Source: a virus. From it: DNA of 36,663 nt. The position numbers were made by a program, and so were the translations under genes. The stretch is from positions 1 through 36,663 of the IMG/VR virus record IMGVR_UViG_3300034012_000630, one strand, 5' to 3'. The number at the start of each line of letters is the position of its first letter. Position 1 is the first letter of the stretch. Shown here one piece after another: positions 1 to 36,663 of this stretch. A model generated the notes under the pieces. It was not told the DNA's origin, ran no database searches, and saw nothing but the letters and a program-made list of their open reading frames with translations.

Positions 1-957
1 TGCACCGATTGATGAAGATGACTCAATGCGGCGGAGTGATGCCTGACGGAAGAGGCCGTAGCCACCAAGCCAGTACCAACCGATTGGGTTGAAGCGCATG
101 AGCGAGTCAACCACTGGACCACGACGAATCTGTGGTACAGGACCATTGCCATCAACAAAGGAGTAAGCCTTTGCCAACGCCTGACGACCCATGATGTAGG
201 TGTCATAAACGTCAATGTTTCCTGCTGCACCTGCACCGTCAGATGCGTTTGCGCGCACCTTGGTACGTGGGGTCTCAATGAAGCGCACCGACTCGAAGGT
301 ACCGATTTCACCCATGTAGATGTTTGCGGTATCAACTTGTACGTGTGGAGCGTTCCATGAAGCGTTGCCGGTCTCACGACGGAGGTCGTAGGACACGTCT
401 GGGTGGATGAATCCGATGTAGTAACCAGACCATGGGCTAACGCTTGCTCCACGAAGAGCTGCTGTCACCTTGCGAACGTCGTTCGCTTCGATGATGTCTT
501 CAGCTTCGATAGCCGTACGTGAGGTTTCATCGCTTGATCCACCACCACCGTAGATTACGTTGGTTCCGCCAGCAAGAACTTCACGAACGATTACGTCCAT
601 GCTGTTACCTGCGTTGTAACCGATCAAGTTGGCTGCTGCTGCGTCTACGTCCAAGAAGGAGGTTCCACGCAACTTTGCAGTTGTGTTGACGGTGTTACCG
701 TATTCGGTGAGGGTCACAGTCACTTGACTGTCGCCCATTGCTACCGGGGTAACATCTGAGGTCTCAGTAAGTGGGGTTGTTGCGGTTGCAAGTTCCGAGA
801 AGATCGTGAAGACGACCGAGGATCCTGGCATTGTCTGGTTGCTTGCTTGAACGTCAGCTGCTTGGTCAAACAAAAGTTCTGAACGAAGGGCGAAATACGC
901 CATCCGGTCATACGCTGCCTGGTCAACACTGAGTGACGACTGTTGTGTGTACGACAC
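1..957 (-). CDS. Major capsid protein, N4-gp56 family (3' end cut by window edge)
   Basis: This gene encodes the main head-shell protein. The visible 319 residues read in frame to base 1 with no stop, so the C-terminus is missing. Translation starts at a GTG (957-955) preceded by AAGGAAA at good spacing. The N-terminal part has the pattern I associate with N4-gp56 capsids: a helical start (DQAAYDRMAYFALRSELLFD), a Thr/Val-rich beta stretch, then LTEYGNTVNTTAKLRG and a segment around NLIGYNAGNSMDVIVREVL. The middle holds YYIGFIHPDVSYDLR and later a Gly/Ala-rich loop. It lies 50 bp after the scaffold-like gene and probably shares the promoter at 1591-1621. The family call is from remembered motifs, not a search; the capsid role also fits gene order. 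Confidence 0.9.
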   Translation of the reverse strand, partial: MSYTQQSSLSVDQAAYDRMAYFALRSELLFDQAADVQASNQTMPGSSVVFTIFSELATATTPLTETSDVTPVAMGDSQVTVTLTEYGNTVNTTAKLRGTSFLDVDAAAANLIGYNAGNSMDVIVREVLAGGTNVIYGGGGSSDETSRTAIEAEDIIEANDVRKVTAALRGASVSPWSGYYIGFIHPDVSYDLRRETGNASWNAPHVQVDTANIYMGEIGTFESVRFIETPRTKVRANASDGAGAAGNIDVYDTYIMGRQALAKAYSFVDGNGPVPQIRRGPVVDSLMRFNPIGWYWLGGYGLFRQASLRRIESSSSIGA

Positions 958-968
958 TGTATTTCCTT

Positions 969-978
969 AATTGGTAGC
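969..978 (-). repeat. Recurring intergenic decamer, copy 1
   Basis: AATTGGTAGC (GCTACCAATT on the minus strand) lies between the scaffold-like and capsid genes, just upstream of the capsid ribosome binding site. Exact copies occur at 19258-19267 and 23641-23650, with a near copy at 20115-20124. The function is unknown. Confidence 0.5.
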
Positions 979-1007
979 CCAGTGGGTAGTGCGCCCTGCT
1001 GGGGAAG

Positions 1008-1472
1008 TTAGAATTTTGGTTTTGCCTGTTCGGCGTTATACTGCGCCATGAGTTGATCCAACTCGCCAGGGCTCTTGGCACTCGCCATTTTGGCGGACCA
1101 GTCTGTGACTGGCTCGAACTTCTCGCCTGCTTGAGATGCACTATTCACCCGTGCCCACGCCTGCTGTTCAGCTGCCTGGACTTTATCCTGCTGGGGAGCA
1201 GGTTGGATGAGATTTGCTTCTTGAGCTGCTGCACGAATTGCATCTGCTGACAACTCTCCGTCGTAGCCCTTGACGAAGTACTTTGCGACTGGAGCGTTGA
1301 GATCAACGCCCGCCTTCACAAAGGCCAACTCTCGTGCTGCGGTTTCAAGTTCCTTGGCTTTCGCCTCGGCTGCCTTCAACTGCTGTTCCACTTTGCGCAA
1401 TTGTGCGCGCACTGGATCTCGTGTAACTTCGGTCTGAACTTCGTCCTCGAACTCTTGCATCGAATCTGACAT
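1008..1472 (-). CDS. Probable capsid scaffolding protein
   Basis: This 154-residue protein is probably the internal scaffold that directs capsid assembly. The ATG at 1472 is preceded by AAGGAG; the reading frame is open further upstream, but without a good start. The N-terminal half is highly charged and predicted coiled coil (RAQLRKVEQQLKAAEAKAKE then LETAARELAF). A short motif follows (GVDLNAPVAKYFVKGYDGEL), then a Gln/Ala-rich tail ending in AEQAKPKF. Its position directly ahead of the capsid gene and its composition match scaffold proteins of many actinophages. No protease domain is visible. The role is inferred from position and composition. Confidence 0.75.
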   Translation of the reverse strand: MSDSMQEFEDEVQTEVTRDPVRAQLRKVEQQLKAAEAKAKELETAARELAFVKAGVDLNAPVAKYFVKGYDGELSADAIRAAAQEANLIQPAPQQDKVQAAEQQAWARVNSASQAGEKFEPVTDWSAKMASAKSPGELDQLMAQYNAEQAKPKF

Positions 1473-1590
1473 GACCCACTCCTTCTGCCCACGTTCTGGT
1501 TGGAGGTTCCAGACCGGCTGCAAATCTCACCTCTTTTTTCATGTTGAAGTCGAGGGACTCTCCAACAGGTATCTCTAATGAGATGTTCTT

Positions 1591-1621
1591 AATATATCAC
1601 ACGCATATTAGAGCGTGTCAA
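1591..1621 (-). promoter_or_regulatory. Promoter for scaffold and capsid genes
   Basis: Reading the minus strand, a perfect -35 hexamer TTGACA (1621-1616) is followed after 19 bp by TATATT (1596-1591), with an extended -10 TG two bases upstream. The predicted start is near 1584, leaving a leader of about 110 nt before the scaffold ATG. The string GTGTGATATATTA recurs exactly at the 16446 promoter. It sits directly after the stop of the 372-residue gene, so it would give the capsid pair its own strong transcription. Confidence 0.7.
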
Positions 1622-1625
1622 GGAT

Positions 1626-2744
1626 CTATTGAGCTTTGCCAACTCCGGTATTAATAGAACCAGAAACATCACCAGCTGATTTAGCGAACGATCCGCCGCC
1701 TTTGAATTCTCCAACTCGTCGAGCCTGACGCTTCTTAATCTCTTTTTCTGCCTCTGTGTTAAATCCAAACTGAGAAGCAATCACATCTTGTTGACTGATG
1801 GCGGTCTCTCCGGCAAACTGCTGAGTTAACTCACCAAGCCTTGAGATATTGCCAAATCCCTTTTGTGCTTCTGCTTCTGTAAAGCCACGCTTAGCCAGGT
1901 CTCCAGCCATGTCTGCCGTCAGCTGCATTCCAGCGTTCTCTAGTGCTGCAGCACCAATGCGCGCTGAACGTTCCTGCTCTTTTAGGATAGGCAATGCTTT
2001 TTCTGGGTCAATAAAGTAAGCAATAAGTTGGCCTTCGTTAACCTTAAACAACCTTGACATTTCGTTTCTTACCGACGCTGGAGCATCTTGAACAATGCTG
2101 CGAGCGTATTCAATACGGTCATTAAACTCCCCAACGCTTACATCATTAGCAATCAATTGCGCAAAGTCAGATGGCTTGTCATAAAAGCTGTCTGGGATTC
2201 CGTTGGACCTCATTGTCTGCTTGAACGAGTCTTCAAGGGCGATGTATGTTGCCGGACTCAAATCGCCCAGCCCCTTGGCACGGCGAGCCTCGTTGCCAGC
2301 AAACCTTTCTTTGTAAGCATCTGTTTCCCTGATAGACATAGCCAAAGCATCTGTGTCTGTGTAGTCAATCATGTCTGATGTGTAGTTTCCCCACACCGTG
2401 TCAAACAGAGAATCAAGCTTGTACTTAGCAAGCAAAGCTTTAATTGAGGCGCGAGCATCAGTCCTCTTCGCATCCAAGTCAACTCCGTAATTGGGGTTGT
2501 CTGGAGTTCTGCCCCATGGGTCAAGGACAGGTCCGGGTGGGTCAAGGTCAGGTCCGGATGGCTTTGGTTTCAAATCATCGATTGGCTTAGAAGTGCCAGA
2601 CGGATTGTATACGCTTGGGTCAATGCCCATATTCTGAGCAAACTGCTTGCCCTCTTCAGTTTGATAGTAGGCAGCAAAGTCTGCTTGAATTTGGTCTAAT
2701 GCTTCAAGACTAAAGTTGACGCCGTCAAAACCCATCATTGACAT
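1626..2744 (-). CDS. Probable virion structural protein, 372 residues
   Basis: I cannot name a specific function. The protein has a short N-terminal helix region (SLEALDQIQADFAAYYQTEE), a Pro/Asp-rich linker (PSGPDLDPPGPVLDPWGRT), and then a long, mostly helical body with repeated charged and hydrophobic helices. The C-terminus is rich in Gly, Ser and Lys (GGGSFAKSAGDVSGSINTGV). The start ATG at 2744 overlaps the previous stop by one base (TAATG). It is the last of three similar-sized genes between the 1696-residue protein and the scaffold, ahead of the capsid promoter. Head completion, internal virion or connector roles are possible; the virion assignment comes only from context. Confidence 0.6.
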   Translation of the reverse strand: MSMMGFDGVNFSLEALDQIQADFAAYYQTEEGKQFAQNMGIDPSVYNPSGTSKPIDDLKPKPSGPDLDPPGPVLDPWGRTPDNPNYGVDLDAKRTDARASIKALLAKYKLDSLFDTVWGNYTSDMIDYTDTDALAMSIRETDAYKERFAGNEARRAKGLGDLSPATYIALEDSFKQTMRSNGIPDSFYDKPSDFAQLIANDVSVGEFNDRIEYARSIVQDAPASVRNEMSRLFKVNEGQLIAYFIDPEKALPILKEQERSARIGAAALENAGMQLTADMAGDLAKRGFTEAEAQKGFGNISRLGELTQQFAGETAISQQDVIASQFGFNTEAEKEIKKRQARRVGEFKGGGSFAKSAGDVSGSINTGVGKAQ

Positions 2745-3715
2745 TACTTAATCTCCCCAAACATCTTGAGCAAAGAAGTACCAATTGACATTGCGTCTTT
2801 GTTGGCCTTCTTTGTCGTGTGGTACTTATATCTTTCGTCTGTCTTAACCATCGTCTCAACATCAGCAAGACTCATTTGACCTGTTTCTGCGGTGCCAAGG
2901 ACTTTGGCATAAAGAGGATTACTCAACTGCACAGACTTTGGGTCTAACTCAAGTATTGAAGCGATGCGGTTTCGATAGCCACTAAATATGTCTTCCAGAC
3001 TAGACCCCGCCTCGATCCTCTCGCGCAAGTGACCATACATACCAATAGCCTGCTGCTTGGCTGCGTTTTCAAAAGAGTCCTTTGTCATGACCACACCGTT
3101 AACCGGCTGTCCTGTAAGCACGGAAATAACTTGCTTTTGCAGGTCTGTTGGGGCATAACCATAATTTCGTGCGATTGTCATAAGTTCGTTTACGCCGCTA
3201 GTGCCAGCAATGGCTGATTCTCCAGGCATCGTTGCCGATGGAGTTGTGACGGCTTCGCTGTAAACAAGATGCTCTAGCGATATGGAACCAAGCTTGTAAC
3301 CCTTACGCAAAGCTTGTCCAGCAATTTTGTCAAAGGCTGCTTTGCTTAATTTGAGTTCTCCGTAGCTAGAAGCAAGTTGGTCCGAAAGATCGCCAACCTC
3401 TTGCGCTTTGTCTGTTTCAGCTTTTAGTTCAAACTCACGCTGTGTTTTAGATGTGGTCTGATAATAGGAAGTCGCAGCAAATTTGGCATCCCAAGCCTGA
3501 AGGCCAGCTGCAGACTGAAAGTCAAACTGCCTTTTCTCTGGTTTTTTCTTTCCATCGGCAACAACTGCGAGAAGCAGGTCAACAAGATCCTGTCCGAACT
3601 CTGAGACAAGCTTGGCCATATCCTCTGCATTGCCGTTTACAAGGCCCTTAAACGCAGGGTAACGAGCAATAAGCACTTCTGCTGGAGCTGCAGATTTAAC
3701 TGGTGTTTCAGCCAT
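2744..3715 (-). CDS. Probable virion structural protein, 323 residues
   Basis: The function is not recognised. The N-terminus is Ala-rich, followed by KRQFDFQSAAGLQAWDAKFA and a long helical middle. The second half resembles a conserved segment I associate with large structural proteins of environmental phages: 'ARNYGYAPTDLQKQVISVLTGQ', then a helical stretch with 'SGYRNRIASILELDPKSVQL' and a C-terminal 'SLADVETMVKTDERYKY'. The gene overlaps both neighbours by one base (TAATG at each end), so it is translationally coupled to the 327- and 372-residue proteins. That coupling suggests the three act together in the virion, but this is inference. Confidence 0.6.
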   Translation of the reverse strand: MAETPVKSAAPAEVLIARYPAFKGLVNGNAEDMAKLVSEFGQDLVDLLLAVVADGKKKPEKRQFDFQSAAGLQAWDAKFAATSYYQTTSKTQREFELKAETDKAQEVGDLSDQLASSYGELKLSKAAFDKIAGQALRKGYKLGSISLEHLVYSEAVTTPSATMPGESAIAGTSGVNELMTIARNYGYAPTDLQKQVISVLTGQPVNGVVMTKDSFENAAKQQAIGMYGHLRERIEAGSSLEDIFSGYRNRIASILELDPKSVQLSNPLYAKVLGTAETGQMSLADVETMVKTDERYKYHTTKKANKDAMSIGTSLLKMFGEIK

Positions 3716-4698
3716 TAGATTGAACCGCCGCCTTTAAACATTCTGTCGAGAGCCAAGCCAAGATTGTATATTGCGCCTTCTTCCCCAGACACCTGAGCTA
3801 CGGCTTGCTGTGCAGCTGTGTCAAGACTCGGAGGTGACTCGCCACCAGCACCACTTGTTTTTGCGTACATAGCACGAACAGCCTGGAATGCAACCTTTGC
3901 TTCTGCTGGGGTCATAGGGCGACCAAACGCCTCAAACGAAGCTTGACGCAGATACCTGTTTGTTTCTACGGTGCTTGGATAAGACACACCGCCACCCCCG
4001 CCACCACCTCCAGCTTTAGGCAACTTATCCATCATTTGCATGTAGGCGCGAGGAGTAAGTCGAGCCAGGTTTGCCGAATTTACAAACGAATCGAATGCTG
4101 CGTAGTCAGTGTCTGTCATTCCCTGACCAAGCAAAGCCATCTGTGAAGGAGACCTGCTTCCGTAGTGCTGAGAGTTTTTTAGAGCTTGAAGGAACTGTGG
4201 GAGCTTTCCTTCCATTTTCAGTTGCTGAAATAACGGGTTGGCTGCAGCGTTGCCGCTATTGTCCGTCAGACTTTGGTTAGTAATCTTGCCGCCCTCGTCA
4301 ACAAGATTAGTCCCATAGTAAGTCCACTGGACATTTGATCCATAACGCTTCTGCTCCAACCCGGCATATGCCTTGCCGGTCATTGGGTCAATGGTGTTCT
4401 TAAAGTCCCCAGATACTGTTCTTGGTATTGCAGCCATTTGTTGTGGCTGAAGAACGCCTAGATCTGTGGTAGTCCCAACAAGCTGTTTTGTAAGCATGTT
4501 GATGCCAGCATCGGTAAGCGGTTGCTTATCCTTTTCTTCTTGACGCTTTCTCTCTTCTTCTGTCTGAGCAGAGCCAGCTTTTTGCATGTCGGCAAATATT
4601 TGCCTAACTTCAATCGCGTTAGGTTGACGGCCCTTCTTCTTGGACCATTCGGCAATAGCTTTCTTTAGGTCTTCTTCTGTTATTTGAATTGGATCCAT
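3715..4698 (-). CDS. Probable virion structural protein, 327 residues
   Basis: No family is recognised. The first 60 residues are very charged and predicted coiled coil (EEDLKKAIAEWSKKKGRQ, later EEERKRQEEKDK). The middle is polar with Gln/Met/Asn-rich helices, followed by an eight-Gly run near residue 233 and then a compact helical end (YLRQASFEAFGRPMTPAEAK). The C-terminus is RMFKGGGSI. The ATG at 4698 overlaps the stop of the 1696-residue gene by one base. The poly-Gly tract probably acts as a flexible hinge between two domains. Placement in the head/connector block makes a virion role likely; nothing more specific can be supported. Confidence 0.6.
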   Translation of the reverse strand: MDPIQITEEDLKKAIAEWSKKKGRQPNAIEVRQIFADMQKAGSAQTEEERKRQEEKDKQPLTDAGINMLTKQLVGTTTDLGVLQPQQMAAIPRTVSGDFKNTIDPMTGKAYAGLEQKRYGSNVQWTYYGTNLVDEGGKITNQSLTDNSGNAAANPLFQQLKMEGKLPQFLQALKNSQHYGSRSPSQMALLGQGMTDTDYAAFDSFVNSANLARLTPRAYMQMMDKLPKAGGGGGGGGVSYPSTVETNRYLRQASFEAFGRPMTPAEAKVAFQAVRAMYAKTSGAGGESPPSLDTAAQQAVAQVSGEEGAIYNLGLALDRMFKGGGSI

Positions 4699-7600
4699 TA
4701 GTCCTCGACCTCTTGTGCTAGAAAGCGCTGCCAGATTCTATCAAAATATATGTTTGACTTAGCCAAGGCCTCTCCGTATTGAAACAACTCAGAACGTTTT
4801 CCGGCAAGCGACTTTGAAGAAAGAGTTTTCTTTCCAGACTGCGCAATAATAGATTGGCGTAAACCCAAGTACTGTTCGATTGCTGGAACAGCTGGGTTCC
4901 ATCCGACTCTAGAGTCTTTAATCAAGTTGCCAAGTTCGACCAAGTCGTTCTCGTATTCGTTTGTAACGAACTCAGCCTTTGGCTTAAATCCTGGGTATTT
5001 TTTGCTTAGCTCAACTCGGAATGCTGCCAGACGATCTGCTTGGTCTTTGGTTGGGTATGCACCAAGAGCAAGCTTGGCTGCTCGGTACCTAGACGAACCA
5101 ATGCGGTTCTGAGCAAGATCGATCATTTCGTTTGCAGAAAGGGCTTCACGCTCACCGTTTGTACGCTGTCTAGCCTCAGTCTTAAAGTCAAACTCACCGA
5201 ATGCAGGGGCTAGGTAGTAAGCAGTTCTGGAGTAACCGTTAATAAGTTCTTGGTTGTTTCTAGTCCAGTCTCCAAAGTCGTCAGTAGTTTCTAGACCAGG
5301 AGCAACCGCCCTGCTCTTTGAGGATACGTATAGCGCTGCGTTTTCTCCGTGCAAGTTCAAGAACCGCTCAACAGCAGAGTCATAATCCTCCTGCTGCATG
5401 TCGTAGAACTCTTTCACTATCTCTCGCACGTACACATCGCCTTGGTCCGTAGGAATCTTGAATTCAGCTTGACCTGAAGTTGGTCCAATAAACTGCGACA
5501 TTGCGCGCATCATCGTGATCCACTTTGCTTTTTCTGCAGCGACGTCCTTGAGTCGTTCTTTTTCTTCGGGCAGGGTAAGGTCGTACTTCCCAGTATTTGC
5601 TTCCGCCTTGATTGTCTCAAACCAAGTGTTTGCGAATACGGTGTTCGTTCTATTGCGATCCATGGCAAGGGCTTCCATCATCTTGACTGTCCATCCAGGA
5701 AGAACGCTTGACAAAGCAGTTGGTGCTCCGTATGGCAGAAGCATTTGCCTAATCTCGTCATTTTGTGGAGTATCTGCCAGCAACCTATTGGCTCCAATTT
5801 GAGCAAACGGTCCGATGCCTGGGTAAACGTTAATACCTTGGGAAAGTCGCTTTACTGGAGATGCCAAACCAGCTGTGTAATCTCCACCAGTAATTAGCTT
5901 TGATATTGACCCAGACATAGGGAACGAAAACATTAACTCATTTGTCTGTGGGTCTTTGTAGAAGAACCCTCGACCGTCTTGGTCAGGGTCAGCATTTACT
6001 GCGCCAGTATAGAAACGTGAGAACGTCCTGTACTTATGCACACCGTCTACCAACGAGTTTGACAGGTAGTGACCAACAACTTCGGACCATGCGTTGCCGA
6101 AAGGAACGACAATTCGCAATATGTCAAATAGGTTGTTTGTGTTTGATGCATCGAACAAAAGATTTTCCATTTGGTTCAAGCTCAAAGCTTTTGCGTATTC
6201 ATCAAGGTTCTTTGCGGTCAAGTTGCCGTCGTGGCTTGCTTTGCCGACAATTGCTTCAAGCCTTGGCAGCAACTCGTCGTTACCGATGTACTTGCCAATA
6301 TCGTCTTTTGAACCAGCCTTGTTTGTCAAGGTCGAGATCAACTCTGATGCAGACTTTTGTGAGAGCTGATCTATATGTTCAAACACATTTTCGTAGTACT
6401 GCTTGCGGAACACAGGGGAACGCTCAAGGGTGCGCGACGAACGAGCGTTAAGGGAAACGAAGAACCACTTGGTTGCTACGTCCATGCTCTCCTGCATCTT
6501 TGCCCAGTTGTCCATGTCTGCTTTGACTGAGCCAGTAATTTCTCTGGAAACCACAACAGGCAGACCATTTCCGGTAGCAGCGTCATACAGCGGGGTGTTC
6601 ATCACCATCTTCTGCAAGTACTGAGTTCCGGCCCTAAAGTTAGTGACTGATCCTTTTTCAAGAACTGGGACCACGGTTCCAACGCCTTTGTTCGAAGCAG
6701 TCTGGATGATGATTCCAGGTCGTCCGTCCTTCATAATTACGTTCTGTCCAACATCTAGACCGCCAGCACTGAGTACCATTCCGGATTCGTCTGTAAGGTC
6801 TGCAGCATTAGCCACAACTCTTTCGATGTCGCCATTAACCATGGATGGCAATGCGTCGTAGCCAGCAACAAAACGCATTGAGTTGATGTTTCCAGTTTGA
6901 GTTACTGCGTTACCAAGAACAATCTTCTCTGCGTAAACCTCAAGAATCTTCTTGACTTCGTTTATTCCTTGGCTTCTAGCAATCTCATCAATGTCAACAG
7001 ATGGGAACCTCACAACATTGCCAAAAGAGTCTGACTCCTCGATGCCCTGCATAAACAATTTCTTTATGTCTTTATATACAGACTCGTTCTTTGGAGCGAG
7101 CATTTCATCAACGACACGACGGACAATTGCACCCTTGCTGCCGGACACGAGCGAAGCTCTTGCTGCAGCGCGCGACAATGGGCTCTTGTTGATTTTAGCT
7201 AGCTGTTGGATCACGCCTTCTGTATGTAGCTTTATACCGTTCTTTGGCATAGAGCGCTGCACGTCGGAGAAAGTTCCAAGACCACGCAAGTGCTGTGAGT
7301 AGTCAGCCGAACCCATTCCTCTAATTCGTGTAGCTGAAGATATTCTGTCTCGCAAGTCATCAGATAGGGCGTTGATTTCGGAGTTGGCATCGTCAAGACT
7401 TCCGCGCGCCATGAGGCTGTCGCCAAAAATAGTCTTTGACTTACTCTTTCCAATGACCAAAGATATGTACTCAAGAGGGTGGTTAAGAACAGAACCGGTT
7501 CCACCAAAGGTCATTCGAACCTGAGCGTCAAGCGCATTTCTGATTGAGTAACCACCGGTCATAAGCGTAAATCGTTTCCACAGTTCGTTTTGCAAGAACT

Positions 7601-9788
7601 CGGCACCAACGATTGCACCCTTTGCCTGCCCAGTCTTAACGCGCTTAACCTTCTTTAGCGCGGCCTGCTCTGCATCAAGCTTTGCTATGTCGTCAATAGC
7701 GGACTGTGGAAGCTTCTGTTTAAGGTTTGCATACGTAGCCCTAATTGCTTCTTTCTCACTGTCAATTTCGGTAAACCGTTTTCTATTGACAATGATTTCC
7801 CTCTTCTCGGTCTTGCTGAGAATAGGCATCTTTGGCAAAAGAGAGCGGTTGAATGTTTCCGCTGTTTGACCTTTTACAATGATTTCTTCCTTTGCTCCAG
7901 GAAGCTTTGACAGCGCTTCCGAGACCAATGGGTTGCGGGTTAGTCGACGCAGTACTCGATGGTCTGGCAACACACGCATTCTGTTCATCAAGTCAAGGTG
8001 CTGAATAGCTCCCTCAAAGTGAAGATCCGTTCCGTATCCACCACCAGCCGTGCTTATGCGCGTCATCAAATCGTTCCAAGTCTGCGGCTGGATGGTGTTC
8101 TTGATAGCAGGGACGTTAAGCATTGCCTGCATGAATCCGGCATCAGTATGGTTACCCATCCTGTCGCGGAAGTAACTACGCATCGTGGTGATAGAAGCCT
8201 TATCGTTCTCAAGAATCTCGTCAACTACTTCTCGTCTAACACCATTCTTAATAAGCGTTTTGCTAATGAGACTGTTGTAAAGTCCGTCGAGTTCGTACCT
8301 ATCAACAGCAGAACCGCCAGTTCGCAAAGCCTTAACAGCCAGAGTGGTCAGTTCTTCTACATCTTCTTTTGGTAGACCAGCAATCTTTGCCGAGTTAGCA
8401 AACGCATTAACAGCTTTAATATTGTCCAGGTCATCTCCAGCAACCACAACAGAACGGTCTGGAACTTTTGCCAGCAAGCGTGATCGCTTTGTAAATTCCT
8501 TTACGTTTGCAAGAGGCTTCATTACAGTGACTCTCGGAGCGTAGATTCCCAAGTTGCGGCTGATTGGGGTATTCCCGTATGTGTAAGCACCAAGCATTGC
8601 AGCAATTACTTGATCCTCTGTCTTTGCCTGGGAAAGATTGTATGCAACGTCAGTAGGTGCTTGACCTCTAAAAACTTTAGAGAAAATCTTGCCCGGATCC
8701 TCTTCGTCGATTAGCTGATTGACCATTCTCTTGGCAGCTGGGTTACTGCGCATAAATGTGTCAAACTTACGGATGTCCACTTGTGGTCCGTTGAGACCAG
8801 CTTTAATACCTGCCTCAAACTGGATTAATGCTGATGCCGGAGTATTTGGATTGGCTTCTTGCAGGGCTTTTAGCCAATCATCCACCTGTGACTCTGCTCG
8901 ACTTGCCTCAGACACCAAAGGTACGAGACCGCCACGAGCCGTTGTGGTAGCTGCCCTAATTCCTTTTGTTACCAGCTTTGTTGGGTCTGGCAGGATGAGC
9001 ATTTGTATCGCATCAATAACGCCAGAAACGGTTCCGTACATGGACGATTCAGGTTCAAAGAATGTCGATGCAACCATTCGTCCTGTTGTAAATGCAGAAC
9101 CGTTAATCATTCCGCGTCGAGCGCGTGCTTCTCTTGCCTGTGCTTCTCGAAGAGTCTCACTAATAAAGAATCCAGAACCTTGCTCTTCTGGGTTTGCCAA
9201 CAACTGACCAATCGATGTTGATTCCCAAAAACCACCTTGCGGCTCTGCTCCGTACTCGATAGTTCCGCCCAAAACGTCGTACATTGCACCAAGAGTTTTT
9301 GCAGATGCGTACTGAGCCATTTCTGGAATTAGGTCAAGTGCAGCAGTACCCCACCTGGTTACAGGCTTCAAGTCTTGGATTGATTCATACAGCGTGTCGC
9401 CAATAAAGTGGAGAGGCTTTGACACCTGATCTGGTGCTAATAAACCAAGACCCTTGCCAACCCACTTTGATGCAAGGCCTGTGAGTTGAAACACCTTTCC
9501 AACAGACTTAAGCACTGTGTTGAGTCCAAAAAATGAACTCTCTGTTGGCATTGATTCAGCTTGCTGTATTCCAGAAATATAACCAGCTGCGTCTACAGCA
9601 TCATCAGATGCTCCAGCGCGAGCAAGTGACAGCACAGTTTCAGGCTTGAGCCATGGGTTTGTGCTATATATCTGAGACGCTCTTTGGGCTACGAAGCCAC
9701 CGTCGTCTAATGCCTGTATGTTGCTTGGCTTATTCTTTGCAATTACGGCGTCATTGGTTACTGGATCTAAGCCATTTTGCCATTTCAC
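4698..9788 (-). CDS. Giant 1696-residue virion-associated protein
   Basis: This is the largest gene in the window. It lies between the portal block and the scaffold/capsid genes, where most tailed phages have only short head genes. I chose GTG 9788, which overlaps the previous stop as GTGA and has GGTGGGG upstream; a GTG at 9803 is also possible. The N-terminal 130 residues hold amphipathic helices (SVGKVFQLTGLASKWVGKG), and the body is mixed helical with basic segments around REIIVNRKRF. The last third has aromatic, conserved-looking blocks such as LFDILRIVVPFGNAWSEV and AVNADPDQDGRGFFYKD. No Walker, polymerase, transglycosylase or protease motif is obvious. An ejected internal virion protein or a large connector component is plausible. 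Gene integrity is certain, function is not. Confidence 0.7.
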   Translation of the reverse strand: MKWQNGLDPVTNDAVIAKNKPSNIQALDDGGFVAQRASQIYSTNPWLKPETVLSLARAGASDDAVDAAGYISGIQQAESMPTESSFFGLNTVLKSVGKVFQLTGLASKWVGKGLGLLAPDQVSKPLHFIGDTLYESIQDLKPVTRWGTAALDLIPEMAQYASAKTLGAMYDVLGGTIEYGAEPQGGFWESTSIGQLLANPEEQGSGFFISETLREAQAREARARRGMINGSAFTTGRMVASTFFEPESSMYGTVSGVIDAIQMLILPDPTKLVTKGIRAATTTARGGLVPLVSEASRAESQVDDWLKALQEANPNTPASALIQFEAGIKAGLNGPQVDIRKFDTFMRSNPAAKRMVNQLIDEEDPGKIFSKVFRGQAPTDVAYNLSQAKTEDQVIAAMLGAYTYGNTPISRNLGIYAPRVTVMKPLANVKEFTKRSRLLAKVPDRSVVVAGDDLDNIKAVNAFANSAKIAGLPKEDVEELTTLAVKALRTGGSAVDRYELDGLYNSLISKTLIKNGVRREVVDEILENDKASITTMRSYFRDRMGNHTDAGFMQAMLNVPAIKNTIQPQTWNDLMTRISTAGGGYGTDLHFEGAIQHLDLMNRMRVLPDHRVLRRLTRNPLVSEALSKLPGAKEEIIVKGQTAETFNRSLLPKMPILSKTEKREIIVNRKRFTEIDSEKEAIRATYANLKQKLPQSAIDDIAKLDAEQAALKKVKRVKTGQAKGAIVGAEFLQNELWKRFTLMTGGYSIRNALDAQVRMTFGGTGSVLNHPLEYISLVIGKSKSKTIFGDSLMARGSLDDANSEINALSDDLRDRISSATRIRGMGSADYSQHLRGLGTFSDVQRSMPKNGIKLHTEGVIQQLAKINKSPLSRAAARASLVSGSKGAIVRRVVDEMLAPKNESVYKDIKKLFMQGIEESDSFGNVVRFPSVDIDEIARSQGINEVKKILEVYAEKIVLGNAVTQTGNINSMRFVAGYDALPSMVNGDIERVVANAADLTDESGMVLSAGGLDVGQNVIMKDGRPGIIIQTASNKGVGTVVPVLEKGSVTNFRAGTQYLQKMVMNTPLYDAATGNGLPVVVSREITGSVKADMDNWAKMQESMDVATKWFFVSLNARSSRTLERSPVFRKQYYENVFEHIDQLSQKSASELISTLTNKAGSKDDIGKYIGNDELLPRLEAIVGKASHDGNLTAKNLDEYAKALSLNQMENLLFDASNTNNLFDILRIVVPFGNAWSEVVGHYLSNSLVDGVHKYRTFSRFYTGAVNADPDQDGRGFFYKDPQTNELMFSFPMSGSISKLITGGDYTAGLASPVKRLSQGINVYPGIGPFAQIGANRLLADTPQNDEIRQMLLPYGAPTALSSVLPGWTVKMMEALAMDRNRTNTVFANTWFETIKAEANTGKYDLTLPEEKERLKDVAAEKAKWITMMRAMSQFIGPTSGQAEFKIPTDQGDVYVREIVKEFYDMQQEDYDSAVERFLNLHGENAALYVSSKSRAVAPGLETTDDFGDWTRNNQELINGYSRTAYYLAPAFGEFDFKTEARQRTNGEREALSANEMIDLAQNRIGSSRYRAAKLALGAYPTKDQADRLAAFRVELSKKYPGFKPKAEFVTNEYENDLVELGNLIKDSRVGWNPAVPAIEQYLGLRQSIIAQSGKKTLSSKSLAGKRSELFQYGEALAKSNIYFDRIWQRFLAQEVED

Positions 9789-10141
9789 TGAAGCAGTCCC
9801 CACCTATCGAGCATCATTGTCAGCTCTTCTGTGGGGTGCAACTGGGCAATTGCTCGCAATTCTTCCACCGCTACTTGAGTCTCTGTGCGGATTGGAACTC
9901 CGGCTTGAAGCGCAGATGGTCCTGGACCATAGTTGGCTCCAGCAGTAATTGGTTCGTTTGGACGCTTTGTTGGCCCCAACAATGGTGGCAAACTTCCAGG
10001 CTTAACCATCGGTGCAGAGCGTTGTGCATCTACAGGACTTGGACCAGCAGGCATAGCTTGTTGTGCTCTCTGCATGTTTGCCTTATCGCCATACGTTGGC
10101 GGGTTAAGCAAATCAGTTCTGTTGTTTACTGGCTGTGCCAC
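9785..10141 (-). CDS. Small Pro-rich protein following the portal
   Basis: This 118-residue protein has a Pro/Ala/Gln-rich, probably disordered, N-terminal two thirds (AMPAGPSPVDAQRSAPMV) and a short helical C-terminus (VAVEELRAIAQLHPTEELTM) ending in LDRWGLLQ. The start is taken as GTG 10141, because GGAGG lies at proper distance upstream; a TTG at 10147 would be too close to it. It begins just after the portal stop, and its own stop overlaps the giant gene start (GTGA). It could be a small connector or decoration protein that contacts the portal through its terminal helix. No family is recognised. Confidence 0.6.
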   Translation of the reverse strand: MAQPVNNRTDLLNPPTYGDKANMQRAQQAMPAGPSPVDAQRSAPMVKPGSLPPLLGPTKRPNEPITAGANYGPGPSALQAGVPIRTETQVAVEELRAIAQLHPTEELTMMLDRWGLLQ

Positions 10142-10143
10142 GA

Positions 10144-11907
10144 TCAACCTCCAAGTTGTGCTAGTAGAGCGTCAAGACCGCCACCACCTTGCGGTGCTTG
10201 AACTTGAGACTCAGCTCCAGTGCCAGGCATTGCTAGTCCAGGTTGAGCCATTGGGGAGTTTGCTTCAACCATTGCTGCCTGTCGGTCCTGTGCTCTTTGT
10301 TGTGTACGTGCTACAGCTTCGTACAAAGGCAGATCTTTTTCAAGGACCAGACGAGTCAAATATGCAAGATCATCAGGTTGGTATGGACCCATTGGGTCAG
10401 CAGCTTGTGACTGAATAGAAGCAAGCAATGCAGACTCAACGCCTTCAGCAACAAGTCTGTCGTGTTCCATGTCAGGATCAGAAATCAACGGATCTGTCTC
10501 ACGAGCAGTTTCCTTTGAGATAAGTCCAGCACCAAGACGCTGGCCAAGGCTCACAACAAGTGAGTTAACGTCAGATCCAGCAGCAGAATATGACACGTAG
10601 TGGAAATCTGTTTCCCAAATCTTGTTTGGCACATAACTAGACGTGTATCCACCTGCTCTGCCAGGAATGTAGAAAGACTTCTTCTCCTTGCCCCAATAAG
10701 CCTGCTCGATAGCAATGGCAATCTTGTCCTCTTCGAGCATTGAGCTTTCGAACAAAGCCTGTGCTTCCTGGATACGGAAGTCAACAGTTGATGACAAAAC
10801 GTTCTCGCCACGACGACCAGTACGAATATTAGTTGCAGACTCGCCACCAAATTCTGCCGGGATAGCACCCTCTAAGCGCTCCTGACGCTCTAAACGGTCA
10901 AGTGCCGTATCAGTCTTATAGCCAGGATTGATCTGGTTCTGCTGGATGTCTCCACCCTTAACAATTCCAAGCTGTCCAGTCTTTCCATCAGCCACTTGGA
11001 CGATTACAGGGTTTTCTCCAGGACGTGCAACGAGGTATTCTTCAGGGAAGATACCGCGCTCAATAGCAATTTCAGTCAGCGCCTGCAAGCGTGCGCGCGT
11101 GTAGTACATGCCAAGAATGCCGTCGAACTGGCCACGTGGCTTGTCGAGAGTAATGCGCTGTGGCATAACAACAAGTGGGCGACCAGTACGGTTTGGAATC
11201 TCTTCGAGCATTATCTGCGGCATGCCAGAACGCTGAGCCATGCTCAACGATGGATCGTCTTCTGCGCCCAACAACACGAGTTGGATGGCTTCTGGAGACA
11301 CATACTCAAGCATTTGGTACTTGGAATCTGCATCGACTTGACCCATGCGCAACTGACCAACAATGTCTTCGCCGTAGCGACTCATCAGATACTGAGCTGT
11401 GGCTTTATACGTAAAGATGCAGTCCTGTGGGAGCGGATCATCCGGGTCGTCTACAGGTGCTGCATATGTATTAAGCGGGTTAATTACCGTCCAACGAGGG
11501 ATAAGCGTGGCAAAGTCAGGCTTCAGATAGACGGGTGACGAAGAGTATCCCAAAAGGTGGCGTGCTCTACGGCGCATTTTTTGTGGCATGCGGTTGTGTG
11601 TCCACATTGCCTGCATAGCTTGCTTGCGAGTTTTAGCAGTGATTTTGCTGCCTTCATTTCCATCCTTGACTGGTGGGAAGTACGGTGTTGGCATTGTGGA
11701 TGCAACACGCATTGACATTTGGTCTAAACCAATTACAAGCAAGTTAGCAACAGAAGCCTGTGCACTCTTGTCAAGTTCGTTCAACGGAACAATAACATCT
11801 CCGTTTGCAAGCTCACGAATCTTTTTCATTTGCTCATGCAAAGGACCAGCAGCGCGTTTGCGCTGCTCGTACAACTGGACGATTTGTTCTGCGTTAAGAA
11901 TTGCCAT
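10144..11907 (-). CDS. Portal protein
   Basis: The portal forms the ring at the capsid vertex through which DNA enters and leaves. This protein is 587 residues, in the usual range. Portal-like features are the N-terminal helix (MAILNAEQIVQLYEQRKRA), the segment 'VANLLVIGLDQMSMRVASTM' leading into a PYFPP turn, a basic helical stretch at 'HNRMPQKMRRRARHLLGYSS', and a long stem/clip region with 'SRYGEDIVGQLRMGQV'. A Gln/Ala/Gly-rich C-terminus ends in LDALLAQLGG. The ATG overlaps the 1510-residue gene's stop by one base. It follows the terminase with that giant gene in between. Family membership is from motif memory; order and length support it. Confidence 0.82.
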   Translation of the reverse strand: MAILNAEQIVQLYEQRKRAAGPLHEQMKKIRELANGDVIVPLNELDKSAQASVANLLVIGLDQMSMRVASTMPTPYFPPVKDGNEGSKITAKTRKQAMQAMWTHNRMPQKMRRRARHLLGYSSSPVYLKPDFATLIPRWTVINPLNTYAAPVDDPDDPLPQDCIFTYKATAQYLMSRYGEDIVGQLRMGQVDADSKYQMLEYVSPEAIQLVLLGAEDDPSLSMAQRSGMPQIMLEEIPNRTGRPLVVMPQRITLDKPRGQFDGILGMYYTRARLQALTEIAIERGIFPEEYLVARPGENPVIVQVADGKTGQLGIVKGGDIQQNQINPGYKTDTALDRLERQERLEGAIPAEFGGESATNIRTGRRGENVLSSTVDFRIQEAQALFESSMLEEDKIAIAIEQAYWGKEKKSFYIPGRAGGYTSSYVPNKIWETDFHYVSYSAAGSDVNSLVVSLGQRLGAGLISKETARETDPLISDPDMEHDRLVAEGVESALLASIQSQAADPMGPYQPDDLAYLTRLVLEKDLPLYEAVARTQQRAQDRQAAMVEANSPMAQPGLAMPGTGAESQVQAPQGGGGLDALLAQLGG

Positions 11908-14900
11908 TAATCGTCTCCACGTCCAAAAATATCTCCAAGATCCATTTCAAATTGGTCAAAACCTTCTTCCATCATTTCTCTCGCGCTTCTTGCTTCTTCT
12001 TCACGCAAAGAAGCGGCATCAGAACTCCATGAAGACCTAGACCCTGCTGGGGCCTCTGGACCAAACACTGGATTCTTGAGTTCAAATCTTATCTCTTCTG
12101 CTGTCTTGCCGCGAGGTGCAGCAGCTTTTGCTTTTGCTGCTTTACGCTCAAGCGAAGCAAGTCTCTGTGCTTCTTCTCTAATACTTGCATCTGAACGAAC
12201 AGGACCAAACTTATCGAACATTGGAGTTGGCTCTGGTTTGGCGGACCTTGCAGCAATTGCTCGTCGCTTGGCAACATCAAGCCATCTAGTGCTGTAGAAA
12301 TTTTCTCTTTCAAGTTCCATCTTGGAAGTTCTTACAGCCTGCTTGTCAATTCTTTTTTGCGCTTTCTCGGCTGCTTCTTGCCTTGTGACCCACCTACCAC
12401 TCACTCTATTGCCGAGCTCATTCGTAAATGTATCCGGATCCCATACCTTGCCGAAGCTTTCCGGAGTCTCTTGAACGTAATCTTTAGGCAATTGAGTTCC
12501 AAAGTCCTGTGCAAATGGGTTGGCTGGGAGGCCAGTAGATGGGGCATCGTAAAGTTGAGTTCTAAACTCGAGCATTTCTGCGTTCATTTGCTCTTTTGTT
12601 ATCTCATTTGCTCGCCATCTAGCCACAGTTTCTTTACGTTTTGCTTCAATTGCTGCGCTAACTTCATCTGCCCTTGAGTCAGCAACGCTTACGTAAGGGG
12701 AATCTAGTTCTCTACGAGCTACAGCAAACTGAGCGTCTTCAAGTGTAAGAATCCCATTGGGGTCAAGAACACCGTAATTGCGAAGAATGTCTTGAGCTTT
12801 CTCCGTCGCAGGATCAGAGAATCCTTCAATTCTACCTTTTGATACATATCCAAATGCTTCTGTATCTTCTGCTACCACCCGACGAGTTGCACGCGCACGG
12901 AACTCAAGGCTGCTCTCAATGGATGCAGCTTTTGCTCTCTGCTCGACAGTGGTGCCACTATCGCGTGCACGTAGACCCTCTTGTGGAGTTTCACCATACG
13001 TAAGTTTGTAAGCACCAAGGCCATCGTCTGTCTGTTCATTAGCCAATTGACCGGAAATAAAACGTTCTTCTTCTTCAATGCCCATGCCACGCATTGGTTT
13101 CATTCTGCGGAGTCCAGGTTTCGGCAATTGTTCAACCTGTCTTGACAACATAGTATCAAATCTTCCAGCAATATCGCTGTTTTGTTCACGCAAGAAGTTG
13201 GCAAAAGATGGCTCACGTTCCTGTAACTGGCGGAACCAATCGCTCTTTGTCAAACGATTCCACGTGCGGACACGATCAGCTCCGCTTACACCCTTTAGCC
13301 TTCCTTCTGCATTAAAGAAATTCGCTGCCTGCTCACGCAGTTTCCCACCAGATGTTGGGGTTGCTTGACGAACCACAAGTTTATTAAGTAGCGGTTCACC
13401 AGAGGTAGCTTTTATTTCAGCCAAAGATTCAAGCCCACGGACATTCTGTGTTAGTGCTGGTGTATTGCCGCGAATTGCAGTGTTCCTCAATGCAACCATC
13501 GCATCCGTGCCGAGAACTTGTTCAATTTCTTTTTCGAGCTGAATCTGTGTGTCGGTTAGAGCAACAGGTGTTGCCCCTGGAGAAAGACCTTTCTCTGTTC
13601 GCTCTGCACGCAAACCACGGAACCTAGATACGTATTCCTTGACTTCCTCTGGAGTTGGCTTACGGGTAGAGCGGACTACACGCTTACCTGCACTTGCTTT
13701 CTTTGCGTTGCCAAGTTCACGGAAAAATGCGTTTTCTTCTGGCGTCATTTCTTTATTGAGCCATATATCTTCGACTTGGCTGAGTTCTTTAGGTTGTCCT
13801 GTCAAAGAAACATTTTGCTGCGCCCAGTCTGGCACTTGACCTGGCTCGAGCATTACCCTACTTCGACCAACTGGCTCACCGCCAAACATAAATGGACCAA
13901 GTTCAGCGTTTGAACTTACTGGAGTTGCAGCAGCCTTTAGCTCTGTCTCTTTTACGGTTTTATTAGCCGCACGTTTTGCTCTTCTGTCAGCATTTCTTTG
14001 TGCTTCGTAAGCCTTTTTGCCAGCGATACGCTCTTCTTCTGTAGCGTAAACAGTACGCTCGCCCTTGGCAACTATCTTTCCTGACTTCTTGTCAAGTACG
14101 CCTGCTACCCATTCACCCTTTTCCGCATCATAAAATGCGTTACGACCAAGGCCTTTCGGCTTTGGTGGGAGTCCTGCAGCTGCTGCAGCTTCTTTTGAGC
14201 CAGCAAGCGACACCGGTTCTGGAGTTCCTTCAGCAAGGAAACTGTTATCTGGGGCTTGAGGTGTAGCCTTTCCTCTTGACTTCAAGAATTCAGAAGCACG
14301 AATATTAAACTGCATTACTGATTCGCCTTCCATTTGGACAGGGAATCCTTCTGGACTCATACCAGAACCATCGTCTATAAACGCGACAGAACGACGCGTG
14401 CGCGACATGCCGCCCTGAATGCGCTCCATTGCACCTTCTCTAAATGATGTTGTTCCACGAGGCTGCTCAAAACCTGCCGGAGCCTTAAACACCTCACCAG
14501 AATTTTCCAGCTGCCACCTATCAAGACGTTTTCCGTAAGCTTCAGCTGTTTCGTTTGGTCGTTGTCTTGGAGGGTTCTTTGTTGTTGCTTTTATTGGCTC
14601 GTCGTTAAAAGAAATATTTATTTCGCGCACACCATCATCTTTAACAACAGACAATGATGGAGGTGCTTCAGGAAGCTTTGATGTAAACGCAGGGTGATTG
14701 CGCATCTGGGTTAAGCGATCAGGCGCTTCTCCTTGCACGACTCTCATTGGTGCTGGTGTAGGAGTCACATTTGGAACAGGATCGGGCTTTGCTCCACCAA
14801 TTGTTTCTGTTTTTATTTCTGGTTGTTTAATCTCAAGAGCTTTTTCTCTGTTTGCTTTTCTTGTAGCAGCACCTTTTCGCGCAGCAACTTGACGCGGTGT

Positions 14901-16439
14901 CAACTCAGCAACGCCGTCTTCTTTAAGCTGCTGGGCTACGGTATTTGCTTTTGAGTCACCAAGTGATACTGGCTCTTGTGCGGCTGGCTTTCCCAGAACG
15001 TCATCAAGTGCTTTTTGTAATACAGGGCTTCGTTCAGATGCAGGAGTGCGATTTGTTGTTGCCGGGATAACAAGGCCTGATTCCCTGGTGACCTCAGGAG
15101 TAAACTTAGGAGCCACTGGTTCTGCTGGCAAAATTGTAGGTGCTGACTTTGGTGCTACAGTTTGGACTGCTTCTTGCGCCTTGTTGCGACGCACAAGATT
15201 CACAACTTTATCTTTTACTTTGTTTGCAGCTTTTGATTCAACTGTTTCAGCTACCGGCTTAAATGGTTGTTCGCCAGCAACAGCCATAGAACGTGGAGCT
15301 ATCCGACCAACGTTAGTTTCGATAACTTGACCTTTAGGTCCACCAGATGCTTTTCCTGTTGTTTGTGGCAGAGCCTTTGGTGCTGGTGCGGCAACACGTA
15401 CATCGTTAGCCCAGTTTTGAACTCTTCCCCATTGCTGAGCAACTTTCGGAAGAGCTTTTATCACTCCAAGGGTCGCACCACCTGCAGCGGCAGAAACTCC
15501 AGTAACTGTTGCAGCGCCTTTTAGCGTCGTGTCACCTTCGTATTGCCCTTGAGTTCTCCAGTTAGTTAAACGGTTTGTCAGGTTATATGCAGCTCCAGCA
15601 AAAAGTGCTGCACCAGCCACGCCACTTGCTGGGCCTCCTTTTGATCCAATGACTCCACCCAAAACTTCAGCACCCATAACCAACCCAGTGTTAACTAACC
15701 GGTCAGCTGCGAATTCTTCTTCTTTCCACTTATCTTGTTGTGCCCTACGTGCAGCAAGGTTTTGTCCACCCTTGCCGGAGAGTTGAGGAGCCTTACCCTT
15801 AACTGGAGTTGGCACTCTTTGAGGAGTTGTGATTACAGCGTCAGGTAAATCTCCTGGGGCTCGCCAAGTAACACCAGCAATTTGAGGAACGTTTGGTGAC
15901 GGCATTGACGTATCAACACGACGAGTTCCTACTCCAGCACGGACATTTGGTCCTGAATTATTCTTTGAGGCTGCAAGCGTCCCGGATGGCGGCTGTGCAA
16001 CCTGGCCAAGAGCAGTTGTGGTTTGTGGAGCCTGATACGAAGTAGGAGGAGTCTTTACGCCACTTGTAGTCGTATTTGCTTTTGACTTTACAGGCGTAGG
16101 AACACTTGTAGCACTTGGTGCTACAGGGGCAACCGGAGCTGTCGGGGTGGTCTTTGATTCGCTAAGTGATTCTGTATTTCGAGAAGCATTAAAACGGCTA
16201 ATGTCGCCTGGCGTGTAGAAGCCTTCACGAGTCACACCACCGGACTGAAACTTTGCGCGCAATGCTGCGCGGTCGACATCTTTGCCCGCTGCTTCTAATT
16301 CATTCGCACGAGTCTGTACATAAAAACGTTGACGCGCTGCTTCAGGTGCAAGCTGGGGATTGTTCTGTACAAACGCTACGCGCTCCGCTTTACGTTGCGC
16401 GACTTTGTTAGGATCTTCCTGCTTTTTTCCTTTAGCCAC
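11907..16439 (-). CDS. Giant 1510-residue protein between terminase and portal
   Basis: The protein begins with a basic helical region (about residues 1-70), then a long disordered Pro/Thr/Ala-rich stretch (about 95-225). Two hydrophobic Gly/Ala-rich segments follow (about 251-286 and 308-330) that look like membrane-inserting hairpins. The rest is low-complexity and charged with repeated PVSL.(G/A)(D/G)SK motifs and many Arg/Glu-rich helices, ending acidic (MDLGDIFGRGDD). No catalytic motif is recognised. Hydrophobic segments inside a very large head-region protein suggest ejection with the DNA and insertion into the host envelope; this is inference. The GTG start lies six bases from a -10 box (16446-16451), with no ribosome binding site, suggesting a leaderless mRNA. 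Confidence 0.7.
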   Translation of the reverse strand: MAKGKKQEDPNKVAQRKAERVAFVQNNPQLAPEAARQRFYVQTRANELEAAGKDVDRAALRAKFQSGGVTREGFYTPGDISRFNASRNTESLSESKTTPTAPVAPVAPSATSVPTPVKSKANTTTSGVKTPPTSYQAPQTTTALGQVAQPPSGTLAASKNNSGPNVRAGVGTRRVDTSMPSPNVPQIAGVTWRAPGDLPDAVITTPQRVPTPVKGKAPQLSGKGGQNLAARRAQQDKWKEEEFAADRLVNTGLVMGAEVLGGVIGSKGGPASGVAGAALFAGAAYNLTNRLTNWRTQGQYEGDTTLKGAATVTGVSAAAGGATLGVIKALPKVAQQWGRVQNWANDVRVAAPAPKALPQTTGKASGGPKGQVIETNVGRIAPRSMAVAGEQPFKPVAETVESKAANKVKDKVVNLVRRNKAQEAVQTVAPKSAPTILPAEPVAPKFTPEVTRESGLVIPATTNRTPASERSPVLQKALDDVLGKPAAQEPVSLGDSKANTVAQQLKEDGVAELTPRQVAARKGAATRKANREKALEIKQPEIKTETIGGAKPDPVPNVTPTPAPMRVVQGEAPDRLTQMRNHPAFTSKLPEAPPSLSVVKDDGVREINISFNDEPIKATTKNPPRQRPNETAEAYGKRLDRWQLENSGEVFKAPAGFEQPRGTTSFREGAMERIQGGMSRTRRSVAFIDDGSGMSPEGFPVQMEGESVMQFNIRASEFLKSRGKATPQAPDNSFLAEGTPEPVSLAGSKEAAAAAGLPPKPKGLGRNAFYDAEKGEWVAGVLDKKSGKIVAKGERTVYATEEERIAGKKAYEAQRNADRRAKRAANKTVKETELKAAATPVSSNAELGPFMFGGEPVGRSRVMLEPGQVPDWAQQNVSLTGQPKELSQVEDIWLNKEMTPEENAFFRELGNAKKASAGKRVVRSTRKPTPEEVKEYVSRFRGLRAERTEKGLSPGATPVALTDTQIQLEKEIEQVLGTDAMVALRNTAIRGNTPALTQNVRGLESLAEIKATSGEPLLNKLVVRQATPTSGGKLREQAANFFNAEGRLKGVSGADRVRTWNRLTKSDWFRQLQEREPSFANFLREQNSDIAGRFDTMLSRQVEQLPKPGLRRMKPMRGMGIEEEERFISGQLANEQTDDGLGAYKLTYGETPQEGLRARDSGTTVEQRAKAASIESSLEFRARATRRVVAEDTEAFGYVSKGRIEGFSDPATEKAQDILRNYGVLDPNGILTLEDAQFAVARRELDSPYVSVADSRADEVSAAIEAKRKETVARWRANEITKEQMNAEMLEFRTQLYDAPSTGLPANPFAQDFGTQLPKDYVQETPESFGKVWDPDTFTNELGNRVSGRWVTRQEAAEKAQKRIDKQAVRTSKMELERENFYSTRWLDVAKRRAIAARSAKPEPTPMFDKFGPVRSDASIREEAQRLASLERKAAKAKAAAPRGKTAEEIRFELKNPVFGPEAPAGSRSSWSSDAASLREEEARSAREMMEEGFDQFEMDLGDIFGRGDD

Positions 16440-16445
16440 GGGGCT

Positions 16446-16454
16446 AATATATCA
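16446..16454 (-). promoter_or_regulatory. Extended -10 promoter giving a probable leaderless mRNA
   Basis: The minus strand reads TGA-TATATT directly after the terminase stop. Six bases separate the -10 box from the GTG at 16439, so transcription should begin at or beside the start codon. No good -35 is seen. The 13-base string GTGTGATATATTA is shared with the 1591 promoter. Confidence 0.6.
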
Positions 16455-16456
16455 CA

Positions 16457-18418
16457 CTAATACCAAGAGGGTCGCCACAGTTTTGGTGGTCGTTTTGGTT
16501 CGACCATCTGTGGAACGTGCAACTCAGAGAACCAATGTGCCATCACCAGGTCGGTTCCATGTTTCTTTCCACGCGACCACGTACTCATCTCATCAACGAA
16601 TGCCATCGTCTTCCAGTTGTCACGCATGTTAGGCAAACGCACTTGCCCGGTTCTCCATAGTGGCGGCAACAAAGCCTCAATACCAAGACTCTCATCCAGT
16701 TTGTTCCTGGACGTAGTGTGCGGAACAATGTTCACGTTATGAAGGGCTTGCCACTTACGGACAAAATCATGAGCTAGCAAGAATCGCTGGGCTGCGTTTA
16801 CTTCCACAATCCAGTGCGATATCGGGTAACCCATCTCGAAAGACTTAGATTGCCATTCTTCCATAACGCCCGCATAAGATCGCGATGCCGTGTCATATCC
16901 AAGTAGTTCCTCTGCAGTAAGTTTGATTCGGGCTAACTCGATTAGATATCGAAGATTAGTTTCCGGTTGATAAAGCCACCACTGAATCCCCCAGTACTCT
17001 GTAGGGCTTGGATCGACGGAAGCAATACTAATGATTGGGGGCGAGAGGTTAGGTGGTATGTACCCATACGATCTGTCTTTATCGATGCACCCTGGATATA
17101 GAACTCCGTCACTGCCCATTCCTCCTGTAGCCCACGTACGCTCAATTAAGTAGTGGCCTTCTGCTAGGTCTTCTTGCTGATAAACGATTTTAAACTTATT
17201 AAGCGAGCTGTGCTTTACATATGATAGGTCTTTCCACGACAGACGGAAAGGTTCCAGCAGAGGCCCGTTAGGCCAAGCTGGTGCAGTCATCTTTCTGGAC
17301 TCAGGCCCTGTGTCTAGCTCGTCGTAATAGGCCTTGTAGATCAAGTGCTTGTACTTATGGGACTTAACAGGCTCTACATCTTCTGTCTTTTGGGTGACAT
17401 CCTCACCCGTGTAGGTGTCATCGTCAATTTCGTACGAGGTTTTGGCTAGGCAATGGGCGTAAAGGTCCAGTGGACCCAGTCTCTGACCAATAACAGCCAG
17501 CAATCCGCCCGGATCACAGCGGGCTTCAGCCATGGAATCCCATCTTTCCAGCAATTTGTCCCTGGCAATGGACTCTTTCGAGTTTTCCGGGGACGCAACG
17601 TCGTCAAATAGGCACAAGTCAGCACGGTGACCGATGAATTCTGACTCAATACCATACGCAGACACGGTAGGTTCCTTGTTGTCAAGGCCTTCTCCTACGT
17701 ATTGCTCGACAATAAACTCTTCTGCACGCCACAAAGCGCCCAAAGCAGACGGTCTAAAGCGCCCATAGTCAATTGCAAGGCATGCTTCAGCGTCAATTGC
17801 TAGTCCACGCTTGACCATTTCAGGGTCTGGCTTGAGTGGAACGGTTCTTTCTAGGGTTTCACGGATACGACGGCTGTACATCTTGGCCAAAGTCTGCGAT
17901 ACTGAGCCAATCATCACGCGGATATGGCGGTTCTTTACGATCATCCACACAGCTACGTCGTGGAATAGCGTTGATTTACCGGCACCAGGTGGCACATTTA
18001 ATACACAGAACTGCTTCTCCGGGTGCTGCAGCATCTCCACAATCTTGTATGCAGCGTCTACTTGCCATGGGGAAGGCACACGACCTAGGTATACACGGCG
18101 GAAATAGTCAAAATCTTCTAGTCCACGTTGTGCACGTTCACACAGTTTGCCTTGTGGGATAACCGGTGGCATATCTCTTTCAACAACGTTTGCTCTATTG
18201 ACACGCTGTTTGCCACCACCAGCCCCTGTTGCATCACCCATTAACTTGTCTTGTTCTATTTGGGTACTGATTGCGTCAGCCTTCTTTACCCATGACAGAG
18301 CTGTTTGGTATGAAATACCTGAGATACGAGCACACTCACGTATACCCATTCCTGATTGACGGGATTGCCAGAAGAGTGCCCTGTCCTCAGGGCTGATAAC
18401 CCTTTTTCCTTTTTTCAT
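16457..18418 (-). CDS. terL: Terminase large subunit with N-terminal HTH
   Basis: This is the motor ATPase and nuclease that packages DNA through the portal. From the ATG at 18418 it is 653 residues; the frame is open upstream to a TTG at 18469, which lacks a ribosome binding site. Residues about 9-45 form a helix-turn-helix (GIRECARISGISYQTALSWV), as in small terminase subunits or transposase HTHs. Walker A is PPGAGKST (about 143-150) and Walker B is CLFDDVASPE. The nuclease part includes SIASVDPSPTEYWGIQWW and an acidic region further on. No separate small terminase is seen, so the HTH may supply DNA recognition. The upstream non-coding region may hold the packaging site. Confidence 0.93.
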   Translation of the reverse strand: MKKGKRVISPEDRALFWQSRQSGMGIRECARISGISYQTALSWVKKADAISTQIEQDKLMGDATGAGGGKQRVNRANVVERDMPPVIPQGKLCERAQRGLEDFDYFRRVYLGRVPSPWQVDAAYKIVEMLQHPEKQFCVLNVPPGAGKSTLFHDVAVWMIVKNRHIRVMIGSVSQTLAKMYSRRIRETLERTVPLKPDPEMVKRGLAIDAEACLAIDYGRFRPSALGALWRAEEFIVEQYVGEGLDNKEPTVSAYGIESEFIGHRADLCLFDDVASPENSKESIARDKLLERWDSMAEARCDPGGLLAVIGQRLGPLDLYAHCLAKTSYEIDDDTYTGEDVTQKTEDVEPVKSHKYKHLIYKAYYDELDTGPESRKMTAPAWPNGPLLEPFRLSWKDLSYVKHSSLNKFKIVYQQEDLAEGHYLIERTWATGGMGSDGVLYPGCIDKDRSYGYIPPNLSPPIISIASVDPSPTEYWGIQWWLYQPETNLRYLIELARIKLTAEELLGYDTASRSYAGVMEEWQSKSFEMGYPISHWIVEVNAAQRFLLAHDFVRKWQALHNVNIVPHTTSRNKLDESLGIEALLPPLWRTGQVRLPNMRDNWKTMAFVDEMSTWSRGKKHGTDLVMAHWFSELHVPQMVEPKRPPKLWRPSWY

Positions 18419-18427
18419 GTGTTTGAA

Positions 18428-18436
18428 ATTGTAACA
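18428..18436 (-). promoter_or_regulatory. Extended -10 promoter of the terminase gene
   Basis: The minus strand reads TGT-TACAAT nine bases before the terminase ATG (18418). A start 6-8 nt downstream of the -10 would leave a leader of about 1-3 nt, so the mRNA is probably leaderless or nearly so. This fits the lack of a ribosome binding site. No convincing -35 is seen at 17 bp. Confidence 0.55.
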
Positions 18437-18650
18437 CGATGGTGTACACTCATGTCCAACAACCGGCAAGAATCATGTGCGTACCACCTTTGCAAGTGGC
18501 GGGCAGTAAACAGGGGAACCTGGGTTGATGATCTATTTACTGGATCAAGCAGCGTGGTGAACGTCATTTCACTAATTAGGTGTCGGCTAAAAAATTTTTG
18601 CTACGGCGACCTTCCTCCCACTGGGTGGTAAACCGTGGGGGAGAGCTATA

Positions 18651-18691
18651 CACACTCACTAGAGTGTGCTTCTTTTTTTTCTTTTTTTTTT
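18651..18691 (+). terminator. Plus-strand hairpin followed by T-rich tract
   Basis: CACACTC (18651-18657) and GAGTGTG (18662-18668) form a perfect seven-base stem with loop ACTA, followed on the plus strand by about 20 nearly unbroken T. This is the textbook layout of an intrinsic terminator for rightward transcription, although no rightward gene is recognised. On the minus strand it appears as a poly-A tract before a hairpin. Confidence 0.45.
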
Positions 18692-18714
18692 CTGTCTTGG
18701 CGCCGACGCCCCCA

Positions 18715-18735
18715 GTGATATATCTGGTGATATAT
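18715..18735 (+). repeat. Direct repeat GTGATATAT, two copies 12 bp apart
   Basis: GTGATATAT occurs at 18715-18723 and 18727-18735 on the plus strand. This is the same core found in the minus-strand promoters at 1591 and 16446 (GTGTGATATATTA), here facing rightward. The second copy continues as AAG. They could be rightward -10 elements or protein-binding sites. Confidence 0.45.
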
Positions 18736-18790
18736 AAGAGCTGCAAATATACAGATATCGAGAAGGGCTTATTGATATACCCCCGCCCCC

Positions 18791-18833
18791 TAATAAAGGC
18801 ACTACCCCAGTGGCGAACCACTGAGATAGTGCC
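18791..18833 (-). terminator. Terminator after the 84-residue gene
   Basis: Reading the minus strand, GGCACTA (18833-18827) pairs with TAGTGCC (18804-18798). An internal loop and a second stem AGTGG/CCACT closed by a four-base loop lie inside. The hairpin is followed by TTTATTA. It lies 26 bases after the stop at 18859 and separates this unit from the terminase. Confidence 0.65.
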
Positions 18834-18858
18834 GATATCGTTGGGTAATCCCTTGTGC

Positions 18859-19113
18859 CTATTGGGCTACAGTGAAAACCACTTGCTTCACTACCGTTGG
18901 GATACCGTTCACGCTTGTCGTGACCGTACGGGTCATTGGGCTACCGTCGGGATTAGTTGCCAATGCACCTAGTACCTTGAGTTGGCTTGCACCGTGACGG
19001 TTGAAGGCTTGTACTTGCTCGCCTACTTTCGCGCCTACTTGCTCGGCTACTGCCAGCCCAAATACTTTCTTATTGCCATTGTTGCCAATGACACACCACA
19101 CTGCGCTATTCAT
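18859..19113 (-). CDS. Hypothetical protein, 84 residues
   Basis: The function is not recognised. The protein is small and soluble with a beta-rich pattern: MNSAVWCVIGNNGNKKVFGL, then alternating polar/hydrophobic strands ending GIPTVVKQVVFTVAQ. The ATG at 19113 has GAAAGAGAG upstream. The gene stands alone, with the repeated leader element (copy a) before it and a good terminator after it. The Gly/Asn turns and the repeated 'VG..V.AF' pattern suggest a small beta barrel or sandwich. A single-gene unit with its own leader and terminator suggests independent, probably abundant expression, but this is inference. Confidence 0.65.
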   Translation of the reverse strand: MNSAVWCVIGNNGNKKVFGLAVAEQVGAKVGEQVQAFNRHGASQLKVLGALATNPDGSPMTRTVTTSVNGIPTVVKQVVFTVAQ

Positions 19114-19136
19114 GATTACTCTCTTTCGTTGTCTAG

Positions 19137-19190
19137 GTGAGGACTACCCTCACACTTCCATTATGCCCGCCCGCTGAAATTGGCTTGCAT
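19137..19190 (-). promoter_or_regulatory. Repeated leader element, copy a (most divergent)
   Basis: A six-base stem GTGAGG/CCTCAC (19137-19153) is followed by the linker ACTTC and a diverged form of the shared core (TGCCCGCCCGCTGAAATTGG). It begins 24 bases upstream of the 84-residue gene's start. It shares hairpin position, the CACACTTC linker and core spacing with copies b-d. Confidence 0.5.
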
Positions 19191-19230
19191 ACCTTATATA
19201 TATGCTATGGCGCATAGCCCTTGCCTATGG

Positions 19231-19259
19231 GCTATACACACACAGCATAGATTGTGCAA
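19231..19259 (-). promoter_or_regulatory. Candidate promoter of the 84-residue gene
   Basis: The minus strand has TTGCAC (19259-19254), a 17-bp spacer and TATAGC (19236-19231). The -35 matches four of six and the -10 four of six. Short inverted repeats overlap or follow it (GCTATG/CATAGC and ATAGCCC/GGGCTAT at 19203-19235) and could be operator sites or leader hairpins. Confidence 0.35.
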
Positions 19260-19267
19260 TTGGTAGC
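19258..19267 (-). repeat. Recurring intergenic decamer, copy 2
   Basis: An exact AATTGGTAGC between the 16-bp hairpin (19275-19311) and the 84-residue gene. It overlaps the -35 of the candidate promoter by two bases. Confidence 0.5.
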
Positions 19268-19274
19268 ACCAACA

Positions 19275-19311
19275 CACTGCCGATGCACATGGGGGATGCG
19301 CACCGACAGTG
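19275..19311 (-). terminator. Strong 16-bp hairpin after the 55-residue gene
   Basis: On the minus strand a 16-base arm beginning CACTGTCGG pairs with a 16-base arm ending CGGCAGTG around a five-base C loop, with only three G-T wobbles. It lies 18 bases after the stop at 19329. The bases after it (TGTTGGTG) are not a clear U tract, so termination, transcript-end protection or a protein-binding hairpin are all possible. Confidence 0.5.
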
Positions 19312-19328
19312 GTAGTGGTAGCCCATCG

Positions 19329-19496
19329 CTACACTCTGGCTTTAGCCCTGTCATTGGCTAGAGCACTCTTCAACTCATACACCAAGTCGCTAACCAAGCC
19401 CACATGGTTGTAGTCAGGGTCATAGAACTCCTTGATGCCACTGTCATGCACACTCTGCCAGTACTTGATGGCTTTGTGCACTGCTTGGCGGTTCAT
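19329..19496 (-). CDS. Hypothetical protein, 55 residues
   Basis: This small gene starts with ATG overlapping the previous stop as ATGA (19496-19493), so it is translationally coupled to the 154-residue gene. The protein is helical and charged: MNRQAVHKAIKYWQSVHDSG, then IKEFYDPDYNHVGLV and a second helix SDLVYELKSALANDRAKARV. No family is recognised. Coupling suggests it works with the 154-residue protein. The exact four-base overlap and a full open frame give reasonable confidence despite the length. Confidence 0.6.
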   Translation of the reverse strand: MNRQAVHKAIKYWQSVHDSGIKEFYDPDYNHVGLVSDLVYELKSALANDRAKARV

Positions 19497-19957
19497 GACT
19501 GCCCACCAAAGAACAGGCTGTCCATCGCTGTCTTTACGGCATTGACTTGGCGCTTCTCGCCTGTCATCTCGTAATGGGCAGCTGCATTGCTATCGGCAAT
19601 GTCATCGTAGCCGTACTCCCAACCACGACGGTATGCACACAAAGCACGCACTTCGTACTGACCCTTGCGCTTGTTGAACGACAAGTCCCAAAGCATTGGG
19701 AACTTATCAGCCTCATAAGCAAGCGTAGCAGCGCAATACTCCTCAAGCCTATCGCGATAGTACTTGGCTTGGTTGTAAGCAAAACGCTTGTTCCTGTTTT
19801 TTACGACTGGGTATGTGCCAACTAAGCACCACTCGTCAAGGTTGTCCAAGATGAACTGCAACGCTGCCCTACGGGTCTGGCGCATCAGTTCTTTCTTGCC
19901 AACAGTTGGCGTTGGCTTACGAGGTGGGTCACTAACACTAAACGAATGGGCTAACAT
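19493..19957 (-). CDS. Hypothetical protein, 154 residues
   Basis: The function is not recognised. The ATG at 19957 has AAGGAG at ideal distance. The first 25 residues are Pro/Thr-rich, followed by a helical and aromatic body rich in Tyr, Arg and Trp (KRFAYNQAKYYRDRLEEYC, later RALCAYRRGWEYGYDDIADS). Three Cys are present but not in a metal-binding pattern. It is preceded by leader element b and followed by the coupled 55-residue gene, so the two form their own unit. It shares no visible similarity with the other genes behind the same repeated element. Confidence 0.65.
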   Translation of the reverse strand: MLAHSFSVSDPPRKPTPTVGKKELMRQTRRAALQFILDNLDEWCLVGTYPVVKNRNKRFAYNQAKYYRDRLEEYCAATLAYEADKFPMLWDLSFNKRKGQYEVRALCAYRRGWEYGYDDIADSNAAAHYEMTGEKRQVNAVKTAMDSLFFGGQS

Positions 19958-19992
19958 AATTATTCTCCTTGTTTATCGGCATCTATGCCGTG

Positions 19993-20053
19993 GTGAGCGG
20001 AATTGCTCACACTTCAGTTTGCCTGACCGCCGAGTTTGGGTCGGTATGGGCAT
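19993..20053 (-). promoter_or_regulatory. Repeated leader element, copy b
   Basis: Stem GTGAGC/GCTCAC with loop GGAATT (19993-20010), linker ACTT, then the core CAGTTTGCCTGACCGCCGAG continuing GTTTGGGTCGG. Compared with copies c and d, the paired bases CCCGA/TCGGG become CCTGA/TTGGG, which still pair using wobbles. It lies 36 bases before the 154-residue gene. Confidence 0.65.
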
Positions 20054-20060
20054 TGCATAA

Positions 20061-20114
20061 GCACTAGCCGCCGGTGCATGGGTGTATGGCATCCACACAC
20101 GCGACGACTAGTGC
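20061..20114 (-). terminator. Terminator-like hairpin after the MoxR-VWA unit
   Basis: GCACTAG (20061-20067) and CTAGTGC (20108-20114) form a seven-base outer stem. Inside is a small GTGT/ACAC hairpin. On the minus strand it is followed by TTATGC, a weak T tract. It lies about 90 bases after the stop at 20202 and immediately before leader element b. Confidence 0.45.
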
Positions 20115-20201
20115 AGTTGGTAGTGGCTACGCGCTATCGGCCACTATCGATGTAGATAATCCATGCGCCGACAACTAGCACAAGAGTTACCCACCAAACC
20201 A
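20115..20201. other. Short gap after the 237-residue gene
   Basis: No gene is seen. It holds a near copy of the recurring decamer (AGTTGGTAGT at 20115-20124) and a small AGTGGC/GCCACT hairpin at about 20123-20146. Confidence 0.4.
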
Positions 20202-20915
20202 TTACTCATCTCCTTCCGTTGGGTTGAGGAATCCATTGGGCTGATATTCCTTGATTGCCTCAATCATCATTGCCCAAATCTTTGGCTGTGATGCCTTGAA
20301 CTTAGGTGCAACAATCTGTGCCTCGCACAAGTGCATAAGCAAGTCTCTCTGCTTCTCGCTCAGTACGCCTATGGTCTGCTTAATTGTTTGCTTTGTCTCA
20401 TCGTCAAACATGAGGTAGAAACTGTGGTCAGGCTTGTCGGTGCGCTCAAGGGTTACTGCAATGCCATTGGGGCTAGACATAGCAATAAGCGATGAGTTCT
20501 TGTACTTGGCATGCATAAACAAGGACACATAATCAGTGGCTTCGTATAGCGAACACACAAGAGCCTTATCGCTAAGGAACTTGAACATGTCTGTGGCTGA
20601 GTGCACACCAACAGCAGGTTGCATGCGAGCATGGACAGGTTCACCACTGCCTACGCCTATGTACTCTGCCATTGCAGGGCCTACAACCTCTATGCCATCG
20701 TCAGGGTCACTGAACTGCGCTTCGCTAATGATTGTGCCAACGCAAAGCATTGCCTTGACCTCTGTGTTCTCTGCAAGGAAATCGTCAGTCATTTGCCGTG
20801 ACTCACGCATCAAGCGCATTTGCAACTCTTGCCACTCGCTCTTGATGCCTGAAAAAGCGTCTTTGACAACGTTCTCCAGTTCTCCAAGCACATCGTGCTC
20901 GTCTTGCTTGCTCAT
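20202..20915 (-). CDS. Hypothetical 237-residue protein ending the MoxR-VWA operon
   Basis: The protein is soluble and acidic. It starts with a predicted helical, coiled-coil-like region (about residues 8-60, GELENVVKDAFSGIKSEWQE), then a mixed beta region with 'YKNSSLIAMSSPNGIAVTLE' and 'HSFYLMFDDETKQTIKQTIG', and a helical end. No enzyme motif is visible. The ATG at 20915 overlaps the VWA gene's stop as ATGA, so it is coupled to it. Since MoxR-VWA pairs usually act on a third protein, this gene or the 162-residue gene at the front of the operon could be the client or adaptor. That role is inference. Confidence 0.68.
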   Translation of the reverse strand: MSKQDEHDVLGELENVVKDAFSGIKSEWQELQMRLMRESRQMTDDFLAENTEVKAMLCVGTIISEAQFSDPDDGIEVVGPAMAEYIGVGSGEPVHARMQPAVGVHSATDMFKFLSDKALVCSLYEATDYVSLFMHAKYKNSSLIAMSSPNGIAVTLERTDKPDHSFYLMFDDETKQTIKQTIGVLSEKQRDLLMHLCEAQIVAPKFKASQPKIWAMMIEAIKEYQPNGFLNPTEGDE

Positions 20916-22246
20916 CTGCTACCTCCTTGTAGGCGCTTCATTAGTTTCTCTGCATCCTCAACATTATCTACGCGTACAACTCTGTGCTTGCGAGTAATGT
21001 TCTCGATGTCTTTTAGCAAATTGCGGTTAGTATGACCTGCGTTTACGCCTGTGACATAGCCATCGCTAACCCAAATAAGTGGCTGTGAACCACGCTCTCT
21101 GAGTGATGCGGCATACACAAGTGCAGGGCCATCTACAGCGTTATCGCCAGGTACTTCGGGCAGCCGTCTAACCATGCGACCCTTCCTAGCAATAACCCAT
21201 ACATTCGGCTTGTCGGGCTTGTTTAGTCCGCCTGAATACATGAGTACAGTTGCACCTGCTGATGCCTTAAGCAAACGGTCTAGGTCACTTTCTGACAAGT
21301 GCATAGAACCCGATGCGTCAATAACAACAACACCGCCAAGCGCTTTGGTCTTGCGACTAAACACACGCTTGTCAGGGTCACTAACCATGCGATTGAGGTA
21401 GCGTATTTCTCTGCCACTGTCACTCGCGATAGTCCTGCGACCCAACTTGCCTGTGTGGTTGATGCTTAGTTCTGGCTTAGAAACAACAAGTTGCTCCCAG
21501 TCGCCAATAAGGTCACTGTCTTTGGGGTATGCCCTGTGTGGTGACTGTGCCTCTGTCTTGGCTTTCCTTCTGCCTTGTTGCTCATTGACTTGCTCGTTGG
21601 ACATTCTGTCAATGGCTTGTACAAACCAAGACCAATCCTTGATAGCACGCTTCTGCTGTATCTTGCTCTTGCTGTTTATCATGGTAAGCCTGAATACAAG
21701 GTCATAGTCATACATATAACTAAGCACTTGGTTCTCAAACTCCATGAGTTCTGCAGCCAATCGCTTGTCTGCAACATTGCGTATCAAGTCAATAAAGGCT
21801 TGAGTACCAGCATGGCTAATCGCAGACAGAATGGCAGGCTTGGGCGGGTTGCCTTCGCTAAGCACACGTGCGAGGATTGTGGTTTCGGTAGTGCCAATGC
21901 TTGGGTCTTGCCTAAACGTATGGAAATGACGCGCATTAGCAAGAACACGGCAAGCAGCCTCTATGGACACTTCCGATACTCCCCAACGCTTTGCGTATTT
22001 CTTGGTTTCTGGCAAGTCATAGCGACTGCGTATGAGCACATACCTGCGTAGTGTCTCTGCAACATCGCTATCACCAGTTGGCGCCTTGACTTGGTGCTTC
22101 TTCTTGGCACTTGTGCTAAAGGTAACACCTACAGAGTCGATGGAGTATGCCTCTCCATCGCTCTGATAGGTATTCTCCTTGAGCATTGGCCTGTCAGGAA
22201 GCACTTCTGGCGCAACAATATTGCGCTTGGTGCTGGTTTGGCTCAT
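20912..22246 (-). CDS. VWA-domain protein with complete MIDAS motif, partner of the AAA+ ATPase
   Basis: The 444 residues divide into a helical N-terminal region (about 60-220), a basic linker (about 220-300) and a C-terminal VWA domain (about 303-444). The metal-dependent adhesion site is visible as DASGSM (Asp310, Ser312, Ser314) with WVSDG (Asp395). Strands such as GGVVVID and VWVIARKG fit the fold. The helical half resembles what is seen in CobT/ViaA-like partners of MoxR ATPases, though I cannot name the family. The ATG overlaps the ATPase stop by one base. Known pairs (NorQ-NorD, CbbQ-CbbO, RavA-ViaA, CobS-CobT) remodel or insert metals into client proteins; the phage client is unknown. 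Confidence 0.82.
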   Translation of the reverse strand: MSQTSTKRNIVAPEVLPDRPMLKENTYQSDGEAYSIDSVGVTFSTSAKKKHQVKAPTGDSDVAETLRRYVLIRSRYDLPETKKYAKRWGVSEVSIEAACRVLANARHFHTFRQDPSIGTTETTILARVLSEGNPPKPAILSAISHAGTQAFIDLIRNVADKRLAAELMEFENQVLSYMYDYDLVFRLTMINSKSKIQQKRAIKDWSWFVQAIDRMSNEQVNEQQGRRKAKTEAQSPHRAYPKDSDLIGDWEQLVVSKPELSINHTGKLGRRTIASDSGREIRYLNRMVSDPDKRVFSRKTKALGGVVVIDASGSMHLSESDLDRLLKASAGATVLMYSGGLNKPDKPNVWVIARKGRMVRRLPEVPGDNAVDGPALVYAASLRERGSQPLIWVSDGYVTGVNAGHTNRNLLKDIENITRKHRVVRVDNVEDAEKLMKRLQGGSR

Positions 22247-23004
22247 TAGAATGTGCTCACATTCTGAGCAGACTCAGGTCGAGCGATATTCTGCACTGAT
22301 TCTGACTGCGTGATAGCCAATGCACCAACGATGCTGTTAGCAATGCGTGGCAAGCAAACACGGGCAGATGCCTCTAGGTTGCCGCTTGACTTGAGCAAGC
22401 CTGCAAATGCAAAGAATGAACGCAATGAGTAGCGGTCTGCGTCATCACGCATGGAGTACTCAAGTGCAATGTCTCGCAATTCGGCTGGCAATGCTGCAAT
22501 AGCATCAGGATGTGGTTGCTCAATCTCTACGCGAACAACAAGACGGTCAAGAACTGCAGGAGACAGGTCATCTGGCTCGCCGTTCATGGTTGCAACAACG
22601 CTAAAGCCCTGTGCTGGGCGAATGATTTCGCCAGTCTCTGGGTGCTCAAACGATGAAGATGCAACTGTGTCAATGATTGCCATAAGGCGTGCCTCAATGT
22701 CACCGTTCACACGATTGATTTCGTCTACAACAAGACGACCACCTGTACGCCATGCCTTGATGGCTACGCCTTCCTCAAAGCGCCAGATGCCGTTGTCGTT
22801 CTGCTTGTACTTGCCAATCATGTCGCCGTCTGTCATTTCGTCTGTGCAGATGAGGCGGTACGACTTGCTTGTACCGAGGTGGTAGTTGAGACCAAAGTAG
22901 GTCTTGCCTGTGCCTGGCTTGCCGTAAAGCAATACACGGTCTAAGCCGTTAGCCATTGCAAAATTGGCTGTATCCCAGCCAGTAGTAAGGGTTGATGTTG
23001 TCAT
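22246..23004 (-). CDS. MoxR/CbbQ-type AAA+ ATPase
   Basis: A 252-residue AAA+ ATPase of the MoxR/CbbQ group. It shows Walker A GKPGTGKT (residues 28-35), a substrate-loop region (TDEMTDGDMIGKYKQND), Walker B LVVDE (Asp94, Glu95), sensor-1 Asn141 in VVATMNG and an arginine finger in LDRLVVRV (Arg154). A short helical lid follows. It should form a ring that uses ATP to remodel a protein through its VWA partner, encoded directly downstream. The ATG overlaps the previous stop as ATGA. Length and single-domain layout match stand-alone MoxR proteins; MCM-like or sigma54-activator ATPases are excluded by the missing GAFTGA loop and extra domains. Confidence 0.9.
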   Translation of the reverse strand: MTTSTLTTGWDTANFAMANGLDRVLLYGKPGTGKTYFGLNYHLGTSKSYRLICTDEMTDGDMIGKYKQNDNGIWRFEEGVAIKAWRTGGRLVVDEINRVNGDIEARLMAIIDTVASSSFEHPETGEIIRPAQGFSVVATMNGEPDDLSPAVLDRLVVRVEIEQPHPDAIAALPAELRDIALEYSMRDDADRYSLRSFFAFAGLLKSSGNLEASARVCLPRIANSIVGALAITQSESVQNIARPESAQNVSTF

Positions 23005-23489
23005 TTGTTGCCTGCTTTCTTGGTTAGTGATTTTGTGATAAGCGCTGATATTGCATCAGCCATTGAGCCAGTTCCTTCGCCCTGTGATTCCACAGTGTCT
23101 GGGTCTTGCTCAAACCTTAAGAATGTTTGTCGTGAGCCATGCTCACAAGCAGTTGCAAATACGCGAACGCGCTTTCTGTCTTTGTGCTGACTAGGAGGCA
23201 CATCGCTTTCGTCACTGTCATCGTCAGTGATAGGCGCTGCCCAGCCGTAAGTAACAACAGCAATAGCAATGTTGTCATACTTAGACAAGTCAGTAGAAGC
23301 ATCCTCGTTGTCAAGTAACTCATACACATCGCTGTTGAAGTCAATGAGTGAGTAAACACCCTCTTCATCGATGTGATAAAGCCTTGCATTTGAGTAATTG
23401 GCTTCGTGGTCAAAGGCTGTGCCTTTGCGTTTGTCCTGCTCGAACAAAGCACTTTCGGCTTTGCTAAGCACTGTGTTGGATAATGACAT
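23001..23489 (-). CDS. Acidic 162-residue protein heading the MoxR-VWA operon
   Basis: No named family. The start is the ATG at 23489, which has GGGAGA upstream; the open frame extends to 23534 without a better start. The middle holds a beta-rich block (YDNIAIAVVTYGWAAPI), an acidic loop (DDDSDESDVPPSQH), then KDRKRVRVFATAC and FLRFEQDPD. A similar block (GAWMGP...PSEHPEKR...FVIRFEDG) occurs in the 208-residue protein at 23660-24286, so the two look like distant paralogues. Leader element c lies just upstream, and the gene is coupled to the ATPase by ATGA. It may be a regulator or client of the ATPase-VWA pair. Confidence 0.7.
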   Translation of the reverse strand: MSLSNTVLSKAESALFEQDKRKGTAFDHEANYSNARLYHIDEEGVYSLIDFNSDVYELLDNEDASTDLSKYDNIAIAVVTYGWAAPITDDDSDESDVPPSQHKDRKRVRVFATACEHGSRQTFLRFEQDPDTVESQGEGTGSMADAISALITKSLTKKAGNK

Positions 23490-23514
23490 GGTGTTGTCTC
23501 CCTGTTGGTCATGG

Positions 23515-23573
23515 CGGGCTGAACTGCCCGACACACCCAGTCTGCCCGACCGCCGAAATCGGGGCTCCCATGG
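23515..23573 (-). promoter_or_regulatory. Repeated leader element, copy c
   Basis: Stem CGGGC/GCCCG with loop TGAACT (23515-23530), linker ACACAC, then CAGTCTGCCCGACCGCCGAA continuing ATCGGGGCTCCCATGG. The core can fold as CCCGA/TCGGG. It is nearly identical to copy d over 24 bases. It lies 26 bases before the operon's first ATG and starts about 17 bases after the upstream terminator's T tract, leaving little room for a separate promoter. Confidence 0.7.
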
Positions 23574-23589
23574 ACAATGAACATGTCTT

Positions 23590-23632
23590 AGAAATAGAAA
23601 TACCCCACGGCATGCGGATACGCCGTGGGGTA
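23590..23632 (-). terminator. Strong intrinsic terminator after the 208-residue gene
   Basis: On the minus strand TACCCCACGGC pairs perfectly with GCCGTGGGGTA (11 bp, 23632-23601), loop ten bases, followed by TTTCTATTTCT (23600-23590). It lies 28 bases after the stop at 23660 and separates that gene from the MoxR-VWA operon. Confidence 0.8.
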
Positions 23633-23640
23633 CTTGGGGT

Positions 23641-23650
23641 AATTGGTAGC
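23641..23650 (-). repeat. Recurring intergenic decamer, copy 3
   Basis: An exact AATTGGTAGC between the stop of the 208-residue gene and its terminator hairpin. It would be part of the transcript's 3' end. Confidence 0.5.
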
Positions 23651-23659
23651 TGGTAGGTG

Positions 23660-24286
23660 TTACTCGGTGTCCTCCTCTATTACTTTCTGAATTGATTCCA
23701 TAATCTCTAGGTATTCGTCTGGCTCGTGTTCTCGCAGAGCAGTTGGTAGGTAGTCGAAGTCGAGTAGTGCATCGACCAGTCGTTGCTGCCCACCGGCTTG
23801 TCCTTCGTTGTACTCATCCTCTGTTAGATAGTTAACATCGGTGGTGCCATCTTCGAATCGAATTACAAAGAACACATGGTTGTATGTGAATGTTGCAGTG
23901 ATTACACAGCTTCTTTTCTCCGGGTGTTCTGATGGGCGAACCTCACCTGTTGGACCCATCCATGCGCCAGCTCGCACCATAGTGCCAATCTTGCCATTGA
24001 CCAAAGCATTAGCAACAGCTAGCTGCTTGTTCTGCAACCCGTCGTAAAGGTCTTCGCCTTCACCTACGAGCACAGCTGAGATTGCGTCTTCCTCAAACGA
24101 ATCGGTGCCGTCACGATCTGCAGTTGATACGACTGCCCATATCTGACCACGTGTGCCCGGATCACCATACTTATCGTTGATTTGTTCTTCTACTTGCTTT
24201 AACGATTCGATAACAACATCAATTGCATCGCTGATTATCTCTTGAGTTACATCCTCAAGGATTTCTTTTGCTTGCTCGTCACTCAT
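23660..24286 (-). CDS. Hypothetical acidic protein, 208 residues, paralogue of the operon-leading protein
   Basis: The start is the ATG at 24286, with GGAGAG at correct spacing. Upstream the frame is open but crosses leader element d, so an earlier start is unlikely. The N-terminal 50 residues are acidic helix (SDEQAKEILEDVTQEIISDA). A beta-rich domain follows (IWAVVSTADRD, then GAWMGPTGEVRPSEHPEKR and FFVIRFEDGTTDV), and the C-terminus is helical and acidic. The GP...PSEHPEKR...F.IRFED pattern is shared with the 162-residue protein at 23001-23489. It is a single-gene unit closed by a strong terminator. Function unknown. Confidence 0.7.
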   Translation of the reverse strand: MSDEQAKEILEDVTQEIISDAIDVVIESLKQVEEQINDKYGDPGTRGQIWAVVSTADRDGTDSFEEDAISAVLVGEGEDLYDGLQNKQLAVANALVNGKIGTMVRAGAWMGPTGEVRPSEHPEKRSCVITATFTYNHVFFVIRFEDGTTDVNYLTEDEYNEGQAGGQQRLVDALLDFDYLPTALREHEPDEYLEIMESIQKVIEEDTE

Positions 24287-24321
24287 TGCTCTCTCCAATC
24301 TAAAGGCGGGTTTGCCAATTC

Positions 24322-24360
24322 CAGTTTGCCCGACCGCCGAAATCGGGCCGACATGGGTAT
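24322..24360 (-). promoter_or_regulatory. Repeated leader element, copy d
   Basis: CAGTTTGCCCGACCGCCGAA continues as ATCGGGCCGACATGGGTAT. The core can fold as CCCGA/TCGGG. It lies 35 bases before the 208-residue gene and touches the stop codon of the gene before it. A weak GGCG/TGCC hairpin lies on its gene-proximal side (about 24305-24315), where copies a-c have stronger stems. Confidence 0.7.
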
Positions 24361-24533
24361 TACTTCTCGATGTGCTCTCGCGAAAACTCACCAAGCAGCT
24401 CGATCAACCTTTCCTCTGTAAAATTAGAGGCAACTTTGATTGCTGTTTCTTGTGCCAGCTCGCGTGCAGCTTCATTCTCGTTGGTCAGCGACTGGACTAG
24501 CAGTTCCTTGAATTGTTTTTCTAACAGTTGCAT
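24360..24533 (-). CDS. Small helical protein, 57 residues
   Basis: This gene has a good ribosome binding site (GGAGGAAAG) before ATG 24533. The product is a single long charged helix pair: QLLEKQFKELLVQSLTNENE followed by AARELAQETAIKVASNFTEE and a short end ELLGEFSREHIEK. No family is recognised. It overlaps the end of the zinc-ribbon frame by 62 bases in another frame. Its stop codon abuts leader element d. Confidence 0.6.
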   Translation of the reverse strand: MQLLEKQFKELLVQSLTNENEAARELAQETAIKVASNFTEERLIELLGEFSREHIEK

Positions 24534-24657
24534 TGCTTTCCTCCATTTCTGCGCCCACAGAACAGTGAGCTTTTGCGTTGTAGCATATCGGCGGATACGT
24601 CTTGATGTGCGTGGTAATCATCTTCTTGCACTTAGGACACACCCAATTTGTTTTCAT
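24472..24657 (-). CDS. Small zinc-ribbon protein, 61 residues
   Basis: The ATG at 24657 overlaps the previous stop as ATGA. The protein has VCPKCKK (Cys7, Cys10) and PPICYNAKAHC (Cys25, Cys32, with His31), a Cys arrangement seen in many small actinophage zinc-ribbon proteins, often with the same Pro-Pro-x-Cys and a following Met. The last 20 residues overlap the next gene's start and may be a read-through tail with little function. It probably binds zinc and nucleic acid or protein. Its place in the WhiB operon gives no specific role. Confidence 0.6.
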   Translation of the reverse strand: MKTNWVCPKCKKMITTHIKTYPPICYNAKAHCSVGAEMEESNATVRKTIQGTASPVADQRE

Positions 24658-25061
24658 GAGACCAGCTGACACTCACACTTCTTAACGTAATTACGAGGTA
24701 GGCCAGTCAGAATATCAGTACTCGTATAGTAGTCCTGTGTCATTACCCATACGTCGTTGCCCTTGTAAGCCCATCGTGAGCCGTCGTCCCAACCAGTGCC
24801 CTTGCATGTACTGCAGCTAGGTGCACCCTCTACTGCCTTGTTCTTGATCTTTCGAATCACATCTTTGAGCCGCGCAAGACTTGGGAATGACGAATCATTC
24901 TCCAGCTTGAGCAAGACCTCTTTAATGTCGTCCACTTCCACCTGAAGCAGCAAGAACTCATCTTTAGTCCAAGCATTCTTGACCGTGTTCCTAGCAATGT
25001 TTGAACTTGGGAACAAGCCGCAGATACGGTCGATCAACAGCTCGATATGTGCTGGTGTCAT
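24654..25061 (-). CDS. Putative helicase-loader-like or replication-associated protein, 135 residues
   Basis: The N-terminal 75 residues are all helical (HIELLIDRICGLFPSSNIAR, then WTKDEFLLLQ and LARLKDVIRKIKN). This recalls the small helical domain of phage replicative helicase loaders such as SPP1 G39P, but the match is weak and by eye. The C-terminal part has two Cys pairs, CSTC-KGTGW and CEC near the end, which may bind zinc. The ATG overlaps the 45-residue gene's stop as ATGA. Without a helicase or primase in the window, a replication role is only a suggestion. Confidence 0.5.
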   Translation of the reverse strand: MTPAHIELLIDRICGLFPSSNIARNTVKNAWTKDEFLLLQVEVDDIKEVLLKLENDSSFPSLARLKDVIRKIKNKAVEGAPSCSTCKGTGWDDGSRWAYKGNDVWVMTQDYYTSTDILTGLPRNYVKKCECQLVS

Positions 25062-25195
25062 TTCTTCTTCTTTCTAGACTCGACTTCCTTGCGAAGCACT
25101 GTCACCACGTGAACGAGTCTGTCGGTTTCTGACTGCCCTGTGTACACTTTTTCTAAGTATCTGATTGCATCTACTAATACCGCTGTCGGGATCAT
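25058..25195 (-). CDS. Small helical protein, 45 residues
   Basis: ATG 25195 overlaps the WhiB stop as ATGA, and AGGAGGTGG lies ten bases upstream. The end overlaps the next ATG in the same way. The sequence is one helix-rich chain (IPTAVLVDAIRYLEKVYTGQ, then TDRLVHVVTVLRKEVE) with a basic end SRKKKK. No family is recognised. Coupling at both ends and a strong ribosome binding site support a real gene despite its size. Confidence 0.65.
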   Translation of the reverse strand: MIPTAVLVDAIRYLEKVYTGQSETDRLVHVVTVLRKEVESRKKKK

Positions 25196-25521
25196 GATGT
25201 TGGCCACCTCCTGAGGCCGAGTAACTTTAGTCGCTCGTTAGCTGTTTTCCCACCCCAAACACCAAAGGCAAGCATATTGTCTTTGGCATACTTCAGGCAC
25301 TGGTAGGTGACCGGACAAGTCCTGCAGATAGCTTTGGCAGCGTCAATGTTTGGCTTGTTGTTTCCTCTAATCGAGAAGAACAGGTCTGTCTGCCCCTTGC
25401 AAGCAGCGTCCTCTTTCCACTCGATAGTCCTATTACTTAGCCCCCAAGAGCTGAGAAGCTCAGTTGACACAAGTTCCCTCCTTTGTTTGTCGGTTAAAGG
25501 ATTCTTGTTTACATTCCCCAT
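25192..25521 (-). CDS. whiB: WhiB-family iron-sulfur transcription regulator
   Basis: WhiB proteins are actinobacterial [4Fe-4S] regulators that bind the primary sigma factor. The four cluster Cys are visible: Cys41 in DAACKG, then Cys66, Cys69 and Cys75 in CRTCPVTYQC. The turn motif GVWGGKTANER follows, with a basic tail for DNA contact. Length (109) is typical. The ATG at 25521 overlaps the transglycosylase stop region by 13 bases and has no strong ribosome binding site, so translation may depend on coupling. Phage WhiB proteins can repress host whiB genes and affect superinfection or septation; what this one regulates is unknown. It is the strongest evidence for an actinobacterial host. 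Confidence 0.95.
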   Translation of the reverse strand: MGNVNKNPLTDKQRRELVSTELLSSWGLSNRTIEWKEDAACKGQTDLFFSIRGNNKPNIDAAKAICRTCPVTYQCLKYAKDNMLAFGVWGGKTANERLKLLGLRRWPTS

Positions 25522-25919
25522 GGGCTGAAGCTATTGCCCGCAGCTTCGTAGACAGCCAAAGCCGCCACCAAATTCACGGTGGGGTTTAGCAGGTCGTTGC
25601 ACGACTTGATGATCTTTAGATTTTGCAAGTACCCCTTTGCGGAATACTTTGACGGCATGCACCAAGTTCTGTCGTTGATTTGAAGTAAGCCGTAGTCCCA
25701 TGATCCATTCCTGTTAAGCGTCGTGTTCAGGGCATGCGGTCTGCACCTTGATTCCCTGTGCATAATATAGTCCAGGGTTGCTAGGTTTTTGACTTTCCAT
25801 CCAACAGAGACCGCATGTTCCCTCCATTGTGGACACAACCCTTTGCTTTTTGCAGCGTGGGCATGTCCATGCGGTAAAAGGGACAAAAGAACTGTCGTCA
25901 CTAAAGCTAATAGTTTCAT
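25509..25919 (-). CDS. Secreted lysozyme-like (SLT/Rpf-type) transglycosylase
   Basis: The protein should cut glycan strands of peptidoglycan outside the membrane. It has a signal peptide (about residues 1-22: hydrophobic LLALVTTVLLSLLP, then HAHA). The lysozyme-fold domain includes the catalytic Glu56 in IMHRESRC, GLLQIN (77-82) and NPTVNLVAALAVYEAAGNS, matching SLT or Rpf-like folds. Two further Cys (87, 107) could form a disulfide. The ATG at 25919 has GGAGGA upstream. It lies in the nuclease operon, not the lysis cassette, so an entry, spread or host-wall remodelling role is possible. Confidence 0.85.
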   Translation of the reverse strand: MKLLALVTTVLLSLLPHGHAHAAKSKGLCPQWREHAVSVGWKVKNLATLDYIMHRESRCRPHALNTTLNRNGSWDYGLLQINDRTWCMPSKYSAKGYLQNLKIIKSCNDLLNPTVNLVAALAVYEAAGNSFSPWGM

Positions 25920-25941
25920 TTGATTCCTCCAAGTTTATCAA
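25714..25941 (-). CDS. Possible out-of-frame zinc-ribbon gene overlapping the transglycosylase
   Basis: This 75-residue frame overlaps the transglycosylase gene by 206 bases. It encodes WTCPRCKKQR and EGTCGLCWMESQ, a C-x2-C-x13-C-x2-C zinc-ribbon pattern. The only usable start is TTG 25941, which overlaps the previous stop as TTGA like other coupled genes here. The pattern is too regular to ignore, but a chance reading frame cannot be excluded: the transglycosylase is certain and there is no strong ribosome binding site. Confidence 0.35.
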   Translation of the reverse strand: MINLEESNETISFSDDSSFVPFTAWTCPRCKKQRVVSTMEGTCGLCWMESQKPSNPGLYYAQGIKVQTACPEHDA

Positions 25942-26276
25942 ACCAAGCCTGCTTTTTTTAACAATTGCACTAACGCCTCCAACGTTAATACTGCGTATTG
26001 GGAGCTGGCACTGCCGTGGCCGCGTCGCTTAGCCACGACAATACCGAACTCTGCCCCTGCATTACCCCTCTCAACTTCTGCCTCATTGAGCCAGCCTGAG
26101 AAGTTTAACGTCTTGTGATCCTTGCATTCCCACACAAGCTTTTTGTTGGTACCTGCAATATCACCCTTGTCGTGTATTCCACTGAGTGTGCGCCGTTCAA
26201 CATTTGGATAAGTGTCACGTAAATAATTTACGATCAGCGTCTCGAATGCTGTTCCTTTAGCTTTGCTCTTGCTCAT
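25938..26276 (-). CDS. PD-(D/E)XK nuclease, Holliday-junction-resolvase-like
   Basis: The 112-residue protein has the compact layout of archaeal-type Hjc or phage PD-(D/E)XK nucleases: Glu12 in FETLIVNYLRD, Asp39 in KGDIAG and Glu50-x-Lys52 in VWECKDH. Polar and basic segments follow (GIVVAKRRGHGSASSQ), then a helix at the C-terminus. It probably resolves branched DNA or trims recombination intermediates. It starts 20 bases inside the small 56-residue gene. The neighbouring exonuclease and annealing-like gene support a recombination role. Confidence 0.8.
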   Translation of the reverse strand: MSKSKAKGTAFETLIVNYLRDTYPNVERRTLSGIHDKGDIAGTNKKLVWECKDHKTLNFSGWLNEAEVERGNAGAEFGIVVAKRRGHGSASSQYAVLTLEALVQLLKKAGLV

Positions 26277-26427
26277 ACAACCTCAATGCGTGTACACACG
26301 GATCTCCACCGTCGTCCCACTGTACATTCTCTTCGTCTGTCATGGGAAGACCATCGTGAGTGGAACAGACGGGAGACGAACAATACTTACGCTCGACCCC
26401 GTACTGTATCCACTCATATATATCCAT
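26257..26427 (-). CDS. Small conserved actinophage-type protein, 56 residues
   Basis: This gene has ATG 26427 overlapping the previous stop as TAATG. The sequence has the pattern YCSSPVCSTHDGLPMTDEE then WDDGGDPCVHALRLYE. Cys16, Cys21, His24, Cys44 and His46 could hold a metal. I recall similar short proteins (W-x-x-GW...CS.P.C.THDG.P.T.EE...G.DPC.H..R) in many actinophages, without known function. It overlaps the nuclease start by 20 bases. Confidence 0.7.
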   Translation of the reverse strand: MDIYEWIQYGVERKYCSSPVCSTHDGLPMTDEENVQWDDGGDPCVHALRLYEQEQS

Positions 26428-27071
26428 TAGAACGGATCTTCAGGTGCCTGTGCAACAGTCTTGAGTGCGGTGATTACGTTGCTAGCTTCGCCCATGAGAA
26501 TCTCACTGACAGATTTAATCTCTCGATTAATGATTGCACTTACGTAGCTAACACCCTCAACCTCACTCATGCCCTTACCACGAATCAAAGAGCGAATAAG
26601 ACCGAGCTGCTTTTCCGAAGCGGTAGCACCAGGATTCTTAATGCTTGGTGCTGGCTTGCCAACCTCTTCGGCATTGAATGCTTTCTTGACCTGCTGGTAG
26701 CTCTGTGATGGTGATGAAGCCTTTGGCATTGGAACCTCAGAGCGCTGCACTTTCTCCATCTCCTCGCGGCTAGGGCGTGAACCCTTGGTTGCGTAGCCAC
26801 AATTGGCCAGTCCGCGCCCAATTGCGCTGGTCTCTGCGTTCTCGGCATGACTTGTTTTATTGACTGGTGACGCACCACGGACTTCTTCTGCGTATCCGGT
26901 TGCCACTGGACGATCATCTTCACGGTTGAAGTAGATTTCAGCACGCACAAGAATGCGGTTGTCGTCGTAGTAGTGGATTGATGTAAGGATGCGACCCTGC
27001 TTGTGGTCTTCCCAAAACTTAACGAGCCGATCTTCAACGGTCTCGTAGTCTGCGAGGTTAAACATTGGCAT
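26427..27071 (-). CDS. Probable ssDNA-annealing/binding protein, partner of the exonuclease
   Basis: From ATG 27071 (AGGAGC upstream) it is 214 residues. The N-terminal domain has RILTSIHYYDDNRILVRAEI, ATGYAEEV, and ENAETSAIGRGLANCGY (77-93), a pattern I associate with actinophage annealing/Erf-like proteins. The C-terminal part (ATASEKQLGLIRSLIRGKGM then a helix) is typical of the same proteins. Coupling to the YqaJ-type exonuclease by TAATG supports a recombination pair. A 5' extension to 27197 is open but lies within the exonuclease gene and is not used. An ssDNA-binding rather than annealing role is possible. Confidence 0.65.
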   Translation of the reverse strand: MPMFNLADYETVEDRLVKFWEDHKQGRILTSIHYYDDNRILVRAEIYFNREDDRPVATGYAEEVRGASPVNKTSHAENAETSAIGRGLANCGYATKGSRPSREEMEKVQRSEVPMPKASSPSQSYQQVKKAFNAEEVGKPAPSIKNPGATASEKQLGLIRSLIRGKGMSEVEGVSYVSAIINREIKSVSEILMGEASNVITALKTVAQAPEDPF

Positions 27072-28021
27072 TACTTGCTCCTTTTTGTTGTTCTGATTGT
27101 TCTGTATTCGGTTTGCTTGATGAACTTCTCCGCCAGTGCCGGATGCTCTGACTGGAATCTTGTTGTGTCGAAAGATGATTTCTTGGATACTTTCCACGTG
27201 ACCACCTTATCGCCGTTAATGGAACCAACCTCGCAACCCTCAAGCGCCATTGCGATGGCTGTCTTGGCTTCTTCCTCCATAGAAGTTGCTTCGGCTTTCA
27301 TCTTACGTGCTGTCTCTAGTTGATCCAACACTTCGTAAAAACTTTCAGGCAACTCTTTTGTGGCTGAGTTTGCTGGGTTAAGAGCACTTGCATTTTCGTA
27401 GCTCATCTGAGCGTTTGGTGGTACAACACCTTGATCGATGTACCCCAAGAACTCACGGCAAGCTTGAATGTGATTTTGTTTCTCATCTGATGTGACTATC
27501 TGAGTGTGACGATGAAACTCAAGCGAGCTATCCAAGATGCCCCACTCAACACGGTCGGAGTCAGCACAGATTGCCTGATGAACACCTTGCCAGTACCACA
27601 TGTCCGACAGTTGACCTGTCCACATTTTGTTTGATGTTTTAATCTCAACTGGAATGCCGTCAGGGGTAATTCCGTCAAGTGTGGCAAGTAGGCGAACCGA
27701 GTTGTCGTCCGTATTAAATGCGTACAAGATTTCGGGTGTCAAAACTTCGACTCCCTCCATGTCGGCGTACCACTTTAATAGTGTCGGCTCGAATCGGTTT
27801 CCGCGCTCCATCGCCGCGTTCGCTTGCTTCGGTGTTGGAGGGGTTTCCGACAACAATTCAATTGCAAGGTCGGCTGTCGTCATATACGGGTTTTTCCCGT
27901 GTACTGCCGAAGCAACCGAAGCGGTTATGCGTGAGAAGCCCTCTTCATCCTTCCAGCGTGCTGTCAGCCACTCTTGGCTTCCGTGTTCTGGCTTGCTTAC
28001 CGTGTACCTGAATCCGTCCAT
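27071..28021 (-). CDS. YqaJ-type viral exonuclease/recombinase
   Basis: This protein of 316 residues degrades DNA ends to feed annealing. Family features are GSQEWLTARW (14-23), RGNRFEPTLLKWY (Glu78), and the catalytic core LLATLDGITPDGIPVEIKTS with Asp116, Glu126 and Lys128 (the PD-(D/E)XK motif). The ATG at 28021 has GGGAGAAAAG upstream. The C-terminal 110 residues are helical (EVLDQLETARKMKAEATSME) and may contact the annealing partner, whose start overlaps this stop by one base. Confidence 0.9.
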   Translation of the reverse strand: MDGFRYTVSKPEHGSQEWLTARWKDEEGFSRITASVASAVHGKNPYMTTADLAIELLSETPPTPKQANAAMERGNRFEPTLLKWYADMEGVEVLTPEILYAFNTDDNSVRLLATLDGITPDGIPVEIKTSNKMWTGQLSDMWYWQGVHQAICADSDRVEWGILDSSLEFHRHTQIVTSDEKQNHIQACREFLGYIDQGVVPPNAQMSYENASALNPANSATKELPESFYEVLDQLETARKMKAEATSMEEEAKTAIAMALEGCEVGSINGDKVVTWKVSKKSSFDTTRFQSEHPALAEKFIKQTEYRTIRTTKRSK

Positions 28022-28331
28022 TCTTTTCTCCCTTTTGTTGTTTGTTAATTACTCTTAGCGACTGGATCATTGCGATTGGAACGTGAGTCACGTTACCGAT
28101 TGTGTGCACCTTTGGCAACTCTTGTAAAAAGAATGTGCCACACAAAGTTATGTAGTGTTGCTGGCAGCCAACCCACACATAACCAACTGTAATCGCTATC
28201 TGATCCTCTGGCTTGTATGTTTCCGTTTCCGTCCAACCATTAGATGCGTCATAAGCGTCACGCCAAGTTACCTCTACAAGCGACCATGGTTCGAGTGACT
28301 CTACTTGCTTGTCTATTGATTTGATTCTCAT
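27945..28331 (-). CDS. Hypothetical protein, 128 residues
   Basis: The ATG at 28331 overlaps the metallophosphoesterase stop by one base (TAATG). The N-terminal 95 residues read as a compact beta-rich protein (WSLVEVTWRDAYDASNGWTE, then IAITVGYVWVGCQQHYITLC) of a type common in actinophage genomes, usually ending after a helix like PIAMIQSLRVIN. Here the frame continues for another 30 basic residues across the start of the exonuclease gene (77-base overlap), possibly a non-essential read-through tail. Function unknown. Confidence 0.65.
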   Translation of the reverse strand: MRIKSIDKQVESLEPWSLVEVTWRDAYDASNGWTETETYKPEDQIAITVGYVWVGCQQHYITLCGTFFLQELPKVHTIGNVTHVPIAMIQSLRVINKQQKGEKNGRIQVHGKQARTRKPRVADSTLEG

Positions 28332-29350
28332 TAGTCCAACCAACACGTGTACTCGGAAGTTACACGTCCTTTCTCTGGGTCTACGAAGTGGAGTCTTTGC
28401 GATGGTTGACCTACTGCAGCAATAAACGCACGAGCGTATTCGTTGTGTGACTCTGGTGAGCCTGACACAAAGATACGACCGGCGTTTGCCATTGTAAGCG
28501 TCATCGGTGTATGGAAGTGTCCCATGTACACATCTTTGAATTCGTCAACTACTCCGGTTGACCAAGCGTTGCACTTACGCAAAATTCCAAACGCTGGTGT
28601 GTTTCCACCAAAGCTGTTGATTTCGTCGCCGTGTACAAGTAACGCACGATACTTTCCAACCGTGACTATCTGGTGCCAGTCGCCAGACTGTTGCCAAGTC
28701 ACATTCTTCAGGTCTTCTGTGCGGTCGCTCGTAATCTTGTAGGCAACACGATCAATGTTGTCTCCGCCAGGCATGTCGCCTTTGCGCCCCAATCGACCGT
28801 GGTTACCGTACTCGCATACAACGTGAACTTTCTCAAAGTATGTAGAGAACGTACGAACCATCGTTTCCATGATTCGACTCACCTCGAACAGCTGTTCAAA
28901 AAGATGCGCTTCAATTTCGTAAGCTTGGCCGGGGAAGATTGACACTCCCTCTACCATGTCGCCGCCGAACATGAGCACACACTCTTTTACAGGGTGATGC
29001 GCACGCTGGATATCAGTAAGTTCAGTAACCTTTCTTGCAAACTCTTCCATTCTTTTTGAGAGAGTTGCGATGTCGTATGACTGAGTCTTCTTTCCACACT
29101 GCCAATCGGTTGCATGAACAAGAGCTACCTCAGCCTTTGCTTTACGAGTGTCCTTCTTTGGTAATACTGGTGCTGATTTCGCATTGCCAGTAGCCAAAGC
29201 CGCATCCTTTGCAGCACGATAAACCGCATCAATGATACCTTGAGACTTGATCTTGGATCTTGATTCAGCAAGCTGGCTTGTTTTAAGAGCACGCCTAAGT
29301 TCTGTAATTTCATTCTGCAACTCTACAGACTCTTGGAACTTACTACTCAT
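28331..29350 (-). CDS. Metallophosphoesterase (calcineurin-like), Mre11/SbcD-like nuclease candidate
   Basis: This protein of 339 residues has a helical N-terminus, then the five metal-binding motifs of the family: HATDWQCG (Asp), FGGDMVEG, YGNHGRLG, LLVHGDEIN and MGHFHTP. Gly/Asp-rich loops between them are typical. In phages such proteins act as nucleases or phosphatases; beside an exonuclease and annealing-type gene an Mre11-like DNA-end role is plausible. The ATG at 29350 overlaps the previous stop as ATGA. No Rad50/SbcC partner is visible in the window. Confidence 0.88.
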   Translation of the reverse strand: MSSKFQESVELQNEITELRRALKTSQLAESRSKIKSQGIIDAVYRAAKDAALATGNAKSAPVLPKKDTRKAKAEVALVHATDWQCGKKTQSYDIATLSKRMEEFARKVTELTDIQRAHHPVKECVLMFGGDMVEGVSIFPGQAYEIEAHLFEQLFEVSRIMETMVRTFSTYFEKVHVVCEYGNHGRLGRKGDMPGGDNIDRVAYKITSDRTEDLKNVTWQQSGDWHQIVTVGKYRALLVHGDEINSFGGNTPAFGILRKCNAWSTGVVDEFKDVYMGHFHTPMTLTMANAGRIFVSGSPESHNEYARAFIAAVGQPSQRLHFVDPEKGRVTSEYTCWLD

Positions 29351-29553
29351 TTTTGCCTCCATCGTTGAATAGTCATTACAGAAATTTCTATGCCAAGGTC
29401 TTTGAGCGCCCTGTGTATGGCTCCTGCTGATAGACCAGGATCATCCATTGCTGACATAAAGTCTTTGTATGAATCTGGGTCTAATGTTGCTTTGATTTTC
29501 TCTTGAGCTGATGGTGTTCGTTTTGCTGATAGTGCTTCTTTGAATTTGCTCAT
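29347..29553 (-). CDS. Small HTH-type protein, 68 residues
   Basis: This is the first gene of the nuclease operon. AGGAGGAAAG lies at ideal distance before ATG 29553. The N-terminus is basic (SKFKEALSAKRTPSAQEKIK) and the C-terminus forms a helix-turn-helix pattern (LSAGAIHRALKDLGIEISVM then TIQRWRQK). Similar small HTH proteins are frequent in actinophage genomes. It could regulate its own operon or recruit DNA to the metallophosphoesterase, whose start overlaps its stop. The function is inferred from fold only. Confidence 0.7.
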   Translation of the reverse strand: MSKFKEALSAKRTPSAQEKIKATLDPDSYKDFMSAMDDPGLSAGAIHRALKDLGIEISVMTIQRWRQK

Positions 29554-29574
29554 GTGCTTTCCTCCTGTTCAGAC

Positions 29575-29603
29575 ACGTTACACCACGATTTAACAATATG
29601 CAA
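29575..29603 (-). promoter_or_regulatory. Candidate promoter of the nuclease operon
   Basis: The minus strand has TTGCAT (29603-29598), a 17-bp spacer and TAACGT (29580-29575), a weak -10. A start near 29568 would leave a short leader with the AGGAGG ribosome site. It lies directly after the 14-bp hairpin, a possible operator. Confidence 0.35.
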
Positions 29604-29611
29604 GCATTGGG

Positions 29612-29646
29612 GAGGTGAGCCCTAGTCCGACCACTAGGGCCACCTC
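29612..29646 (-). terminator. Strong hairpin at the lysis/nuclease boundary
   Basis: GAGGTG (29612-29617) and GCCCTAGT (29619-29626) pair with ACTAGGGC (29633-29640) and CACCTC (29641-29646) around loop CCGACC, with one bulged A: a 14-bp stem. No clear T tract follows on either strand, so it may be an operator or processing site rather than a simple terminator. Confidence 0.45.
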
Positions 29647-29853
29647 AACCCACACACAAGGGAAACAAGGGAGGAAAACCTTGTGCGCACTTTTAATTTA
29701 GCACAGAGTTGTGCTTAAGCCTGCTGACGGGTTTAGCTCGGCTGGTGCTTGGGGTTACATTCACACTGGATTTATTGAACTATTGAGTGTGTGTGCTTCC
29801 TCCGCCCCACCCCCCGGCCTTCAGTCAATCACCAAATTTTTTGAATTGCAACT
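29647..29853. other. Non-coding stretch after the lysis genes
   Basis: No gene is supported. It includes a CACAAGG/CCTTGTG hairpin (29655-29685), an AGCACA/TGTGCT hairpin at about 29701-29716, and a C-rich block near 29805-29817. The hairpins may help separate the lysis and nuclease transcripts. Confidence 0.4.
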
Positions 29854-30072
29854 TTATTTTTTATGCTGCTCGATGTGGTTGGTCAAACGCTCTGAGACAC
29901 TGTCTACTTTGTCTTCCGTCCGGTCTTGAGCCCGGCGCATCAAACGCAACATTGCCATGACTGTGTCATGGTCTTTCTTGTTCTCTGCCTTAAAGCGCTG
30001 CAGCACTATGGCTAAGAGAGAAAAACTACCGCCAATACAAGCAACCCAAATAGAGGCGATACCAGTGTCCAC
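29854..30072 (-). CDS. Small one-segment membrane protein, holin or spanin-like candidate
   Basis: GTG 30072 begins one base after the endolysin stop. The 72-residue product has one N-terminal membrane segment (about residues 5-25, ASIWVACIGGSFSLLAIVLQ) and a long charged coiled-coil tail (ENKKDHDTVMAMLRLMRRAQ then DKVDSVSERLTNHIEQHKK). Many phages place such proteins after the endolysin as a second holin or membrane partner. Actinobacteria lack a classic outer membrane, so a spanin role is less likely. It is the last gene before the hairpin-rich gap. Confidence 0.65.
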   Translation of the reverse strand: MDTGIASIWVACIGGSFSLLAIVLQRFKAENKKDHDTVMAMLRLMRRAQDRTEDKVDSVSERLTNHIEQHKK

Positions 30073-30073
30073 A

Positions 30074-30619
30074 TCAAGCAGGCTTTCCTACAAAGCGGAT
30101 GTGCCAGGGCTCTGCGCCTTTACCGTTTGCGTCACCTAGAACTTCATGCGAGAACCCAAAGCGCTCTTCATTCGCCAGTAGCCAAGCAAGGATCTTGCCG
30201 TTAGCATTTGCCACATCGACCGCAATGCCGTAAAGATGGCGCGATCCACGAGCTTTGTCGTTTGCCGGGTCGTCATAAGGGGTAGCAAGGATTGCCATAC
30301 CTTTCTTCAGGTACCAGGTTTCACCGTTCCAGTTCTTTGTTGACGCACCAGGAATGGGCTCCTTCTGGTAGCGTTGGCGGAATCCTGCCTCTTGCTGTGC
30401 GACCGAGCGGAGTGTGTCCCCGGCTGAAGTCGGTTTAAGAACTATGCCTTCGGCTTTAGCTGCCGCAACCATCTCTTCCCACGCTGTTGCTGCGCACTTT
30501 TCGAGCTTGCCTCCGCCCGTAATGGGTGCGACCATAGCTGGTGTAATCTCAGAAGGTTTCTTGCCTTTAAGATGTTCACACCAGCGGATTGGTTTTACAG
30601 GCCAGCTTGGCTTTGGCAT
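30074..30619 (-). CDS. Endolysin, M15-family L,D/D,D-peptidase (VanY-like)
   Basis: This 181-residue enzyme cuts peptide cross-links of peptidoglycan. The zinc ligands and catalytic residues of the M15 family are visible: GSRHLYGIAVDV (Ser126, His128, Asp135) and EPWHIRF (Glu170, His173). The N-terminal half is smaller and may help wall binding (RWCEHLKGKKPSEITPAM, with Cys14 and Cys42). It has no signal peptide, so it needs a holin. It is coupled by TAATG to the 81-residue membrane protein before it. Confidence 0.88.
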   Translation of the reverse strand: MPKPSWPVKPIRWCEHLKGKKPSEITPAMVAPITGGGKLEKCAATAWEEMVAAAKAEGIVLKPTSAGDTLRSVAQQEAGFRQRYQKEPIPGASTKNWNGETWYLKKGMAILATPYDDPANDKARGSRHLYGIAVDVANANGKILAWLLANEERFGFSHEVLGDANGKGAEPWHIRFVGKPA

Positions 30620-30864
30620 TATTCAGCCTTAGGCTTTGGAGCTGCGGCACCAGAGAATGCGATTTCAATTTCCTCTTTGGTGAGTGATCCGTCAACACTA
30701 AAGCGCAAGAGCTTTTCAATTACTTGTGCACATGCCATGATGCCAGCAAGCGCTGCTGACTTCCAGAGCTGAACGCCGATGAGAGCGCCACCAGCTACAG
30801 CTGCGAGTGCCGAAGATCCAAATAGTGCGAAGATGCGGAACGCGATGTTCTGGAGTTTTGCCAT
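30619..30864 (-). CDS. Holin-like membrane protein, 81 residues
   Basis: The protein has two hydrophobic segments (about residues 10-30, FRIFALFGSSALAAVAGGAL, and about 35-50, AALAGIMACAQVIEKLL) and a polar end with DGSLTKEEIEIAFSG, a motif often seen in actinophage holins. The ATG follows the previous stop by one base. Its position just before the endolysin supports a holin role. The end is Ala/Pro/Lys-rich. Confidence 0.75.
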   Translation of the reverse strand: MAKLQNIAFRIFALFGSSALAAVAGGALIGVQLWKSAALAGIMACAQVIEKLLRFSVDGSLTKEEIEIAFSGAAAPKPKAE

Positions 30865-30865
30865 G

Positions 30866-31027
30866 TCAGTCTTTCTTTGATAGGGTTAATGAAGAGTGTA
30901 CCAAAACGGCTATGCCTGTAATTAGGGCTGCCTGCCGGAGCGTAGGCCCGGATAGGGTAATGAGAACCATGCCAGTCCCGGCCCAAGTCCAAGAGTTGTC
31001 CGCTAGGTAATCAAGAATCTTTTTCAC
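30866..31027 (-). CDS. Very small membrane protein, 53 residues
   Basis: GTG 31027 overlaps the previous stop by one base (TAGTG), and the TGA lies one base before the next ATG. The product begins basic (VKKILDYLADNSWTWAGTG) and has two short hydrophobic stretches (MVLITLSG and AALITGIAVLVHSSL) ending LSKKD. It is a holin or antiholin candidate together with the 81-residue protein. Exact tiling with both neighbours strongly supports a real gene. Confidence 0.7.
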   Translation of the reverse strand: MKKILDYLADNSWTWAGTGMVLITLSGPTLRQAALITGIAVLVHSSLTLSKKD

Positions 31028-32529
31028 TAGTTCTTGATTCTAACACCAGCCGCTGCGAGGGTTATGCCCGCCGTAATAGCTACCAATGTCCGTCGTGTGC
31101 CAACCGGCACATTGGAACCAATAGGGACATAGGTATCTAAGCCGGATTTGAAGATGTCGATTTCATCCTCAAAAGCTTCACGTACTTCACTGGGAGCTTC
31201 CTGGACCGCTGCAATCAGTTCTTCTGTCTGCTCCTCGCTTAGCTCTTCCACATCGAGAGCTTGGAATATCTCAGCTGCTTGTTCGCTGCTAACTACAGCA
31301 AGCACTTCGGGAGATGTAGCAAGCGCTGCTGCTTGTTCTTGTGTTGGCTCTTCGGCAAGGATTGCGTCGATTACCTGTGCCACCTGCTCTGGTTCCAGTT
31401 CGGCTAGGGCTTCGACGAGCTCTTCTACGCTCTCGGCTTCTTCAATAAGAGACGTGACCTGCTCTTCGGTGAGCGAAACGTCTGGCTCTAAATTTGGCTC
31501 TAAATCTGGAGCGATGGTGGAGGTGGTCGTTTCCTCGATAACCTCTGGGTATGTTTCTTGACTTGCTTCAGTTGTCGTGGTTGTTTCTTCTGGAGGCGTC
31601 TCCTCTTGGATGGGCTCCTCTACTACTGTCGTTGTGGTGCCTGTCGGCACTTCAACAATCTCTTCAGGAACGGAAGGCTCAACAGGTGCTGGCTCGTATA
31701 TTTGAGGGGGTTGAGTAGATGTTGACGACTCTGGCGGTAGTGTCGTGGTCGGGGCTAATACTGACGATGTTGTTTGCGGTACGGAAGAAGTAGTAGTCGA
31801 ACTAGTCGTCGTAGACGTAGTACTTGTAGTCGAAGAACTAGTTGAGCTCTCCGGTAAAACCACCGTCGTACTTGTCGTTGTAGTACTTGTCGTCGACGAG
31901 GTTGTAGTGGTCGTACTTGTCGTCGACGAAGTTGTAGTGGTCGTACTTGTCGTCGTTGTCGAACTCGAAGTTGAGGTTTCTGGAACTGTCGTAGTAGTCG
32001 GGACTGTGGCAGGGACAGTCGTTGACGGAACAGTAGTAGTACTTGTCGTCGACGACGTCGTGGATGTTGTTATAGATTCCCATAGAGACAGGTTGCTAAT
32101 AGAAAGAATACCAGGCGAGCAACAAGTATCTGTTGAGTATTGCCGGAACGAGAACAAGTCACCCTCATCGACCGGTACGGACAGCGAACCTGTCGCATTG
32201 TTCTGTTGTGTAATCAATGTGTATACGCCGTTGATTCCGTACTGTGGCGGGTCGTACACCCAACCATCAGTCGTCTGATATGCCCACTCAAAATCTATTG
32301 TGTCCACATCGGCCGGGATTGTGGTCTCAATCTTTACCCAGTGGGCAGCACCCGAACATCCGCCTTGGTCTGGGCCATGCAAGATAATTGTGTCGTCAAT
32401 TACTTCTACCGAGCCCGACGTTGGACAAGACTGGCTGTACGTCCATTCACCTAGTGTGTCGGCTTTAGCTGGCTTAGTAAACAGGGCAAACGCAATAGCC
32501 GGAATAATTATTAACCAGCGGGATTTCAC
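31027..32529 (-). CDS. Secreted, Thr/Ser-rich surface or wall-associated protein, 500 residues
   Basis: GTG 32529 overlaps the oxygenase stop as GTGA. A signal peptide is clear (KSRWLIIIPAIAFALFTKPA then KADT). Next comes a beta-rich domain of about 130 residues with paired Cys (SQSCP, GGCSG, DTCC), then a mucin-like Thr/Ser/Pro region (about 155-275) coded by tandem DNA repeats. A Glu/Pro/Thr linker and a highly acidic helical domain (about 350-460) follow. A final membrane segment (TLVAITAGITLAAAGVRIKN) anchors the end. Such layouts suit proteins displayed on or through the actinobacterial envelope. The function is unknown; position before the holins suggests late expression. Confidence 0.72.
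   Translation of the reverse strand: MKSRWLIIIPAIAFALFTKPAKADTLGEWTYSQSCPTSGSVEVIDDTIILHGPDQGGCSGAAHWVKIETTIPADVDTIDFEWAYQTTDGWVYDPPQYGINGVYTLITQQNNATGSLSVPVDEGDLFSFRQYSTDTCCSPGILSISNLSLWESITTSTTSSTTSTTTVPSTTVPATVPTTTTVPETSTSSSTTTTSTTTTTSSTTSTTTTTSSTTSTTTTSTTVVLPESSTSSSTTSTTSTTTSSTTTSSVPQTTSSVLAPTTTLPPESSTSTQPPQIYEPAPVEPSVPEEIVEVPTGTTTTVVEEPIQEETPPEETTTTTEASQETYPEVIEETTTSTIAPDLEPNLEPDVSLTEEQVTSLIEEAESVEELVEALAELEPEQVAQVIDAILAEEPTQEQAAALATSPEVLAVVSSEQAAEIFQALDVEELSEEQTEELIAAVQEAPSEVREAFEDEIDIFKSGLDTYVPIGSNVPVGTRRTLVAITAGITLAAAGVRIKN
31883..31956. repeat. 30-bp tandem repeat in the Thr/Ser-rich region
   Basis: The unit starts GTACTTGTCGTCGACGA and ends GTAGTGGTC; copies lie at 31883-31912 and 31913-31942, with a partial third to about 31956. 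It codes for Thr/Ser runs. Such repeats change length by slippage, so the linker length may vary between relatives. Confidence 0.8.
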
Positions 32530-33104
32530 CAGTCAACACCAATGTTTAAGTTTATGATTCTTCTTGTCGGAAAAATCATTGGCAACATTCCAGAGTGATA
32601 AGTGTTTGTCCTAAACACAATCATTGAATTTTTTTTGGGTGTAACTCTGTAGATTATTTCTTTACCAGACTCATCGTAAAATACAGTGTCACCATCGCAG
32701 TCCTCTAGATAGTAAACAGCTGAATACCTTTTAACCTCTTTTGTCTCTGGGTGTTGGTGCGCATCAATGTGTGGAAAGCCGTCATGCTCTTTTCCACAGT
32801 TCATGGTTAAAACCGCATAGCATGAATAGATATTGTTTAGTTGGCTACCCGTCTGCTCTGCCGCCTTCATTGCAACTGGCACAACAAGTGGGGCATACGA
32901 AGATGTGTCTTGGTTCTCGTATATAAAGTTGTGTTTGAAACCGTACTTTGTTATGTCCGAAGAATCTTCGTTAAAATTTACATCGGAAAACATGTACCAA
33001 CCAAAGTTGTTACCGTTCATGACATGCATGATTTCATCAAGCATTGGCTCGCGCAAAGCATTTTCTATGTAGAACGCCTCAATTGTTGAGGGTATGTTCT
33101 TCAC
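32526..33104 (-). CDS. 2OG-Fe(II) oxygenase (prolyl-hydroxylase-like)
   Basis: The 192-residue protein has the HxD...H iron triad: His112 and Asp114 in FPHIDAHQ, and His170 in TYHSGMLP, with Arg181/Arg182 near the end for 2-oxoglutarate. Length and layout match phage P4H-like oxygenases, which hydroxylate proline or other residues. GTG 33104 follows the previous stop by two bases. The next gene encodes a Thr/Ser/Pro-rich secreted protein, a possible substrate, as are the tail proteins upstream; neither link is shown by sequence. Confidence 0.85.
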   Translation of the reverse strand: MKNIPSTIEAFYIENALREPMLDEIMHVMNGNNFGWYMFSDVNFNEDSSDITKYGFKHNFIYENQDTSSYAPLVVPVAMKAAEQTGSQLNNIYSCYAVLTMNCGKEHDGFPHIDAHQHPETKEVKRYSAVYYLEDCDGDTVFYDESGKEIIYRVTPKKNSMIVFRTNTYHSGMLPMIFPTRRIINLNIGVDW

Positions 33105-33106
33105 GA

Positions 33107-33484
33107 CTAGCTATTTAGCCACTCTAGGTGGTCTACCCACTTCCACATCTTTCCTTCTTCGTCCCACTCGTAAACATCACCATCGGAAGGATACGGTACT
33201 GGTGCTGTCCACTGATTTGAAGGATTTAGAACCCACGAATCATAAGGTTTAATCTCAATAAAAGCATCAAGTTCTGGGTCGTATGTTCCACCAATAAAAG
33301 CATAGTTTGACCTAAATTCTTTTTCTACTGAGGTTTGAATCCAAACACCATCAATACCAAGTGAGGAAATATAATCTTTTCCTATCTGCTCTGAATCAGG
33401 GAAAGGTACGTCACCACAGTCACTATCTGAAACAACAATTACATTTTTAACTATGTTGTTTTCTACTAATGCAAAATGTGCCAT
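33107..33484 (-). CDS. Aquatic-phage 'MAHFA' structural protein, 125 residues
   Basis: The ATG at 33484 begins MAHFALVENNIVKNVIVVSD, followed by DGVWIQTSVEKEFRSNYAFI, GGTYDPELDAFIEIKPYDSW and the WT(A)PVPYP block. I recall this pattern in many T4-like cyanophages and other marine phages as a virion-associated protein of unknown exact role. Two bases separate it from the FN3 protein. It probably sits on or near the tail. The start is chosen over TTG 33490 for its match to the pattern. Confidence 0.72.
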   Translation of the reverse strand: MAHFALVENNIVKNVIVVSDSDCGDVPFPDSEQIGKDYISSLGIDGVWIQTSVEKEFRSNYAFIGGTYDPELDAFIEIKPYDSWVLNPSNQWTAPVPYPSDGDVYEWDEEGKMWKWVDHLEWLNS

Positions 33485-33486
33485 GT

Positions 33487-34803
33487 TCAACTCACCGTCA
33501 AGTTTGCTGTGCTAGTAAAAATGTGTGCCGTGTAACCGCCGTAGGTTGCGGTAGATCCACCAGAAATAGTTCTCGTTCCTTTGTTTGCTGTTACATACCT
33601 GATAACCGCATATCCAGTTCCACCGTCTCCACCGGATTTTGCTCCAGAATGGATGTTCCCACCGCCTCCACCGCCGCCGTAGTTTGCGGTTCCAGCTGTT
33701 GCCGCTCCAACGTTTGAGTACAGTCCTGCACCACCACCGCCAGCACCACCGCTACCTCCGCAGCAACTTTGGTTTTGGCAACACCCACCACCACCGCCGC
33801 CACGAGTTATTGCGCCGCCATTAGTGTATGTTTCGTTTGCTCCGCTACCGCCGTTACCGCCGTTAGTTCCGCTTCTAGCACCGCCTCCACCACCAGCACC
33901 GCCTCCACCACCACCAGCATTGTTTGCACCACCGCCAGCACCGCCACCAAATCCGTTTCCACTAGCACCACCGTTATTACCCGAAGCCCCCTGCCCACCG
34001 CCTCCGCCACCAGCAGAAGTAAAACCAGTTGCCGATGTTGTTCCACCACTACCACCAGCACCAGCGGCACCACCACCACCGCCTCCACCAATACTTACAG
34101 TAATTGTTCCAGTAGAAATCGTTCGTGTAGATGTGACTGGTCCACCACCGCCACCTCCACCACTCGTGTTGAAGTTTCCACCACCGCCACCTCCACCGCC
34201 ACCAAGCAAGTATGCTTCAAGTTCAATTAATGTTGCAAATCCAAATCCAGCTGATTGTGGACCAACTCCATAAGCATTCTTGGGGCGCATATATACCACA
34301 TACGAATTTCCAGGAGAAAGACCAGTAAGGTTTTTAGGACTTGACGAAACACCAGCATCAACCCAACTGGTTAAATAAACATCGTAGCCAGTTATTGCAC
34401 TACCGCCAGCAGTTGTAGAGAAGTTTACAGTTGCTGTTGTTGTACCAATTGAAGTTACAGAACTGATAGTTGTTGTTCCTGTTGGAACTCCAGCAGTTGT
34501 AAATGAAACACCAGTCGATCCAGGACCAGAACCAACACCGTTGACAGCGCGCAAGTAGACCGTGTATGCAGTGTTTTGGGTTAGCCCGCTAACAGTAACT
34601 GGGCTTGCGGCATCAGCAGGGGAGAGAGCGGTCCATGTCGAGTTGTTGAATGAGTACTCATAGTTTGTGATGGAAAGCCCACCATCATTAGTTGGCGCAG
34701 TAAACGAAATTGCAACGTTTGTGTTTGTTGGTACAGCGCCTAAAGAAGTTGGCGCATTAACAGGTGCGGTTGGGTAGAAGTTAGAAATGCCAAGTATTTG
34801 CAT
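33487..34803 (-). CDS. Tail-fibre-type protein with two FN3 domains and a Gly-rich domain
   Basis: The 438 residues contain two fibronectin type III domains (about 12-106 and 107-200; repeats of GLTQNTAYTVYLRAVNGVG and GLSPGNSYVVYMRPKNAYGV). A long Gly-rich region follows (about 200-395) with LEAYLLGGGGG and a Cys cluster (GGCCQNQSCCGG). The C-terminal beta segment ends TAHIFTSTANLTVS. Gly-rich sandwich domains often occur at phage fibre tips and contact the host. The ATG lies two bases after the previous stop. It is probably a receptor-binding or adhesin component. Confidence 0.82.
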   Translation of the reverse strand: MQILGISNFYPTAPVNAPTSLGAVPTNTNVAISFTAPTNDGGLSITNYEYSFNNSTWTALSPADAASPVTVSGLTQNTAYTVYLRAVNGVGSGPGSTGVSFTTAGVPTGTTTISSVTSIGTTTATVNFSTTAGGSAITGYDVYLTSWVDAGVSSSPKNLTGLSPGNSYVVYMRPKNAYGVGPQSAGFGFATLIELEAYLLGGGGGGGGGNFNTSGGGGGGGPVTSTRTISTGTITVSIGGGGGGGAAGAGGSGGTTSATGFTSAGGGGGGQGASGNNGGASGNGFGGGAGGGANNAGGGGGGAGGGGGARSGTNGGNGGSGANETYTNGGAITRGGGGGGCCQNQSCCGGSGGAGGGGAGLYSNVGAATAGTANYGGGGGGGNIHSGAKSGGDGGTGYAVIRYVTANKGTRTISGGSTATYGGYTAHIFTSTANLTVS

Positions 34804-34805
34804 AA

Positions 34806-35570
34806 CTACGCTGCCGTATTACCAACAAGAACCCATTCATCTGTCCCTATTTTCACCAGAGTTGCTGCAGCATATTGACCAAATAATTTCAACTTGCTTC
34901 CGTTGCTTCGCAAGGTAACCCCAGCACCAGCAATAGTCACCTGGCCAGCACCCAATTGAACCAGGTTTACCTGTGTTCCAACAAGGAATGGAACGGTGGA
35001 ATTGGTTGGGACAGTAACCGTGATTGCACTGGCATTGTTACAGGTCACAAACTTTCCTGAGTCAGTTGCAACAAGCGTGTATGTTGTTCCGGTCTGAGTG
35101 TTTAGTGTCAGGTCGGATGGGTACTCCCAGTCAAGGCCATTTGTCTGTGATGAGTCAGCTACAAGGACCCTACGGTCAAGACCGACTGGAAAGCGATTAA
35201 GCGCTGAACCATCTGTAGCTAGGATGTCACCCTTTGTAGTAAGAACTGAAGCAATCTTGTTGGCCTCATCTGCGTCTACTGCCGTAAATACTGGATAGCA
35301 CGTAGCACCTCCAGAATGAGATGATGCTGATGTTCCATCTACACCGCGAGTAATCGATGTTAGCGAGTTAGTTGAACGACCACCAACTAAAACTTTTTCT
35401 TCTGTGCTTAAACCCGGATCAATAACCATGTAAAACGGACCGCCAGCTGTTGTTGGCCACCCTGTTACCGTACCTGTCAGGGTCGCAGTAGTGTCGCCTG
35501 AAGTAATCGAAGACGTCAGGGTGCAAGCTGCTGCAGCTCCTGCGTAAGATCTCCTAGTTGCGTATGGCAT
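34806..35570 (-). CDS. Tail/fibre protein, 254 residues
   Basis: AGGAG precedes ATG 35570. The sequence is Thr/Ser/Gly-rich beta: SSITSGDTTATLTGTVTGWP, EEKVLVGGRST, then TKGDILATDGSALNRFPVGL and a C-terminal block ending VKIGTDEWVLVGNTAA. Segments like 'TKGD.la.dg....r.pvG..g.vL.adss...Gl.W' are common in short tail proteins of many phages. The gene has its own candidate promoter at 35590. A baseplate or fibre role is likely; the partner is probably the FN3 protein. Confidence 0.75.
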   Translation of the reverse strand: MPYATRRSYAGAAAACTLTSSITSGDTTATLTGTVTGWPTTAGGPFYMVIDPGLSTEEKVLVGGRSTNSLTSITRGVDGTSASSHSGGATCYPVFTAVDADEANKIASVLTTKGDILATDGSALNRFPVGLDRRVLVADSSQTNGLDWEYPSDLTLNTQTGTTYTLVATDSGKFVTCNNASAITVTVPTNSTVPFLVGTQVNLVQLGAGQVTIAGAGVTLRSNGSKLKLFGQYAAATLVKIGTDEWVLVGNTAA

Positions 35571-35589
35571 TTATTCTCCTAATCCAACA

Positions 35590-35598
35590 AATATAGCA
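35590..35598 (-). promoter_or_regulatory. Extended -10 promoter of the tail/fibre gene
   Basis: The minus strand has TGC-TATATT directly after the previous stop, 19 bases before ATG 35570. A start near 35583 would leave a leader of about 13 bases holding the ribosome site AGGAG. No good -35 at 17-19 bp. The TGNTATATT pattern matches the 1591 and 16446 promoters. Confidence 0.45.
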
Positions 35599-36663
35599 CT
35601 ATCTTACACTACGCATTATCAAGGTGCAGGTTCCGTTCCAGTCCCAAGCATTATGGTTGCTGGCTGAGTCAACCGGGTCCCATCTCACGTCTTCTACGAT
35701 CACTGGGTATGTTTCAAAGTTTTCCTGATACGTGACGACCCGTGGGTTTTCTACTAAATCGCGCAACAGAGCCAACTCTTTGTCCACATCCATCCAGTAC
35801 TCATTCCCACGAACGTTTAGTTTGTGATGTAGCAACAAAGGGACAGAAAATATCTGTGACCTAAGCGGAGCTGCATACGCCCTGGCCATCCATCTGGTTA
35901 GTACTGGTCCCTTTGTGCTGTCCGTGCTTGACCGGCTCATCGTTATCTTGGCTTCTGCTTCAAATACCTTGTCTTCAAGACCGTCGAATGTTGACTCGGA
36001 TGAACCCTGAACAGAGTCAATTCCAACTGTCAAGAACGAACCGTCATTTAGTGAAGCTTCAAAATTTATGGTTCCGTTAAGCGGCTCTGTTCTTAGGTCC
36101 CACTTAGGGATGAACTTGGCGTCGGGGATACCCCAGCGGTACACACCCGAAGATATTGTTCCGGACGCAACTACTTCCGTTGGGTGCTGACGATAGGCAC
36201 CAAGCCCAGCAACAGTGAAAACAACCTTGTTCCCAAACTCGTGGATGTCCACAACAGCACCCTGTCCTGTGACCATTAGGTCCGATGCGTAAGCTGGCTG
36301 ATTCGCACCTATCTGGGTACTTATGTCAAGTCTTCCAATGCCAGTTGAGGTCGCATCGTAGTTTGTCCAACCAAAGTACACATACTTTCCTATAGATGCA
36401 AACGCGTTAACCGAAGTGCCGGTTTCGATTAATGGACCAACGACAAGGTTGCCGTCGCTGTCCGACGAGCAGAACCGCAACCCTGTAGTTAACCCAATAA
36501 CCACGAAACCGAGGTACGCATCGATTGTAGTCACAATTTCACCCATCGGCAACTCGGCTGCAACCGTAGGAATATCTAACGCTGTACCGTCAGCTTTGAT
36601 ACCAGTCTTGTAGATCAACGACTTGTTACCTGCGTAACCTGCACAATAGATTTGGTTCTGTCC
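35599..36663 (-). CDS. Tail-associated beta-rich protein, 5' end beyond the window
   Basis: The frame is open from the right edge (GQNQIYCAGYAGNKSLIYKT) to the TAG at 35599, giving 354 visible residues; the true start lies outside. The pattern of repeated short beta segments with Gly/Asp turns (FVVIGLTTGLRFCSSDSDGN, IGKYVYFGWTNY, VFTVAGLGAYR) suggests a beta-propeller. After it comes a mixed region (RSQIFSVPLLLHHKLNVRGN then a DVDKELALLRDLVEN helix). Such proteins are often minor tail or baseplate components. No enzymatic motif is visible. An internal TTG at 36618 is not the real start. Confidence 0.72.
   Translation of the reverse strand, partial: GQNQIYCAGYAGNKSLIYKTGIKADGTALDIPTVAAELPMGEIVTTIDAYLGFVVIGLTTGLRFCSSDSDGNLVVGPLIETGTSVNAFASIGKYVYFGWTNYDATSTGIGRLDISTQIGANQPAYASDLMVTGQGAVVDIHEFGNKVVFTVAGLGAYRQHPTEVVASGTISSGVYRWGIPDAKFIPKWDLRTEPLNGTINFEASLNDGSFLTVGIDSVQGSSESTFDGLEDKVFEAEAKITMSRSSTDSTKGPVLTRWMARAYAAPLRSQIFSVPLLLHHKLNVRGNEYWMDVDKELALLRDLVENPRVVTYQENFETYPVIVEDVRWDPVDSASNHNAWDWNGTCTLIMRSVR

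Follow-up and report, generated by a model that had tools for sequence, protein, structure and literature searches.

A minus-strand locus in the window analysed here (36,663 nucleotides, the full stretch of an IMG/VR record from a probable actinobacterial virus) comprises five genes, encoding a MoxR-type ATPase, a von Willebrand factor A (VWA) protein, and three accessory proteins that are paralogous on the basis of sequence profiles. We give a probability of roughly one half to the reading that this locus specifies a NorQD/CbbQO-like remodelling machine, with the accessory proteins as its dedicated adaptor or client partners, acting inside the cell. MoxR-VWA pairs in phages are not new in themselves, whereas the accessory family and the recurrent ternary layout are. 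Viral pairs of this kind are widespread and often labelled as vitamin B12 genes, and their known clients are nearly confined to one archaeal virus. Recurring alongside the pair in two unrelated lineages of phages, the partner family offers a candidate client or adaptor concrete enough to test. It also occurs in cells and, remotely, in Corndog mycobacteriophages, for which a genetic system exists; this opens the phage machine, and with it an uncharacterised family of actinobacterial proteins, to testing.

Gene order and the MoxR-VWA core

The four genes described in the initial annotation (20202-23489, minus strand) are all present, and their coupled junctions were confirmed as ATGA, TAATG, and ATGA overlaps (letters AAATGACA, CTAATGAG, and AGATGAGC), with the MoxR and VWA genes sharing one base. 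A fifth gene upstream of this quartet (23660-24286), missed at that stage, is also a member of the module. The features, all on the minus strand, are as follows.

24321..24347, minus: leader copy before P0005, with the exact core CCCGATTTCGGCGGTCGGGCA (family D5)
23660..24286, minus: accessory protein 1 (P0005, 208 aa, pI 4.1, charge about -31), assigned as a paralogue of P0001
23598..23635, minus: intrinsic terminator (stem of 16 pairs, T-rich tail) lying between the P0005 gene and the P0001 operon
23537..23563, minus: leader copy ahead of P0001, and after it a hairpin (23515-23530)
23001..23489, minus: accessory protein 2 (P0001, 162 aa, pI 4.6), 'GWAxP..PSxHPxRxRVRL' family
22246..23004, minus: MoxR-type AAA+ ATPase (P0002, 252 aa), Pfam AAA_5
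20912..22246, minus: VWA protein (P0003, 444 aa, pI 9.7, charge about +17), MIDAS, predicted structure
20202..20915, minus: accessory protein 3 (P0004, 237 aa, pI 4.75), assigned as a remote paralogue of P0005
20014..20040, minus: third leader copy (family D5), before the gene at 19493-19957
19158..19184, minus: fourth leader copy (family D5), before the gene at 18859-19113

A leader and terminator of its own had been taken as signs that the quartet is separately controlled, a view that we abandon. Copies of the leader precede four transcription units in the window, so this element is not specific to the module, and the strong terminator (23635-23598) closes the P0005 gene, upstream of the quartet, with no terminator found directly after the 237-aa P0004 gene. 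The hairpin at 23515-23530 is backed by covariation. A known riboswitch was considered for the leader and rejected, given that no Rfam family matched.

The core of the proposed machine is conserved, in line with the original description of an entire MoxR-VWA machine flanked by accessory proteins. P0002 matches Pfam AAA_5 (5e-15), and the motifs of an intact AAA+ ATPase are all kept among 30 relatives: Walker A (G28, G31, G33, and K34), Walker B E95, sensor-1 N141, the arginine finger R154, and sensor-2 R195 show no variation, and Walker B D94 hardly any. When the P0002 profile was searched against solved structures, the nearest single-domain chains were NorQ (1.8e-16) and CbbQ (5e-13). P0003 consists of a helical N-terminal domain followed by a C-terminal VWA domain with a complete MIDAS, whose residues (D310/S312/S314, D372, and D395) do not vary across 30/30 relatives, as expected of the intact site described earlier. 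Sequence searches of Pfam, NCBIfam, and the PDB returned no family match for P0003, and its likeness to NorD is visible by structure only: the top structural match of the AF2 model (pLDDT 87.9) is the VWA domain of NorD in its complex with NorQ (Z 10.8, 160 residues), with an alignment spanning model residues 238-441 that begins, at residue 238, ahead of the VWA core. Foldseek by itself is weak for P0003 (best probability 0.90).

These matches bear on the common reading of such pairs as CobST-like cofactor genes, by which the phage would boost cobalt or other metal insertion, for example, for a B12-dependent ribonucleotide reductase. Phage MoxR-VWA pairs are widely annotated as cobS/cobT, hijacking of the host CobN has been proposed for them (PMC8651126), and the ribonucleotide reductase large subunit occurs in 14/25 scanned phage records. 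We nevertheless regard this explanation as improbable: chelatase models score P0002 at 21.9 and 20.5 bits, far under their cut-offs of 467 and 779, P0003 matches neither CobT nor any other curated model in Pfam and NCBIfam, and the VWA family aligns with the single DSL-LC01 CobT sequence at a probability of only 12%. Ribonucleotide reductase is also missing from 7/7 scanned records of the ~40-kb class (some of them fragments), and the accessory proteins are given no role.

A paralogous accessory family

P0005 connects the accessory proteins. It reaches the P0001 family by jackhmmer (E 8e-24), shares with it the conserved motif GAWMGP..RPSEHPEKRS, and aligns with it by hhalign at 98.1%; the P0005 paralogue group is monophyletic (support 100/99). 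The P0004 and P0005 families align at 96.2% (hhalign, E 2.5e-9, about 189 columns), and in a control over 44 neighbour families none besides the accessories scored above 1%. Compared directly, the profiles of P0004 and P0001 show no significant link, and P0005 bridges the two. By these profile criteria, P0005, P0001, and P0004 are paralogues within one superfamily. The initial annotation had cast the two proteins flanking the pair as adaptor or client; the accessory role stands, and their treatment as two unrelated proteins does not, since they are paralogues with a third copy upstream.

Loci of the P0001 family number about 150 in viruses and 39 in cells, with cellular members in some Acidimicrobiia; bacterial genomes were covered by one scan of a collection, with the accessory motif as its only query. 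The family is also found without MoxR-VWA in cells and in Corndog phages, and it therefore has a function of its own. A role in NAD biosynthesis, considered on account of a nadA neighbourhood, was set aside because this is a single conserved context, seen on the chromosomes of one group of bacteria, that may be plain synteny. A conserved C-terminal stretch of P0001 matches the uncharacterised PPA1309 family (NF040618; 6e-4), as do 14/68 of its relatives (best 1.4e-5), whereas the score of P0001 itself (19.9 bits) misses the family cut-off of 70 bits and the gene context of PPA1309 differs from that of the accessory family. P0001 is thus likely a distant relative of the PPA1309 family and not a member, judging from these alignments. 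The AF2 model of P0001 is confident (pLDDT 92.0), and because its PDB matches do not rise above noise with either Foldseek (E no better than 0.056) or VIA (Z at most 5.2) we claim no fold for it; the lack of a match does not prove a new fold. A PDB sequence search with the accessory family gave implausible matches only.

The accessories carry net charges of -13 to -31, against +17 for the VWA protein, a contrast that favours the remodelling-machine reading, although acidic charge is commonplace among proteins of this size. Between the window and L007-L012, identity declines from MoxR (80-93%) through VWA (50-75%) to the accessories (32-64%), which are the fastest evolving part of the module. 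We count this gradient, too, in favour of the remodelling-machine reading. Rapid evolution could also point to a conflict module, in which the accessories would recognise a host protein complex, whether for defence or not, that the machine takes apart or inhibits. Their resemblance to a family encoded by possible hosts fits this idea, as does the similar logic of bacterial MoxR-vWA ternary conflict systems (VMAP and others; PMC7159879). However, we found no effector domain, none of the ternary types of PMC7159879 was recognised, and PADLOC yielded weak P-loop matches only, for which reason a known defence system was rejected; we consider a conflict role rather unlikely.

The MoxR-VWA-accessory trio recurs in two lineages of phages

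By tblastn, P0001, P0003, and P0004 had no match among 50,697 phage records, and two further family members gave the same result. Among records chosen by the accessory alone, MoxR occurs in 31/50 and VWA in the same 31. The proportion is 18/22 for contigs of 50 kb or longer that bear the accessory (VWA in each of the 18), and nine of the ten accessory-bearing records of at least 100 kb encode both. Conversely, 38/49 MoxR-VWA records carry the accessory, and eight of the 11 lacking it have merely a remote MoxR.

The trio of MoxR, VWA, and accessory is present in phages of ~40 kb and of ~150-170 kb. Seven ~40-kb-class contigs have the window's terminase, which was found in no 150-170-kb contig, so the trio spans two phage lineages. 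Where contigs of the ~40-kb lineage extend far enough, the neighbours are unchanged, at times in the order MoxR-accessory-VWA; the claimed neighbourhood is therefore retained in close relatives, with co-occurrence in a second lineage. The accessory gene of the large phages is several kilobases distant from the MoxR-VWA pair, so the accessory need not be a subunit. Recurrence in two unrelated phage groups suggests that the motor and at least one accessory work as one machine.

Neighbouring genes also bear on whether MoxR-VWA acts as a virion-assembly chaperone that folds or processes head or tail proteins. Such a role has been proposed in print for viral pairs, namely ATV p618/p892 and those of jumbo phages (PMC7824862; Scheele et al. 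2011, cited at second hand), and the large terminase gene lies a few kilobases from the module in the window and close relatives. Against this, the genes recurring near the module in the 150-170-kb phages, which are partly annotated, are mostly small and have no recognised structural role. The HExxH protease motif, which could process virion proteins, is present in 12/30 VWA family members, including all 11 of the large-phage clade, but missing from P0003 and all 12 relatives in the window's clade. Moreover, Corndog gp83, a remote accessory relative, gave five peptides in once-banded virions and none in twice-banded virions (PMC4351075). We therefore judge a chaperone for virion assembly somewhat unlikely.

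Proposed machine and known systems

Under the preferred reading of an intracellular remodelling machine, P0002 would form a MoxR hexamer carrying P0003, and an extension of the VWA domain may enter the ring pore, by analogy with NorD (NorQD mechanism: PMC13036017, PMC9976466). ATP hydrolysis would then twist P0003 together with whatever its MIDAS holds. P0005, P0001, and P0004 most likely sit on the strongly basic P0003, where an acidic side chain of an accessory would most likely complete the MIDAS. The accessories would thus most likely be a client of the machine or an adaptor for an intracellular target, and not parts of the virion. Host RNA polymerase, a defence protein, and a virion enzyme were named in the initial annotation as conceivable targets. 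A further scenario, which is speculative and unlikely as it stands, is that phages took a conserved actinobacterial protein, duplicated it, and put the copies under a MoxR-VWA motor, the ternary machine then capturing or replacing the host homologue and taking over its process.

P0002 and P0003 belong to catalogued phage families (PHROG 16448 and PHROG 33218, respectively) that are labelled only 'ATPase' and 'unknown function', and neither is tied to the accessory family. The cobS/cobT pairs of phages and archaeal viruses, also labelled 'porphyrin biosynthesis' or 'peptidase', provide a second comparison. The pairs of P-SSM2, DLP6, DSL-LC01, and GMA2 all combine MoxR with a metallopeptidase-VWA protein (HExxH then VWA), unlike the window's clade, which lacks HExxH; their AAA domains are merely about 27-34% identical to P0002, and the flanking genes tested in these four yielded no member of the accessory family. 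The group 2.2 jumbo phages (PMC7824862) similarly encode MoxR beside a vWA protein whose N-terminal domain is a metallopeptidase, like the 150-kb relatives, whereas the window's clade lacks the catalytic motif and the accessory family is not described in the parts of that source drawn on here. The NorQ-NorD system of Paracoccus, kin to CbbQ-CbbO, differs in its N-terminal domain, and the NorD sequence family is undetectable in P0003; in addition, the locus has three paralogous accessories, is phage-encoded, and has no known metalloenzyme target. With NorQ-NorD, the locus shares a MoxR ring partner and a VWA protein whose C-terminal VWA domain bears a MIDAS.

Module genes, leader and hairpin

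The four genes that the initial annotation described as a coupled MoxR/VWA module are all present on the minus strand, joined by ATGA, TAATG and ATGA junctions. Together with a fifth gene, P0005, they occupy the following region:

24321-24347, minus strand: 27-base leader element, before a gene start
23660-24286, minus strand: accessory protein P0005
23635-23598, minus strand: strong terminator, between P0005 and the other four module genes
23537-23563, minus strand: leader element, before a gene start
23001-23489, minus strand: acidic accessory protein P0001
22246-23004, minus strand: MoxR-type AAA+ ATPase P0002
20912-22246, minus strand: VWA protein P0003 (444 residues)
20202-20915, minus strand: accessory protein P0004 (237 residues)
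20014-20040, minus strand: leader element, before a gene start
19158-19184, minus strand: leader element, before a gene start

Elsewhere the window, a virus record of 36,663 bases from IMG/VR, encodes a terminase, portal, major head protein, recombination nucleases, RusA, endonuclease V and WhiB, the last of which suggests an actinobacterial host. It also contains CCACCGCC-type repeats, glycine-rich on the coding strand (33650-34210, inside a tail-like gene at 33487-34803), and 15-base-spaced low-complexity repeats (31781-32065, inside a 500-residue gene at 31027-32529).

The leader had been regarded as the module's own, a view that does not hold because two of its four copies precede non-module genes. 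Its core is CCCGATTTCGGCGGTCGGGCA; the element is also present in relatives, and in one of these (L007) the copies share one altered core. The hairpin that follows the leader varies in stem sequence among copies, yet pairing is kept (68% of stem cells paired, vs 49% in shuffles and ≤51.5% when slid), with both-side changes in 6/6 stem pairs. No Rfam family matched the leader, which, with its covarying hairpin, could be a phage-wide element that acts as a regulatory RNA or stabilises transcripts. Given the terminator at 23635-23598, P0005 is probably transcribed separately, behind its own copy of this leader.

A family of accessory proteins in viruses and cells

Profile comparisons place the three accessory proteins in one family. 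Iterated searches from P0001 recruited P0005 (E about 1e-23), the two having a conserved core in common (P0001: GWAxP ... PSxHPxRxRVRL; P0005: GAWMGP ... RPSEHPEKRS), and profile-profile comparison linked P0005 to P0001 (98.1%, E 1.3e-13) and, across most of their length, to P0004 (96.2%, E 2.5e-9). The direct P0004-P0001 comparison was not significant, therefore these two are connected via P0005. A 230-residue protein upstream of MoxR in large phages (L028, L058, L070, L080, L085; e.g., L070:11380-12081) shows a weaker link (73%, E 3e-5) and, judged from its profile, is probably a further remote member. As a control, profiles of P0004, P0005 and the 230-residue protein were run against 44 neighbouring-gene families; besides self-matches, only the accessory family scored (next best ≤1.7%).

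The P0001 motif was found at 148 viral loci (80 kept) and 39 bacterial loci, the latter nearly all actinobacterial by label, many of them Acidimicrobiaceae or Ilumatobacteraceae. The cellular gene lies near an IclR-type regulator gene and, in 34/39 loci, immediately before nadA, with no MoxR-VWA pair nearby. A leuCD - iclR - P0001 - nadAB order recurs in these loci (L125-L163), mostly in Acidimicrobiia-type genomes. Whole-genome sampling recovered the gene in 3/149 genomes of the phylum and 6/80 of the class. By sequence matching, the P0001 family is probably related, at a distance, to the uncharacterised PPA1309 family (14/68 members match, best 1.4e-5, well under the cut-off), whose genes have a different context.

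The P0001 structural model is confident (pLDDT 92.0, pTM 0.86) and has no convincing PDB match; it matches viral models, including that of Catdawg gp79 (E 7e-5). Remote P0001-like proteins are Catdawg gp79 (L173:1310-1942) and Corndog gp83, and the gp79 type occurs in 31 Mycobacterium phage records. In Catdawg, the gp79 gene adjoins that of a DNA polymerase III beta clamp, and no MoxR-VWA pair of the window's kind was found. The accessory family thus also exists without this motor.

Co-occurrence with the MoxR-VWA pair

Among 50 records picked by the accessory protein alone and then searched in full, 31 encode MoxR and exactly those 31 encode the VWA protein (9/10 records ≥100 kb and 18/22 ≥50 kb have both), and conversely 38/49 MoxR-VWA records carry the accessory, although these counts are not independent events because the phages behind the contigs are related. 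Of the 11 MoxR-VWA records without it, eight have a MoxR just 29-39% identical to that of the window and one is a 9.5-kb fragment. Seven ~40-kb-class contigs carry the window's terminase (73-99% identical), which was found in none of the 150-170-kb contigs; MoxR genes of these two groups form two clades (support 100/99 each). A tblastn search of 50,697 phage records returned 67 MoxR relatives, all remote.

The window's group has the gene order P0005-P0001-MoxR-VWA-P0004, its cousins have P0005-MoxR-P0001-VWA-P0004 or MoxR-P0001-VWA-P0004, and in large phages P0001 lies several kilobases from MoxR-VWA. Of the 18 large-lineage records scanned, 14 (e.g., G036, G053, G058) encode a protein of ~644-671 residues that matches the large subunit of ribonucleotide reductase.

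Proposed action and known MoxR-VWA systems

P0002 is an AAA+ protein (Pfam AAA_5, 5e-15) whose family profile matched NorQ (1.8e-16) and CbbQ (5e-13), both as single-domain solved chains. Because sequence searches of Pfam, NCBIfam and PDB matched P0003 to no family, its VWA identity rests on the MIDAS pattern (aspartates and serines kept in 30/30 family members) and structure prediction. Its AlphaFold2 model (mean pLDDT 87.9) best matched the NorD VWA domain in the NorQ complex (9qh6; Z 10.8, 160 residues, rmsd 3.6 Å, model residues 238-441), with other VWA domains lower (Z about 9 or below); Foldseek by itself gave weak matches.

In NorQ-NorD, a VWA-domain finger inserts into the AAA+ hexamer pore, the MIDAS binds acidic target residues, and hydrolysis of ATP drives a twisting and stretching of NorD that remodels the target (PMC13036017; PMC9976466). 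By analogy, this mechanism may serve as a model for the window's MoxR-VWA class. With a pI of 9.7 the VWA protein is strongly basic, whereas the pI values of MoxR and the three accessories lie in the acidic range (4.1-4.9), and conservation falls from MoxR to VWA to accessories (85%, 61% and 39-44% in the relative locus L008). This gradient and the opposite charges favour the accessories as putative intracellular adaptors or clients on the VWA protein, with binding, stoichiometry and target inferred; their lowest conservation would be expected if they face a changing target. The remote Corndog relative was detected in once-banded, not twice-banded, particles (PMC4351075), which speaks weakly against a virion role.

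The P0003 N-terminal domain can be aligned with that of relatives bearing an HExxH metallopeptidase motif, which is present in 12/30 VWA family members, including 11/11 of the large-phage clade, and in 0/13 of the window's clade. What is new is a family of paralogous accessory proteins, the existence of cellular members related to it, and the repeated association of this family with the MoxR-VWA pair. Viral MoxR-VWA pairs themselves are already known: MoxR with an adjoining metallopeptidase-VWA is also the arrangement of phage genes annotated cobS and 'peptidase' or 'cobalamin biosynthesis' in P-SSM2, DLP6, DSL-LC01 and GMA2, and of the jumbo-phage pair that Iyer and colleagues described (PMC7824862).
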